From an uncultured Bacteroidota bacterium (GTDB taxonomy: Bacteria > Bacteroidota > Bacteroidia > Flavobacteriales > Flavobacteriaceae): a stretch of DNA of 64,000 nucleotides. Position numbers and translations under genes: made by a program. The stretch covers positions 27,813 through 91,812 of the forward strand of contig CAJWHM010000004.1 of NCBI GenBank assembly GCA_913041125.1. Direction: 5' to 3'. The notes beneath the pieces were generated by a model. That model saw nothing but the letters and a program-made list of their open reading frames with translations. It was not told where the DNA came from and made no database searches. Shown here piece by piece: positions 1-64,000 of this stretch (within the stretch, counting starts at the first letter, position 1; each line of letters starts with the position of its first letter).

Positions 1-1439
1 GCATTCTAGCGGGAGAAGATATGTATAAAGAATTTGGAGGCTGCCCTTCAGCTGGAGTAATTGTTGTTATTGCGAAAATATCTGGTAAAAGATGCGTTAT
101 AGTAGCAAATGATCCCTCTGTTAAGGCAGGTGCATGGTTTCCAATTTCTACTAAAAAAAATCTTAGAGCACAAGAAATAGCAATGGAAAATAATATCCCT
201 ATAGTATATCTTGTAGATAGTGCAGGAATTTTTCTGCCTCTACAAGATCAACTTTTTGCTGATAAAGAGAATTTTGGACGAATTTTTAGAAATAATGCTA
301 AGATGAGTAGTAAAGGAATAATTCAAATTGCTGCAATTATGGGCAGTTGTGTTGCAGGAGGTGCTTATTTACCAATTATGTCAGATGAAGCAATAATAGT
401 TGAAAAAACAGGAAGTATTTTTTTGGCGGGTAGTTATTTAGTTAAAGCTGCAATAGGCGAAGATGTAGACAATGAATTCTTAGGAGGTGCTGAAACACAT
501 AGTGGAATAAGCGGTGTTACAGACTATAAAGTGAAAGATGATAAAGCTGCACTAGATAAAATAAGAAATCTTGTTGAAAAAATTGGGCTAAATTCTGAGG
601 CTGGATTTCAAAGAACAAAAACTAAAAAACCAATAATTTCTCAAGAAAAGTTATATGATATTATCCCAAAGGATAGCTCTCAGCCATATGATACTTATGA
701 GTTAATTAATACAATAATCGATCATAAATCTATGGATGAATATAAAAAAGATTATGGTCAAACATTGATCACATTATATGCTAAAATAGAAGGGTGGTCA
801 GTAGGTATAATAGCCAATCAAAGAAAAATTGTAAAAAGTAAAAATGGTGAAATGCAATTTGGAGGTGTCATCTATGGAGATGGAGCTGATAAAGCAACTC
901 GTTTTATTGCAAATTGTAATCAGCGTAAAATCCCATTAGTTTTTCTTCAAGATGTTACTGGCTTTATGGTAGGAAGTAAAGCTGAACATGGAGGGATAAT
1001 TAAAGATGGAGCAAAAATGGTTAATGCTGTTGCAAACTCAGTGGTTCCAAAATTTACAATAATTGTTGGTAATTCATTTGGAGCTGGCAATTATGCTATG
1101 TGTGGTAAGGCTTTTGATCCAAGGTTTATATTAGCATGGCCAACTGCAAAAATAGCGGTGATGGGAGGAAATCAAGCCTCTAACGTTTTACTACAAATAG
1201 AAAAATCCACTTTAAAAAAATCAGGAGAAAAAAAGCAAGAAACTAAAGGATCATCTTTTCGCAATAAAATTTTAGAAGATTATAATAAAAAAGCTAATGT
1301 GCTTTATGCCGCGTCACAATTATGGATTGATGCGGTAATCGACCCTATAGAAACTAGAAAATGGATTAGTATGGGTATCGAAGTTGCTAATCATTCACAA
1401 ATAGAAAAAAAATTTAACATGGGAATCTTACAAGTGTAA
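1..1439 (+). CDS. Acyl-CoA carboxylase carboxyltransferase (beta) subunit, methylcrotonyl-/propionyl-CoA carboxylase type; 5' end outside window
   Basis: ORF from 21 to 1439 is open upstream to the window edge (in-frame ILAGED before the first Met); VANDPSVKAG, YLVDSAG, FLQDVTGFMVG and GNSFGAGNYAMCGKAFDPRF motifs typical of the family. Confidence 0.9.
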   Translation, partial: ILAGEDMYKEFGGCPSAGVIVVIAKISGKRCVIVANDPSVKAGAWFPISTKKNLRAQEIAMENNIPIVYLVDSAGIFLPLQDQLFADKENFGRIFRNNAKMSSKGIIQIAAIMGSCVAGGAYLPIMSDEAIIVEKTGSIFLAGSYLVKAAIGEDVDNEFLGGAETHSGISGVTDYKVKDDKAALDKIRNLVEKIGLNSEAGFQRTKTKKPIISQEKLYDIIPKDSSQPYDTYELINTIIDHKSMDEYKKDYGQTLITLYAKIEGWSVGIIANQRKIVKSKNGEMQFGGVIYGDGADKATRFIANCNQRKIPLVFLQDVTGFMVGSKAEHGGIIKDGAKMVNAVANSVVPKFTIIVGNSFGAGNYAMCGKAFDPRFILAWPTAKIAVMGGNQASNVLLQIEKSTLKKSGEKKQETKGSSFRNKILEDYNKKANVLYAASQLWIDAVIDPIETRKWISMGIEVANHSQIEKKFNMGILQV

Positions 1440-2522
1440 AATTCTATTAGGTTTCTGGTTCATAGTTTCTTTTCTTTTTATTTTTCCACTGTATGTTTGA
1501 ATAAAATTTTTAAAACATAAAATAGCTTTTGGTGTTTCATAATCTTTTAATGGTTTGCAACTTATAATTTGCTCTTTTAGTCTTTCAATCTTTATTTCTG
1601 GATCATCTTTAACAACTAGAACTAATTTTTCAATAGCATTTGAATCTTCCATTTTATCAATAAAAAAATGGAATGATAGGTTTTGAGAAAGTTTTCGTTC
1701 TATTTGTTCTGGATGAAGTTTATAGTTTTCCAATTTAATAATGTGATCGATTCTACCTACTAATTTAAAATGATTAGGACTATATATTTCAACCTCATCA
1801 TTGGTAACTAAGTTTTCAACACCTAGTTTTGGAGCATCTATAACCAAACAATTTCGATTATCTTTTTTTACTACTATGTTTGGTAAACATTTAAATTCTG
1901 ACAAGGGATCATTCATTTCACGAATTGCAATATGGGAAAGAGTTTCCATCATTCCATATGTTTCATATGCTCTAACTTTTAATTTTATCAATTTTTTTTG
2001 TAATGAATTAGAAAGATAAGCTCCACCGATAATGAGTTTCTTGACTTTTTTTAATTCATTTAGTGAATGAAATGCTTGTATTGGGGTCATAGCAACAAAA
2101 TCATAAGATTTATCATTTTTATAAAAAGGCATTTTTGAAGGAGAAATCAAGTCTATTTCAAGTCCTAGAATCATTGCTCTAATTAACATCATTTTACCAG
2201 CTATAAAATTTGCTGGCAGACAATGGAGTGCTTTATCGCCTACGGTAACATTGAAATAATTTCCAGTAGAGATGGCACTATTTACCAAGAATTGCTTTTT
2301 TACTTTTATTTTTTTTTCACTTAAACTATTATTATCGGAACATTCAAGGTATATTGAGTCATTCGCATCTAACCAATCTAATAGAAAATCACCCATATAA
2401 TTTTCATAAATATCACCTTCTTTTATAAAATTATATGCTACTTCTTTGAGTGTTTTCTGATCATAATAATATCCATTAAGTAAAAATCGATTATGTATTT
2501 TATTATAATTAGGAATTTGCAT
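1428..2522 (-). CDS. MenE-like AMP-binding (o-succinylbenzoate-CoA ligase-like) protein, degenerate P-loop
   Basis: CLPANFIAGKMMLIRAM, YETYGMMETLSHIA, KLVGRIDHIIK and SGKIKR motifs of short Bacteroidota MenE. Confidence 0.75.
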   Translation of the reverse strand: MQIPNYNKIHNRFLLNGYYYDQKTLKEVAYNFIKEGDIYENYMGDFLLDWLDANDSIYLECSDNNSLSEKKIKVKKQFLVNSAISTGNYFNVTVGDKALHCLPANFIAGKMMLIRAMILGLEIDLISPSKMPFYKNDKSYDFVAMTPIQAFHSLNELKKVKKLIIGGAYLSNSLQKKLIKLKVRAYETYGMMETLSHIAIREMNDPLSEFKCLPNIVVKKDNRNCLVIDAPKLGVENLVTNDEVEIYSPNHFKLVGRIDHIIKLENYKLHPEQIERKLSQNLSFHFFIDKMEDSNAIEKLVLVVKDDPEIKIERLKEQIISCKPLKDYETPKAILCFKNFIQTYSGKIKRKETMNQKPNRILHL

Positions 2523-2524
2523 AA

Positions 2525-3427
2525 TTAAATTTTTACCAAAAGTTTATTTTTCAAATCAGACCATTTGTATTTTTTATACATATAAATGTAAAATAATGGA
2601 TATAAAATTAACATTGAAATAATTGTTTCGCCTACCAATGATGGATCAGAAATATCAATTAAAATTGATTCTGTTTGAAATGCTGTCCATGATGAGGTAA
2701 CTAAAAGAGCAGTTATTAAATTATTAGCTGCATGAAAACCTAAAGCTAATTCAATACCTTGGTCCATAAGGGTAATTATTCCGAGAAAAAGTCCAGTACC
2801 TATATAATAAATTAAAATCCCTAATCCTAATTTTTGGACTTCTGGATTAAAAATATGAAGGCATCCAAAAATAAAAGAAGTTAAAAATAATCCAATCCAA
2901 GGCCTTTTAAAGTACAAACTAAATCCCTGAAATAAATATCCTCTGAATAACAATTCTTCCAAACTAGTTTGAATAGGTATTAAAATAAAACCAATAATTA
3001 ATAGAATAAAGAATTTCTCAAACTTAAAATTGATTTGATAATCTTCTGAATTGATAAAAAAATCTGCAGAAATAAAAGTTATAGTAATTGATCCCCAAAG
3101 AATAAAAGAGTGAATAATTCTGCGCCAATCAACTTTACTTCTAGATGTAGTGATACTTACAAAATTTCGATTATGTAATTTTTTAATTACTAGATACAAA
3201 CCTAAAAATCCAAAAACAAAAGGAATTAAAATTAAAAATAATTGTAAATTCTTGTCTAGGTTCCTTAAAGCGATCATTGGATCTCCTCCAGCCTCAGAAA
3301 TAGCGTCAGCTGTTATAAAAAGTGAAAGTGGTAATTGGCCAAGAATTGAAAATATTATAACAATGAATGAACCAAGTAAATATTTCCAAAACGGATTTGT
3401 GTTTAACGTATCCTGTTTTAAGAACAT
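2525..3427 (-). CDS. CPBP family intramembrane metalloprotease-like protein
   Basis: EELLFRGYLFQG motif, multiple TM helices, late FGCLH and FHAANN motifs. Confidence 0.85.
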   Translation of the reverse strand: MFLKQDTLNTNPFWKYLLGSFIVIIFSILGQLPLSLFITADAISEAGGDPMIALRNLDKNLQLFLILIPFVFGFLGLYLVIKKLHNRNFVSITTSRSKVDWRRIIHSFILWGSITITFISADFFINSEDYQINFKFEKFFILLIIGFILIPIQTSLEELLFRGYLFQGFSLYFKRPWIGLFLTSFIFGCLHIFNPEVQKLGLGILIYYIGTGLFLGIITLMDQGIELALGFHAANNLITALLVTSSWTAFQTESILIDISDPSLVGETIISMLILYPLFYIYMYKKYKWSDLKNKLLVKI

Positions 3428-3431
3428 AAAA

Positions 3432-4778
3432 TCATATGAATAACAATAATATAATAGCTAAACAAAAAACAATTTGATAATATATAGTCTGAATATTGTA
3501 GTTAACCAATTCTCTCGAATCAAAATATTTAAATAAACCACGGAAAATATATAATCCATAAACTGTTAAAAGAGATAAAATTATATAGAATCCAGTAATA
3601 TTAGGATTATTTAAAGATTTTGAAAATGAATCAAAAAAATAATATGTTGAAATTAAAATTAAAATTAAATTCAAAAAATAGATCCATCTCGACATTTTTT
3701 TACCGAATAAAACGACCAGGTTTATCTTGTCTGATTTTTTATCTGATTTATAATCTGGGTACTGATTAATGAAAAGAATATTTGTAGTAAGCAAACCGAG
3801 TGGTATACCGATCAATAAAAACAATTTAAATGCTTCAAAATTAATTGCAACTTCAGAATTTGACATTGCAAAAAAGCTACCCAAGGTTAACAAAGGTCCA
3901 AATGTTAGAAATATAGTTAGTTCACCTAAACCTTTTCTTGCAGATAGTCTCAAAGGTTCGGCAGTATAAAAATAAGCAAGAAGCGAGCCAACAAGTCCAA
4001 TTATTATTATTGCATAAATATTATTAAATGACCCTGTCTGTAAAAATATATTAATGGAAAGAATTATTACACAAATCAGAGCGCTAGCAATCATAAAAGT
4101 TCCTAATTTTTTTGTGTTTTTTAAAGTTATAAGACCAAGCTCAATTGCTCTACTTCCACCTGATATTTGGGCTCCTCTTAATATTAGTGATTTATCTCCA
4201 ACATTAAAATATTCGTTGTTGTTTTCATCTGTCCCTGACTTCACATCAAAATAATCATTGTATAGGTTCCCAAAAATATGAACACATATTACACCCAAAA
4301 TAGATACTATACTATTGAATATGGATAAAGAGTTATATTGACTTAACATTACAGATACAATTATCATTGGAAGAATTGATGCTAAAGTGAAACCTCCCCT
4401 GGTTATTGCAATCCCTTTTATGATTTTAGTAGTTAAATTAATAGGAATATTTACTTCCTCATTAATCTCTTTAGTAATACCACAATAACCTGTTTGAGGC
4501 TGATCTTTACCATTAGCGAAGTTTGGAGTAATTAATATCTCAGCATTAAACTTTGAACCATCTTTTTTTATAAAATTTGTTTTAACCAAAGATTTCCCCT
4601 TTTTGTTAGCTACTTCTAACCATCCTAAAACATTTTGAATTACAATTTCCCCTGGGGAAAAAATAGATACCCTCTTCTTTCCAATAAGTTCTTTTTTTGT
4701 ATATCCAAACATCTCTAGAGCTCCTTTATTCATTTCTTGAATAACACCCTCCATATCACAAATTATAACACTCTTCAT
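3432..4778 (-). CDS. PAS domain-UbiA/MenA-like prenyltransferase fusion
   Basis: N-terminal PAS/PAC (ICDMEGVIQEMNKGALEMFGYTKKELIGK...GYCGITKEI) in frame with a polytopic UbiA domain (NLYNDYFDVKSGTD, INQYPDYKSDK). Confidence 0.85.
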   Translation of the reverse strand: MKSVIICDMEGVIQEMNKGALEMFGYTKKELIGKKRVSIFSPGEIVIQNVLGWLEVANKKGKSLVKTNFIKKDGSKFNAEILITPNFANGKDQPQTGYCGITKEINEEVNIPINLTTKIIKGIAITRGGFTLASILPMIIVSVMLSQYNSLSIFNSIVSILGVICVHIFGNLYNDYFDVKSGTDENNNEYFNVGDKSLILRGAQISGGSRAIELGLITLKNTKKLGTFMIASALICVIILSINIFLQTGSFNNIYAIIIIGLVGSLLAYFYTAEPLRLSARKGLGELTIFLTFGPLLTLGSFFAMSNSEVAINFEAFKLFLLIGIPLGLLTTNILFINQYPDYKSDKKSDKINLVVLFGKKMSRWIYFLNLILILISTYYFFDSFSKSLNNPNITGFYIILSLLTVYGLYIFRGLFKYFDSRELVNYNIQTIYYQIVFCLAIILLLFI

Positions 4779-4822
4779 CTAAATAAATTTAATGCACAAA
4801 TATATTTTAAAATAAAATAATC

Positions 4823-5236
4823 TTAAATATTTTTTATAAATGTTGTTAACTTACAAATTGAGATCAAATTATCATCTTCATCGGTTACGCGTATCTCCCA
4901 CAATTGAATCCTTTTCCCTATATTAATCGGCTTGGCTGTAGCATATACAAATCCTTTGGAAATACTTTTTATATGATTTGCAGTAATTTCGATTCCCCTT
5001 ACTACTGCTTTTGGATTTTTATTTAATACGAAAACAGCTGCACTTCCAACACTTTCAGCAAGTGCTGCTGTTGCTCCTCCATGTAATATACCGTCAGGCT
5101 GATATACTTTTTTATTTACTGGCATTCGAGCTTGTAAAAAATTTTCTCCAACATCAACGTATTCAATTTTTAATGTTTCCATCAAGGTATTTTTACAGAT
5201 CTCATTTACAATTGCTAAAATTTGTTTTTTTTCCAT
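4823..5236 (-). CDS. Hotdog-fold thioesterase (PaaI/MenI-like)
   Basis: QPDGILHGGATAALAESVGS motif; next to menE/menA-like genes. Confidence 0.85.
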   Translation of the reverse strand: MEKKQILAIVNEICKNTLMETLKIEYVDVGENFLQARMPVNKKVYQPDGILHGGATAALAESVGSAAVFVLNKNPKAVVRGIEITANHIKSISKGFVYATAKPINIGKRIQLWEIRVTDEDDNLISICKLTTFIKNI

Positions 5237-5286
5237 TACATAATCTTATGGTTATAAAGTTATTTCTCCAATGGTACATAAATTAA

Positions 5287-5317
5287 AAACCTTCTGTTAT
5301 ATTAGAACAGAAGGTTT
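5287..5317 (-). terminator. Rho-independent terminator of dnaK
   Basis: Perfect inverted repeat AAACCTTCTGTT-n7-AACAGAAGGTTT, T-rich on the minus strand. Confidence 0.8.
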
Positions 5318-5342
5318 AATTGGTTTTGTATATTTTAAAGCT

Positions 5343-7253
5343 TTATTCTTTTACCTCTTCAAAATCAACGTCTTGCACATCATCACCTTCTTTTGTTGAT
5401 TCTTTTGGATTTTTTGGCTCAGTTCCATCAGGATTCGAATTATTAGCTTGAGCTTGGGCTTTATACATTTCTTCAGATGCATTTTTCCAAGCTTCATTTA
5501 TCTTTTCTAAAGCTTTGTCAATTTGATCTAAACTCTTAGATCCGTGAGCTTTTTTAAGCTCTTCCAATGCGCTTTGAATTGGCCCTTTTTTTTCATCTGA
5601 AAGTTTATCTCCAAATTCTTTTAGTTGCTTCTCAGTTTGAAAAATCATTTGATCAGCACTATTTAGTTTCTCAGCCTCTTCTTTTACTTTTTTATCTGCG
5701 TCAGCATTTGCCTCCGCCTCTTTTTTCATTTTTTCAATTTCTTCTTCTGTCAAACCTGAGGAAGCTTCAATACGTATGTCTTGAGATTTATTTGTTGCTT
5801 TATCTAAAGCACTTACCTTAATAATTCCATTAGCGTCAATATCAAAAGTTACTTCAATTTGTGGGGTTCCTCTTTGTGCTGGTGGAATTCCATCAAGATG
5901 AAAACGCCCTATAGTTTTATTATCATTTGCCATTGAACGTTCACCTTGTAAAACATGAATTTCAACAGAAGGTTGATTATCTGCTGCTGTTGAAAAAATT
6001 TGAGATTTTTTTGTGGGAATTGTTGTGTTTGATTCAATTAATTTTGTCATTACACCGCCCATAGTTTCAATTCCTAAAGACAAAGGAGTTACATCTAATA
6101 ATAATACATCTTTTACATCTCCAGTTAAAACACCTCCTTGGATAGCAGCACCAATTGCTACGACTTCGTCAGGATTTACACCTTTTGATGGCTTTTTAGA
6201 AAAAAACTTTTCAACTTCTTCTTGAATAATAGGTATTCGAGTTGAACCACCGACTAATATAACTTCGTCAATATCCCCTGTTGATAAACCTGCATCGTCA
6301 AGAGCTTTTTTTACAGGAGTCATTGATCTTTTTACTAAATCGTCCGCTAGCTTTTCAAAATTAGCGCGTGTAAGAGAAGTTACCAAATGTTTAGGACCGG
6401 ACTCAGTCGCAGTTACGTATGGTAAGTTAATTTCTGTCTGTGTAGAAGAAGATAATTCAATTTTTGCTTTTTCAGCTGCTTCTTTAAGACGTTGTAATGC
6501 CATAGGATCTTTTCTTAAATCAATAGATTCGTCTTTCTGAAAAGTTTCTGCTAAAAAATTAATTATCACTTGATCAAAATCATCACCTCCTAAATGTGTA
6601 TCTCCGTTTGTAGAAAGAACTTCAAAAACACCATCTCCAAGCTCTAAAATAGAAATATCAAAAGTACCTCCACCAAGATCATAAACTGCTATTTTTCTAT
6701 CAGAGCCTCCTTTATCAAGTCCATATGCAAGTGCAGCTGCAGTTGGCTCATTAATAATTCTTTGAACTTTTAGACCTGCTATCTCTCCTGCTTCTTTTGT
6801 AGCTTGACGTTGTGAATCATTGAAATAAGCAGGTACTGTTATCACAGCTTCAGAAACATCCTGACCAAGATAGTCTTCTGCAGTTTTTTTCATTTTTTGC
6901 AACGTCATAGCAGAAAGCTCCTGGGGACTATACATTCTTCCATCTATATCAACTCTTGGTGTATCATTGTCACCTTTAATTACTTTATATGCAACCGATT
7001 GGATATCATTTTTTGATTCAGAAAATTTATTACCCATAAAACGCTTGATTGAGGCTATAGTTTTTGTTGGATTTGTTACAGCTTGCCTCTTTGCTGGATC
7101 TCCAACTTTAATTTCACCGCCTTCAACAAATGCTATCACAGAAGGTGTTGTTCTTTTTCCTTCAGCATTTGGTATAACTACTGGCTCATTACCTTCCATA
7201 ACAGAAACACAAGAATTTGTAGTTCCTAAGTCAATACCTATTATTTTACTCAT
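5343..7253 (-). CDS. dnaK: Molecular chaperone DnaK
   Basis: [18 protein letters not shown], full-length Hsp70 signatures. Confidence 0.99.
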
Positions 7254-7283
7254 GATTTTAATAATTTACATATCATTTAATCC

Positions 7284-7322
7284 AATCACTATGCCAGAAG
7301 ATTAAACCTGACAGCATGACAG
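7284..7322 (-). promoter_or_regulatory. Candidate heat-shock element upstream of dnaK
   Basis: Coding strand TGTCATGCTGTCAGGTTTAATCTTCTGGCA, aligns to the grpE upstream region. Confidence 0.45.
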
Positions 7323-7377
7323 TTTATTAATAAAAAAATAATTTTCATGGTTTTGTAATCATTTCTAAAAACAAAAC

Positions 7378-8217
7378 ATGCTATTTTTACAAAATATGGA
7401 AGATATAACTGACAAAAAATATAGTAGAGTTACAACTAAATCATTGCAGGAGATGAAGCGAAATGGTCAAAAAATATCTATGCTTACAGCATATGACTAT
7501 TCATTTGGAGGACTAGTTGACAAAGCTGGGATTGATATTATATTAGTAGGTGATTCTGCTTCGAATGTAATGGCAGGGCACGAAACTACTCTCCCTGTAA
7601 CATTAGATCAAATGATTTATCATGCAAGCAGTGTAGTTAGAGCTGCAAAAAGAGCTTTAGTTGTTGTTGACCTACCTTTTGGTACATATCAATCCGATTC
7701 AAAAGAAGCTCTTAGGTCAGCTATCCGTATAATGAAAGAGTCGGGCGCTCATGCTGTTAAGGTAGAAGGAGGAGAACAAGTTAAAGACTCAATTGAAAGG
7801 ATAACTCAAGCTGGAATTCCTGTAATGGGACACCTAGGGCTTACACCTCAATCAATATATAAGTTTGGCTCGTACACAGTTCGTGCAAGAGAGGAAAATG
7901 AAGCAAAACAATTACTAAATGAAGTTAAGCTTATAGAAAAAATTGGTTGTTTTGGAATTGTATTAGAAAAAATTCCAGCCTTAGTAGCTAAAAAAGCTAC
8001 TGATTCTATTAAAATTCCAACCATTGGAATTGGAGCAGGTGCTAATGTTGATGGACAAGTTCTAGTATTACATGATATGTTAGGAATGAATAAAGAGTTT
8101 AGCCCTCGTTTTCTTAGAAGATATTGTGATCTGGATAAAATTATTCATGAAGCAATAAGTCAGTATGGAAAAGATGTGAAATCAAAAAATTTTCCAAATG
8201 AAAACGAACAATATTAG
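7378..8217 (+). CDS. panB: 3-methyl-2-oxobutanoate hydroxymethyltransferase
   Basis: [61 protein letters not shown]. Confidence 0.97.
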
Positions 8218-8219
8218 TT

Positions 8220-8903
8220 TTGGATATAGAAAATCGTATTCTTTTTGAAGATAATCATTTAGTAGTTGTTAATAAAAAATCTGGTGAGCTATCACAAGGA
8301 GATAAAACAAATGATATTACCCTGCCTGATCTAATTAAATCCTATTTAAAAAAAAAATATAAAAAACCAGGAAATGTTTATTTGGGCATTATACATAGAT
8401 TAGATCGCCCAACAAGCGGAATAATGGTTTTTGCAAAAACTTCAAAAGCATTAAGTAGATTAAATCATCAATTTAAATTGAGAAATACAAAAAAACTCTA
8501 CTGGGCAATTGTAGAAAAATTATTTCCAGAAAAAGAAGGAACATTAATCCATTGGATGACAAGAAATTCAAAAAAAAACAAATCAAAAGCTCACAATAAA
8601 GAAGTTCAAAATAGTAAAAAAGCCATACTTCATTTTAAGTGCATACAATATTTTGATAAATACACTTTACTTGAAATATCTCTTGAAACAGGTCGTCACC
8701 ACCAAATTCGTTCACAACTAAGCAGTTCCGGATATCCCATTCAAGGAGATCTCAAATATGGTGCAGCAAGAAGTAATAAAAATGGAAGCATAAGTTTAAT
8801 TTCCAAAATGATTGAAATAAATCATCCAATAAAAAATAACAGACTTCGGTTTAGCGTAAATCCCGAGAAAGTGGGGATATGGAGGAGCGTTCTTTACGAT
8901 TGA
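8220..8903 (+). CDS. RluA-family pseudouridine synthase (TTG start)
   Basis: GIIHRLDRPTSGIMVFAKT catalytic motif, ETGRHHQIRSQL. Confidence 0.95.
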   Translation: MDIENRILFEDNHLVVVNKKSGELSQGDKTNDITLPDLIKSYLKKKYKKPGNVYLGIIHRLDRPTSGIMVFAKTSKALSRLNHQFKLRNTKKLYWAIVEKLFPEKEGTLIHWMTRNSKKNKSKAHNKEVQNSKKAILHFKCIQYFDKYTLLEISLETGRHHQIRSQLSSSGYPIQGDLKYGAARSNKNGSISLISKMIEINHPIKNNRLRFSVNPEKVGIWRSVLYD

Positions 8904-10437
8904 TTGATGATGCTTTTTTACTAATTATTTTAGCTATAGGCTCATTTTTAATTTTGCTTTCAAGCCAAGAGAGTATGTCCAAATAAAGAAATGATCTTCT
9001 TTCATATGGATCATTTTCGTATTGTCTTAATTCTTCATATAATGCTTCAAATGCAGTTTTTAATTCATGAGGATATATATCTCCAAGACCCCGAACAAAT
9101 CTTATCATTGCTTTTTGTACCTCATGTAAATCATTCATTTTTATTAAAAATTTATATGTTTCACGTAGGTGAGATTCTAAATGATAATCAAAACCTGCTT
9201 CATAATGTGCAAAAATATTGAGTACCCTAGAAAAACAAAGCAAATCCTCACGCATTTTTAATTTTTTATTACTAATAATTTTATCCAAATAAATTATACA
9301 ATTTTCGTAATCCTCTGAACCAAAATAAATACAAGAAATTTTGTAATAAAACATCATAATGTGATGTGGGTCAATTTGATTACAGAAATCTTTTATCCCC
9401 TTTTTAATTTCAGGTATTAATATTAGTCCTCTTTCGAAACTACCTTCTAAAAAATGGATATTTAACTTGTTATTATAATAAAATTGAAAACTAAGGGCTT
9501 TAAGATTATCATTTTTTGGAAAGCTTTCATGGGTTGTCCAATATAGCATTTGTTTTAGAACCTCTTTGAATTTCGATGGATATTTGATTAAGGCCAAACT
9601 TTCCATTAAATAATTATTCCCTTTAAGGTAAAAAACAGGATGAATACTTATCATTGATGGTGATTCCTCAAACATTTTTACCCATTTTGAAGCATATCTG
9701 TAGGTTGACAAAAAATCTTGTGTTAAAAAACTATACCAAACATGAGCCTTATAGTACCATAATTTTTCTCTGAAACCAAGGCTGTCGTAATCAAATTTTG
9801 GTAAATTTTCATAAAAAAATTGTGTGATTTCTCTAAATTCTTGATCACTCTTAGCATAACCCGCTTTAATAAGTCTTTCATAAAGCTGAAGGGAAAGATT
9901 TGATAGCTTAGTAGTAAGGTTATTTTGAATCCGTAGCTCCTCTGATTCTTGAATAAGTGTTTCTGATCGATTACTCAAACTTCTAGTAATATATTGTGAT
10001 TCAATTATTTTTTCTAACTCTACAATATCATATGCAACGTTTTTTTCTTCATGTTTTCTTGCTAATATCTTAGCTTTTTCTAAAACTTTTAAGCTTTGTT
10101 TGTACAACCCTTTTTGGTATAAGATAGTTGCGAAGTCAAGTTGTTCTCGAATCTGAATACGAATATTTTTATGCATAGGGTTCATGCGTAAACTAACTAA
10201 GATTTGTTTATAAAGATGTGCTTTAAGATTCGAAAGCTGTTGCTTAGTTACTATGCCTTTATTTAAAATTATTTTTTCATCATAGCGATTCATTTTGTCC
10301 AACAGGTGAAAGAGATTAAGGAATTTGGAATTTTCATTCGAATCCATTCGTCCTACATAAAGCGTAAATTGCCTTTTTTCAGATTTTGTTAAGGACTTAA
10401 CTAATACAAACAAATTATCTTTCTGGTCATTTGTCAT
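8851..10437 (-). CDS. Conserved hypothetical, helical/TPR-like 528 aa protein
   Basis: Long ORF; repeated helical regions; overlaps the rluA-like 3' end by 53 bp. Confidence 0.75.
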   Translation of the reverse strand: MTNDQKDNLFVLVKSLTKSEKRQFTLYVGRMDSNENSKFLNLFHLLDKMNRYDEKIILNKGIVTKQQLSNLKAHLYKQILVSLRMNPMHKNIRIQIREQLDFATILYQKGLYKQSLKVLEKAKILARKHEEKNVAYDIVELEKIIESQYITRSLSNRSETLIQESEELRIQNNLTTKLSNLSLQLYERLIKAGYAKSDQEFREITQFFYENLPKFDYDSLGFREKLWYYKAHVWYSFLTQDFLSTYRYASKWVKMFEESPSMISIHPVFYLKGNNYLMESLALIKYPSKFKEVLKQMLYWTTHESFPKNDNLKALSFQFYYNNKLNIHFLEGSFERGLILIPEIKKGIKDFCNQIDPHHIMMFYYKISCIYFGSEDYENCIIYLDKIISNKKLKMREDLLCFSRVLNIFAHYEAGFDYHLESHLRETYKFLIKMNDLHEVQKAMIRFVRGLGDIYPHELKTAFEALYEELRQYENDPYERRSFLYLDILSWLESKIKNEPIAKIISKKASSINRKERSSISPLSRDLR

Positions 10438-10585
10438 TGTAATCTTTTTAATATAAGTTATTAAAAATTAGGTTATTAGCATTATGTTTTTATTTTCGAA
10501 TATTGTAATACAAAAATAGGTTTTTTATATTATTTAAATTCATAAATTATATTAGTTAATAAATAAAATTTTTATTAAACCACGA

Positions 10586-11734
10586 ATGGAATTTGTTGAA
10601 ATTTTTGATACTACTTTAAGAGATGGAGAACAGGTTCCCGGTTGTAAGTTAGATTCTAAGACAAAACTAGAAATTGCCGAAAAACTAGATCAACTTGGTG
10701 TAGATGTTCTGGAAGCAGGTTTCCCTATTTCAAGTCCAGGGGATTTTAAATCTGTTGAAAATATATCTAAGTTAGTTAAAAATGCACGTGTTTGTGGTTT
10801 GACAAGAGCTGTAAAAAAAGATATCGATGTCGCAGCTGAAGCATTGAAATCAGCACGAAGACCACGAATTCACACAGGGATAGGCACTTCTGAAAGCCAC
10901 ATACGCTATAAGTTTAACTCAACTCCAGAAAAAATTATAGAAAGAGCAGTAGCTGCTGTAAGTCATGCCAAAAAGTATGTAGATGATGTTGAATTTTATG
11001 CGGAAGATGCAGGAAGAACTGAAAATATATTTCTCGCCCGTATTTGTGAAGAAGTAATCAAAGCAGGTGCAACTGTTCTAAATATACCAGACACAACTGG
11101 ATACTGTTTACCAGAGGAATATGGTCAAAAAATAAAATTTTTAAAAGATAATGTAGTTGGTATTCATAAAGCAATTCTATCTTGCCACTGCCATAATGAC
11201 TTGGGTCTTGCAACAGCAAATTCTATTTCTGGTGTTCAAAATGGTGCACGTCAAATTGAATGTACAATAAATGGTATAGGTGAACGTGCTGGAAACACCT
11301 CTTTAGAAGAAGTAGTCATGATATTGCGTCAACACCCGTATTTGAACCTTGATACAAAGATTAATTCACAAAAATTGTATGAAACTAGCCAACTAGTTTC
11401 TTATAGTATGGCGATGCCTGTTCAACCCAATAAAGCAATTGTAGGAGCAAATGCTTTTGCTCATTCTTCTGGGATTCATCAAGACGGTGTGATCAAAAAA
11501 AGAGAGACTTATGAAATTATTGATCCAAAAGACGTTGGAGTAACAGAGTCATCAATTATATTAACTGCTCGATCAGGAAGAGCAGCTCTAGCATATCGTG
11601 CAAAAAAAATTGGATATGAATTGGATAAATTACAATTAGATAAGGTTTATGAGCAATTTTTGATTACCGCTGATAGACAAAAAGAAATTAGTGATAAAGA
11701 TCTTCCAAAAATTATTGAAGATAGTAACCTTTGA
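10586..11734 (+). CDS. leuA: 2-isopropylmalate synthase catalytic domain, no C-terminal LeuA dimer domain
   Basis: [36 protein letters not shown]; ends at 382 aa. Confidence 0.9.
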
Positions 11735-11754
11735 ATTTTAAAACTTAATTACAA

Positions 11755-13149
11755 ATGAAAAAAACTCTTTTTGACAAAGTATGGGATTCACATGTTGTAA
11801 AAAGTATTAATGATGGACCTGATGTTCTCTTTATAGATCGTCACATGATTCATGAAGTTACAAGTCCCGTAGCATTTTTAGGTCTTGAAAAAAGAAAAAA
11901 TTCTGTTTTATATCCAAATAAAACTTTTGCTACAGCGGATCATAATACACCTACGATTAATCAACACTTACCAGTATCTGATCCATTATCAAGAAACCAA
12001 CTCAATGCATTAGAAGATAATGCAAAAAAACATGGTATTTCATATTGGGGTTTGGGGCATGAAAAAAATGGTATTGTCCATGTTGTTGGACCAGAATACG
12101 GGATAACATTGCCCGGTGCCACAATTGTTTGTGGAGACTCTCATACATCTACCCATGGTGCTTTCGGTGCTATTGCATTTGGAATTGGAACATCTGAAGT
12201 TGAAATGGTTTTAACAAGTCAATGCATAATGCAACCTAAACCAAAAAAAATGCGTATTTCTATAAATGGTGAACTTAACAACGGAGTTACTCCAAAGGAT
12301 ATTGCTCTTTTCATTATCTCTAAGCTAAGTACATCGGGTGCAACTGGATTTTTTGTTGAATATGCTGGTGAAGTTTTTAAGGAAATGAGTATGGAAGGTA
12401 GAATGACAGTTTGTAATTTAAGTATTGAAATGGGAGCTCGAGGTGGTATGATTGCTCCTGATGCTAAAACGTTTGACTATATAAAAACAAAAGAATTTAC
12501 CCCAAAAGGAAACAATTGGAATAAAGCAATGGAATACTGGGAAACACTCTACACTGATAAAAATGCAATATTTGATAAAGAATTCATTTTTGAAGGTTCT
12601 GAAATAGAGCCAATGATAACTTTCGGAACAAATCCAGGTATGGGAATTAGTATCACAAAATCAATTCCAAATAAAGAAGATATCAAAGGAAGTGTTGATA
12701 CATTCATTAAATCTCTTGACTATATGGGTTTTAACGAAGGAGATGTTATGCTAGGCAAACCAATTGATTATGTATTTATTGGTAGTTGCACAAACGGAAG
12801 AATTGAGGACTTTAGAGCCTTTGCTAAAATAGTAAAAGGTCGAAAACGTGCGAATGAGGTTACTGCTTGGCTTGTCCCAGGATCACATAAAGTCATGAAA
12901 GCTATTAAGGAAGAAGGTTTACTTGAAATTTTTGAAGAAGCTAATTTTAAACTAAGGGAACCAGGTTGTTCTGCATGTCTTGCTATGAACGATGACAAAA
13001 TTCCTCCAGGGAGGTATGCTGTTAGTACTTCAAATAGAAATTTCGAAGGAAGACAAGGGCCAGGCGCTAGAACTTTATTAGCTAGTCCAACAGTAGCCGC
13101 TGCAGCTGCCGTAACTGGAAAAATAACTGATCCAAGAAATCTAATATAA
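11755..13149 (+). CDS. leuC: 3-isopropylmalate dehydratase large subunit
   Basis: Aconitase-family motifs [37 protein letters not shown]. Confidence 0.98.
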
Positions 13150-13154
13150 ATATT

Positions 13155-13751
13155 ATGGCTTACGATGCATTTAATATATTAAAAAGTACAGCAGTACCTC
13201 TTCCTATTGAAAACGTAGATACAGATCAAATAATTCCAGCACGTTTTCTAAAAGCTACTGAAAGAAAAGGATTTGGTAATAATCTATTTAGAGATTGGAG
13301 ATTTAATCAAGATAATAGTCCAAAAGAAAATTTTGTTTTAAATAACAATTTATATACTGGAAAAATATTAGTGGGTGGATATAATTTTGGATCAGGATCC
13401 TCAAGAGAACATGCTGCTTGGGCAATTTATGATTATGGATTTCGTTGTGTGATATCAAGTTTTTTTGCTGATATTTTTAAAAATAACTGTTTGAACATAG
13501 GTGTTCTACCAGTTCAGGTATCCGTTAATTTCCTAAATAATATCTTTGAAAAAATTTACGATGATCCTAAAACTGAAATAAAAGTTGATCTCCCTAAACA
13601 ACAAATTTCAATTGGCTCATTAGCAAACTTTGAAGTTTTTGAAATAAATTCTTACAAGAAGGAAAATATGATGAATGGATATGATGATATTGATTTTTTG
13701 AAAAATATGAAATCTGAAATTCAAGATTTTGCTTCAAAAACTCCATTTTAG
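13155..13751 (+). CDS. leuD: 3-isopropylmalate dehydratase small subunit
   Basis: [35 protein letters not shown]. Confidence 0.98.
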
Positions 13752-13768
13752 TTCTTTGATTTTAATAT

Positions 13769-15286
13769 ATGGGAAACAAAATTGAAATATTGGATACTAC
13801 CCTTAGGGATGGAGAGCAAACTTCTGGAGTTTCTTTTTCTAAATCTGAAAAGCTTACTCTTGCAAAATTATTACTTAAAGAGCTTAACATTGATAGAATA
13901 GAAATAGCATCAGCTAGAGTATCCAAGGGAGAACTTGAAGCTGTTAAAGAAATTACATCATGGGGAGCGTCAAATGACTATTTAGATAGAATTGAGGTTT
14001 TAACTTTTGTTGACAATGGCGCATCTATAGAATGGATGAAAAAAACAGGTGCAAAAATTCAAAATCTTCTAACAAAAGGTTCATTGAATCATTTAGAACA
14101 TCAACTAAAACAAAAACCTATTGAACATTTTAAAAATATTTCTAAAAATGTACATCAAGCTGAAAAAGAAGGTTTTACTACAAATGTATATCTCGAAGAT
14201 TGGAGTAATGGTATGTCCAACTCAAAAGAATATGTTTTCCAATATCTAGATTTTTTAACACAGCTACCTGTATCAAGGATTTTATTACCAGATACTTTAG
14301 GTGTTTTAACCCCTGAAAAGACATATCACTTTATTAATGAAATTGTAATTCGTTATCCTAAAATTCATTTTGATTTCCATGGTCATAACGATTATGATTT
14401 AAGTGTCTCAAATACAATGGAGGCAATCAAAGCTGGCATTAAGGGACTACACTTGACTGTCAACGGAATGGGAGAACGTGCTGGTAACGCACCACTCGCA
14501 AGTGTTGTCGCAGTTATCAATGATTTTTTACCTGATGTAGAGATAAATATCAAAGAAAATTCCCTTTTCAAAGTCAGTGAGATAGTTGCAACATTAACAG
14601 GATTTAGAATACCGGCAAATAAACCAATTGTAGGGGAAAATGTTTTTACCCAAACAGCTGGTATACACGCTGATGGAGACAACAAAAATAATTTATATTA
14701 TAATGATTTACTCCCAGAGCGCTTTGGTAGGAAAAGGAGATATGCATTAGGAAAAACATCAGGCAAATCAAATATTCAAAAAAACCTACAAGAACTAGGG
14801 TTAACTTTAAATGAAATTGATCTTAAAAAAGTAACACAAAGAGTAATAGAACTTGGAGATAGAAAAGAGCGAGTAACAGCAGAAGATTTACCCTTTATAA
14901 TTTCTGATGTTTTGGGAAATAATGTCCCTGATAAAGTAAAAATAAATTCTTATGTTTTAACACATTCAAAAGGCCTTAAACCAAGCACAAGTATTTCTTT
15001 GAAAATTTTAAATAAAACGTTTGAAGAAAATGCATCAGGTGATGGACAATACGATGCGTTTTGGAATGCATTAAAAAAAGTCTATACTAAACAAAAAATT
15101 AATTTACCAAAACTAATTGATTACGCAGTTCGCATTCCACCAGGAAGTAATTCAGATGCATTGTGCGAGACAACTATAACATGGAATAATGGAAAATCAA
15201 AGTTTAAAACAAGAGGTTTGGATTCTGATCAGACTGTTTCAGCAATAAAAGCAACAGAAAAAATGTTAAATATTATTCAATCTTAA
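13769..15286 (+). CDS. Second HMGL-like/isopropylmalate synthase paralogue with LeuA regulatory domain (IPMS/citramalate synthase type)
   Basis: [16 protein letters not shown] plus C-terminal extension KINSYVLTHSKGLKPSTSISLKILNKTFEENASGDGQYDAF. Confidence 0.85.
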   Translation: MGNKIEILDTTLRDGEQTSGVSFSKSEKLTLAKLLLKELNIDRIEIASARVSKGELEAVKEITSWGASNDYLDRIEVLTFVDNGASIEWMKKTGAKIQNLLTKGSLNHLEHQLKQKPIEHFKNISKNVHQAEKEGFTTNVYLEDWSNGMSNSKEYVFQYLDFLTQLPVSRILLPDTLGVLTPEKTYHFINEIVIRYPKIHFDFHGHNDYDLSVSNTMEAIKAGIKGLHLTVNGMGERAGNAPLASVVAVINDFLPDVEINIKENSLFKVSEIVATLTGFRIPANKPIVGENVFTQTAGIHADGDNKNNLYYNDLLPERFGRKRRYALGKTSGKSNIQKNLQELGLTLNEIDLKKVTQRVIELGDRKERVTAEDLPFIISDVLGNNVPDKVKINSYVLTHSKGLKPSTSISLKILNKTFEENASGDGQYDAFWNALKKVYTKQKINLPKLIDYAVRIPPGSNSDALCETTITWNNGKSKFKTRGLDSDQTVSAIKATEKMLNIIQS

Positions 15287-15289
15287 AAA

Positions 15290-16354
15290 ATGCAATTAAA
15301 AATAGCTCTTTTAGCAGGTGATGGAATTGGACCGGAGGTTATCGAACAAGCAGTTAAAGTGTCTAATGCCGTAGCAAAAAAATACAGTCACAATATTGAA
15401 TGGATTCCAGCACTTACAGGTGCTTCTGCTATTAATGCAGTTGGACACCCTTATCCAAAAGAAACCCATGAGATTTGTCTTAAATCAGATGCTGTACTAT
15501 TTGGTGCTATCGGAGATCCTAAATTTGACAACGATCCATTAGCAAAAATTAGGCCAGAACAAGGATTACTTGAGATGCGAAAAAAACTTGGTTTATTTGC
15601 CAATGTTCGTCCCACATTTACATTTCCTTCTTTATTAGATAAATCTCCACTTAAAAAAGAAAGAATAGAAGGGACTGACCTTATTTTTCTGAGAGAACTA
15701 ACAGGAGGTATTTACTTCGGTGATCGAGGAAGGAAAGATAATGGTAATACGGCTTATGACACATGTACATATACACGTGATGAAATTAAAAGACTAGCAA
15801 TAATGGGCTTCGAATTAGCAATGAAAAGATCAAAAAAATTGTGCTGTGTTGACAAAGCAAATGTTTTAGAAAGTTCACGACTCTGGAGAGAGACTGTTCA
15901 AGGAATTGAAAAAAACTATCCTGAAGTAGATGTGTCATATGAATTTGTAGATGCAGTTGCAATGAGATTAGTACAATGGCCAAATTCATACGATGTTTTA
16001 ATAACAGAAAATCTTTTTGGAGATATTCTTACAGACGAAGCATCAGTTATTTCTGGATCAATGGGATTAATGCCATCTGCATCGGTAGGATCAAAAAATG
16101 CACTTTATGAACCTATTCATGGATCATTCCCAGAAGCTGCGGGCCTCGGAATTGCAAATCCATTAGCAACAATTTTATCTGCTGCCATGATGTTTGAGAT
16201 GAGTTTCAACATGAGAAAAGAAGGAAAAGAAATACGAAATGCGGTAAATTATTCTTTAAGGGAGGGTAAAGTGACTCAAGACTTAATTGAAAAAGGGAAT
16301 AAAAGTTTATCAACCTCCGAAGTTGGAGACTTTTTAGTTGAATTAATAAAATAG
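15290..16354 (+). CDS. leuB: 3-isopropylmalate dehydrogenase
   Basis: LLAGDGIGPEVIEQ, NLFGDILTDEASVISGSMGLMPSAS, EPIHGSFPEAAGLGIANP. Confidence 0.98.
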   Translation: MQLKIALLAGDGIGPEVIEQAVKVSNAVAKKYSHNIEWIPALTGASAINAVGHPYPKETHEICLKSDAVLFGAIGDPKFDNDPLAKIRPEQGLLEMRKKLGLFANVRPTFTFPSLLDKSPLKKERIEGTDLIFLRELTGGIYFGDRGRKDNGNTAYDTCTYTRDEIKRLAIMGFELAMKRSKKLCCVDKANVLESSRLWRETVQGIEKNYPEVDVSYEFVDAVAMRLVQWPNSYDVLITENLFGDILTDEASVISGSMGLMPSASVGSKNALYEPIHGSFPEAAGLGIANPLATILSAAMMFEMSFNMRKEGKEIRNAVNYSLREGKVTQDLIEKGNKSLSTSEVGDFLVELIK

Positions 16355-16426
16355 CCGATTTTTCATTTTAAAGCAACCTAAACTTTAATGTCTCAAATAT
16401 AAATTTCAAAATAAAAAACATAAAAA

Positions 16427-17077
16427 ATGAAAATTATAACATTTTTATCGATACTCGTTTTACAAACATGTATATCTAAACCCAAACCAACTGATAATAG
16501 TGAAAAGAATTGGTCACCACAAAAAATTACACAAAACAATTATGAAAAAGCTTACTTTGCGTCTGGATGTTTTTGGTGCGTAGAGGCTATTTATGAAAGT
16601 GTTAAAGGTGTAATTGAGGTTTATTCAGGATATGCTGGTGGTATTACAAAAAATCCAAATTATTATCAAATTGGAACTGGAAGAACTGGACACGCAGAGG
16701 CAGTAGAAGTAATTTATGATCCAAATTTGGTTACATATGCAACATTGGTTCAGGTTTTTTTTGGGTCACACGATCCAACAACACCAAATAGGCAAGGCCC
16801 TGATTATGGATCGCAGTATCGTTCTATTGCATTTTACAAAACAAAAGAAGAAAAAAATATTATAGAGAAATACATAAAAATTCTAAAGGACGGGAATTAC
16901 TTTCAAAAAGAAATAATAACAGAAATTAAATTTTTAGAAAAATTTTACTACGCTGAGCAATATCATCAAGATTATGAAAAAAATAATCCTGATAACCCCT
17001 ATGTAAAAAATGTGAGTATACCAAGACTTAGAAAATTTCAGAAAAAATATCCGGAGCTTTTAAAAGAAAATCATTGA
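16427..17077 (+). CDS. msrA: Peptide methionine sulfoxide reductase MsrA, probable lipoprotein
   Basis: ASGCFWCVEAIYESVKGV; N-terminal hydrophobic stretch ending LQTC. Confidence 0.95.
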   Translation: MKIITFLSILVLQTCISKPKPTDNSEKNWSPQKITQNNYEKAYFASGCFWCVEAIYESVKGVIEVYSGYAGGITKNPNYYQIGTGRTGHAEAVEVIYDPNLVTYATLVQVFFGSHDPTTPNRQGPDYGSQYRSIAFYKTKEEKNIIEKYIKILKDGNYFQKEIITEIKFLEKFYYAEQYHQDYEKNNPDNPYVKNVSIPRLRKFQKKYPELLKENH

Positions 17078-17973
17078 ATCAATTTTTAGTTAGTAATAAT
17101 TTTATTAAAGCGAAATTTCTTTCTTATGGAGCAATTCTTCATGAACTATGGGTAAAAAATTATGAAAACAAGTATGTAAATGTTATTAAGGGATTAAAAA
17201 AAAAGGAAGAATATTTAAATGATATTTGGTCACGAGGAGCAATTATGGGAAGATTTGCTGGAAGGCTAGAAAACCCAATATTAATTGAAGGTAAAAAATA
17301 TGAAATTGAAAATAATGATGGGATTTTATTACACAGCGGTTTAAGTGGATGGAATAAAAAAAATTGGAAAGTAATTAACTACAATAAACATAAAAGTATT
17401 TCTTTTGAATATTTGTGTAAAGATAGGTCAAGTGGATTCCCTGGTAATGTAATTGTAAAAATTAAATACGCATTAATTGAAAATGAATTACAGATTTCTT
17501 ACTTAGCTGAGACAGATAAAAATACCCATATTAATTTAACTAACCACTCTTATTTTAATCTTAATGGTAATAATCCAATTAATTCAAATTTTTTAAAAAT
17601 AAACGCGGATTATTATCTCGAATTAAAAAATAATCTTGTTCCATCAGGAAAAATTTTAAATGTTTCAGATACAAAATTTGATTTTAGAAATTTTAAAGTA
17701 ATTGGAACAAATCGGTTTGATGATTATTTCATTTTAAATAAGACAAAAGAAGCAGCAGCAAGCATTTACGATCCAAATAGTAAAATCAAAATGGAAGTGT
17801 ACACCAATCAGCCTGGTATAGTTATTTTTACACCCTTAAATTTCGAAGGTATTTGTTTTGAAACACAAAAATTTTCAAATTCTCCAAATATTTCTCATTT
17901 CCCAAAAACTCTATTAAAAACTGGTGAAGTTTACGAACAAAAAACTAAATTTAGATTTAGTTTGATAGAATAG
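17074..17973 (+). CDS. Aldose 1-epimerase family protein (TTG start overlapping msrA stop)
   Basis: GRFAGRLENP, LTNHSYFNLNG, GICFETQKFSNSPN. Confidence 0.9.
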   Translation: MNQFLVSNNFIKAKFLSYGAILHELWVKNYENKYVNVIKGLKKKEEYLNDIWSRGAIMGRFAGRLENPILIEGKKYEIENNDGILLHSGLSGWNKKNWKVINYNKHKSISFEYLCKDRSSGFPGNVIVKIKYALIENELQISYLAETDKNTHINLTNHSYFNLNGNNPINSNFLKINADYYLELKNNLVPSGKILNVSDTKFDFRNFKVIGTNRFDDYFILNKTKEAAASIYDPNSKIKMEVYTNQPGIVIFTPLNFEGICFETQKFSNSPNISHFPKTLLKTGEVYEQKTKFRFSLIE

Positions 17974-18520
17974 TTTGGATTTTACTCCATAGTAATGAAA
18001 AACCCAAACCACTTAAAATTCCAAACATAGAACCAAATAATATATCTGATGGGTAGTGAACACCAATATATATTCTACTATATGCAACAATTGATGCAAT
18101 TAAAATTAAACTTTTAAATAAAAGTTTATTGTATTTAAACACGCTACTAAAGAATAAAGCTAATGCAAATGAATTTGAAGCATGGCCAGAAAAAAAACTA
18201 TAGCCTCCTCCACAAGTAGGCTTAACTAAACGAACAAACTGTTGAATTTCGATATCATGACATGGTCTTACACGCCCTATTTCAATTTTAAATAAATTGG
18301 TAATTTGATCAGTAAATAATACTAAAAGACAAGTAAAAAAAAATAAATAAACTAAATGCCTCCAGGATTTTAAATAAGCAAAATAAATCAAAAGTGATAT
18401 ATAGATAAATATATTAAATAACCTATTTGTAATTATCATCCAAAAAGAATCAAAAAGAGGAGATCCAAGATTATTTAGAAATAATAATAATTGTTTATCC
18501 CAATCTAAAATTTGATCCAT
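17957..18520 (-). CDS. PAP2-family phosphatase
   Basis: GRVRPC, YSFFSGHASNSFALA, SRIYIGVHYPSDILFGS. Confidence 0.93.
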   Translation of the reverse strand: MDQILDWDKQLLLFLNNLGSPLFDSFWMIITNRLFNIFIYISLLIYFAYLKSWRHLVYLFFFTCLLVLFTDQITNLFKIEIGRVRPCHDIEIQQFVRLVKPTCGGGYSFFSGHASNSFALALFFSSVFKYNKLLFKSLILIASIVAYSRIYIGVHYPSDILFGSMFGILSGLGFSLLWSKIQTILSN

Positions 18521-18751
18521 CTATTTATCAATTGAATTTATTTCAGAATCATAAAAATCAAATGCTGATTTAATTAGTGATTCTGCCTCAGATTCTAAAA
18601 CATTTTTATCCTCCTTATCAAATTCTTCCAGCCAATGTAAACTATCGTTTATTACATTAAGAATAAATCTTGGATATTCAGTATGAATAACGTAAAAATG
18701 ATAATTATATGATGAGTTGTCAGCAAGTAAAAATTTTGGTAGCTCTTCCAT
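18521..18751 (-). CDS. Hypothetical protein
   Basis: Tightly packed ORF between PAP2 and MATE genes. Confidence 0.6.
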   Translation of the reverse strand: MEELPKFLLADNSSYNYHFYVIHTEYPRFILNVINDSLHWLEEFDKEDKNVLESEAESLIKSAFDFYDSEINSIDK

Positions 18752-18753
18752 TT

Positions 18754-20127
18754 TTATAAATTTGAAATTAGTTTTTTTGTTAAATAATTAAATCTTAAAT
18801 AAAGAAGTATTGCTGAAGCTGTAAGTCCAGAAAGTAAACCTATCCAAATTCCAGTTGCGCCTAAAGTAGTTTTTAATCCTAAAAAATAAGAAATTGGTAT
18901 ACCAAAAATACCATATGCAAAAAAAGTAATTATTGCTGGAATATTTACATCCTGAAGCCCTCTAAGTGCACCTAAAACAACTGCTTGTAATCCATCAGAA
19001 ATTTGAAAAAAAGCTGAAATCATTAATAATGAGGATGCTATTTTTATAACTTCAGATACATCTGAAAATTGAAGTGGATTACTACTGTCTAAGTAAATTT
19101 GAGGAAGAAATTCATTACCGATTAAGAAAAATAAACAGAAAAATATGTCAAAAATAAATATCAAAAGAAAAATTGAGTAAGCAATTCTTTGTAAAGCTAA
19201 ATAATCCTTTTTCCCTTTTTGATTCCCAATTCTAATCATAGCAGTAACACCTAACCCCATAGCAAACATGAAGGTCATTGTTGAAAGATTTAATGATATT
19301 TGATTTGCAGCCTGTGCATTTTTTCCCAAAAAACCAGAAAGCCATATCGCTACTGTAAAAAAAAGTACTTCAAAAAACATCTGACATGCTGAAGGAAGTC
19401 CCAGTTTTACAATTTTATTTATAATTTCAAGGCTTAGTTTTTTAAATTTTGTATTACTTATATAAATTTTAAAATATTTACTGTAAAAGACATAATAAGC
19501 TATGAAAACTAACATACAAAAACGAGAAATTAAAGTTCCAATTGCAGCACCTTCAACACCCATTTTAGGAAAAATCCATAACCCAAAAATTAAAAAATAA
19601 TTTAAAAATACATTTATAACATTTCCAATTAAAGTAGCATACATTGCAGGTCTTGTAAAAGATAATCCTTCTGTAAATTGTTTGAACCCTTGGAAGATAA
19701 TAAGAGGAATGAGTGATATACCAACCCACTTTAAATAAGGATAAGCATAAATTACAACTTCCGTGGGTTGTCCCATTTTATATAATAAGGGCTTACAAAG
19801 GAGGACAACTATAGTTAAAAAAAATCCAATAATAAAACATAAGACTATTCCATTAAAAAATATATTTCGCCCTTGATTTATATCTTTTTTACCGTCAGAT
19901 TCTGCAACTAACGGAGTAATCGCAGTTGAAAAACCAATACCAATAGACATAGCAACAAAGAAAAAACTATTGCCTAAAGATACTGCTGCTAATTCAGCAG
20001 TACCAAGTTGTCCGACCATTATATTATCGATAAATTGAACTAATGTGTGACCTAAGAGCCCCACAATTACTGGATATGAAAGATTAAGATTATATCCAAA
20101 TTCTCGAGTAAATTTATTTAATATCAA
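18754..20127 (-). CDS. MATE family efflux transporter
   Basis: 12-TM MatE architecture, GHTLVQFIDNIMVGQLGTAELAA. Confidence 0.95.
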   Translation of the reverse strand: MILNKFTREFGYNLNLSYPVIVGLLGHTLVQFIDNIMVGQLGTAELAAVSLGNSFFFVAMSIGIGFSTAITPLVAESDGKKDINQGRNIFFNGIVLCFIIGFFLTIVVLLCKPLLYKMGQPTEVVIYAYPYLKWVGISLIPLIIFQGFKQFTEGLSFTRPAMYATLIGNVINVFLNYFLIFGLWIFPKMGVEGAAIGTLISRFCMLVFIAYYVFYSKYFKIYISNTKFKKLSLEIINKIVKLGLPSACQMFFEVLFFTVAIWLSGFLGKNAQAANQISLNLSTMTFMFAMGLGVTAMIRIGNQKGKKDYLALQRIAYSIFLLIFIFDIFFCLFFLIGNEFLPQIYLDSSNPLQFSDVSEVIKIASSLLMISAFFQISDGLQAVVLGALRGLQDVNIPAIITFFAYGIFGIPISYFLGLKTTLGATGIWIGLLSGLTASAILLYLRFNYLTKKLISNL

Positions 20128-20140
20128 TTTCTAAATTATT

Positions 20141-21520
20141 TTATAATCCGTGTTGATCTACTAAATAAATCATGCTTGTCATAGCTGCTGCACCCAACTC
20201 AAGTTCTCTTTTATTTATTGCTTCAAATGTGTCATTTGCAGTGTGATGATATTCAAAATATCTTTGGGAGTCAGGTCTTAAGCCTGCCAAAACTATTTTA
20301 CCATTTCTAAGAGGACCAATGTCTGCACCACTACCTCCTAGTGTGAAGCGATCAGTTAAATAGGGATGAAAATATGTTTCCCATGATTTAATTTTCTTGA
20401 ACTGATTATCAGATGCTTCAAAAGAAAACCCCCTTGGGCTAAAGCCTCCTGCGTCAGACTCTAAAGCAAAAACATGGTTTTCCTTTTTATTTTTAGCGTT
20501 TTTGGCATAGGTTATTCCTCCCCTTAAACCGTTTTCTTCATTCATGTAGAGAACCACACGAATAGTTCGCTTAGGCTTATAACTGATTTTATTGAAAATA
20601 TTAAGAACTTCCATAGATTGAACAATACCTGCGCCATCGTCATGTGCACCATCTCCTAAATCCCATGAGTCTAGATGTCCTCCTACTACAATAATTTCAT
20701 TTGGAAAATCTGATCCTTTGATTTCCCCAATAACATTATATGATTTTACGTCAGGAAGATTTTTACAATCTTGTTTTAAATAAAAATATAGATTTTTATT
20801 AAGAGATAACATTGAGCTTAAAAGTTCAGCACCGTTTGTACTAATTGCTGCAGCTGGTATTCTCATTTTATTAGGTAACTTTCCATAACTCATATTTCCA
20901 GTATGAGGATAATCATCAAGCTTTAAGTTCATTGATCTAATAATTACACCTACAGCTCCATATTTTGCAGCTCTTTCTGCTCCATTAGATCTTTGATCTC
21001 TAGTTACTGAATAAGCTTCAAAAGTATCAATAATACCAGCAGGCATAGGTCTATTGAAAAAAACAAATTTGCCTTTAATATTTTTCATTCCCAAAACTTC
21101 TAATTCTTCAAAACTTTTAACTTCAATAACTTGAGCTCTTAAACCCGAAGCAGGAGTCGCTATTGATCCACCCAATGAACAAATGGGAACATTAATACTC
21201 ATTCCTGGTCCAGTTATAATACTAGCGTATTCAAAAGTTCCTCGTACCCATTTTGGAACCATTACATCCTCTAAAAATACTTTGTCAAGATCAAGATTAT
21301 TTAATTCTTTAAAACCCCATTTTACGGCACGGTCAGCATTCAATGATCCTGAAAGTCTTCCTCCTATTTGATTTGACAAATAATCTAACCATTCATAAGA
21401 CTTACCATTAGTGAGTGCAACATCATATATTTTACTAATGTTGTATACATGCTTTTTTTCTTGTGCGATTGATAATTGAATAGATTGAATCAAAAAAATA
21501 ATTTGAATTATATATTTCAT
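20141..21520 (-). CDS. Secreted M28-family metallopeptidase
   Basis: Signal peptide; VVGGHLDSWDLGDGAHDDGAGI, MNEENGLRGG. Confidence 0.93.
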   Translation of the reverse strand: MKYIIQIIFLIQSIQLSIAQEKKHVYNISKIYDVALTNGKSYEWLDYLSNQIGGRLSGSLNADRAVKWGFKELNNLDLDKVFLEDVMVPKWVRGTFEYASIITGPGMSINVPICSLGGSIATPASGLRAQVIEVKSFEELEVLGMKNIKGKFVFFNRPMPAGIIDTFEAYSVTRDQRSNGAERAAKYGAVGVIIRSMNLKLDDYPHTGNMSYGKLPNKMRIPAAAISTNGAELLSSMLSLNKNLYFYLKQDCKNLPDVKSYNVIGEIKGSDFPNEIIVVGGHLDSWDLGDGAHDDGAGIVQSMEVLNIFNKISYKPKRTIRVVLYMNEENGLRGGITYAKNAKNKKENHVFALESDAGGFSPRGFSFEASDNQFKKIKSWETYFHPYLTDRFTLGGSGADIGPLRNGKIVLAGLRPDSQRYFEYHHTANDTFEAINKRELELGAAAMTSMIYLVDQHGL

Positions 21521-21523
21521 AAT

Positions 21524-22687
21524 TTATTTTGGTGTAAACTGAGTAATATTTTCTGCTGTTATCGGGTTATCTCCTAAAATCATTAATCGTTCAACTACAT
21601 TTCTTAATTCTCTTACATTTCCTGTCCATGAATAGTTATCTAATTTTTTCATCGCTTCTTTAGTAAAGTTTTTCATCTCTAACCCTTGTTCTTTTGATAT
21701 TAATTCAATAAAATGATTCGCTAAAAGAGAAATATCTTCTTTACGTTCGATAAGTTTTGGGACATGAATAATTATTACTGCGAGTCTATGATAAAGATCC
21801 TCTCTAAAACGCCCTTCAGCTATTTCTTTTTTTAAATCTTTATTAGTTGCTGCAATAACACGAACATCTATAGAAATATCTTTTTCATTTCCTACCCTCT
21901 GTATTCTATTTTCCTCAAGTGCTCTTAAAACCTTAGCTTGAGCAGCTAAACTCATATCAGCAATCTCATCCAAAAATAAAGTTCCCTTATTTGCAGCTTC
22001 AAATTTTCCTGATCGATCTTTAATTGCAGAAGTAAAAGAACCTTTAACGTGACCAAAAAGTTCACTTTCTATTAGCTCAGAAGGAATAGCTGCGCAATTA
22101 ACTTCGATAAAATTTTTATTAGTCCGATTACTTTGTTCATGTAGTTGATTAGCAACAAGCTCTTTACCTGTTCCGTTTTCTCCTGTTATAAGAACACGAG
22201 CATCTGTTTTTGCAACTTTAGAGATCATTTCAGTTACCTTTACAATCGATTGACTTTCACCAATTATCTGATTTTTTTTAGAAATTTTTTTTCTGAGCTT
22301 TTTGTTTTCAATCCTTAATGATTTATTCTCAAGAGCATTTCTAACAGCAGTTAATAATCTATTTAAATCAGGAGGTTTTGAAATAAAGTCGTATGCTCCT
22401 AGTTTCATTGCATCCACGGCAGTTTCTAGATTACCGTGACCTGTCAAGATTATAAATGGAATATTAATATTATTGATTTTTGTCTCTTGTAATACCTCTA
22501 TACCGTCCATCTTGGGCATTTTAATATCGCAAAGAACTAAATCAAATTTTTCTTTTTTTAACAAAGAAATACCTTCTTTTCCGTTTTTTGCCTCTGTTAT
22601 GTGGAAGTTTTCATTTTCATCAATTAAAATACGAACCAAAACTCTTCTAATAGGCTCCTCATCCTCAATAATTAAAATTTTTGTCAT
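21524..22687 (-). CDS. NtrC-type response regulator (REC + AAA+), lacks C-terminal HTH
   Basis: REC domain with [20 protein letters not shown] Walker A; GSFTSA loop; ends 387 aa after [15 protein letters not shown]... Confidence 0.93.
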
Positions 22688-22787
22688 TACAGTGATTAAA
22701 AAAATTAAGTGATTTTAATTTAAATATAAACTAATAAAATATTTTCACTATTTATTTACAGCAATTAAAGTTAGCATAAAAACAAAA

Positions 22788-22810
22788 CCCATCCTCTGTT
22801 AGAGGATGGG
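22788..22810 (-). terminator. Rho-independent terminator
   Basis: CCCATCCTCT-n3-AGAGGATGGG followed by TTTTGTTTTT on the minus strand. Confidence 0.85.
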
Positions 22811-22835
22811 AAAAAATTGCTATGAAAAAGAAAAA
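22808..22835 (+). repeat. 28-nt intergenic motif, copy A
   Basis: GGGAAAAAATTGCTATGAAAAAGAAAAA; 23/28 identical to 42829..42856. Confidence 0.6.
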
Positions 22836-22865
22836 TAAATACTAATAAGATTATTAGTATTGATT

Positions 22866-22894
22866 CAAATATATCATTTTTTTTTAAAAACAAA
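22866..22894 (-). promoter_or_regulatory. Bacteroidota-type promoter (TTTG-N17-TATATTTG)
   Basis: Plus-strand CAAATATA at 22866-22873 and CAAA at 22891-22894. Confidence 0.45.
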
Positions 22895-22898
22895 TTGT

Positions 22899-23996
22899 TT
22901 ATGCGAACATATCTTTAACTTTCTCAAAGAAAGATTTATCAGTTTTTTCTGGATGAGGAGTAAAATTAGTATCTCCCTGCATTTTTTCAAAAAATAGACG
23001 TTGTTCTTTGTTTAATGTTTTAGGTGTCCAAACATTGATATGAACTAATAAGTCACCATTTCCGTAACTATTTAAGCTTGGTAATCCCTTACCTCTTAAG
23101 CGTAATGTTTTTCCTGATTGAATTCCATTCTCTAATTTTATTCTAGCTTTACCTTCTAAAAGGTTTAATTCTTTTGAAACACCTAACACTGCATCAGAAA
23201 TACTTACATAAAGATCAAAATGTAGGTGGCTGCCCTCCCTTACGAAGTGATCGTGTGCTTTTTCCTCAATAAGCACAAGAAGATCCCCAGAAACTCCATT
23301 GGCTGGAGCATCGTTTCCTTTACCCGATAATTTTAATTGCATTCCTTCTTCAACTCCTGCAGGTATTTTGATAGATACTGTTTCCTCTTTTTTTATCAAA
23401 CCTTGTGGATCTGACCCTGAAGGACGATTTAAAATAGTTTTACCACTTCCTGAACAGTTTGAACAAATAGAAGATGTTTGCATACGTCCAAGAATTGTAT
23501 TAGCGATTTTAGTTACTTGTCCGGTACCATTGCATGTTGAACAGTTTCCGTATTGAACTCCAGGAGCTTGAACTTTTCGTGGAACCTTGATTTTCTTTTC
23601 AACACCACTTGCGATTTCTTCGAGTGTCAGTTTTACTCGAATTCTCATATCTGAACCTTTTGAATGACGTTGACCCCCCCCTCCAAATCCTCCTCCAAAA
23701 GCACTACCAAAGATATCGCCAAATTGACTAAAAATGTCATCCATATTCATTCCCTGACCAAAGCCTTGTCCTCCTTCAAAAGCTGCATGCCCAAATTGGT
23801 CATATTTACTTCTTTTTTCTTGATTTCCAAGTACTTCGTAGGCCTCTGCTGCTTTCTTGAAGTTAGCTTCAGCAATTTTATCATCTGGATTTTTATCTGG
23901 ATGAAATTCAATTGCTTTCTTTCTATAAGCTTTTTTAATTTCAGATGAAGATGCACTCTTTGAAACACCTAATATGTCGTAATAATCTTCTTTCAT
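22899..23996 (-). CDS. dnaJ: Chaperone DnaJ with reduced zinc finger
   Basis: J domain DYYDILGVSKSASSSEIKKAYRKKAIEFHPDKNP, G/F region, CSTCNGTG and CSNCSGSG only. Confidence 0.97.
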   Translation of the reverse strand: MKEDYYDILGVSKSASSSEIKKAYRKKAIEFHPDKNPDDKIAEANFKKAAEAYEVLGNQEKRSKYDQFGHAAFEGGQGFGQGMNMDDIFSQFGDIFGSAFGGGFGGGGQRHSKGSDMRIRVKLTLEEIASGVEKKIKVPRKVQAPGVQYGNCSTCNGTGQVTKIANTILGRMQTSSICSNCSGSGKTILNRPSGSDPQGLIKKEETVSIKIPAGVEEGMQLKLSGKGNDAPANGVSGDLLVLIEEKAHDHFVREGSHLHFDLYVSISDAVLGVSKELNLLEGKARIKLENGIQSGKTLRLRGKGLPSLNSYGNGDLLVHINVWTPKTLNKEQRLFFEKMQGDTNFTPHPEKTDKSFFEKVKDMFA

Positions 23997-23997
23997 T

Positions 23998-24528
23998 TTA
24001 TTGTCCTACAACTACTTTTGGATAACGAATAATTTTCTCACCTAACTGATATCCTGCTTCAATTATATCAATAATTTTTCCCTTGTCTTTTTCTTTTGAA
24101 GCAGGAATCTGAGTTATTGCTTCATGTATTTCAGCATCAAAAAGATCACCAATTTTTACCTCTGTTTGATTCAAGCCATTACTTTTTAAAACTTCATTAA
24201 ATTTGTTATAGATCAATTTAATACCCTCTTTATCTAATACCCCATCTTTTTTATTCATCTCAGTATTCGCTCTATTAAAATCATCTAAAACAGGTATGAG
24301 TGCACTAATCACTTCTTGATTTGCTGTTTTATAAAGTTCTAACCTTTCTTTAGCTGTTCTTTTTTTAAAATTTTCAAATTCAGCAAAGAGTCTTAGATAT
24401 TTATCTTTTTCATTTTTTAGTGAATCATCTAAATGCTTTAACTGTTCGTCAAATTTTACCTTATCATTTTTACTGACTGTGTTTTTTTTTGATTTTGTTG
24501 TTTTTTTAGATGGTACTTTTTTTGCCAT
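23998..24528 (-). CDS. grpE: Nucleotide exchange factor GrpE
   Basis: RLFAEFENFKKRTAKERLE; C-terminal EAGYQLGEKIIRYPKVVVGQ; overlaps/abuts dnaJ. Confidence 0.97.
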   Translation of the reverse strand: MAKKVPSKKTTKSKKNTVSKNDKVKFDEQLKHLDDSLKNEKDKYLRLFAEFENFKKRTAKERLELYKTANQEVISALIPVLDDFNRANTEMNKKDGVLDKEGIKLIYNKFNEVLKSNGLNQTEVKIGDLFDAEIHEAITQIPASKEKDKGKIIDIIEAGYQLGEKIIRYPKVVVGQ

Positions 24529-24561
24529 AACCAGAGTGTTTTAAAGTTTATAACAAATTTT

Positions 24562-24591
24562 TTGCCATAATTAAAGAATGTCAAAATGTCA
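24562..24591 (-). promoter_or_regulatory. Candidate heat-shock element upstream of grpE-dnaJ
   Basis: Coding strand TGACATTTTGACATTCTTTAATTATGGCA; matches the dnaK upstream element. Confidence 0.45.
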
Positions 24592-24598
24592 CACATAT

Positions 24599-25510
24599 TT
24601 ACTTTAATAGTGATTCTAAAGCTTTGTTAACTTCTGGATAATCAAATTTAAAACCCTTATTATTAACTTTTTCTGAACTTACCCAGTGACTATCAAGTAT
24701 TAAGTGACTCATTTCACCAATTATTAAGTTTATAAAAAATTTTGGAATCGGTGGTAATAAAAATGGTCTCTTCATTGCCTTAGCAAGTGCGCTAATAAAT
24801 TTAGTTTGCGTCACAGGATTTGGGGATACAGCATTAAAATTTCCTTCCCATTTTTTTTCAACAGCCTCAATAAATATTCTGACTGTATCATGTATATGTA
24901 TCCAAGACTGACCTTGTTTACCAGTTCCAAAAGCTGAAGATAATCCAAATTTAGCGGCAATTTTCAAGGGTCCTAACACTCCCCCTTTTTTAGTAAGAAC
25001 TAATCCTAATCTTAATTTTGCAACTTTTATTTTTAAAGATTCAAAGGCAGTCACTTCTCTCTCCCATGATAATACCACATTCTGCATAAAAGACTCTTGA
25101 CTAGTAGCTGTGGTTTCAGTTTGAACTTCATTATCATCAGACGGATATATTCCAATAGCAGATGCTGAAACTATATTTTTTACTTTATGAGAATTCATTA
25201 ATTTTTTAATTGAATTGTATAGTAATTTTGTAGAATCAACCCTACTCGAAAAAATTTTTTTTTTGTAACTGGATGTCCAAAGTTTTGATATGGTCGAACC
25301 AGAGAGATGAATAATTGAATCTACATCATCAAAGCAATTTAAGTCAATAAAATTATTGGATGGGTTCCAATAAAATCCTTTTGCACCTTGAATTTGATTA
25401 ATTTTTGATTTGTTAGTTGTTAAAAAATTTACACCAACTCGCTTAGTTAAATAACTTTTCACCAATTCTGTCCCAATTAAGCCTGATGCACCAGTAATAA
25501 GAACTTTCAT
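24599..25510 (-). CDS. TIGR01777-type NAD(P)-dependent epimerase
   Basis: VLITGASGLIGTELVKSY; SASAIGIYP; LRLGLVLTKKGG. Confidence 0.92.
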   Translation of the reverse strand: MKVLITGASGLIGTELVKSYLTKRVGVNFLTTNKSKINQIQGAKGFYWNPSNNFIDLNCFDDVDSIIHLSGSTISKLWTSSYKKKIFSSRVDSTKLLYNSIKKLMNSHKVKNIVSASAIGIYPSDDNEVQTETTATSQESFMQNVVLSWEREVTAFESLKIKVAKLRLGLVLTKKGGVLGPLKIAAKFGLSSAFGTGKQGQSWIHIHDTVRIFIEAVEKKWEGNFNAVSPNPVTQTKFISALAKAMKRPFLLPPIPKFFINLIIGEMSHLILDSHWVSSEKVNNKGFKFDYPEVNKALESLLK

Positions 25511-25601
25511 ATTTTAATATATAAGATCATATCCTTTTGTATTTACTTTAGATAATATTTGTGATTATAGTTGTTCAATTAAATAATTTCAAAAATAAAA
25601 A

Positions 25602-26282
25602 TTAAACTTTTAAAGCTCTTAACATTTCTCTTTTACCAGGTGGTCCAGGTAACCTTTCTACCTCGAATCCAGACTTCTCAAGAGCTCTTCTTACGCTACC
25701 TTTAGCACAATAACTAATCCAAATACCACCAAAAAATAGCATATCATAACATTTTTGCATATTCTTCATAGACCATAATTCGGGTTGTGCATGATAACCA
25801 AAAGCATCATAGAAAATAATGTCATACTTTTTAATTTCCTCAAATTTTTCAAAATCAAATTCTTTTTTAAATAAATTGAAATGTTCAGATAAATCTTGAC
25901 CTATTTCCCACTCTATTTTTGAAAAATTTTCAAATGTTAAAATATCTTTTTGAGTTTTAAAAAATTTATCATAATTCAAACATGCTGTTTCCTTAACAGA
26001 TAAAGGAAATAATTCCAGCGATGTATAATATGTTTTACTATGGTGTTTTTGTGATTCCAGATAAGATAGGTAAGCATTTAATCCTGTACCATATCCCATT
26101 TCAAATATATTACAAACACCTTTTTTATTTGTTTCATTCCAATAAGAATATCCTTCTTGAATATAAACAAATTGAGATTCAGTTATAGCTCCATTTTTAG
26201 AGTGGTATGATTCATTTAATTTTTCAATTCTAAATGACATGGACCCATCTTCAGTTTTAAAAAGATTTTTACAGTAATTCAT
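25602..26282 (-). CDS. mnmD: tRNA mnm5s2U34 methyltransferase-like (MnmD) protein
   Basis: ESQFVYIQEGYSYW, EMGYGTGLNAYLSYLES, FYDAFGYHAQPELW, YCAKGSVRRALEKSGFEVERLPGPPGKREMLRA. Confidence 0.9.
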   Translation of the reverse strand: MNYCKNLFKTEDGSMSFRIEKLNESYHSKNGAITESQFVYIQEGYSYWNETNKKGVCNIFEMGYGTGLNAYLSYLESQKHHSKTYYTSLELFPLSVKETACLNYDKFFKTQKDILTFENFSKIEWEIGQDLSEHFNLFKKEFDFEKFEEIKKYDIIFYDAFGYHAQPELWSMKNMQKCYDMLFFGGIWISYCAKGSVRRALEKSGFEVERLPGPPGKREMLRALKV

Positions 26283-26439
26283 TTAATCAACTGGTACATT
26301 AATATATTTAACAAATTCTAAAAAAAAATTAAATTTTTTGAGAATTCCTTTAAAGATTAATAAAATAAAATAATTCTCTTTTTTTTGAATGTTATAATTA
26401 AGCAAAAAAACTAATTTTACTTTATTAAGTATTGACTAG

Positions 26440-27489
26440 GTGATTAAAATTAATAAAATTTCAAAATCAAGAATCGAGAGTGTAGATTTCGATAATTTAG
26501 TTTTTGGAAAAACCTTCACGGATCACATGTTTATTTGTCATTTTAAAAATGGAAGTTGGCTTGATCCTGAAATTAAACCATACCAACCAATAAAAATTGA
26601 GCCATCAGCAAGTGTTTTTCATTATGGTCAAGCAGTTTTCGAGGGAATGAAGGCTTACAAAGATAATGATGGAAAAGTATGGCTTTTTCGTCCAAACGAA
26701 AATTTTAAAAGAATAAATCGTTCCTCGCATAGGCTTCAAATTCCTGAATTCCCAGAAGAATATTTTTTTGAAGGTCTTAATCAATTAATTAAACTTGATA
26801 AAGACTGGGTTAAGCCAGGATATGAAAATTCCCTTTACATTAGGCCATTTGTTTTTGCAAGTGAATATACAGCACAAGCTACCGCATCCTCTGAATATAT
26901 TTTTATGATAATATGTACACCTGTAAAATCTTATTATAATGGTGATAATATTAATGTTTTAGTGTCAGAAAAATATAGCAGGGCTGCCAATGGTGGTGTA
27001 GGTTATGTTAAAGCTGCTGGAAATTACGCTGCCCAATTTTATCCAACATCTGAAGCTGCAAAAAAAGGCTTTCAGCAAATAATCTGGACAGATGCTAACC
27101 AACATGAGTTTTTGGAAGAAGCAGGAACAATGAATATATTTTTTATGATAAATGAAGTTCTTGTAACCTCTCCAACAAATGACAGAATTCTTGATGGTGT
27201 AACTAGAAAAAGTATTATTACGCTTGCAAAAAAAAGAGGAATAAGAGTAGAAGAAAGACCAATTAAAATTACTGAAGTAATTGATGCCCATAAGAATAAT
27301 AAATTAACAGAGGTTTTTGGAACAGGAACTGCTGTGGTCGTACTTCCTATTAATAGTTTTACGTTTAAAAAAATATCTTATAAACTTCCAAAAGAAACTA
27401 ATCTTGCAAATTTATTAAAGGAAGAGCTTCTGGGAATTCAATATAATTCTCTAAACGATGAATATAATTGGACAAGAAAAATTGACTAG
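26440..27489 (+). CDS. ilvE: Branched-chain amino acid aminotransferase (GTG start)
   Basis: HYGQAVFEGMKAYK, YIRPFVFA, EEAGTMNIFF, GTGTAVVV. Confidence 0.96.
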   Translation: MIKINKISKSRIESVDFDNLVFGKTFTDHMFICHFKNGSWLDPEIKPYQPIKIEPSASVFHYGQAVFEGMKAYKDNDGKVWLFRPNENFKRINRSSHRLQIPEFPEEYFFEGLNQLIKLDKDWVKPGYENSLYIRPFVFASEYTAQATASSEYIFMIICTPVKSYYNGDNINVLVSEKYSRAANGGVGYVKAAGNYAAQFYPTSEAAKKGFQQIIWTDANQHEFLEEAGTMNIFFMINEVLVTSPTNDRILDGVTRKSIITLAKKRGIRVEERPIKITEVIDAHKNNKLTEVFGTGTAVVVLPINSFTFKKISYKLPKETNLANLLKEELLGIQYNSLNDEYNWTRKID

Positions 27490-27920
27490 TTCTTTAAAAC
27501 TTTTTCAATGTCAGGTTTAAAATAATTTGGACCTTTCAAAACTTTTCCATCTTCTCTATATATAGGTTTTCCATCTGACCCAAGCTTACTCATATTACTT
27601 CTTTGTATTTCATCATAAATTTCTTCAATTTTATCCTGAAAACCGTGGGCTATGATAGTCCCGCAAAGAATATAAAGCATGTCTCCTAAGGCGTCCCCTA
27701 TTTCGACTAAATCATTTTTTTTTGTCGCCTCTAGATATTCTTCATTCTCTTCTTTCATTAAATTATAACGAAGGTTGGAAATGTCAGATGAAATATTTGC
27801 AGTAGGTTTATTTTCAATGCTAAGACCAAAAGCTTTATGAAATTCACTTACTGCTTGAATAGGTTTTCTTATCATTATTGAAATCTTTACTAATGGATTT
27901 ATTATTTCTAAATTAGACAA
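27486..27920 (-). CDS. MazG-like NTP pyrophosphohydrolase domain protein
   Basis: KEENEEYLEA...EIGDALGDMLYILCG. Confidence 0.88.
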   Translation of the reverse strand: MSNLEIINPLVKISIMIRKPIQAVSEFHKAFGLSIENKPTANISSDISNLRYNLMKEENEEYLEATKKNDLVEIGDALGDMLYILCGTIIAHGFQDKIEEIYDEIQRSNMSKLGSDGKPIYREDGKVLKGPNYFKPDIEKVLKN

Positions 27921-27931
27921 AAAATTTTTAC

Positions 27932-28120
27932 ATGTTTTCTTTCGGCCAAATGATTTTTGGTTTTATTTTTTTTATTGTATTTGTTATAATAGTTTACTTT
28001 TCATATAAGAATGATAAAAAAAATAATCCTATCTATTTTAAAGGGAGTTATAAAATCCTTTTGGGGTTTATTATTGCTTTTGGATTTTTAGTTTTAATTA
28101 AGCTTTTGACTCAAAGATGA
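27932..28120 (+). CDS. Small two-TM membrane protein
   Basis: Two hydrophobic helices; ATGA overlap with crcB. Confidence 0.7.
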   Translation: MFSFGQMIFGFIFFIVFVIIVYFSYKNDKKNNPIYFKGSYKILLGFIIAFGFLVLIKLLTQR

Positions 28121-28494
28121 AAAATATATTCTATATTTTCTTAGGTGGTGGTTTTGGAAGTATTCTTCGTTATGCAATTTCAAAACTTTTCATGGCAGAT
28201 AAAAGTAGTTTTCCATGGTCAACTTTGATAGCAAATTTTATTGGTTGTTTTATCATTGGTATTGTTTTAGGATGGTTTATAAATAGTAATAAACAATATT
28301 CAGATTTATATGTTTTTTTATCGATTGGGTTTTGTGGTGGACTTACTACGTTTTCAACTTTTAGTGTTGAGGGATTAGCATATTTGAAGAATGGAGACCT
28401 ATTGATTTTTATAACATATTTACTTTTTAGTATAATTGGAAGTATACTTTTAACAGCCTTAGGGTATTATATTTACCAATTAGGAAATTCTTAA
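28117..28494 (+). CDS. crcB: CrcB/Fluc fluoride channel
   Basis: GGGFGSILRYAISK, NFIGCFIIG, GFCGGLTTFSTFS. Confidence 0.97.
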   Translation: MKNIFYIFLGGGFGSILRYAISKLFMADKSSFPWSTLIANFIGCFIIGIVLGWFINSNKQYSDLYVFLSIGFCGGLTTFSTFSVEGLAYLKNGDLLIFITYLLFSIIGSILLTALGYYIYQLGNS

Positions 28495-28806
28495 TGTTTT
28501 AGTGATTTCGTTATAAATATCAAAATTAAATTTTTATTGAAATATATTCTAAACCGACTGTATTTACTGTTGTTTTAGGACTTTTTTTTAGAATTAATCA
28601 TATTATTCCAGTTTGAACTTTTTTTAACCAATAAGCCTTTTTTTTGATTATCCTTAAAATTACCATGTTAATTTTATTATACCCTAAAAAAATTCAACAT
28701 TAAATTATTAGATACATAAAAATGTAAAAACATATTTCATATTTCTGTTTCGTATTTTTTGTCTTACATAAGTTTGTGCATATGTCAAACATTTTAAATA
28801 AATAAT

Positions 28807-29829
28807 ATGAAAAAAATCAAAAATTTTATGCTTATAAGCTTAACAGTTTTATTAAGCACAACAACACTTCTTAAAGGTCAAGAGACAGATGAAGCTGCGC
28901 CAGAGCCTACATTTAACTTCAGCGGAAGTGTTGATACCTACTTCAGATCTAGTTTTTCTGAAGACCCTGTAGCCCCAGGAACATCTTTTGCAAACTTAAA
29001 CGGCTTTGCACTTGGTATGGCGAATTTTATTGTCTCTTATGAAGGAGAAAAATCTGGTTTTGTCGCCGATGTAGTCTTTGGCCCTAGAGGATCAGACGCT
29101 GTATTTGGTTCAGTTGGTAACTCATCTGAAATGGTTAATCAATTGTATGCTTATTACAATTTAGCAGACGGAGTTACAGCTACGTTGGGTAACTTCAATA
29201 CCTTCTTAGGTTATGAAGTTATATCACCTGTTGCTAATTTCAACTACTCAACATCTTACATGTTTTCATATGGTCCCTTTTCTCACACTGGGTTAAAATT
29301 AGATTTTAGTATCTCTGATGACATTTCTTTAATGTTAGGTGTATTTAACCAAACTGACCAGACTGAAGCTAATTATGACAGATATACAGCTTTCGGTGCT
29401 CAACTAGGCTTATACGGTCAATACATAAATTATTTGGGTGGAGATGGATATTCACAAATAGATTTTACTGGTGGATTCGATTTATCTGACTCGTTTTTTC
29501 TTGGTATAAACGCAACGACTACTTCCCTAGAAGGTGATACAGGTTTTTCAGGAGTTGCTCTTTATCCTCAAATCACTGCTAGTGACAGTTTTGCTATCGG
29601 TTTAAGAGGCGAATTTTTTTCAGAAACAGATGGCTTTGGTGCTCTAGTATCTGATGGTGATGCAGACAATTTTTCTTTGACATTAACAGGAAGTTTCACT
29701 TCAGGTAATTTTATTTTCAAACCTGAATTCAGAATTGACTCTGCTTCTTCAGAAATTTTTGCAATTTCCCCAACAGAAACTGCAGATAGCCTTTCTTCAT
29801 TCGTAGTTGCTGCAATCTATCAATTCTAA
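28807..29829 (+). CDS. Outer-membrane beta-barrel (porin-like) protein
   Basis: Signal peptide, alternating beta strands, terminal ...VVAAIYQF aromatic end; directly upstream of amt. Confidence 0.85.
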   Translation: MKKIKNFMLISLTVLLSTTTLLKGQETDEAAPEPTFNFSGSVDTYFRSSFSEDPVAPGTSFANLNGFALGMANFIVSYEGEKSGFVADVVFGPRGSDAVFGSVGNSSEMVNQLYAYYNLADGVTATLGNFNTFLGYEVISPVANFNYSTSYMFSYGPFSHTGLKLDFSISDDISLMLGVFNQTDQTEANYDRYTAFGAQLGLYGQYINYLGGDGYSQIDFTGGFDLSDSFFLGINATTTSLEGDTGFSGVALYPQITASDSFAIGLRGEFFSETDGFGALVSDGDADNFSLTLTGSFTSGNFIFKPEFRIDSASSEIFAISPTETADSLSSFVVAAIYQF

Positions 29830-29846
29830 CATAAAAAATTATTATT

Positions 29847-31109
29847 ATGATTAACTCAATTTTAAATTTACCCTTAATGATACAAGATACTGCTGCAGTT
29901 GAAGGTGACATGGGAATGCTTTGGATGTTATTATCAGGTATCTTAGTATTCTTCATGCAAGCAGGATTTACACTAGTTGAAACCGGTATGACGCAATCCA
30001 AAAATGCTGTTAACATTGCGATGAAAAACTTTTTAGATATCAGTGTAGGATCAATCACATACTGGCTAGTTGGATATTCTCTTATGTATGGCGACACTTC
30101 AAACGGTTGGTTTTTTTGGAGTGGTCTTTTTCAAGGTGAAGGTGCAGACTTATTCTTTCAAACAATGTTTGCAGCAACAGCTGCAACAATAGTTTCCGGT
30201 GCAATAGCAGGGAGAACAAAATTTGAAACATATGTTGTTTTCACCTTAATTATGACTGCAATAATTTATCCTATTTCTGGTGGATGGCAATGGCAAGGGT
30301 CAGGCTGGTTAACTGAACTAGGATTCATTGATTTTGCTGGATCTTCAATTGTACACGGTGTTGGAGGATTTGCAGCATTTGTAGCAGCTTACATGGTGGG
30401 ACCAAGAATGGGAAAATATGTAGATGGAAAAGTAATTCCAATTCCTGGACATAATCAAATCTTAGCAACCTTAGGTGTTTTCATTTTATGGTTAGGATGG
30501 TTTGGTTTTAACGGTGGATCTCAATTAGCTTGGGGTGGAGATGATGCAGTTGGTGCTTCTACAGTTGTTCTAGTAACTAATTTAGCAGCAGCAGCAGGAG
30601 CACTTGGTGCTCTTTTTACAACATGGATATATCTCGGTAAACCCAATATCGCACATACACTCAACGGAGCACTTGCAGGTCTTGTAAGTATAACTGCTGG
30701 ATGTGGTAATATGACACCTGGCGGAGCACTAATGGCTGGGCTAATTGGTGGTATAATTGTTGTCTTTTCTATTGAATTAATTGAGAAAAAGCTCAAGGTT
30801 GATGATGCTATAGGTGCGGTTTCAGTTCATGGAGTAGCTGGATTCTGGGGAACAATTGTTATTGGTCTTTGGGGAGTCGATGGTGATGCTGGTATTGGCT
30901 TATTTAATGGCGGAGGCGCTGGTCAATTTATTTCACAATTAATTGGTGCAATTGCATATATGGTATGGGCACTTGTTACTTCTTTTATAGTGTTTACAAT
31001 TCTCAAGAAAACTATGGGATTAAGAGTAACGGAACAAGAAGAAATTGAAGGTCTTGATCTTTCGGAGCATGGAGCTATAGCCTACGCTGGAAAAAGAAAA
31101 AGAGAATAG
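29847..31109 (+). CDS. amt: Ammonium transporter (Amt1)
   Basis: FFMQAGFTLVETGMTQSKNAVNIAMKN, DFAGSSIVHGVGG, AVSVHGVAGFWGT. Confidence 0.97.
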   Translation: MINSILNLPLMIQDTAAVEGDMGMLWMLLSGILVFFMQAGFTLVETGMTQSKNAVNIAMKNFLDISVGSITYWLVGYSLMYGDTSNGWFFWSGLFQGEGADLFFQTMFAATAATIVSGAIAGRTKFETYVVFTLIMTAIIYPISGGWQWQGSGWLTELGFIDFAGSSIVHGVGGFAAFVAAYMVGPRMGKYVDGKVIPIPGHNQILATLGVFILWLGWFGFNGGSQLAWGGDDAVGASTVVLVTNLAAAAGALGALFTTWIYLGKPNIAHTLNGALAGLVSITAGCGNMTPGGALMAGLIGGIIVVFSIELIEKKLKVDDAIGAVSVHGVAGFWGTIVIGLWGVDGDAGIGLFNGGGAGQFISQLIGAIAYMVWALVTSFIVFTILKKTMGLRVTEQEEIEGLDLSEHGAIAYAGKRKRE

Positions 31110-31140
31110 ATCTGGATCAAAATTAATTTTAATTTAAAAT

Positions 31141-31176
31141 AAGCCTCTCTTGAAATTCAATGGGAGGCTTTTTTTT
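31141..31176 (+). terminator. Rho-independent terminator/attenuator after amt1
   Basis: AAGCCTCTC...GGGAGGCTTTTTTTT. Confidence 0.75.
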
Positions 31177-31225
31177 ATAAAAGAAGTAAACAAATTTTAG
31201 TTTATTTGCTACTTAATTTAAACAC

Positions 31226-31564
31226 ATGAAAAAAATAGAAGCAATTATAAGAAAATCAAAATTTGAAGATGTTAAAGATGCATTACATAGTGTCGAAGTA
31301 AATTTTTTCAGCTACTGGGATGTTACAGGAGTAGGAAATGAAAAAGAGGGTCATGTTTACAGGGGAATCAGTTATAGTACTTCTGAAATTCAAAGGCGTT
31401 TTTTATCTATCGTCGTAAACAATGAATTTGTTCAACCTACCATAGATGCAATTTTAAAATCTGCAGCCACTGATAAAGTTGGTGATGGTAAAATTTTTAT
31501 AACTCCCGTTGAAGAAGCATACCGAATAAGAACAGGCGAAAAGGGGGGGAAATCTCTAAACTAA
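31226..31564 (+). CDS. PII-family signal protein, divergent T-loop
   Basis: MKKIEAIIRKSKFEDVKDAL, GHVYRGISY, KVGDGKIF, YRIRTGEKG; between two amt genes. Confidence 0.93.
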   Translation: MKKIEAIIRKSKFEDVKDALHSVEVNFFSYWDVTGVGNEKEGHVYRGISYSTSEIQRRFLSIVVNNEFVQPTIDAILKSAATDKVGDGKIFITPVEEAYRIRTGEKGGKSLN

Positions 31565-31589
31565 TTAATAAATAAACAATATCAAAATA

Positions 31590-32831
31590 ATGGAAAGTAC
31601 CGCGCTTTTTACTGCTAATAATGTATGGATGATGATCTGTACTGCACTTGTATTTTTTATGCACTTAGGATTCTCATTTTTAGAGATTGGCCTAACTCGA
31701 CAAAAAAATACAGTAAATATTCTATTTAAAAACTTTTTTGTAATTACTATAGGACTCCTTCTCTATGCAATCGGAGGGTTCAACTTAATGTACCCTGGAT
31801 TTGAAGAGGGTGCAACAGGTTTTCTGAAATTTGCTGGTTTTGGAATTACAGCTCCAGAAGGAGGAATGACCGAACAATATGCATCAAGTGGTTACACATG
31901 GTGGACAGATTTTCTGTTTCAAGGTATGTTCGCTGCAACTGCAGCAACAATTGTTTCGGGAGCTGTAGCTGAAAGAATTAAACTAAAAAGTTTTATGCTT
32001 TTTACAATATTTTATGTAGGAATTGTCTACCCTATTATAGGATCATGGAAATGGGGTGGTGGATTTTTAGACCAATGGGGCTTCTATGACTTTGCTGGTT
32101 CAACACTAGTACATTCTGTTGGAGGATGGGCAGCTTTAATTGCGGTTTATCTTCTTGGAGCTCGCATAGGTAAATTTGGAGATGATGGTAAGTCTAAGGC
32201 AATACCTGGCCACAACATTCCTCTTGCTGCAGCAGGAGTTTTAATTCTTTGGCTTGGATGGTTCGGATTTAATGGCGGATCTGTTTTGTCCGCTGATCCA
32301 GAATTAACATCACTAACACTTGTAACAACTTGTTTAGCTGCTGCTGCAGGTGGTGTAACTTCAAGTATTGTTTCAAATTTATTATACAAAAATTATGACC
32401 TAACTATGTTTATGAATGGCGTCTTGGGAGGACTTGTTGGGATTACAGCTGGCGCAGATCAAATGAGTCCTACTGACGCTATACTAATTGGTATAATCGC
32501 TGGTGTCATAATCGTTTTTGGAATTGCTCTTATTGACAGATTAAAACTAGACGATCCTGTTGGTGCAATTGCTGTTCATTTAATTTGTGGAATTTGGGGG
32601 ACTTTAGCAGTTGGTGTTTTTGGAGCCATGGCAAGTCTAGATCAATTTTTAGTACAATTGATTGGAGTGGGAATTATTGGAGCTTTTTCAGTTATCACCT
32701 CTCTTACAATTTTATATCTCATAAAGAAAACACTGGGATTAAGGGTAGAAAAAGATGAAGAGCTTAAAGGCCTTGATTTGTCAGAACACGGAATGGATGC
32801 TTATGCAGATTTTCGTCTAAATCAACATTAA
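31590..32831 (+). CDS. amt: Ammonium transporter (Amt2)
   Basis: FFMHLGFSFLEIGLTRQKNTVNILFKN, DFAGSTLVHSVGG, AIAVHLICGIWGT. Confidence 0.97.
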   Translation: MESTALFTANNVWMMICTALVFFMHLGFSFLEIGLTRQKNTVNILFKNFFVITIGLLLYAIGGFNLMYPGFEEGATGFLKFAGFGITAPEGGMTEQYASSGYTWWTDFLFQGMFAATAATIVSGAVAERIKLKSFMLFTIFYVGIVYPIIGSWKWGGGFLDQWGFYDFAGSTLVHSVGGWAALIAVYLLGARIGKFGDDGKSKAIPGHNIPLAAAGVLILWLGWFGFNGGSVLSADPELTSLTLVTTCLAAAAGGVTSSIVSNLLYKNYDLTMFMNGVLGGLVGITAGADQMSPTDAILIGIIAGVIIVFGIALIDRLKLDDPVGAIAVHLICGIWGTLAVGVFGAMASLDQFLVQLIGVGIIGAFSVITSLTILYLIKKTLGLRVEKDEELKGLDLSEHGMDAYADFRLNQH

Positions 32832-32866
32832 AATTCATGACTTAATTATCAATCCTTCTTAATAAT

Positions 32867-32896
32867 AACCTCCCTAAACTATGGGAGGTTTTTTTG
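32867..32896 (+). terminator. Rho-independent terminator after amt2
   Basis: AACCTCCC-n8-GGGAGGTTTTTTTG. Confidence 0.85.
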
Positions 32897-32918
32897 TTTA
32901 TATTAGAAAAAAATTATT

Positions 32919-34481
32919 ATGCGTAACATATTATTTCTAGTTTCATTACTATTTTCTTTATCTACTAATTCACAAAATAAATTAACAGCTGCAGAAGGTC
33001 CCTACAATCACTTAATTATAAGAGGTGCAACTTTAATTAATGGAAATGGAGCTCCTCCTATTGGCCCTGTTGATATTAGTGTTGAAAATAATAAAATCAC
33101 TTCAATAGACGTTGTAGGATATCCAGGTGTAGATATTGATGAATCAAAAAGACCTAAGCTTAAAAATGGTGGAAAAGAAATTAATGCAAATGGAATGTAT
33201 GTGTTACCTGGATTTATTGATATGCATGGCCATATTGGTGGTGAACCTCAAGGTGCTGAATGGGACTATGTATTTAAACTCTGGTTAGCCCATGGAATCA
33301 CAACTATTCGTGAACCTAGTGGAAGGGGAATAAAATATGCTGTAGACCTGAAAAAAAGAAGTAAAAAAAATGAAATAATTGCACCAAGGATATTGGCATA
33401 TACTGGCTTTGGACAAGGAAATAAAAGCCCTATAAGTAATGAAGAACAGGCAAGGGAGTGGGTACGCCAAAATGCAAAAAATGGAGCAGATGGAATAAAG
33501 TTTTTTGGTGCTGAGCCAGAGATTATGAAAGCAGCACTAGACGAGAATAAAAAACTAGGTTTAAGATCTGCATGTCACCATGCCCAACTAAGTGTAGCTA
33601 GATGGAATGTTTTAAATTCTGCCAGGGCAGGACTTACTACTATGGAACATTGGTATGGACTTCCTGAGGCCTTATTTGAAGATAGAACAGTTCAAGATTA
33701 TCCTTTAGATTATAACTACCAAAATGAACAACATAGATTTGGAGAAGCAGGAAAACTTTGGAAACAGGCAGCAGCACCATATTCAGATCATTGGAACAAA
33801 GTTATGAATGAATTAATTGACCTAGACTTTACTATAGTACCCACATTTAATATTTATGAAGCTAGCAGAGATTTACACAGGGCGAGAAGAGCTGAATGGC
33901 ACGAAGATTATACACTACCATCTCTATGGCGTTTTTATCAACCAAGTAAAATATCTCATGGATCTTATTGGCATTTTTGGGGGACTGAAGAAGAAGTCGC
34001 TTGGAAAGAAAATTATAAGTTATGGATGACATTCATAAATGAATATAAAAATAGAGGAGGAAGAATATGTACGGGCTCAGACTCAGGTTTCATTTTTCAA
34101 CTTTATGGATTTGCATACATTAGAGAAATGGAACTCTTAAGAGAAGCTGGATTCCATCCGCTAGAAATAATAAGAGCTGCAACCCTTAATGGCGCCGAAG
34201 CTTTAGGAATAGATGATCAAACTGGATCTATCGAAATAGGTAAAAGTGCTGATTTTGTAATCATTGAGGAAAACCCTTTAGAAAACTTTAAAGTTCTTTA
34301 CGGTACAGGCGCAATTAAACTTACTGATGATAACGAGGTTATTAGGGTTGGAGGAGTGAAACATACAATCAGACAGGGAGTAATTTACGATTCAAAGAAA
34401 CTTCTTTCTGAAGTCAAACAAATGGTAAAAAAAGCTAAAAACAAAGAAGATTTTAAGATTAAACAACCTGGAAAACAGTAA
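32919..34481 (+). CDS. Secreted amidohydrolase-family protein
   Basis: Signal peptide; LPGFIDMHGHIGG, ICTGSDSGF, GSIEIGKSADFVII. Confidence 0.92.
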   Translation: MRNILFLVSLLFSLSTNSQNKLTAAEGPYNHLIIRGATLINGNGAPPIGPVDISVENNKITSIDVVGYPGVDIDESKRPKLKNGGKEINANGMYVLPGFIDMHGHIGGEPQGAEWDYVFKLWLAHGITTIREPSGRGIKYAVDLKKRSKKNEIIAPRILAYTGFGQGNKSPISNEEQAREWVRQNAKNGADGIKFFGAEPEIMKAALDENKKLGLRSACHHAQLSVARWNVLNSARAGLTTMEHWYGLPEALFEDRTVQDYPLDYNYQNEQHRFGEAGKLWKQAAAPYSDHWNKVMNELIDLDFTIVPTFNIYEASRDLHRARRAEWHEDYTLPSLWRFYQPSKISHGSYWHFWGTEEEVAWKENYKLWMTFINEYKNRGGRICTGSDSGFIFQLYGFAYIREMELLREAGFHPLEIIRAATLNGAEALGIDDQTGSIEIGKSADFVIIEENPLENFKVLYGTGAIKLTDDNEVIRVGGVKHTIRQGVIYDSKKLLSEVKQMVKKAKNKEDFKIKQPGKQ

Positions 34482-34484
34482 TAT

Positions 34485-35273
34485 TTATTCAAAATCTTTA
34501 TTCTCCAAGAGGAAATATAAAGATGTATCATTAAATTTATCTGGCTGATCAATATTAACAACATGACCCGTTTTCGAAAATGTTATTAAGGAAGAATTTG
34601 GATGTTTTTTTATCATTTTTTTTACAAAGGGTAAGAACATATAGTCTTCTTTTCCCATTATATATAAGATTTGTGTTGAAACCTTATAATTTCTTATTTT
34701 TTCTAATAATGGAAAAATCTTGTTAGTCAATTTATACCAACGTTTAAATTCTTTTTGCGATATCTTTTTTGCCTCTCTAATAAAAAGTGCTCTAGATTTT
34801 CTATGCTTTCTATATGGCATAACTACGTATGCAAAAAATGTGTAAATCCAAATAAATGGAAGTATACTTTGTGTTAGTTTACCCATTAACATCAAAAATT
34901 TTGATTGTAAATTCAGATTTAAAATTGCACCACCTAAAATTATTTTTTCCACTCGGTTTTGATGATTAAACAACATTTTTTGAATTAATATACTCCCTAA
35001 AGAAATTCCAACAAAATGCGATTTTTTTATTTTAACATAATCCAATACTTCAATTATATCAAATACAAGGTCATCAAAGGTATATACTGTCCCATCTGGT
35101 GATGGAGCTGATCTTCCATGACCTCTCAAGTCAATCAATAATACGTTAAAATATTTTTTAAAAAAACGAACTTGATTAAACCAAATTGAAGAACTACCTC
35201 CAGCACCATGGATAAATGTAATCCATTTTTGAGAACTTTTTTCAGAAGAATATATCGTGTGGTATAACATCAA
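34485..35273 (-). CDS. Alpha/beta hydrolase
   Basis: FIHGAGGSSSIW, DLRGHGRS, HFVGISLGSILIQ. Confidence 0.92.
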   Translation of the reverse strand: MMLYHTIYSSEKSSQKWITFIHGAGGSSSIWFNQVRFFKKYFNVLLIDLRGHGRSAPSPDGTVYTFDDLVFDIIEVLDYVKIKKSHFVGISLGSILIQKMLFNHQNRVEKIILGGAILNLNLQSKFLMLMGKLTQSILPFIWIYTFFAYVVMPYRKHRKSRALFIREAKKISQKEFKRWYKLTNKIFPLLEKIRNYKVSTQILYIMGKEDYMFLPFVKKMIKKHPNSSLITFSKTGHVVNIDQPDKFNDTSLYFLLENKDFE

Positions 35274-36097
35274 ATGATTCCAGCTGATTTTAAATAATCT
35301 TCCATTTCTAATTGTAAAATTTTTGCCTTTTCAGCTGCTGCAATATCAAAATCATTCTTATCAGATGCATAAATAATTCCTCTTGAAGAATTAACTATAA
35401 GTCCACATTGTGAATTTAATCCAAAAGTTGCTACATCTCTCAAACTTCCTCCTTGTGCACCTACACCTGGAACTAAGAGAAATGAATTAGGTACGAGCTT
35501 ACGAATTGATTTTAAAGATTCGGATTTTGTAGCTCCAACAACATACATTAGATTTTCTGAGTTATCCCACTGTTGACTTAATTTCAAAATTTTTTCAAAA
35601 AGTAATAAATCATTTTCTTTGGAATATTGAAAGTCTTTAGCGCTTGGATTAGAGGTTAAAGCCAATAGAATAGTATGTTTATTTTCGTATTCTAAGAAAG
35701 GTGAAATAGCATCCTTTCCAATGTATGGGGCAATAGTTATTGCATCATAACCAAAAGTCTCGAAATAAACTTTAGCATATCGGGCTGCTGTATTTCCAAT
35801 ATCACCTCTTTTTGCATCCGCTATTGTAAAATGATCAGGATATCTATCATTTAAATAATCAGTAACCTTTTTAAATGATTTCCAGCCCTCTACACCATAA
35901 GCTTCAAAAAAGGCTAAATTAGGTTTATACGCTACAGCATATGTATGTGTTGAGTCAATAATTGCCTTTGAAAATGAAAAAATTGGGTCTTCCTTTTCCA
36001 ATAAATGTTTTGGAATTTTTTCTAAATCAACGTCTAATCCAACACATAGAAAAGATTTCTTTTCTTTTATTTTTTGAAAAAGAAATTCATTGGTCAT
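35270..36097 (-). CDS. pyrF: Orotidine-5'-phosphate decarboxylase (long, type 2)
   Basis: [41 protein letters not shown]. Confidence 0.97.
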
Positions 36098-37170
36098 AAC
36101 ACTTCTCCCGACTCTTTTAGTTTTTCAGTATTTTGATATAACTGTATTTCATCAATTATTTTTTGGATATCTCCGTTTATAAAATTATTAAGATCGTATA
36201 AAGTTACTCCTATCCTGTGATCCGTTACTCTTCCTTGTGGATAGTTATATGTTCTAATTTTTGCAGATCTATCTCCCGAAGAAACTAAAGAGTTTCTTTT
36301 TTCAGAATCTGAGGCTAATTTTTTTGAAAGCTCTAATTCATATAATCTAGATCGTAATACTTTAAGCGCCTTATCTTTATTTTTGTGTTGGGATTTTTGA
36401 TCTTGACATTGTGCAACGATTCCCGTAGGTTCATGAGTTAAACGAACAGCAGAATATGTTGTGTTAACAGATTGACCTCCAGGACCAGATGAACAAAAAT
36501 AGTCAATGCGAACTTCATTCATGTCAATATCAATATCAAATTCCTCAGCTTCGGGCAATACCATGACAGTAGCGGCTGAAGTATGAACTCTTCCTTGAGT
36601 TTCTGTTTGTGGAACACGCTGCACTCTGTGAACACCAGATTCATATTTTAGTGTACCGTAGACATCTTCTCCAGATATTTCAAATATTACCTCTTTAAAT
36701 CCACCTGCTGTGCCCTCACTAGAATCGACTAAACTAATACTCCAATTATTAGACTGACAATATTTTAGATACATTCTGTAAAGATCACCAGCAAATATAC
36801 TTGCCTCGTCACCTCCAGTACCTGCTCTAATTTCCATCACAACATTTTTTGAGTCCTCCGGATCTTTAGGTATTAACAAAAATTTTATTTCTTCTTCTAA
36901 GCTAGGTAAGTCTTGTTTAGAAGTCTCTAACTCCATTTTAGCCATCATAATCATTTCTTCATCAGATTCTTCTTTTATAATTGATTCAGCCTCTTGAATA
37001 TTTGATAAAAGATTTTTGTATACTTTAATTTTTTCAATTAGAATAGAAAGGTCCTTGTATTCTTTATTTAACTGAATATACTTTTTTTGATCTGCAATTA
37101 TATCTGGTTGAATAATTAAGTCCGAGACTTCATCAAATCTTTGCTGTACTATTTGAAGTTTTTCTAACAT
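36094..37170 (-). CDS. prfA: Peptide chain release factor 1
   Basis: [41 protein letters not shown]. Confidence 0.98.
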
Positions 37171-37212
37171 CAGACAACAAATTTACAAATTGTTAAAGTA
37201 TTTTAACTTGGT

Positions 37213-37755
37213 TTATTTATTTAAGACAATGTTATAATTAATCTCTAACAAGTCGTCTATTTTAATACTTAAAAAAGAAGGAAGTTTAATTTTAAAGTCT
37301 GTAGGCTTAATATAAAAAATTCCATTTAATTCTAATCTAGTTTTTCCTGATTTTAAATCAGCTTCAACTTCTTTATTTATCTTAATTCCGTGAAAATCAA
37401 AACTACCATATATATATGCTTTTTTATCAATAATTTTAATTTTATCAGAATAAAATTTTATTTCTGGAAATTTTATAGCATCTAATATCTCCATTGCGTG
37501 GGCATCTCTGCCTGAGTTATTGCTGTCAAAGTCACGAACATAAATTAAAATTGCCAGTTTATCTAGATTCTCTTGTTTAGCATCTGGAACTCCTACTCCA
37601 TAAATTTTATTATTTGACCCTTCCCAAGAATGAAGTATATGATTCCCTTTATATGTTATTGAGGATTCGTTTGAGTTTACTTTCCACTGTAAATTTTGAC
37701 CAATACATAAAAAAGGAAAAATTGTGAATATAAATAAGATAAGTTTTACTTTCAT
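37213..37755 (-). CDS. YceI-like periplasmic protein
   Basis: Signal peptide; SITYKGNHILHSWEG, FDFHGIKINKEVEADLK. Confidence 0.75.
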   Translation of the reverse strand: MKVKLILFIFTIFPFLCIGQNLQWKVNSNESSITYKGNHILHSWEGSNNKIYGVGVPDAKQENLDKLAILIYVRDFDSNNSGRDAHAMEILDAIKFPEIKFYSDKIKIIDKKAYIYGSFDFHGIKINKEVEADLKSGKTRLELNGIFYIKPTDFKIKLPSFLSIKIDDLLEINYNIVLNK

Positions 37756-37758
37756 AAT

Positions 37759-38367
37759 TTAAAATTTAAATACCATTATAGCTGCGGCAAAACTTCCAAC
37801 TGCAGTGTAGGCGGCGTATTTGTGTATTTTTCTATTTTTATTTTTGAAAAAATTCGTGGCTATCATTGCTGAAAAGTGAAGAGAGGCCAAATATTTATGA
37901 GCTTTTATTGAGTTTAAACCTTTATATTTTTTATTTATTAATGGTGGAGGTGAAAAAAGAGACAAGCCAGCCCCTGTAAAATAACTAACTGAAGTTAAAT
38001 TTCCGATAGTTTTGTGCGCATTATATCTATCAATGTTCCAATTTTTGTAAAGTTTACCGCCCAAGAATCCCTGTGTTATCATCCCAGCTAAAGTCACAAA
38101 GCCAATTATTTGATGGGTCTTTAACATGACTCTTCTTAATTTTAATTCTTTTTGACGTTGTTCCTGATTAAGAGGTGACAGGTTTATCTTCCTTAATAAA
38201 CCGTTTTCCCCCCAAAATAATTTTTGGGTAAAAACCATCCTTTTAGGTAAAAGAGAAATATCCACTTCACTTTCAAGTCTTAAATCACTAAATATGTCTT
38301 TTTCTTGCCCAAAAATTAAAGATGAAATTAGGGTAAAAAAAATTATATGAAGTATCCTTTTAAGCAC
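37759..38367 (-). CDS. His-rich polytopic membrane protein, cytochrome b561-like candidate
   Basis: Signal peptide then 4-5 hydrophobic helices with KTHQ, NAHK, KAHKYLASLHFS, IHKY; adjacent to the YceI-like gene. Confidence 0.55.
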   Translation of the reverse strand: MLKRILHIIFFTLISSLIFGQEKDIFSDLRLESEVDISLLPKRMVFTQKLFWGENGLLRKINLSPLNQEQRQKELKLRRVMLKTHQIIGFVTLAGMITQGFLGGKLYKNWNIDRYNAHKTIGNLTSVSYFTGAGLSLFSPPPLINKKYKGLNSIKAHKYLASLHFSAMIATNFFKNKNRKIHKYAAYTAVGSFAAAIMVFKF

Positions 38368-38514
38368 TCAGTAAATTAAAAAAAACTAATTAAAAATTTT
38401 CGTAACAAAATACTTAATCCGAATATAATTATAATAAAAAATTATAATGACAAATAAGTTTTAAATTACTTTGGCCAATCTTAAATAGTAATTGAAATAA
38501 GACTTATAAGAAAA

Positions 38515-39687
38515 TCATTCAGGATAAACATATCTTCCATATGGTGTTACGAGTGTTAATTTTTTGCTTTTAGAATTTTCAACAACCCCTATAATTTTTG
38601 CTTCAACGGAAAATGATTTTGAAATTTTAATTATTTCATCTGCTATTGAATGGTTTACATATATTTCCATTCTGTGTCCCATGTTAAAAACTTGATACAT
38701 TTCTCTTGCAGATGTTTTTGATTCGTTTTTGATTAACTCAAATAGAGGTGGTATTTCAAATAAGTTGTCTTTAACAATATGCAAATTGTCAATAAAATGT
38801 AAAATTTTAGTTTGAGCTCCACCACTGCAGTGTATGATTCCATGAATAGATTCTCTACCAATATTGTCAAAGATTTTTTTAATAATTGGTGCATAAGTTC
38901 TAGTCGGTGACAAAACTAATTTTCCTATATCTACTGGAACTCCTTCAAGAAAATCTGTGAGTTTACGAGTTCCTGAATAAACTAAATCATCTGGAATACT
39001 TGAATCAAAACTTTCTGGATATTTCTGTTTTAAATATTTAGCAAATATATCGTGTCTTGCAGAGGTTAAACCATTGCTCCCCATCCCTCCATTGTATTCT
39101 TTCTCATAAGAAGCTTGTCCTGAGGAAGAAAGTCCAACTATAACATCATCTTTTTGAATTTTAGAATTATCTATAATGTCTTTTCTCAAAATTCTTGCAG
39201 TAACTGTTGAATCAACAATTATTGTCCTTACTAAATCTCCAACATCAGCTGTCTCACCTCCAGTACTATGAATTGAAATTCCTAAGTTTCTTAAATTCTC
39301 TAAAAAAGTCTCTGTTCCTTCTATTATAGCCTTAATTACTTCTCCAGGAACATGTTTTTTATTTCTTCCAATTGTTGATGACAATAGAATGTCTTTTGTA
39401 ACACCCACACACAAAAGATCATCCAAATTCATAATTATGGCATCTTGGGCAATTCCATTCCAAACAGAAATATCTCCTGTTTCTTTCCAATACATGTAAG
39501 CTAATGATGATTTAGTCCCTGCTCCGTCAGCATGCATAACAATAGCGTGATCTTCGCTTGAAGTTAAATTATCAGGAACAATTTTGCAAAATGCACGGGG
39601 GTATAATCCTTTATCAATATTTCTTATTGCATTATGTACGTCTTCTTTTTGAGCTGAAACTCCTCTTCGGTTGTAAAGATTTGACAT
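38515..39687 (-). CDS. purM: Phosphoribosylformylglycinamidine cyclo-ligase (PurM-like)
   Basis: HADGAGTKSSLAYMYW, STGGETADVGDLVRTI, GMGSNGLTSARHD, HCSGGAQTKILHF. Confidence 0.9.
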   Translation of the reverse strand: MSNLYNRRGVSAQKEDVHNAIRNIDKGLYPRAFCKIVPDNLTSSEDHAIVMHADGAGTKSSLAYMYWKETGDISVWNGIAQDAIIMNLDDLLCVGVTKDILLSSTIGRNKKHVPGEVIKAIIEGTETFLENLRNLGISIHSTGGETADVGDLVRTIIVDSTVTARILRKDIIDNSKIQKDDVIVGLSSSGQASYEKEYNGGMGSNGLTSARHDIFAKYLKQKYPESFDSSIPDDLVYSGTRKLTDFLEGVPVDIGKLVLSPTRTYAPIIKKIFDNIGRESIHGIIHCSGGAQTKILHFIDNLHIVKDNLFEIPPLFELIKNESKTSAREMYQVFNMGHRMEIYVNHSIADEIIKISKSFSVEAKIIGVVENSKSKKLTLVTPYGRYVYPE

Positions 39688-39979
39688 AAATGATCTTTTT
39701 ACAAAAATAATTTAAATGTACAGAGTTTCTATAAACATGTATTTTAATTATCAACTATCAATTACAAATTTTTTATTTTAATTAATACTAAAAACATGCA
39801 ATAATTTGTGATATTAAATATTGAATTTTTTTCTATGTTTTTAAAAAAAAATGAAGATTATTAAATTTTTACTATAAAAAAATAGAAGTTTAATAAAAAT
39901 AGTTTATTGTTAATTTCTTTACTTCTTTATTTTAAAAGGTTAATTAAAGAAAAATTAATTTAGTTAAAAATAAATAATT

Positions 39980-40981
39980 ATGAGCAAAACAAAACTTGAG
40001 TATATATGGCTTGATGGATACAAGCCAACAGCGAACTTGAGAAGTAAAACAAAAATAGTAGAGGATTTTGGAGGCAAATTATCTGACTGCCCAATGTGGT
40101 CTTTTGATGGTAGTTCCACTAGACAAGCTGAGGGTGGATCTTCGGACTGTTTATTAAAACCAGTTGCAGTATATCCAGATCCAGTAAGAAAAAATGCTTT
40201 CCTTGTTATGACAGAGGTCTTAAATGCCGATGGCACACCTCACGAATCAAACGGAAGAGCTACAATAGACGACGATGATAACGATTTTTGGTTTGGATTT
40301 GAACAAGAATATTTTTTGTGGGATCCTGAAACAAATTTACCATTAGGTTTCCCAAAAGATCAAACTCCACAGGGCCAATTCTACTGCTCTGTTGGTGGAA
40401 AAAACGCTTTCGGAAGAGATATTATGGATGAACATTTAGATATATGCTTAGAGGCTGGAATCAATGTTGAAGGAACAAACGCGGAAGTTGCTGCAGGTCA
40501 ATGGGAATTTCAAACTTTTGCTAAGGGTGCAAAACAAGCAGGAGATGAAATGTGGGTTGCAAGATACTTGCTCGAAAGAACAGCTGAAAACTACGGGCTA
40601 GCAATCGAATATCATCCAAAACCTCTTGGTGATACAGATTGGAATGGTTCCGGAATGCATGCAAATTTTTCAAACGAGACTTTAAGAACTTGTGGTTCTA
40701 AAGACACTTATGAGAAAATATGTGAAGCGTTTAGACCTGTTGTAAAAGAGCACATTGATGTCTACGGTGCTTATAATGATCAAAGATTAACAGGCCAACA
40801 CGAAACCCAATCAATTGATGAATTTAGTTTTGGGGTTTCAGATAGAGGAGCATCTATAAGAATTCCAATAATGACAGTAGAAAATGGATGGAAAGGTTGG
40901 TTAGAAGATAGAAGACCAGCGTCGAATGGTGATCCCTACAAAATTGCAGCTAGAATTATAAAGACAGTTAAATCAGCTTAA
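39980..40981 (+). CDS. Glutamine synthetase type II (beta-grasp)
   Basis: YIWLDGYKPTANLRSKTKIV, WSFDGSSTRQAEGGSSD, GFEQEYFL, NGSGMHANFSNE, DRGASIRIP. Confidence 0.96.
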   Translation: MSKTKLEYIWLDGYKPTANLRSKTKIVEDFGGKLSDCPMWSFDGSSTRQAEGGSSDCLLKPVAVYPDPVRKNAFLVMTEVLNADGTPHESNGRATIDDDDNDFWFGFEQEYFLWDPETNLPLGFPKDQTPQGQFYCSVGGKNAFGRDIMDEHLDICLEAGINVEGTNAEVAAGQWEFQTFAKGAKQAGDEMWVARYLLERTAENYGLAIEYHPKPLGDTDWNGSGMHANFSNETLRTCGSKDTYEKICEAFRPVVKEHIDVYGAYNDQRLTGQHETQSIDEFSFGVSDRGASIRIPIMTVENGWKGWLEDRRPASNGDPYKIAARIIKTVKSA

Positions 40982-40984
40982 AAA

Positions 40985-41014
40985 AAAACTCTCCTTAATT
41001 GGAGAGTTTTTTTT
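40985..41014. terminator. Bidirectional rho-independent terminator
   Basis: AAAACTCTCC-TTAATT-GGAGAGTTTTTTTT between convergent genes. Confidence 0.85.
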
Positions 41015-41948
41015 AAAATAACCTCGCTATATAAAATATATAAAATAAAATAAGTATTATTCCTTCCTGTCTACCAAATTTCATTTTGTTTGGAAAAAAA
41101 ACAAGAGGTAATAATAATATTGCTATTGCCAGCATCCAAACCAAGTCACTAGTAATTAATTTTTCATCCATAATATATATTGGTGATAAAATGGCTGTTA
41201 TTCCTATAACACCCAGCATATCAAATATATTTGAACCAATTAGATTCCCAATAGAAATTTTTTCCTCTTTATTTATAATCGCGATGATAGAAGTTGATAG
41301 TTCTGGAATACTTGTACCAAATGCAATTATAGAAACGCTAATTATTCTTTCACTTACACCTAATTTTGATGCCAAAGAAATTGCACCTTTTATTAGAACT
41401 TCAGATCCTAACCACAAAAGAAATCCTCCCAATACAATTAAATAGAATATTTTAATATATTTTTTATTTACCCTATTGTCAAATACCTCTTCATCTACTA
41501 ATCTATTCTTTTGAAAAAATAAAATAAAAAACAAATATATTATTAGTACAGCTATCATTATTATTCCTTCTTCAAGCGATAAAAAATTTCCTGTCTTCAG
41601 AAAATAATAAAATAAAAGAGTAATTAGCATCATGATTGGCCAATCAAACTTATAAAATACTTTATCAATTTTAATTGGGGATAATAAAACTACTATACCC
41701 ATTACAAATGCTATATTGGCTATGTTTGAACCTACAATGTTGCCTAAAGCAAGGTCTGGATATCCCATCAATGCTGACTTCACACTTACCACTAATTCAG
41801 GAGCTGAGGTAGCAAAAGAAACTACTGTCATGCCAATAATAAACTTTGGTATTTTTAGATTTATTGAAATAGCTAAGGAACCATCAAAAAGATACTCGCC
41901 TCCTTTTATTAGGAAAAATAAACCTATAATTATAGCAAAAAAATCCAT
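41013..41948 (-). CDS. Calcium/sodium antiporter (CaCA family)
   Basis: Two inverted repeats with SFATSAPELVVS and AFGTSIPELSTS. Confidence 0.95.
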   Translation of the reverse strand: MDFFAIIIGLFFLIKGGEYLFDGSLAISINLKIPKFIIGMTVVSFATSAPELVVSVKSALMGYPDLALGNIVGSNIANIAFVMGIVVLLSPIKIDKVFYKFDWPIMMLITLLFYYFLKTGNFLSLEEGIIMIAVLIIYLFFILFFQKNRLVDEEVFDNRVNKKYIKIFYLIVLGGFLLWLGSEVLIKGAISLASKLGVSERIISVSIIAFGTSIPELSTSIIAIINKEEKISIGNLIGSNIFDMLGVIGITAILSPIYIMDEKLITSDLVWMLAIAILLLPLVFFPNKMKFGRQEGIILILFYIFYIARLF

Positions 41949-42045
41949 ACTCTAATTGATTGCAAGTTACGTCTAAGTTTTTTAATTACTTAATTTTTGA
42001 TACGAAAACGAAAATATATTAAATAAGGCTAAATCAGAAATTCGC

Positions 42046-42053
42046 TATATTTG
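42046..42053 (+). promoter_or_regulatory. TATATTTG -7 box of tRNA-Arg
   Basis: Matches Bacteroidota TAnnTTTG consensus, 12 nt before the tRNA; same octamer precedes tRNA-Pro and ompA. Confidence 0.6.
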
Positions 42054-42065
42054 TCAACCTAATAA

Positions 42066-42139
42066 GGCCTCGTAGCATAACTGAATAGTGCACTTGATTA
42101 CGGCTCAAGAGGTTGCAGGTTTGAATCCTGCCGAGGTCA
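42066..42139 (+). tRNA. tRNA-Arg (anticodon ACG)
   Basis: GGCCTCG/CGAGGTC acceptor, CTTGA-TTACGGC-TCAAG anticodon arm, GCAGG-TTTGAAT-CCTGC T-arm. Confidence 0.95.
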
Positions 42140-42146
42140 CATCATT

Positions 42147-42172
42147 CCCCTCTTTTTATTGAGGGGTTTTTT
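42147..42172 (+). terminator. Rho-independent terminator of tRNA-Arg
   Basis: CCCCTC-n8-GAGGGGTTTTTT. Confidence 0.85.
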
Positions 42173-42211
42173 CAAGATGTTTTCATAATTAAGGATACTC
42201 TGATATTATAT

Positions 42212-42586
42212 TTATTGAGCTTTTATATTTGAATTAATTAATTTGAGAGTATTATAACTTCCACCTTTAGGAGCTGTTCTTGCATTTAAGGGCATATAAG
42301 ATTTCCACGACCAGTGTGGATCAGAATATGTCCCATACCACTCTTTAAATTCACTAAATATTTTAAGGCTATCTTTTACTGTAAAATCTCTATAGAACCC
42401 ATGATCATAAACAATTTTGTTATTTAAAAATTTATAAGCTGTAGGAGCTTTTAAAGGTTTATGAGAAGAACATCCTACTATAAATAATATGATTGACATA
42501 CTCAAAAATAATATGCTAGAAACAATTTTAATTTTATTCATAAGACATCTGAAGTTATTGAATTTAGATTCAATAATAGTTTTCAA
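42212..42586 (-). CDS. Hypothetical lipoprotein (start may be at an internal Met)
   Basis: MNKIKIVSSILFLSMSIILFIVGCSS lipobox. Confidence 0.6.
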   Translation of the reverse strand: MKTIIESKFNNFRCLMNKIKIVSSILFLSMSIILFIVGCSSHKPLKAPTAYKFLNNKIVYDHGFYRDFTVKDSLKIFSEFKEWYGTYSDPHWSWKSYMPLNARTAPKGGSYNTLKLINSNIKAQ

Positions 42587-42828
42587 GTTGATGTGTTGAA
42601 ATTAATACTAATTTATACAGATTTAATTTAATTGAAATAATAAGATAAATAATAAGTTTTTCTGATTTTACTATTATCTAATACAATCTTTTTACATTGA
42701 CTTAAATGAAGATTTATTTGATATTTATGTATGTTTATAAGTGAGAATGAAGTAATGTTGTGGAATAATGTTTGACTGAAAAGCTTTGTTATAGACTTCT
42801 CACTTTAATAAATAATCATTATCTTATT

Positions 42829-42856
42829 GGGGATTAATTGCTATGAAAAGGAAAAC
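42829..42856 (+). repeat. 28-nt intergenic motif, copy B
   Basis: GGGGATTAATTGCTATGAAAAGGAAAAC, inside a GGGGATTAA...TTAATCCCC stem-loop followed by TTTTATTTT. Confidence 0.6.
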
Positions 42857-42972
42857 TTAAAATTTAATCCCCTTTTATTTTACTTACAAAATTAAACTTT
42901 TTGATTATACACTTCATTCTGGAAGGTTTTATTTAATATATTTTTTGTACTTTAAATTTAAAGTAGAATCGC

Positions 42973-43059
42973 ATGAAATTTAAAATCTCTGCTGCTGCCT
43001 GGCTTGTAATTATTATGTATGCTTTTATGATACTTTGTATTGGAATATATATGTTTTAA
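42973..43059 (+). CDS. Putative 28-aa single-helix membrane protein
   Basis: MKFKISAAAWLVIIMYAFMILCIGIYMF*, hand-translated; below ORF-track size cutoff. Confidence 0.5.
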   Translation: MKFKISAAAWLVIIMYAFMILCIGIYMF

Positions 43060-43060
43060 T

Positions 43061-43144
43061 ATGAAGAAAATCGGATGGGTGAATTGGGTAATGATAATAT
43101 GTATGATTATTGTTGGTATGTGTCTTTTATATATTAATTCTTAA
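43061..43144 (+). CDS. Putative 27-aa single-helix membrane protein
   Basis: MKKIGWVNWVMIICMIIVGMCLLYINS*, starts 1 nt after the previous ORF's stop. Confidence 0.5.
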   Translation: MKKIGWVNWVMIICMIIVGMCLLYINS

Positions 43145-43416
43145 TGTTTAATAATTATTGTAGTTGGTGAATAGATTCCAAATGTAAATGAATTTAATGC
43201 AAGGTCGATAAAAGAGTGTTTCGTGATTATAGTATAGTTCTCTTTATCAATAATTTTTTTCATCTCTGGAATATCAAATGAAAACAAACCATTAATTAAG
43301 TGCGTTTGTTTAAAATTAATTGTATTGTTCCCTTGAGCTCCTTCTCCAACAATAATTTTGGTTGTATAACAAGATGTTAACATTAGGATTAGTAAAGAAT
43401 AAAAAATACTTTTCAT
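43141..43416 (-). CDS. Bor-like lipoprotein
   Basis: Lipobox LTSC; C-terminal SFTFGIYSPTTI resembles Bor (FITLGIYTPLEA). Confidence 0.6.
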   Translation of the reverse strand: MKSIFYSLLILMLTSCYTTKIIVGEGAQGNNTINFKQTHLINGLFSFDIPEMKKIIDKENYTIITKHSFIDLALNSFTFGIYSPTTIIIKH

Positions 43417-43461
43417 TTTTTTTAATTTAAAATTAAGTTTCTCTGATTTGTATAAAACATT

Positions 43462-43779
43462 TTATTTTTTGTGAAATTTTTGTGATTTTATGATGAAATA
43501 AATAGGAGAAATTATTAAAAACGCAGACCATATCAAAATTGTGTTTTGTTTCTCAAAAATCATAAAAGATAATTGGAATACAAAAAAAGAGTACACTGCT
43601 TGCTGTTTAAAAAATCTTTTGAAAAAAATTAAATAATTTTTAATATCAAACTTCTTTCTTTTTTCTTCTGACATTGTATTATAACCAGACAATAAAAATT
43701 TAGCATTGTCTTGATTAATAAAATATGATATTGAGATATATAAAACAGAGACAAAAATTACTGGAATATATAACGACAT
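43462..43779 (-). CDS. Small membrane protein, hypothetical
   Basis: 105 aa ORF with 3 hydrophobic segments. Confidence 0.55.
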   Translation of the reverse strand: MSLYIPVIFVSVLYISISYFINQDNAKFLLSGYNTMSEEKRKKFDIKNYLIFFKRFFKQQAVYSFFVFQLSFMIFEKQNTILIWSAFLIISPIYFIIKSQKFHKK

Positions 43780-43805
43780 TATTAAACAAAATTATATGTA
43801 ATCAT

Positions 43806-44855
43806 TTAAAGCTCTATTAGTTCTCCATCTAGAGTACCACGATAGAAAACATTATTTTTGATTAATAAAATCTCTCCATATTTCCCTAATTTCATACTGG
43901 AGTCTACACAATAAATAATGTTATCATAAAATTCTAAAATATTGTCATTTGAAGAGTGTCCAACAACTATGCGCTTTGCCTCTATCTTATCTAATAATTT
44001 ATTTAATTGCTTATCTGTAATGTCATGGTAATAATAACCTCGATACCATGTCAAACTTTTTTCTCCAAAATAGATATTATAAAAATTATTTGAAACCATT
44101 TCATCAATTGATAAATCAATAGATTCTCTCATATCCCTATTTATTTTTTCAAGATCAAAATCTACACTTGAGAAAAATTCCTTTGAAATTCCTCCGTGAG
44201 TGAACATTATATCGTTTATCTTAATTATAGTTGACTTTGATCTCAACCACCTTCCAATAACAGTATTTTTACCATATAGTTCTTTATATTCTATTCCAAG
44301 TAAAGATGGTGTTTTGTGATACTTAGTGTTTATATATCTTAAATCATTTTGAAGTATCATGTACTCATGATTGCCGAGAAGAAAATGGACATAGCCTCCT
44401 TTTTTTTTAGCTTGAATTTCAAGGTCATACAAAAACCATAAAACTTCATTGACTTGATCCCCTCTATCAAAGACATCTCCAACTATTACAAAATGACCAT
44501 CTCCAAAAGTCCATTTTAGATCTTCATCAATAATTTTATTGTTTTTAAGTAATTCAATGAGCAAATCATATTGTCCGTGTATATCACTTAATGCAGCAAT
44601 TTTGTTTATATTATTAAAAATAGCAGGGTTGGGAAAATATTCTGTATTGAAGTTATCTTTTTCTAATCTTTCTGAAGATACAACTCCATTTTTAATAGAT
44701 TTTCTTAAAAAATGATCTTCTTCTATAAATACATAGGGGCCATCTGAAATGGACGGATATTGAAAATCTACTGTGTGTTTTTGTGGGAGACTAATCTTTT
44801 TTTGTCCAAAAGAAATGAATGTAATTAGAAAAAATAAATAAAGTGTTCTTTTCAT
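43806..44855 (-). CDS. Secreted calcineurin-like metallophosphoesterase
   Basis: Signal peptide; ALSDIHGQYD, VIVGDVFDRGDQ, LLGNHEYM, MFTHGG, VVGHS. Confidence 0.93.
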   Translation of the reverse strand: MKRTLYLFFLITFISFGQKKISLPQKHTVDFQYPSISDGPYVFIEEDHFLRKSIKNGVVSSERLEKDNFNTEYFPNPAIFNNINKIAALSDIHGQYDLLIELLKNNKIIDEDLKWTFGDGHFVIVGDVFDRGDQVNEVLWFLYDLEIQAKKKGGYVHFLLGNHEYMILQNDLRYINTKYHKTPSLLGIEYKELYGKNTVIGRWLRSKSTIIKINDIMFTHGGISKEFFSSVDFDLEKINRDMRESIDLSIDEMVSNNFYNIYFGEKSLTWYRGYYYHDITDKQLNKLLDKIEAKRIVVGHSSNDNILEFYDNIIYCVDSSMKLGKYGEILLIKNNVFYRGTLDGELIEL

Positions 44856-44937
44856 ATTGCAAAACTAAATAAATGTTTCCATTATGATATCTATGCTTAG
44901 AAAAACTTATGTATAGCTTTTTAATTTAAAAATAAAT

Positions 44938-45318
44938 TTAATTTAAGTAAGGAGCTAAAAATTCTAAGAGAAGTAAAAACCAACCTATTATAATTAATAA
45001 TCCACCCAAAGGCGTTATGGGTCCTAAAATTTTTAAATTTTTATTAAACAAAGTTTGAGTCGACAGAAAAAAAATACTAAAAGAGAAAAGAATAGTACCA
45101 ACAGTTATTAATACAGATATCCATATTGTAATATCGAGATATAATTGGGAGATGATTAGAAGTGATAGGCCATGATATATTAAATATTTAACACCTATTT
45201 CAAATGATTGAATTTCCGATTGGGTAATTTTATTTTTTAGATAATGAGATCCGAATGCACCAAGAATAACAGATAACAAACAAAACACAGTTCCAATTAT
45301 TTCGGTTATGTATAACAT
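44938..45318 (-). CDS. DUF423 family membrane protein
   Basis: VILGAFGSHYLKNK, FEIGVKYLIYHGLSLL, LGPITPLGGLLIIIGW. Confidence 0.88.
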   Translation of the reverse strand: MLYITEIIGTVFCLLSVILGAFGSHYLKNKITQSEIQSFEIGVKYLIYHGLSLLIISQLYLDITIWISVLITVGTILFSFSIFFLSTQTLFNKNLKILGPITPLGGLLIIIGWFLLLLEFLAPYLN

Positions 45319-45388
45319 ATTTATTTAAGTAACTAATAATTTTTGCGTTTATATAGCTAAAAATCATTAGCATCTTTTAGATTTTAGA

Positions 45389-46054
45389 TTATCTTATTTC
45401 TTTAATTAACTTAAGTATCTCTTTAACTTTTTCCTCGAGAGCATTATAGTCTTTTGCTATTAGAATATCATTAGAAATTAATTTTGAACCTATTCCTACA
45501 CAACTTACTCCAGAATCAAACCAACCTTTTAAATTCTCTTTACTTGTATTGACTCCTCCCGTTGGCATAATTGAAGTCCATGGTTGAGGACCTTTTATGG
45601 CTTTGACAAATTCTGGTCCGTATATACTACCCGGAAATAATTTTATTAACTCACATCCCATTTCTTCAGCCCTTGAAATCTCAGTTAATGATCCACAACC
45701 AGGGGACCACAAAACTTTTCTTCGGTTACATATTTTTGCTATATCCTTCCTAAAAACTGGTGTAACAACGAAATTAGCTCCAGCTAACATATATTGTGAA
45801 GCTGAAGAGGAATCAGTAATTGAGCCCACTCCAAGGATCATTCCAGGTAATTCATTGATTGCAAATTTGTTTAAGTCTTTAAAAATTTCAAAGGCAAAAT
45901 CTCCCCTATTAGTAAATTCTAGTAGACGTGATCCTCCATAATAACAAGCTTTTAAAACATTTTTAGCAACCTCAATATCAGAATGATAAAATAAAGGAAC
46001 CATACCTGAATTTTCCATTTGATTAATTACCTCTATTCTTGAATACTTTGCCAT
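45389..46054 (-). CDS. eda: KDPG/KHG aldolase family
   Basis: GGSRLLEFTNRG, LGVGSITD, LIKLFPGSIYGPEFVKAIKGP, PTGGVN. Confidence 0.93.
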   Translation of the reverse strand: MAKYSRIEVINQMENSGMVPLFYHSDIEVAKNVLKACYYGGSRLLEFTNRGDFAFEIFKDLNKFAINELPGMILGVGSITDSSSASQYMLAGANFVVTPVFRKDIAKICNRRKVLWSPGCGSLTEISRAEEMGCELIKLFPGSIYGPEFVKAIKGPQPWTSIMPTGGVNTSKENLKGWFDSGVSCVGIGSKLISNDILIAKDYNALEEKVKEILKLIKEIR

Positions 46055-46064
46055 TATTTATATA

Positions 46065-47111
46065 TTATCTTACCACTCTGCCTGATGCGTCACCACTCAT
46101 TAACTTTTTAACCTCTGCTATTGTAACTAAATTAGCATCACCTTTAATTGTATGCTTCAAACACGAAGCAGCAACTGCATAATCCAAAGCCATTTGATTA
46201 TCTTCAGGAAAATGAATTAGTCCATAAATTAATCCCGCCATAAACGAATCTCCACCCCCTACTCTATCTACAATATGTGTAATTTGATATTCTTTACTTT
46301 TAAACATATTTTCCCCATCAAAAAGAATTCCAGACCAAACATTATGTGATGCAGATATCGATCCCCGTAGAGTTATAATTACTTTTTTTGCCCTTGGAAA
46401 TTTGTTTAGCATTTGTTCACAAACAGATAAAAATGATTCTGCTTTTACATTTTTACCATTTTTATTTACGTCTATTGCTTCAGGTTTAATACCAAAATGT
46501 TTTTCTGCGTCCTCTTCATTTCCTAAAATAATATCACAATAAGAAGTTAATTCTGTCATTATTTTTTCACGATCACAATCATATTTCCATAGCTTTTCAC
46601 GATAATTTAAGTCAGTTGAAATTGTGATTCCCATTTCACTGGCAATTTTTATGGCTTCTAAACATGCGTCTGCTGCACTCTTTGAAATTGCTGGTGTAAT
46701 TCCTGTCCAATGAAACCATTGAGCATTTTTAAATATATTTTCCCAATCTACCATACCAGGTTCAATCTGAGACATTGCTGAATTAGATCGGTCATAAATA
46801 ACTTTACTTGCTCTATTAACTGCTCCAGTTTCAAGAAAATATAACCCTAATCTTTCCCCTCCCTCAATTATATATTTTGTTCCTACATTATGTTTTCTCA
46901 ACTCCATAAGTGCAGATTGTCCAATATCATTGTTAGGTAGACGTGTAATAAATTCAACAGGAATACCAAAATTAGCCAATGATATAGCGACGTTTGCTTC
47001 TCCACCTCCATAAATAATATCAAAACTATTGGCTTGTGAAAAGCGTAAATAACCCTTAGTTGCAAGCCGCATCATGATTTCACCAAAGGTTATTAAATTT
47101 TTCATAATCAA
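46065..47111 (-). CDS. kdgK: PfkB-family sugar kinase, KDG kinase-like
   Basis: TFGEIMMRL, GGEANVAISLANFG, DLNYREKLW, VDRVGGGDSFMAGLIYG. Confidence 0.9.
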   Translation of the reverse strand: MIMKNLITFGEIMMRLATKGYLRFSQANSFDIIYGGGEANVAISLANFGIPVEFITRLPNNDIGQSALMELRKHNVGTKYIIEGGERLGLYFLETGAVNRASKVIYDRSNSAMSQIEPGMVDWENIFKNAQWFHWTGITPAISKSAADACLEAIKIASEMGITISTDLNYREKLWKYDCDREKIMTELTSYCDIILGNEEDAEKHFGIKPEAIDVNKNGKNVKAESFLSVCEQMLNKFPRAKKVIITLRGSISASHNVWSGILFDGENMFKSKEYQITHIVDRVGGGDSFMAGLIYGLIHFPEDNQMALDYAVAASCLKHTIKGDANLVTIAEVKKLMSGDASGRVVR

Positions 47112-47142
47112 ATTTAAGATATATTTTTATAAAAATAATTCT

Positions 47143-48831
47143 TTAGATATTGCCCTTTTTCAATTGATTAATTGCGTAATTAGCCGCTCTTGCTGTGATG
47201 GCCATGAAAGTTAATGAAGGGTTTTGAGTACTAGTTGAAGTCATGCATGATCCATCTGTGACAAAAACATTCTTGCAATGATGCAATTGATTCCATGAAT
47301 TTAATAATGAGGTATTTGGTTCTCTACCCATACGAACTCCCCCCATTTCATGAATATCGTTTCCTGGTCTTCGATTGTTGTCACTTATTTTTATTTTAGA
47401 AAAACCAGCTTTAGTATACATTTCAGAAAATTGTTCATAAAAATCCTGAATCATTTTTTCATCATTATCATCATAATCTACATCTATATTTAAAAGCGGA
47501 ATACCCCATTGATCAGTTTTTTCTTTATCTAATGTAACCATATTTGATACTTTTGGAATAGTCTCACCCATCATATGAGATCCAACACTCCATATGCCAG
47601 TTTCTTTCGTTTTAAGCAAATTATTTTTTAAATTTTCACCTATTCCTTCTTTGGATGTATATCGAATAGGTGTTGCCTGAAAACCAGCTGCATAACCTCT
47701 TAAAAAATCTGTTTCTTGTTTAAATACATTTCTAAATCTAGGTACATAGTGAGTGGTTGGCTTAGCTCCTTCAGTAGTAAACTCAGAAAATCCCTCATAT
47801 TCTGCACTTATTGTTGCCCTGTAATTGTGAAATGCAATGTACTTGCCCAATAATCCACTGTCATTTCCCAAACCATTTGGAAAACGTTTAGATTTAGAAT
47901 TCAATAGAATTAAGTTCGTGTTTAAAGTAGATGCTGTAACAAAAAGAACTTTAGCAAAATAATCTTTACTAGATTTAGTAATTGAATCAATTACTCTCAC
48001 GCCAATAGCCTTTCGTTGATCTTCGTCATATAAAACAGAATGAACAACCGAATTTGATTTTAAGGTTAAATTACCTGTATTCAATGCCCAGGGAATAAGT
48101 GTTGAATTTGCATTGAAATAGCCGCCAAGTGGACAACCCCTCTGACAAATATTTCTACTCATACATAAACCTCGTCCTTGTTTAATAAAAATTGGACGGC
48201 TTTCTGTTAGATGTGCACAACGACCATAAATTACATGACGGTCTTTGTAATTTTTTTTGACTTGATTACTAAAATATTGCTCAACCACGTTGGATTCCCA
48301 AGGCTTGAGAAACTCCCCATCTGGTAAAATTTCTAAACCGTCTTTATTACCGCTTACACCTACAAAACGTTCAACATAAGAATACCAATTCTCCAAATCT
48401 TTATATCTTATGGGCCAATCAACAGCAAAACCGTCTCTCGCAGGACCCTCAAAATCAAAATTACTCCAGCGTTGAACTTGTCTTGCCCACATTATAGACT
48501 TACCTCCTACTTGATACCCTCGAATCCAATCGAAAGGTTTTATCTGATTGTATTTATGTTCATTATCCTTTACAAAAAAATGTTTTGCATCCTCACGATA
48601 AGCATAACATCTTGATACGATTGGATTTTCTTTAAGATCTTTTGAAGTTAACCTTCCCCTGTGTTTTAATTCCCAAGGCTGGAGATTTGTTGTAGGATAG
48701 TCTTTAATATGCTCAATATTAGGCCCTCTTTCTAAAAGTAATGTATTTAGACCTTGCTCAGTAAACTCCTTCGCAGCCCATCCACCAGTCATTCCTGCTC
48801 CAATTACAATAGCATCAAATTTATTTTCCAT
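47143..48831 (-). CDS. GMC-family oxidoreductase (membrane/periplasmic sugar dehydrogenase type)
   Basis: AIVIGAGMTGGWAAKEF; C-terminal DIHEMGGVRMG, VFVTDGSCMTSTSTQNPSLTFMAITARAANY. Confidence 0.95.
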   Translation of the reverse strand: MENKFDAIVIGAGMTGGWAAKEFTEQGLNTLLLERGPNIEHIKDYPTTNLQPWELKHRGRLTSKDLKENPIVSRCYAYREDAKHFFVKDNEHKYNQIKPFDWIRGYQVGGKSIMWARQVQRWSNFDFEGPARDGFAVDWPIRYKDLENWYSYVERFVGVSGNKDGLEILPDGEFLKPWESNVVEQYFSNQVKKNYKDRHVIYGRCAHLTESRPIFIKQGRGLCMSRNICQRGCPLGGYFNANSTLIPWALNTGNLTLKSNSVVHSVLYDEDQRKAIGVRVIDSITKSSKDYFAKVLFVTASTLNTNLILLNSKSKRFPNGLGNDSGLLGKYIAFHNYRATISAEYEGFSEFTTEGAKPTTHYVPRFRNVFKQETDFLRGYAAGFQATPIRYTSKEGIGENLKNNLLKTKETGIWSVGSHMMGETIPKVSNMVTLDKEKTDQWGIPLLNIDVDYDDNDEKMIQDFYEQFSEMYTKAGFSKIKISDNNRRPGNDIHEMGGVRMGREPNTSLLNSWNQLHHCKNVFVTDGSCMTSTSTQNPSLTFMAITARAANYAINQLKKGNI

Positions 48832-48845
48832 TCGAAATAAAAATC

Positions 48846-49361
48846 TTATAAAGGAACTTTACCTATATACCTTCCAGGCATAAATTCAAATTTTAAATAT
48901 TTTTTCATATAGTTTTCGGAGGTTTCAAAATGAAGTAAAGAAAACTCTTTCAAGTATTCTAAAAATGTTAATATGTTATCTTTCTTTTCTTTAAAATTTT
49001 TTAAAATAAATATTTCTTGTTCATTAGGTAAGATATCTTCAAATTCTTTTTTTTCCTCTGATGATAGAGCTAATTGAAATGCTTCAAATCCCGATGAAAA
49101 TTTATCTCTTTGATCCTTATCCAAACAATCATTTACGATAGTTAAAACAAAATGACCTCTATTTTCAGAAGTTGGGAAATTAATTTTGTCACTTGGCAAA
49201 ATCACTTCACAAATAGAATTAATAAGCCGTTTCTCTTTCCTTTTGAGTTTTGGAAAATTAGAATAATTAAAATCAGGATTTAAATCACAGGAGTAAGGAA
49301 GAAAAAAAACACCCCCTGTAATTAAACTTATATTTTTTAAAGCAACTCTTCTTAACATCAA
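48846..49361 (-). CDS. Gluconate 2-dehydrogenase subunit 3-like protein, Tat-type signal
   Basis: LRRVALKNISLITGG; INSICEVILPSD; adjacent to GMC subunit. Confidence 0.85.
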   Translation of the reverse strand: MMLRRVALKNISLITGGVFFLPYSCDLNPDFNYSNFPKLKRKEKRLINSICEVILPSDKINFPTSENRGHFVLTIVNDCLDKDQRDKFSSGFEAFQLALSSEEKKEFEDILPNEQEIFILKNFKEKKDNILTFLEYLKEFSLLHFETSENYMKKYLKFEFMPGRYIGKVPL

Positions 49362-49379
49362 AAATTAATCGAATTAAGT

Positions 49380-50723
49380 TTAAAAATTTCTATATGCACC
49401 CGATAGAAACTTATTTGCTTCTTTTTCTAAGAAGCTCGCACTATCATTATCCCAGTGCAGTGTTTTGTTAGGGAAACGACCTGCAATAACTCCAAGAAGT
49501 ATAGTCTCAGTCAATCGTGAAGCATATGAAAAAGGTGCTGATACTATATCCTTACCTAAACAAGCATCAACAAATTGGTGGTAATGCTTAGGTGCATCTC
49601 TTTCATAGTCATTTTGAGTATTGCCTAGCTCATCATTTGGATCATACTTTTTAATATCAATTTCTACATATTTACCATCAACTATATGTCTTGGTCTTTC
49701 CATGAAATGAGGTAAAAGCAATCTTCCTTTTTCTCCCATAAACATAGCTCCTTGAAGAGGAAGTTTATCACGGTTAGGTAGTTTTAAATCCTTATGATTA
49801 CTTGGCATGCCTGGCCCATCTGACCAGATCCAAGTTAATGTTTCAGTTGTATATTTTGTGCCAGGAAAGGTATAAGTTACATTATTATTTACAGGAAAAC
49901 CATAACCGTTAGGCTTTCTACATTTATTTTTAACTGTAAGTGGAACATCAAGAGCTAAAGCATTATATGGTGTATCGAAAATATGAACTCCCATATCACC
50001 TAAAGTTCCACATCCATAATCAACCAGTTTTCGCCAATTCCCTGGATGATAATATTTTTCTTTAAATGGCCTTTCAGGTGACGTACCTAACCATAAATTC
50101 CAATTTAGTTCTGATGGAATTTGGTCTTCACCTTTTGGTTCTGGTCCATCATATCCCCAATTTTTAGGTGACCATGCTCTTACGGTGTGAACTTTCCCAA
50201 TAATTCCTGATTGTATTAACACAGTTGCTAGTTTATAATCGTAAAAAGAATGAACTTGTATTCCCATTTGAGTAACTAATGCTTTTTCTTCAGCAATTTT
50301 TTTCATCGCTCTTGCCTCAGATACAAAATGAGTCAATGGTTTTTGACAGTAAACTGGTTTGTTCAATTCCATAGCCATCATTGATGCAGGAGCATGTGTG
50401 TGATCAGGAGTTGAAACTACAACTGCGTCAATTTCATTTGAAATTTCTTTTAACATAACCCTGTAATCCTTAAATATTTTTGCATTTGGATATAATTTGT
50501 GCGCCTTTTCTAAATTATTAGAATCAACATCACATAAAGCGGTAACCTCAACAGATTTGTGCGAAGCTATTGACTTTAAATCATCTGCACCCATACCTCC
50601 AACTCCTACATGAGCTGTTTTAAGTTTTAAATTCTTTGGAGTTACTGATGCTATTAGCGAAGACGGCATTAATGTTGAAGATGCCAAAATCGCTGTTGAT
50701 TTTAAAAAATCTCTTTTTTTCAT
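49380..50723 (-). CDS. Gfo/Idh/MocA family oxidoreductase, exported
   Basis: Signal KKRDFLKSTAILASSTLM; HVGVGGMGADDLKS; VVSTPDHTHAPASMMAMELNKPVYCQKPL. Confidence 0.95.
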   Translation of the reverse strand: MKKRDFLKSTAILASSTLMPSSLIASVTPKNLKLKTAHVGVGGMGADDLKSIASHKSVEVTALCDVDSNNLEKAHKLYPNAKIFKDYRVMLKEISNEIDAVVVSTPDHTHAPASMMAMELNKPVYCQKPLTHFVSEARAMKKIAEEKALVTQMGIQVHSFYDYKLATVLIQSGIIGKVHTVRAWSPKNWGYDGPEPKGEDQIPSELNWNLWLGTSPERPFKEKYYHPGNWRKLVDYGCGTLGDMGVHIFDTPYNALALDVPLTVKNKCRKPNGYGFPVNNNVTYTFPGTKYTTETLTWIWSDGPGMPSNHKDLKLPNRDKLPLQGAMFMGEKGRLLLPHFMERPRHIVDGKYVEIDIKKYDPNDELGNTQNDYERDAPKHYHQFVDACLGKDIVSAPFSYASRLTETILLGVIAGRFPNKTLHWDNDSASFLEKEANKFLSGAYRNF

Positions 50724-50734
50724 TGAATTAAGTG

Positions 50735-51505
50735 TTATAGTTTTCTAATTTTTATGTTTCTGAACCACAAATCGCTTCCGTGATCTTGAAATCCTATATA
50801 TCCTGATTTAAATTTACCATAATCTGGAGTATTATCCCACTTTCCTGAGTTTTTCTTTTCATACCATTCTTCTGACCAAGGAACAAACGATAAAACCTTT
50901 TTACCATTCAGCCAGTATTCTGCTTTTGTTTCGGTAAAAATTATTTTGGAATTATTCCATTGACCTGCAGGATTTAAATCTTTTAATTTTGGATCTGCTG
51001 CATACATAGCATAGTCTGATGAAGTTTTTTGAAGTGGATGTAATTGTGATGGGTTTTCAAAACCAACACTTTTGTTTGCTTCTGTTAAATCATGTATAGA
51101 AGCATAATTTTCATCATCAATTAATTGATATTCTGGCGCAACTTCTTGAGGTCCATCATAACCCTCTTTAATATGATATAGAATTCCGCTATTCCCTCCT
51201 ACTGGAATTTTCCATTCAACATATAATTCAAAATTATCAAACATTTCATCTCCATATATAATATCTCTACTACCTCTATAATCAAAATCCTGTTCTAAGA
51301 TTTGTTCTGTTTTAAAAGTAAGAACGCCATCAATTATTTTCCAACCGGGTGGCATCTTAGATTCATTATAGGCTCTCCAACCTTTCGTTGAAGTTCCGTC
51401 AAATAAATATACCCAGTCTGATTTATTATTTTTGTTTGACTCACAATTAATAATAAAATTTAAAATAAACGTAATAAAAAATATATGTTTAAATTTTTTA
51501 ATCAT
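50735..51505 (-). CDS. DUF1080 (3-keto-disaccharide hydrolase-type) lipoprotein
   Basis: WVYLFDGTSTKGWRAYNE, GNSGILYHIKE, GYIGFQDHGSDLWFRNIKIR. Confidence 0.95.
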   Translation of the reverse strand: MIKKFKHIFFITFILNFIINCESNKNNKSDWVYLFDGTSTKGWRAYNESKMPPGWKIIDGVLTFKTEQILEQDFDYRGSRDIIYGDEMFDNFELYVEWKIPVGGNSGILYHIKEGYDGPQEVAPEYQLIDDENYASIHDLTEANKSVGFENPSQLHPLQKTSSDYAMYAADPKLKDLNPAGQWNNSKIIFTETKAEYWLNGKKVLSFVPWSEEWYEKKNSGKWDNTPDYGKFKSGYIGFQDHGSDLWFRNIKIRKL

Positions 51506-51588
51506 AATAACCTTATTAGAATAATTTTAAATATAACGACCATCTTTTTACCTAAAAAATAAAATTTAAAAAAAATGGGGAAAAATAT

Positions 51589-51596
51589 TATATTTG
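51589..51596 (+). promoter_or_regulatory. TATATTTG -7 box upstream of ompA-like gene
   Basis: TATATTTG 18 nt before ATG. Confidence 0.5.
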
Positions 51597-51614
51597 TTTA
51601 TTAAATTTTTTTAA

Positions 51615-52952
51615 ATGAAACTGATAAAGTCTTTAATAATAGTATTGTTTTTAAGTTTAAACTTAAATGCCCAAACAAGTGAAAATCCTTGGGCAATTGC
51701 AGTTGGTGCTGATCTTATAAACCTTCAAGGTGATGATGTTAACTCTGGATTAAACTTTGGCGCTCCTGCACTAAGTTTATCTCGTTATTTAACTTCAGGT
51801 CTTTCTGTCGGTGTTAGATATGGATTAGGGGCTGCTGAACCACAAGATAACGTAGATCGTGATTACTCCTACTTAGATGGTGTTCTACGATTCAATTTTA
51901 GTGAAGAAAATACAATTCCATATCTTTTTGGAGGTTATGGATTAAGTAGATTCGCTGATGGAATGGATAAGGAAGGTATGTTTCCATCAGGTGAATCTGG
52001 AAGAACAATCTTTGGAGGTATAGGTGTTGATATCCCGATAAGTGATCAAGTAAATATCAATGTGAGTACTTCGTATAGAGGTACACAAGAAACTAATGAT
52101 TCCTATAACCACCTACAACATATTATAGGTTTGAGCTATAACTTTGGTGCTGGTGATGCCGATGGTGACGGTGTTTCTGATAAAAAAGACGAGTGTCCAG
52201 ATGTTCCTGGTCTGAAAGAATTTAACGGCTGTCCTGACACAGATGGCGATGGAATCCCAGATAAAGATGATAAGTGTCCAGAAGAGGCAGGATCAAAAGA
52301 ACTTCAAGGATGTCCCGATAGTGATGGTGACGGTGTTGCTGATGCTGATGACGCTTGTCCTAATGAAGCTGGATCTGTTGAAATGAATGGTTGCCCTGAT
52401 AGTGACGGTGACGGTGTTGCTGATAACATGGATCGTTGTCCTGATGTTGCAGGTGATGCTGCAAATGGAGGATGTCCATTTACAGATTCTGACGGTGATG
52501 GTGTTCCAGACAAGGACGACAATTGTCCAAATGAGGTGGGTACAGCTTCTAATAATGGATGTCCCGACGAACCAACAGACTTAGTAAGTTTTATTAATGG
52601 AGAAAACAGTAGAATTTTATTTGGTGCAAGTAGCTCTAAATTAGACAGTTCTGACATGGAAAAAATTGATAAATTAAAAAGTTTGTTAGATCAATATCCT
52701 ACATCATCAATTAGCATTGAAGGGCACGCATCAAGTGACGGTAGTGAGGCTTATAACCAGAAACTTTCTGAAAGAAGAGCGGATGCAGTAAAAGCTGCTT
52801 TAATTGAAAAAGGTATCTCCGAAGATAGACTTTCTACTGTAGGATATGGAGAAAACAAGCCAATTGAATCAAATGGAACTGCTAAAGGTAGATCCATGAA
52901 TAGAAGAGTGCAAATTAACAGAAGTACTCAAATAAATTTAATGCAGAAATAA
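51615..52952 (+). CDS. OmpA-family protein with thrombospondin type 3 repeats
   Basis: Signal peptide, N-terminal barrel, DSDGDGVxDxxDxCP repeats, C-terminal ISIEGHASSDGSEAYNQKLSERRADAVK. Confidence 0.96.
   Translation: MKLIKSLIIVLFLSLNLNAQTSENPWAIAVGADLINLQGDDVNSGLNFGAPALSLSRYLTSGLSVGVRYGLGAAEPQDNVDRDYSYLDGVLRFNFSEENTIPYLFGGYGLSRFADGMDKEGMFPSGESGRTIFGGIGVDIPISDQVNINVSTSYRGTQETNDSYNHLQHIIGLSYNFGAGDADGDGVSDKKDECPDVPGLKEFNGCPDTDGDGIPDKDDKCPEEAGSKELQGCPDSDGDGVADADDACPNEAGSVEMNGCPDSDGDGVADNMDRCPDVAGDAANGGCPFTDSDGDGVPDKDDNCPNEVGTASNNGCPDEPTDLVSFINGENSRILFGASSSKLDSSDMEKIDKLKSLLDQYPTSSISIEGHASSDGSEAYNQKLSERRADAVKAALIEKGISEDRLSTVGYGENKPIESNGTAKGRSMNRRVQINRSTQINLMQK
52150..52580 (+). repeat. TSP3 calcium-binding repeat coding region
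   Basis: Near-identical DNA, e.g. GATAGTGATGGTGACGGTGTTGCTGAT / GATAGTGACGGTGACGGTGTTGCTGAT. Confidence 0.9.
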
Positions 52953-52973
52953 TCTGTACAATATAATTATTAA

Positions 52974-53004
52974 AAACCTTCACTTGTAGTGAAGGTTTTT
53001 TTTT
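52974..53004 (+). terminator. Rho-independent terminator of ompA-like gene
   Basis: AACCTTCAC-TTGTA-GTGAAGGTTTTTTTTT. Confidence 0.9.
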
Positions 53005-53013
53005 AAAAATATA

Positions 53014-54495
53014 ATGAAAAAGATATTATACTTATTATTAATTTGCTTTTGTGTAAAAACTCAAGCTCAAAAAAGAAAAATTCCTGTAGATACTATTGTT
53101 GTTACAAATCACACAACTCTAATTAAAGGAAAAACTGTAAAATATGAGGCACAAACTGGAATGCAACCAATTTGGAACGAAGATGGTAATCCTATAGCAA
53201 CATTATTTTATACTTTTTATCGTAGAACCGATATAAAAAACATTAATAAAAGACCTTTAATTTTTTCATTTAATGGAGGGCCTGGATCTGGTTCCGTTTG
53301 GATGCATATTGCATATACTGGTCCAAAGGTTTTAAAAATTGACGAAGAAGGATTTCCTGTACAACCTTATGGTTATAAAAGTAATCCTAACTCAATTTTA
53401 GATGTAGCAGATATTGTATTCATTAATCCAATAAATACTGCCTTTTCTAGGATTTTAGATATAGACGGTAAAAAACCCGAACGAGAACAATTTTTTGGAG
53501 TTAATGAGGATATAGAATACCTAGCTGAATGGATAAACACATTTGTAACTAGAAAAGAACGTTGGGAATCTCCAAAATATATTATAGGTGAAAGTTACGG
53601 AGGAACAAGAGTAATGGGATTATCTGCTGCTTTACAAGAAAAACAATGGATGTATTTGAATGGTGTAATAATGGTATCTCCCGCAGACTATAAAGTTACT
53701 AGAATAGGTGGACCTGTATCTACAGCTTTAAACTTGCCTTATTATGCAGCTTCGGCATGGTTTCACAAAAAATTAAAATCAGAATATCAAAATAAAGACC
53801 TAACTGAATATTTACCAGAAGTTGAGGATTTTACAATTTATAAACTTATTCCTGCATTGACAAAAGGAGGTTTTATCTCCAGTGAAGAGCGCTTAAAAAT
53901 AGCAAAAAAAATGTCTGATTATTCTGGATTAAAATTAGAATCAATTCTTCAAAATAATTTAGAAGTCCCTAATTACTTTTTTTGGAAAGATTTATTAAGA
54001 GATCAAGGGAAAACTATAGGTAGATTAGATTCAAGATACATTGGGATCGACAAAAAAGAAGTTGGTACACGTCCAGATTATAGTGCTGAATTAACATCAT
54101 GGGAACATTCATTTACACCTGCAATTAATCATTACATAAGAAAAAACTTAAATTTCAAAACAGATTTAAAATATAATGTTTTTGGTCCGGTTGATCCTTG
54201 GAATTTTGATAATGATAATACACGAGAAGATCTTAGAAGAGCTATGGCTGAAAACCCTTATTTGAATGTACTTATTCAATCAGGTTATTATGATGGTGCA
54301 ACCACATATTTTAGCGCTAAATATACTATGTGGCAAACAGATCCTAGTGGTAAAATGAAAAAACGGTTTACTTTTAAAGGATATAGAGGTGGTCATATGA
54401 TGTACCTGCGAAATGAGGATTTAATAAAAGCGAATGATGACTTAAGAGATTTTATTTTAAAAACTTTATCCAAAGGGAAACCTGCAAAATATTAG
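53014..54495 (+). CDS. Secreted S10-family serine carboxypeptidase-like peptidase
   Basis: FSFNGGPGSGSVWMH, YIIGESYGGTRV, GHMMYLR. Confidence 0.94.
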   Translation: MKKILYLLLICFCVKTQAQKRKIPVDTIVVTNHTTLIKGKTVKYEAQTGMQPIWNEDGNPIATLFYTFYRRTDIKNINKRPLIFSFNGGPGSGSVWMHIAYTGPKVLKIDEEGFPVQPYGYKSNPNSILDVADIVFINPINTAFSRILDIDGKKPEREQFFGVNEDIEYLAEWINTFVTRKERWESPKYIIGESYGGTRVMGLSAALQEKQWMYLNGVIMVSPADYKVTRIGGPVSTALNLPYYAASAWFHKKLKSEYQNKDLTEYLPEVEDFTIYKLIPALTKGGFISSEERLKIAKKMSDYSGLKLESILQNNLEVPNYFFWKDLLRDQGKTIGRLDSRYIGIDKKEVGTRPDYSAELTSWEHSFTPAINHYIRKNLNFKTDLKYNVFGPVDPWNFDNDNTREDLRRAMAENPYLNVLIQSGYYDGATTYFSAKYTMWQTDPSGKMKKRFTFKGYRGGHMMYLRNEDLIKANDDLRDFILKTLSKGKPAKY

Positions 54496-54498
54496 CTT

Positions 54499-55398
54499 TT
54501 AAACATCACAAATTTCTACTGCTTTAGTTAGAGAGTTTATTCCAAAATTTGTTTTATCTCTAGGAATAAATTCTTGGGCAACATAACCTTGAAATCCAGT
54601 CTCTTTTATAGCTTTCATAATTGGTGGATAAAATAATTCTTGTTTTTCATCTAATTCATTTCGACCTGGAACACCCGCGGTATGATAATGTCCATAATAC
54701 TTATGATTCTCTCTTATAGTATGAATAATGTCACCTTCCATTATTTGCATGTGATATATATCATATAAAAGCTTAAAATTATTAGACCCTAACCGTTTGC
54801 ATAACTCAACCCCCCAAATTGAATTATCACACATATAATCGGAATGATCAACTTTTGAATTTAAAAGTTCCATATGTAATATTACGCCATGGTCCTCTGC
54901 AATAGGAATAATTTTTTTAAGACCCCTAATGCAATTTTCCATTCCTTCTTTATCGCTTATATTCCTCCTATTTCCACTAAAACAAATCAGATTGGTCCAA
55001 CCTGCGTCTGCAACTTGTTTTATATGTCGAGTAAAATGCATAATTAAATCTTTATGAAATCTTTTATCACACCAGCCATTTGTTAAACTCCTTGCAGATT
55101 TACCCTCGAGATCTCCGTAACACATAGTAGAAATAAGATCATACTTTTTTAAAATATCCCAACCCTCAGCTCCAATAAGATCTATACCTACCAAACCTAT
55201 TTTTTTAGCCTCTTTAGCTAAATCTTCTAATTGCATATTACCATAGCACCAATGGCACACAGATTGTTTAATGTTTCCTTTTAGTTTGAATGTTTTATTT
55301 TTAATCAACGGAGTGAATTTAGGAATAGTTATAGCTGAGGAGCCCAGTGCAAGAGTTTTAATTGCATCTCTTCTTTTTATATTTTTTTGACTTTTCAT
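54499..55398 (-). CDS. Hydroxypyruvate isomerase-like TIM-barrel protein, Tat-type signal
   Basis: IKRRDAIKTLALGSSAI; LLYDIYHMQIMEGDIIHTI, GHYHTAGVPGRNEL. Confidence 0.92.
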   Translation of the reverse strand: MKSQKNIKRRDAIKTLALGSSAITIPKFTPLIKNKTFKLKGNIKQSVCHWCYGNMQLEDLAKEAKKIGLVGIDLIGAEGWDILKKYDLISTMCYGDLEGKSARSLTNGWCDKRFHKDLIMHFTRHIKQVADAGWTNLICFSGNRRNISDKEGMENCIRGLKKIIPIAEDHGVILHMELLNSKVDHSDYMCDNSIWGVELCKRLGSNNFKLLYDIYHMQIMEGDIIHTIRENHKYYGHYHTAGVPGRNELDEKQELFYPPIMKAIKETGFQGYVAQEFIPRDKTNFGINSLTKAVEICDV

Positions 55399-55438
55399 GA
55401 TATGGTTTTAAACTCATTAGTGTAATATTAAAAACAAA

Positions 55439-56443
55439 TTACTGATTTTTTTCCCATTCCCAAGCATTTTTTAATGCTTCTTCCAGACTATATTTGGATT
55501 TCCAGCCAATTTTTTTTTCAATCTTTTTAATGTCAGCAAAAGCAGCTTCGGTATCTCCAGTTCTTGGTTCATTATATTCAAAAGGAACTTCCTCACCTGT
55601 CACTTTTTCAAAAGTTTTAATAAGTTCTAAAACGCTTACCCCAGATCCAGTTCCAACGTTAAAAGTCTCATAGATTGATTTTTCATTTGAAATTAAAAAG
55701 TCTAAACTATCAATATGAGCTTGAGCTAAATCCATGACATGAATATAATCTCGAATGCAGGTCCCGTCTGGTGTATTATAATTTGATCCAAAGACTTTCA
55801 ATACAGAATGTTTCCCCATCACAGTTTGTGTTAAAAAAGGAACTAAATTTTGCGGTACTCCTCTAGGATTTTCTCCAATTTTTGAAGTTGGGTGTGCTCC
55901 AATAGGATTAAAATAACGAAGTGAAATGGCACTAAAATTTGGATAAGCTTTACATGTATGCTTTATAATTTGCTCTCCTACTTGTTTTGTATATCCATAA
56001 GGCGAAGTTGGAGGTTGATAAGGTGTACTTTCCTTAATTGGTAATTTTTTTGCTTGACCATAGACTGTACATGAAGAGCTAAAAATCAATGGAATTCTTT
56101 TAGTAGAGATTAATTCAAGAAGATTCAGGAGACCAACTACATTATTTTGATAATAGTCTAATGGTATTTTATGACTTTCTTCTACAGCTTTGTATGCAGC
56201 AAAATGAATTACGCCCTTAATATCAACATGTTCATCTAATAAAATTCTTAATGAGCTTTTATCTCTAATGTCAATGTTTTCAAAAATAGGAGATTTACCT
56301 GTTATTTTATTTATGCCATCTAGAACACTTTCACTAGAATTTTCAAGATTATCTAAGCACAATACTTCAAAATCCTTATCAAGGAGAAGAGTTGTAACAT
56401 GTGAACCAATATAGCCTAAGCCTCCAGTTACAAGTATTTTCAA
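55439..56443 (-). CDS. galE: UDP-glucose 4-epimerase
   Basis: VTGGLGYIGSHVTTLLL, SSSCTVYGQ, SPYGYTKQVGEQI. Confidence 0.97.
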   Translation of the reverse strand: MKILVTGGLGYIGSHVTTLLLDKDFEVLCLDNLENSSESVLDGINKITGKSPIFENIDIRDKSSLRILLDEHVDIKGVIHFAAYKAVEESHKIPLDYYQNNVVGLLNLLELISTKRIPLIFSSSCTVYGQAKKLPIKESTPYQPPTSPYGYTKQVGEQIIKHTCKAYPNFSAISLRYFNPIGAHPTSKIGENPRGVPQNLVPFLTQTVMGKHSVLKVFGSNYNTPDGTCIRDYIHVMDLAQAHIDSLDFLISNEKSIYETFNVGTGSGVSVLELIKTFEKVTGEEVPFEYNEPRTGDTEAAFADIKKIEKKIGWKSKYSLEEALKNAWEWEKNQ

Positions 56444-56453
56444 AAATTGTAAT

Positions 56454-57914
56454 TTAGGTTAATTCCCATCCTTTACGATAATTTCGTGAAACAAATTGGT
56501 TGGCTTCATCGAAATTTGTGATTTTCATAGCTTTACCATCCCATAATAATTTTTTTCTACCAATATAATTAGGAACATCGTATCCATACTCTTTTCTTAA
56601 AGACTTCCCTTCAACCATATAACTTCTTATAGCTATATTACCCATTAGTACCGTTTCGGTTAGTGGTCCTGAAAAATCAAAAGATGAGGTTAAATTATTG
56701 TGCTCTTTGCTATTAAATCCAGCTTTACATGCGTCCACCCATTTTCTGTGGTGACCAAAACTAGGCTCATTTATTTTTATTTTTTCTCCTTCAATTAATT
56801 CGCCACCTTTCAGATAAAGTCTTGGATTATAACCATAATCTCCACATGTAATTACACCTTTTTCTCCAATTATCATTACTCCTCCTTCTTCAATAGTTAC
56901 ATCAGGCGGAAGTAATTCAGGGTGGAATGGTTTGATTCCTCCATCCATCCATGTGAATTTTATATTACTGCTGTTTTTCGAAGTGGCATCAAAATTGAAT
57001 GCTATTGCGGCAGACGGAGGACAACCGTCAGGTGAATAGTCAGCCGACCACATTTTTGTATGAATTTTTCCAATACTACATTCAACAGAAGTTGGGTATT
57101 TTAAGTTCAAAGCTTTAAAGGGTACATCCATTAAATGACAACCCATATCTCCAAGAGCTCCAGTTCCATAATCCCACCATCCTCTCCAATTAAAAGGATG
57201 CATATTTGGGATATATTCAGTATTTTTTGCAGGTCCTAACCACAGGTCCCAATCTAATTCTTTTGGTTTTAATGATGCATTAGCTTTAGGTTTATTAATT
57301 CCTGATGGCCATACAGGTCGATTAGTCCAAACATTAACTTCTGAGATTGTACCGATAACTTTATTATCAATCCATTTTTGTATTTGTAATTGATCAGGAT
57401 TAGATGCTCCCTGATTTCCCATTTGAGTGACTATTTTTTTAGATCTAGCCATTTCGGTCAAATATCTAGCCTCATAAACATTATGTGTTAATGGCTTTTC
57501 AACATAAACATGGACTCCCCTGTTCATTGCATATGAAGCGGCTACAGCATGATTATGGTCTGGGATTGCTATAGTTACAGCATCTATATCTTTTTGTTTA
57601 TCGAGCATTTTTTTAAAGCTCTTATAAAGTTTTGCCTTAGGGAATTTTTTTACAGTTCTTGATGCACTTCCAGAAAAGTCTACATCACAGAGTGCTACAA
57701 CTCTTTCCCTTCCACCAACGGTTGCATTGGTGATGTCTCCTGCTCCTTGTCCCCCAGCTCCAATAGCTGCAATTGCAAGTTGATCACTAGGTGCAGTGTA
57801 TCCTAAACCACCTAACACATTTCTCGGTACTATAAATAGTGAGCTTGCCACAACGCTTTTTTTGATAAAGGATCTTCTTTTTAATCCTTTTGACTTTGTT
57901 TTTTTATTTTCCAT
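56454..57914 (-). CDS. Gfo/Idh/MocA family oxidoreductase, Tat-exported
   Basis: LKRRSFIKKSVVASSLF; AAIGAGGQGAGD; HVYVEKPLTHNVYEARYL. Confidence 0.95.
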   Translation of the reverse strand: MENKKTKSKGLKRRSFIKKSVVASSLFIVPRNVLGGLGYTAPSDQLAIAAIGAGGQGAGDITNATVGGRERVVALCDVDFSGSASRTVKKFPKAKLYKSFKKMLDKQKDIDAVTIAIPDHNHAVAASYAMNRGVHVYVEKPLTHNVYEARYLTEMARSKKIVTQMGNQGASNPDQLQIQKWIDNKVIGTISEVNVWTNRPVWPSGINKPKANASLKPKELDWDLWLGPAKNTEYIPNMHPFNWRGWWDYGTGALGDMGCHLMDVPFKALNLKYPTSVECSIGKIHTKMWSADYSPDGCPPSAAIAFNFDATSKNSSNIKFTWMDGGIKPFHPELLPPDVTIEEGGVMIIGEKGVITCGDYGYNPRLYLKGGELIEGEKIKINEPSFGHHRKWVDACKAGFNSKEHNNLTSSFDFSGPLTETVLMGNIAIRSYMVEGKSLRKEYGYDVPNYIGRKKLLWDGKAMKITNFDEANQFVSRNYRKGWELT

Positions 57915-57973
57915 TTGTCAATTTTTGAATTCTAATTAACTAAAATACAAATAATTCAACCTAACAAAAATTA

Positions 57974-58510
57974 TTAAGGCGCTAAAAATTTTCCCTTCCA
58001 ATCGTCTTTTACGCTATAAACCGAACGAATATGATTAGGTCTTTTGAGCTTTAGGTATTCTATTTCTTTTGCTTCAAATACAATTTTAACAAAATTATTT
58101 TTTTTTATGTTGTGCTGAACCTCATCTGGACTTTTTATTTCTGATCCTGGAATTAAAACACTAGAATAATCTTTTTTACTTGATTCAGGTAATAGATTAT
58201 AAATATCAAGTTCAGTTAAAAATTTTTTTAAATCAAGATCAATAATTAATTGAATTAGTCTAGACGAATCATAAAATAAGAATTGGGCCTCTGGGAATAA
58301 TTTAAGCTCCTCTATTTTACTAGACCTAATGTCAGAATAAATTGCAAATTCAAAGTTTTCTGGATTAAACTCTCTAAGCACAACAGTCCTTAATTTAGGA
58401 CCTCCATCTTTTTTTATAGTTGCTAATGTTAAATAACGAAAAGGATGTTTTTTATGAATAAGAGCAGCGCTTAGTTGCTTTTTACAATCTTCAAGAATTA
58501 AATTTAACAT
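57974..58510 (-). CDS. Pyridoxamine 5'-phosphate oxidase-like flavin-binding protein
   Basis: HPFRYLTLATIKKDGGPKLRTVVLREF, YSDIRSSKIEEL. Confidence 0.85.
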   Translation of the reverse strand: MLNLILEDCKKQLSAALIHKKHPFRYLTLATIKKDGGPKLRTVVLREFNPENFEFAIYSDIRSSKIEELKLFPEAQFLFYDSSRLIQLIIDLDLKKFLTELDIYNLLPESSKKDYSSVLIPGSEIKSPDEVQHNIKKNNFVKIVFEAKEIEYLKLKRPNHIRSVYSVKDDWKGKFLAP

Positions 58511-59533
58511 CTATCTTTTATTAGTTTTAATCCAATTTTGAGTTCTTAATAAAGCATTTTGTTCTATATCCTTCCAAAAGAGGTTGACATCAGCAAAGTG
58601 ATAATTTTTTATGAATGATAAAAAAAACCTTTTTCTTATCCTTGGAAGTGATGACCAAAGCATCCCATCAATTTTTTGGATATTCAGGCTTTGAGGATAA
58701 ATTTTTTTTTCATATCCCAATACCCCTAGATGTTTTTCTCTTGGTCCAAATACGCTTTTGTCCCATGTAATTGGATTTGAAACTACCCCTCCTCTATACC
58801 AGTCATCATATTTTTTTGGTAAATGATTTTTTTTATAGGTATTCCAACTTACAAAACCACCAATTTCGTTTGGTTCCTCAAGAAAAGGGATGTGCTCAAA
58901 TTCATTTTTATAAATTCTAGCTCCTATTAAATATGCAGCAATTAGTCTTTTTTGCAAGGGTTTACCATCGAAAAATTCTTTTAGAAGCCTTTTTCCATGA
59001 ATTGAACCCTGACTATGCGAAGCTATGATTATTGGTCTGGATTCATTAAAGTTTTCTAAAAAGTGAATGAAAGCCTTTTTTACATCTTGATAAGCGATTA
59101 CCCCTGCTTGCTTTCCTTGAGTTGCATATGGTTCAACAAATATCCTGTAATGAGCTTGACGATAAAAAGGCACGTAAAGGTTTGCTGCTTTTACCCATGC
59201 TGAGGCTTGATTGACTACTGCTTTTTCTATAACATCCTTTCTTGTTATCGGATTGTAAATATCTGAATTCCAATTTTCATCTTTTCTATCAACAAAAAGG
59301 GTAGGATATATATAAAATACATCCGCTTCCTTTTTGTTTGGTTTTCCAACTAACTGCGTTAATGAAGAATTCCATTTATCAGGAAGCACAGCCCAACTTA
59401 TGGTTTGATTGTAATTTGGGGCAGGCGGTAAATTTTCTAGATTGAATTCTGAAGACATGTAGGTAGCTTTACATGAGATCAAGAATAAAATTAATATAAA
59501 TGAAAATGAAATACTTTTCTTTTTCAATCTCAA
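58511..59533 (-). CDS. DUF3089 lipoprotein (alpha/beta hydrolase-like)
   Basis: Lipobox LISC; DVFYIYPTLF, YQDVKKAFIHFLEN, IIASHSQGSIHGKRLL. Confidence 0.88.
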   Translation of the reverse strand: MRLKKKSISFSFILILFLISCKATYMSSEFNLENLPPAPNYNQTISWAVLPDKWNSSLTQLVGKPNKKEADVFYIYPTLFVDRKDENWNSDIYNPITRKDVIEKAVVNQASAWVKAANLYVPFYRQAHYRIFVEPYATQGKQAGVIAYQDVKKAFIHFLENFNESRPIIIASHSQGSIHGKRLLKEFFDGKPLQKRLIAAYLIGARIYKNEFEHIPFLEEPNEIGGFVSWNTYKKNHLPKKYDDWYRGGVVSNPITWDKSVFGPREKHLGVLGYEKKIYPQSLNIQKIDGMLWSSLPRIRKRFFLSFIKNYHFADVNLFWKDIEQNALLRTQNWIKTNKR

Positions 59534-59577
59534 TTTTTTCCAAATATAGAGAATGTATTTTTTATAAATATTAGTCT

Positions 59578-60285
59578 TTAATTCAAAATTACAGTTCTAA
59601 TTGATGGATTAAATGGACTGTCAATTAGTTCACCTGAAGAATTTATAAGTTCTAATTTTATTTTAACTTGTCCCTTGGGAAGACCTTCAATATAGTATGG
59701 TGACCATTCATCAATTAAAAATTCTTCACCATTAATTGTCGCTCTAACCTTATTTCCATTCTTAGAAATCGTGGTGTTTACTAAATAAAAATCTAATAAT
59801 AGTTTTTTTGTGTCCTGACCTGTATAAGTCCCTTTTGGTCTACTATAAAAAAGATATTGTTTATCTAAATCTATTTTCTCTAAATCACCATATTGAGTAA
59901 ATATATATGCATTTTTATTTTTTACAGATTCATGATAAGATCTTGATAAAAAAGCAAGTATAACTCCATTATCTGGATCGAGTTTTTTTTTGAATTTATT
60001 TGTGTAGTGGGCTGAGTAAGGATTATTATTAATAATTAAGTGAATGTGCTGACCTTTTTTTGAATTAGCTAAGCTATATTGAAATTCATGCTCAGTTTGA
60101 GCACCAAGTTTATAATTTTTAACATCAAATGAAAATTCTAATTCACTTCTTGAATTTAGTTCATTTAAAACTAATGCAGCGTCTTCATATTTTGGAGAAC
60201 CCTCTACTTTTGAAATTTTAATTTTATTATTATCACACGAAAATGCAAACAGTGCGGATAAAATAATTATATAATATTTTCTCAT
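59578..60285 (-). CDS. Hypothetical lipoprotein
   Basis: Lipobox AFSC; no confident family. Confidence 0.6.
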   Translation of the reverse strand: MRKYYIIILSALFAFSCDNNKIKISKVEGSPKYEDAALVLNELNSRSELEFSFDVKNYKLGAQTEHEFQYSLANSKKGQHIHLIINNNPYSAHYTNKFKKKLDPDNGVILAFLSRSYHESVKNKNAYIFTQYGDLEKIDLDKQYLFYSRPKGTYTGQDTKKLLLDFYLVNTTISKNGNKVRATINGEEFLIDEWSPYYIEGLPKGQVKIKLELINSSGELIDSPFNPSIRTVILN

Positions 60286-60343
60286 GATATTGCTTTTAGG
60301 CTAATTTATTGGGAAACTTTTAATTTAAAAAATAAATTAATCA

Positions 60344-61141
60344 TTAATAATCCCATTGTCTAGTTATGTCTAGTTTTTTCTGAACTTCTATTTCTTCCTT
60401 TGGAATAACTTTAAGGAATGAAGGATGTTGTTCAATAGCAAATTCTATTTTTTCTATTATTTTCTCAAGATTCTCGTTTTCATAATCAATTTCTAATGGA
60501 TCTTTAATTATCATAGATTGGAGAATTCCTCTCTTCTTAATCATTAATCCTTTTTTGTCGAAAGAACGCCTAAAACCATCTATCACGATGGGTATAACAA
60601 TTGGTTTGTAATGCTTGATAATATGCGCTGTTCCTTTTCTAACAGGCTTAAATGGTTTTGTAGTTCCTTGCGGAAAGGTTATAACCCAACCATCCTTCAA
60701 TGCCAACCCGATGTTTGATATATCACTCATTTTAACTTGTCTATTAATTGTTTTACCAGCTTCTCTCCAAGTTCGTTCTATTGATACAGAACCTGCATAA
60801 GCAAGAATTCGAGGTAATAATCCTGATTTCATTGTTTCTTTAGCAGCAACATAATAAATATTCAATTTTGGGTTCCATAAATAACCCACATTTTTAATAC
60901 TATCGATTCTACCACTAAGACTAGCATTAAATACATGTAACATTGCTACAACATCTGCAAAGTAGGTCTGGTGGTTGGAAATAAACAAAACATTTTTGTC
61001 TGGAAGATTTTTTATAATATCAGAACCCTCAATTTTAAGCTCATTGAACCCTCGGTATCTTCTGTGGGTCATAAAGCCCATATATCGTATCAACCACTTT
61101 TTTAATAATAAATAATGACCGAATGGATTTTTTTTTAGCAT
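60344..61141 (-). CDS. 1-acyl-sn-glycerol-3-phosphate acyltransferase-like
   Basis: FISNHQTYFADV, TFPQGTTKPF, GTAHIIKHYKPIVIPIVIDG. Confidence 0.92.
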   Translation of the reverse strand: MLKKNPFGHYLLLKKWLIRYMGFMTHRRYRGFNELKIEGSDIIKNLPDKNVLFISNHQTYFADVVAMLHVFNASLSGRIDSIKNVGYLWNPKLNIYYVAAKETMKSGLLPRILAYAGSVSIERTWREAGKTINRQVKMSDISNIGLALKDGWVITFPQGTTKPFKPVRKGTAHIIKHYKPIVIPIVIDGFRRSFDKKGLMIKKRGILQSMIIKDPLEIDYENENLEKIIEKIEFAIEQHPSFLKVIPKEEIEVQKKLDITRQWDY

Positions 61142-61168
61142 TAGTTCGGCGAAAAATCAAATATAAAA

Positions 61169-61810
61169 TTAATTTAATTCAAGAGAAGCTAATAAAGATT
61201 TAAATTCTGACAATATCATAGCAGTTGCCCCCCAAATAATGTGTCCCTTGTATGTGTAACATGGGATTAAAGAATCATTTTGATATTCATTTATTAAGAT
61301 TTTCTTTTCTATTTTTAATTTCTTCAGCTCTTCTATTGATATTTCTATATGTAAAGCTACCTCTCTAGAATCAGGATTAAATTTTGGATAAAAATTCTCA
61401 TAGGCTAAATAAGGAGTTACAATAAAATTACTAGGAGGAATATATAAGGGTGTTAAGGCAAATAAATCTTTCTTTAAGTCAATATTAATTCCTAATTCCT
61501 CACCGCATTCTCTAAGAGCAGTTTCTTTAAAAGAGCTGTCATTTTTATCAAATTTTCCTCCTGGAAGACTAATCTGTCCAGAGTGAACACCATTATAATT
61601 TGATCTTTTTATCAAAGAAAAGTATGTTTTTTCTTTCTTTGGATAACAATAAATCAAAACTGCAGCTTTTTTTGCTCTTTTTAAATTGATTACATTTTTT
61701 GATATGTTTTTAAACCGATTAGCTGGAGCCGCTTTAAGCTGTGCCTTTTTTCCTGGTAAAGGAAAATAACTTAATTTTGAGAAAAGCTCTACAAACAACT
61801 TATAATCCAT
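61169..61810 (-). CDS. NUDIX hydrolase (CoA pyrophosphatase type)
   Basis: HSGQISLPGGKFDKNDSSFKETALRECGEELGI. Confidence 0.95.
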   Translation of the reverse strand: MDYKLFVELFSKLSYFPLPGKKAQLKAAPANRFKNISKNVINLKRAKKAAVLIYCYPKKEKTYFSLIKRSNYNGVHSGQISLPGGKFDKNDSSFKETALRECGEELGINIDLKKDLFALTPLYIPPSNFIVTPYLAYENFYPKFNPDSREVALHIEISIEELKKLKIEKKILINEYQNDSLIPCYTYKGHIIWGATAMILSEFKSLLASLELN

Positions 61811-62552
61811 GCTATTTAAACTGAATATTTATATAATTTCTCTATCTTTTTTTTTAATAGGATGCCGTTTAGTTAACGAAAAGAAAAGTTCTTCAAATAA
61901 AGAAAATAATACAGTAAGAGTCCAAAAAAAAACAATTAATACTAAAAGCACTCAAGAAGATAATAAAAAAAAGAAAGCTAAAATTGATTCTTCAGTTACA
62001 GAAATATTGCTGAATGATAAAAATGCTATACCATTTTTTTTCAATTATGAAAAAAATAATCCAGAAGATAAAGTTCGAATATCTACTAGATTTGGCAATA
62101 TTGATATTAAACTATTTAAAAATACACCGTATCATAGAGCAAATTTTATTTATTTAACTAAGAAAGGATATTTTAAGAATACAACTTTTCATAGAGTTGT
62201 ACCAGATTTCATAATTCAAGGAGGAAATTCTGATCGTTATGAAACTGCAAAAAAGAGAGGGGAAATAGGAAAATATCTTCTACCTCCAGATACAAGAAAA
62301 GGTTATAAACATCACAGGGGTGTGGTATCTATGCCAAGTAGTGAAATTGAAAATCCATATAAATTAGCTTCACCTTATGAATTTTTCATTGTGCAACAAA
62401 ATCCAGGTGCTTATCATCTTGACGGTAATTACACAATTTTTGGAAAAGTGATCTCTGGAATGGATGTAGTAGATAAAATCAACAAACAGAGAACAGACAA
62501 TAGAGAAACTCCATTAACTAATGTTTTCATGGATGTAGAAATCATAGAATAA
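61809..62552 (+). CDS. Cyclophilin-type peptidyl-prolyl isomerase lipoprotein
   Basis: Lipobox LIGC; FHRVVPDFIIQGGNSD, YTIFGKVISGMDVVDKI. Confidence 0.95.
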   Translation: MLFKLNIYIISLSFFLIGCRLVNEKKSSSNKENNTVRVQKKTINTKSTQEDNKKKKAKIDSSVTEILLNDKNAIPFFFNYEKNNPEDKVRISTRFGNIDIKLFKNTPYHRANFIYLTKKGYFKNTTFHRVVPDFIIQGGNSDRYETAKKRGEIGKYLLPPDTRKGYKHHRGVVSMPSSEIENPYKLASPYEFFIVQQNPGAYHLDGNYTIFGKVISGMDVVDKINKQRTDNRETPLTNVFMDVEIIE

Positions 62553-62650
62553 ATTTTCCTTATATAGAAAAAAATATTGCAAAGTTTGAATACAATTATA
62601 TGTTGTGATTATAAGAATTTTTTATTATTTTTATAATTATAATAGATTTT

Positions 62651-63577
62651 ATGACTTTAACACAGTTAGAATATACATTAGCAGTTGCAGAAGAAGGAAA
62701 TTTCACAGTTGCTGCCGAAAAATGTTTTGTAACACAACCAACACTAAGTATGCAAGTGCAAAAATTAGAAGATGAACTTGGTGTAAAATTATTTAATAGA
62801 AACACAAAGCCTATCGCCCTCACACCAATCGGTTCAAAGATAATATCTCAGGCAAAAACTATAGTTGAAGAGGCTAAACGAATGGACGATGTTGTTTCAA
62901 TGGAAAAAGGTGAAATAAAGGGGGATTTCAAATTAGGGATTATTCCCACAGTTATGCCAACTTTGTTGCCATTATTTTTGAATTCTTTTATTAAAAAATA
63001 CCCTAAAGTAAATTTAAAAATTGAAGACTTAAATACATCATCTATTGAAGAGGGTCTAGAGAATGGGAAAATCGATGCTGGAATAGCAGCCACACCTCTT
63101 GAAAACATAAAACTTATAGAAAAGCCTTTATATTACGAACCTTTTGTTGGATATATTCCTGAAATTCATCCTTTATCAAAATTAGAGACAATTACTCCGA
63201 TTGACATAGAAAACAATGATATTCTAGTTTTAGAAGATGGACACTGTTTCAGAGATCATATCTTAAAACTTTGTAAAACAACAACAATATCACAATCATT
63301 TGATTTAAAAAGTGGAAGTTTTGAAACTCTTATTAACCTTGTTAACGAAGGACCTTGGATGACAATATTACCCTACTTGCAGACACTAAACTTATCTGAA
63401 AAAAATATCAAAAACTTAAGGTATTTTGAAGATCCTGAACCAGCAAGAGAAATAAGTATTGTTTACAATAAAAGTCAATTGAAATTACCTATAATTGAAG
63501 CACTATCTAATTTAATAGAAGGTGTTGTAAGAGGAGCAATTAAATTTGAAAATATTCAACTTATAACACCTAAATAG
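62651..63577 (+). CDS. oxyR: OxyR-type LysR regulator
   Basis: N-terminal LysR HTH; EDGHCFRDHILKLC matches the OxyR redox Cys pair spacing. Confidence 0.93.
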   Translation: MTLTQLEYTLAVAEEGNFTVAAEKCFVTQPTLSMQVQKLEDELGVKLFNRNTKPIALTPIGSKIISQAKTIVEEAKRMDDVVSMEKGEIKGDFKLGIIPTVMPTLLPLFLNSFIKKYPKVNLKIEDLNTSSIEEGLENGKIDAGIAATPLENIKLIEKPLYYEPFVGYIPEIHPLSKLETITPIDIENNDILVLEDGHCFRDHILKLCKTTTISQSFDLKSGSFETLINLVNEGPWMTILPYLQTLNLSEKNIKNLRYFEDPEPAREISIVYNKSQLKLPIIEALSNLIEGVVRGAIKFENIQLITPK

Positions 63578-63792
63578 ACGGTTTTTAATTCAGATTTATT
63601 AGAAACAAATTCTGAAACCCACTTTTTAAGCAATATTTGATCTTCAATACTTAAGTATTCATAAGCTTTAATTAATTCTTTTCTAAATAATTGAAGGTCG
63701 AAACTAACTTTCTGGAGAATTTTCTTGTGATATTTAAGATCATTTGACATTAATGACAGATAAAAATTGTTGGGTAAATTTATACACTTCAA
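63556..63792 (-). CDS. Hypothetical protein
   Basis: 78 aa ORF convergent with oxyR, 22 bp overlap. Confidence 0.5.
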   Translation of the reverse strand: MKCINLPNNFYLSLMSNDLKYHKKILQKVSFDLQLFRKELIKAYEYLSIEDQILLKKWVSEFVSNKSELKTVYLGVIS

Positions 63793-63931
63793 TTATTAAT
63801 ATTTGTTGTAAAAATGTTAAAAAATTATTTTTCATATTTTTTTGGAATGAAATAGATGAATAAAACATCAATTACAGTAAAATAAAAAATAATTAAGCCA
63901 TTATTAGATTTGTGGTAAGTTTATTAAATAT

Positions 63932-63939
63932 TATATTTG
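63932..63939 (+). promoter_or_regulatory. TATATTTG -7 box of tRNA-Pro
   Basis: TTTG-N19-TATATTTG, 10 nt before the tRNA. Confidence 0.6.
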
Positions 63940-63949
63940 CCATCATTTT

Positions 63950-64000
63950 CGGGGTGTAGCGTAGCCCGGTCATCGCGCCTGCTTTGGGAGCAGGAGGTCG
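63950..64000 (+). tRNA. tRNA-Pro (anticodon TGG), truncated by window end
   Basis: CGGGGTG acceptor, CCTGC-TTTGGGA-GCAGG anticodon arm. Confidence 0.9.

Follow-up and report, generated by a model that had tools for sequence, protein, structure and literature searches.

A PAS domain fused to a distinct UbiA-family prenyltransferase occupies the place of a menaquinone gene block in marine Flavobacteriales

Menaquinone is usually the sole respiratory quinone of Bacteroidota. Among the closest known relatives of the PAS-UbiA fusion protein characterized here is MenA (TIGR00751, PRK06080), with which it shares the UbiA fold, the first Asp-rich motif (NDxxDxxxGxD), the operon position, the best NCBIfam family matches (DHNA prenyltransferase models), and the presence of UbiE in the genome. 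It differs from MenA in the added PAS domain, a second motif of the form NQxPDxxxD instead of NNxRDxxxD, a score below the MenA cut-off, its position on another branch of the tree, and the lack of MenF, MenD, MenB, and MenC genes beside it. Among solved structures, UBIAD1 (6e-14, profile A3; 8djk and 8djm) is the one closest to the UbiA half, and it likewise functions where the organism itself does not synthesize the naphthoquinone ring; unlike the fusion, UBIAD1 is eukaryotic and has no PAS domain. Further relatives are the stand-alone 306-amino-acid UbiA proteins of Dethiobacter and other Bacillota (L063-L071), which carry NQYPDYEAD as their second motif and are 24-29% identical overall to the fusion, but lack the PAS domain. 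Just upstream of such Bacillota genes, a GGDEF-like (PelD type) or receiver-GGDEF gene was observed at three loci (L063, 3507-3920; L065, 4945-5493; L066, 5097-5867), which is another pairing of an NQYPD-type UbiA with a sensory domain.

On the sensory side, the PAS domains of NifL, Aer, and CPS_1291 (2gj3, 8dik, and 3lyx, respectively) have the same fold as the PAS domain of the fusion (TM about 0.74-0.79). The NifL and Aer domains are FAD redox sensors, and the fusion PAS is likened to them by fold alone; its identity to the three domains is only 19-25%, and two invariant cysteines set it apart. With regard to gene content, Porphyromonas strains lacking menF, menD, menC, menE, and menB but possessing menA and ubiE grow on DHNA (PMC9704088). 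These DHNA-dependent Porphyromonas and Tannerella resemble the fusion genomes in the loss of menF, menD, menC, and menB and in the retention of a prenyltransferase and ubiE (PMC9704088). However, they keep a gene annotated as menA and have lost menE, whereas in the fusion genomes menA is replaced and MenE appears to persist as a conserved pseudoenzyme.

The window analyzed here, a 64,000-nucleotide stretch of a contig from an uncultured member of the Flavobacteriaceae, carries the fusion gene at 3432-4778 on the minus strand as a single open reading frame (ORF) of 448 amino acids, with an ATG start and no internal stop. Both halves predicted for this protein exceeded their family thresholds. 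The PAS domain (residues 3-105; 4464-4772, minus strand) matches Pfam PAS_9 over residues 3-92 with 37.9 bits (cut-off 27) and NCBIfam sensory_box with 40.5 bits (cut-off 22.9), and the UbiA prenyltransferase domain (residues 136-414; 3537-4373, minus strand) matches Pfam PF01040 with 77 bits (cut-off 34.2). An AlphaFold model of the full-length protein (mean pLDDT 80.9) shows a PAS fold followed by a UbiA fold, and Foldseek pairs the N-terminal part with the PAS domains 3lyx and EcDOS and the C-terminal part with the UbiA enzymes 4tq4 and UBIAD1 (8djk). Both PAS_9 and UbiA score in all 16 divergent fusion proteins of alignment A3. The fusion is thus a member of the known UbiA prenyltransferase family in a variant form with an added PAS domain.

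The UbiA half contains the two Asp-rich motifs that had been described for it, namely NLYNDYFDVKSGTD (residues 171-184; 4227-4268, minus strand) and NQYPDYKSD (residues 338-346; 3741-3767, minus strand), with N171, N174, D175, and D178 of the first and N338, D342, and D346 of the second invariant in the divergent fusions aligned. In the second motif, proline replaces the arginine of canonical MenA, so that it reads NQxPDxxxD and does not fit the MenA form NxRDxxxD; the canonical MenA of the same genus has NNMRDRQSD at this place. The NQxPD form is common to the fusions and the stand-alone UbiA proteins of Bacillota. Against the TIGR00751 menA model the fusion scores 59.6 bits, below the cut-off of 102.15, compared to 237.8 bits for the same-genus canonical MenA, and in an NCBIfam scan the homogentisate prenyltransferase model gave no match. 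A tree of the UbiA part places the 23 fused rows, without exception, on the same side of a branch (86% of bootstraps, support 69/98), and the same-genus canonical MenA stands apart on a long, fully supported branch. The original prediction of a distinct UbiA subfamily is therefore borne out by the model score and by the separate branch.

The fusion is widespread. A homologue scan with one genome per species yielded 41 loci, 30 of which are fusions (28 full-length) and 11 stand-alone UbiA proteins of Bacillota. About 30 public loci thus encode it, with identities of 55-78% and almost always in a single ORF, which excludes chance or misassembly; an assembly fusion was ruled out by the recurrence of the same arrangement in these independent loci. 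Among the homologues, the PAS domain was never seen as a separate gene. The ORFs of marine Flavobacteriales, from single-cell and metagenome-assembled genomes, are mostly about 445-457 amino acids long. In one MED-G11 metagenome-assembled genome (L060, 5980-7359), a frameshift, probably due to a sequencing error, interrupts the fusion copy. Within the genus of the window, 11 of 37 genomes contain the fusion, as do two genomes from a different family within the order. A search with the PAS domain only, across 396 genomes of the phylum, added 11 further fusions from two distant Bacteroidota families, referred to here as f39 (nine genomes) and f29 (two genomes); their ORFs are mostly 422-463 amino acids long (one of 214 and one of 527), and the UbiA part was also present in all seven f29/f39 loci that were read.

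Comparison with a non-fusion genome of the same genus (G009) shows what the fusion replaces. In G009 the order is dnaK-menI-menF-menD-menB-menA (301 amino acids)-menC-CPBP-menE, followed by a PCC carboxylase on the other strand; menD, menB, and menA were named by HMM and the rest by position and similarity, menF being isochorismate-synthase-like. In the window the order is dnaK, menI, PAS-UbiA, CPBP, menE, and carboxylase, and the interval from menI to CPBP shrinks from 5,757 bp to 1,395 bp. The PAS-UbiA gene replaces the menF-menD-menB-menA-menC block (5.8 kb) in place; it stands for a lost men block and is not a sensor added onto an ordinary menaquinone pathway. A CPBP tree built to count such swaps within the genus gave one to three changes, on a short alignment with weak support.

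After a terminator-like hairpin between dnaK and menI (5287-5317, minus strand), the window contains a tightly packed four-gene unit with gaps of 44, 4, and 2 bp. It begins with a MenI-like hot-dog thioesterase (4823-5236, minus strand), which has an orthologue in the classical operon of the same genus, and continues with the fusion, a CPBP (Rce1-like) membrane protease located 4 bp after it (2525-3427, minus strand; PF02517, 54.5 bits), and a MenE orthologue (1428-2522, minus strand). The adenylation motifs of MenE are lost: the ATP-binding motif ETSGTTATPK of G009 becomes ECSDNNSLSEKK, with loss of SGTTATPK, and YGMTE becomes YGMME. The AMP-binding score falls from 51.3 bits in G009 to 25.6 bits (cut-off 29.9), and all seven aligned copies from fusion genomes have a degenerate P-loop. 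Since MenE beside the fusion is nevertheless under purifying selection (omega 0.09-0.15), motif alignment and scores suggest a conserved pseudoenzyme. Elsewhere in the window, two adjacent divergent ammonium transporter genes of marine type (29847-31109 and 31590-32831, plus strand) follow a porin-like gene.

Gene content was assessed in 42 fusion genomes, comprising 11 of the same genus, 20 further Flavobacteriales, and 11 of f29/f39. Completeness is 79% for the window's own genome and 89% for its relative G001, and several fusion genomes are incomplete, which limits single absences; the f29/f39 genomes are 99-100% complete, one being a single 2.84 Mb contig, and no single genome determines the pattern seen across all 42. 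Within the genus, MenD exceeded its cut-off in 0 of 11 fusion genomes versus 21 of 26 non-fusion genomes (Fisher p 5e-6, not corrected for relatedness). It was likewise below cut-off in the 20 further Flavobacteriales and the 11 f29/f39 fusion genomes, hence in all 42. MenB was over its cut-off only in non-fusion genomes (0/31 Flavobacteriales fusion genomes), and the MqnA/D family (PF02621) had no match in the same 31, by which the futalosine pathway was ruled out for the lineage of the window. HPPD was absent from the 11 same-genus and 18 further marine fusion genomes (29/31) and present in fusion genomes of f6 and f39; its absence from the same-genus fusion genomes speaks against a homogentisate route there. 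UbiE/MenG, by contrast with these losses, was retained over its cut-off in 21 of the 31 Flavobacteriales fusion genomes (the window's own among them) and in all 11 of f29/f39 (32/42 in all). The window's own UbiE passes the UbiE/demethylmenaquinone equivalog model and reaches 188.5 bits against the MpqE cut-off of 335.

The UbiA family is represented in the window's own genome by CyoE and the fusion only. In a census of 57 genomes, canonical menA-type matches of 301-312 amino acids occurred only in non-fusion genomes, and no stand-alone menA was found alongside the fusion; in most fusion genomes CyoE is the sole other clear UbiA member, and a few hold a further UbiA of about 300 amino acids. 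This third UbiA (about 298-314 amino acids, e.g., G004:C5:154406-155056), possibly EboC/Ubi-297, is found in most non-fusion and few fusion genomes. In the close relative G001, read in stretches of its genome, we found no orthologue of MenF, MenD, MenB, MenC, or canonical MenA, and no MqnA-like protein, even with a profile built from the f29/f39 proteins. NqrF (554 bits) is encoded in G001, as is a CoxA homologue (588 bits, below the curated cut-off of 670.75), and this bacterium therefore needs a quinone.

Two features were particular to f29/f39. One divergent MqnA-like PF02621 protein occurs in seven of the 11 fusion genomes (f29 and several f39) and gave no NCBIfam match in the four proteins tested; a DLGEEWFD-type motif is present in those at L112 (1444-2181, plus strand), L113 (1300-2061, minus strand), L110 (1423-2268, minus strand), and L111 (1441-2268, minus strand). 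It could possibly represent the start of an unknown quinone route. In two f39 genomes, homogentisate 1,2-dioxygenase is encoded about 4-5 kb from PAS-UbiA (L102, 3360-4643, minus strand; L103, 7397-8692, plus strand).

The PAS domain is more constrained than the enzyme to which it is attached. In five pairwise comparisons between closely related loci, omega was 0-0.057 for the PAS domain versus 0.087-0.169 for the UbiA part; identity to the window in marine lineages was 72-91% versus 48-73%, and in f6 66-68% versus 47-49%. Positions invariant in 16 divergent fusions include K2, S3, C7, D8, E10, G11, R36, V37, S38, F40, S41, Q48, N49, W53, and C99, among others. When the PAS domain was modelled alone (AlphaFold and Foldseek), it matched 3lyx with a TM of 0.79 and NifL 2gj3 with 0.77. 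In this model C7 (4758-4760, minus strand) lies in the first and C99 (4482-4484, minus strand) in the last PAS strand, and a C7-C99 pair is possible because first and last strands adjoin each other in PAS folds. Redox, light, or ligand gating of menaquinone synthesis had also been suggested, with a possible heme or FAD pocket in the PAS domain. The flavin-binding cysteine motif of LOV photoreceptors is GxNCRFLQ, and heme PAS domains of the FixL/DOS type are recognized by a proximal heme histidine. The PAS sequence of the window contains neither this motif nor any histidine, which argues against LOV photochemistry and FixL/DOS-type heme, making both unlikely; light and heme were thus not supported.

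We propose, with about even confidence, that the fusion is a distinct and sole quinone-ring prenyltransferase with an obligate PAS domain, which displaced the men block and prenylates a precursor that is either imported or produced in a way not yet described. The enzyme would be a MenA/UBIAD1-like UbiA protein carrying a cytoplasmic PAS domain, and would have taken the place of the classical menF-menD-menB-menA-menC block in a Flavobacteriales lineage. Because the fusion is the only quinone-type prenyltransferase left, occupies the position of the lost pathway in the operon, and is accompanied by UbiE, it most likely attaches the prenyl chain to DHNA or a related naphthoquinol, and the resulting demethylmenaquinone would then be methylated by UbiE/MenG. 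The PAS domain is read as an obligate part since all members found carry it and selection constrains it more tightly than the enzyme; with its two invariant cysteines it probably serves to bind either a redox cofactor or the aromatic compound to be prenylated, and a site near the cytoplasmic active site may gate or assist prenyl transfer. The ring precursor would come from neither known route, and its uptake, as in DHNA-dependent Porphyromonas, has a direct precedent in the phylum (PMC9704088). Salvage is strained, however, by the fact that whole clades of free-living bacteria, some with full-size genomes, share the gap, and the retention of MenI and MenE orthologues with no obvious role also counts against the proposed explanation.

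Several other readings have to be weighed. The fusion may stand at the end of a de novo pathway yet to be discovered, with upstream enzymes unrelated to MenB/D and canonical MqnA-E, a possibility we hold only tentatively. The 11 near-complete f29/f39 genomes, all with UbiE and without MenD, are consistent with it, and the MqnA-like protein in seven of them hints in the same direction; but that protein is absent from the marine lineages, including G001 when searched with the f29/f39-built profile, candidates for upstream enzymes were not found, and the loss pattern fits known DHNA auxotrophs. Far less probable is a homogentisate (plastoquinone-type) or other benzenoid prenyltransferase in cells using a non-naphthoquinone: although homogentisate dioxygenase lies near the fusion in two f39 genomes and HPPD occurs in f39 and f6, HPPD is missing from the 29 marine fusion genomes noted above, the best family matches are DHNA rather than homogentisate prenyltransferases, and the methyltransferase passes the UbiE/demethylmenaquinone model while remaining below the MpqE cut-off.

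It is also improbable, though somewhat less so, that the fusion is non-respiratory and makes a specialized prenylated metabolite, like EboC/Ubi-297, with the quinone imported whole. Its score below the MenA cut-off would suit this, and whole-quinone uptake has a precedent in P. pasteri, which is fed by MK4 (PMC9704088); yet the fusion sits exactly at the menaquinone operon position, is the sole UbiA besides CyoE in its own genome, and is under purifying selection, and UbiE is retained. As to the N-terminal half, a mere dimerization or membrane-anchoring module with no sensory or redox role appears unlikely. PAS domains often dimerize, and no cofactor-specific motif was recognized in this one, but both cysteines and many further positions do not vary among divergent fusions, and with omega at 0-0.06 it evolves under stronger constraint than the enzyme half, whereas a mere tether would be expected to drift more.

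Many marine lineages, most of them uncultured, and two distant families are thus without either known route to the menaquinone ring, yet they have retained the PAS-prenyltransferase and the final methyltransferase. In a literature search, we did not find a PAS-UbiA fusion described; it would be an example of a membrane enzyme of quinone synthesis that has a sensor-type domain as an integral part. We tentatively hypothesize that PAS-UbiA may mark an undescribed form of naphthoquinone-ring acquisition, whether a third route or a dedicated salvage, in which a redox or ligand site of the PAS domain would act directly on the precursor. The fusion provides a clean genetic marker for the trait. Either oceanic bacteria share a quinone precursor, which would help explain their resistance to cultivation, or a third quinone pathway exists.
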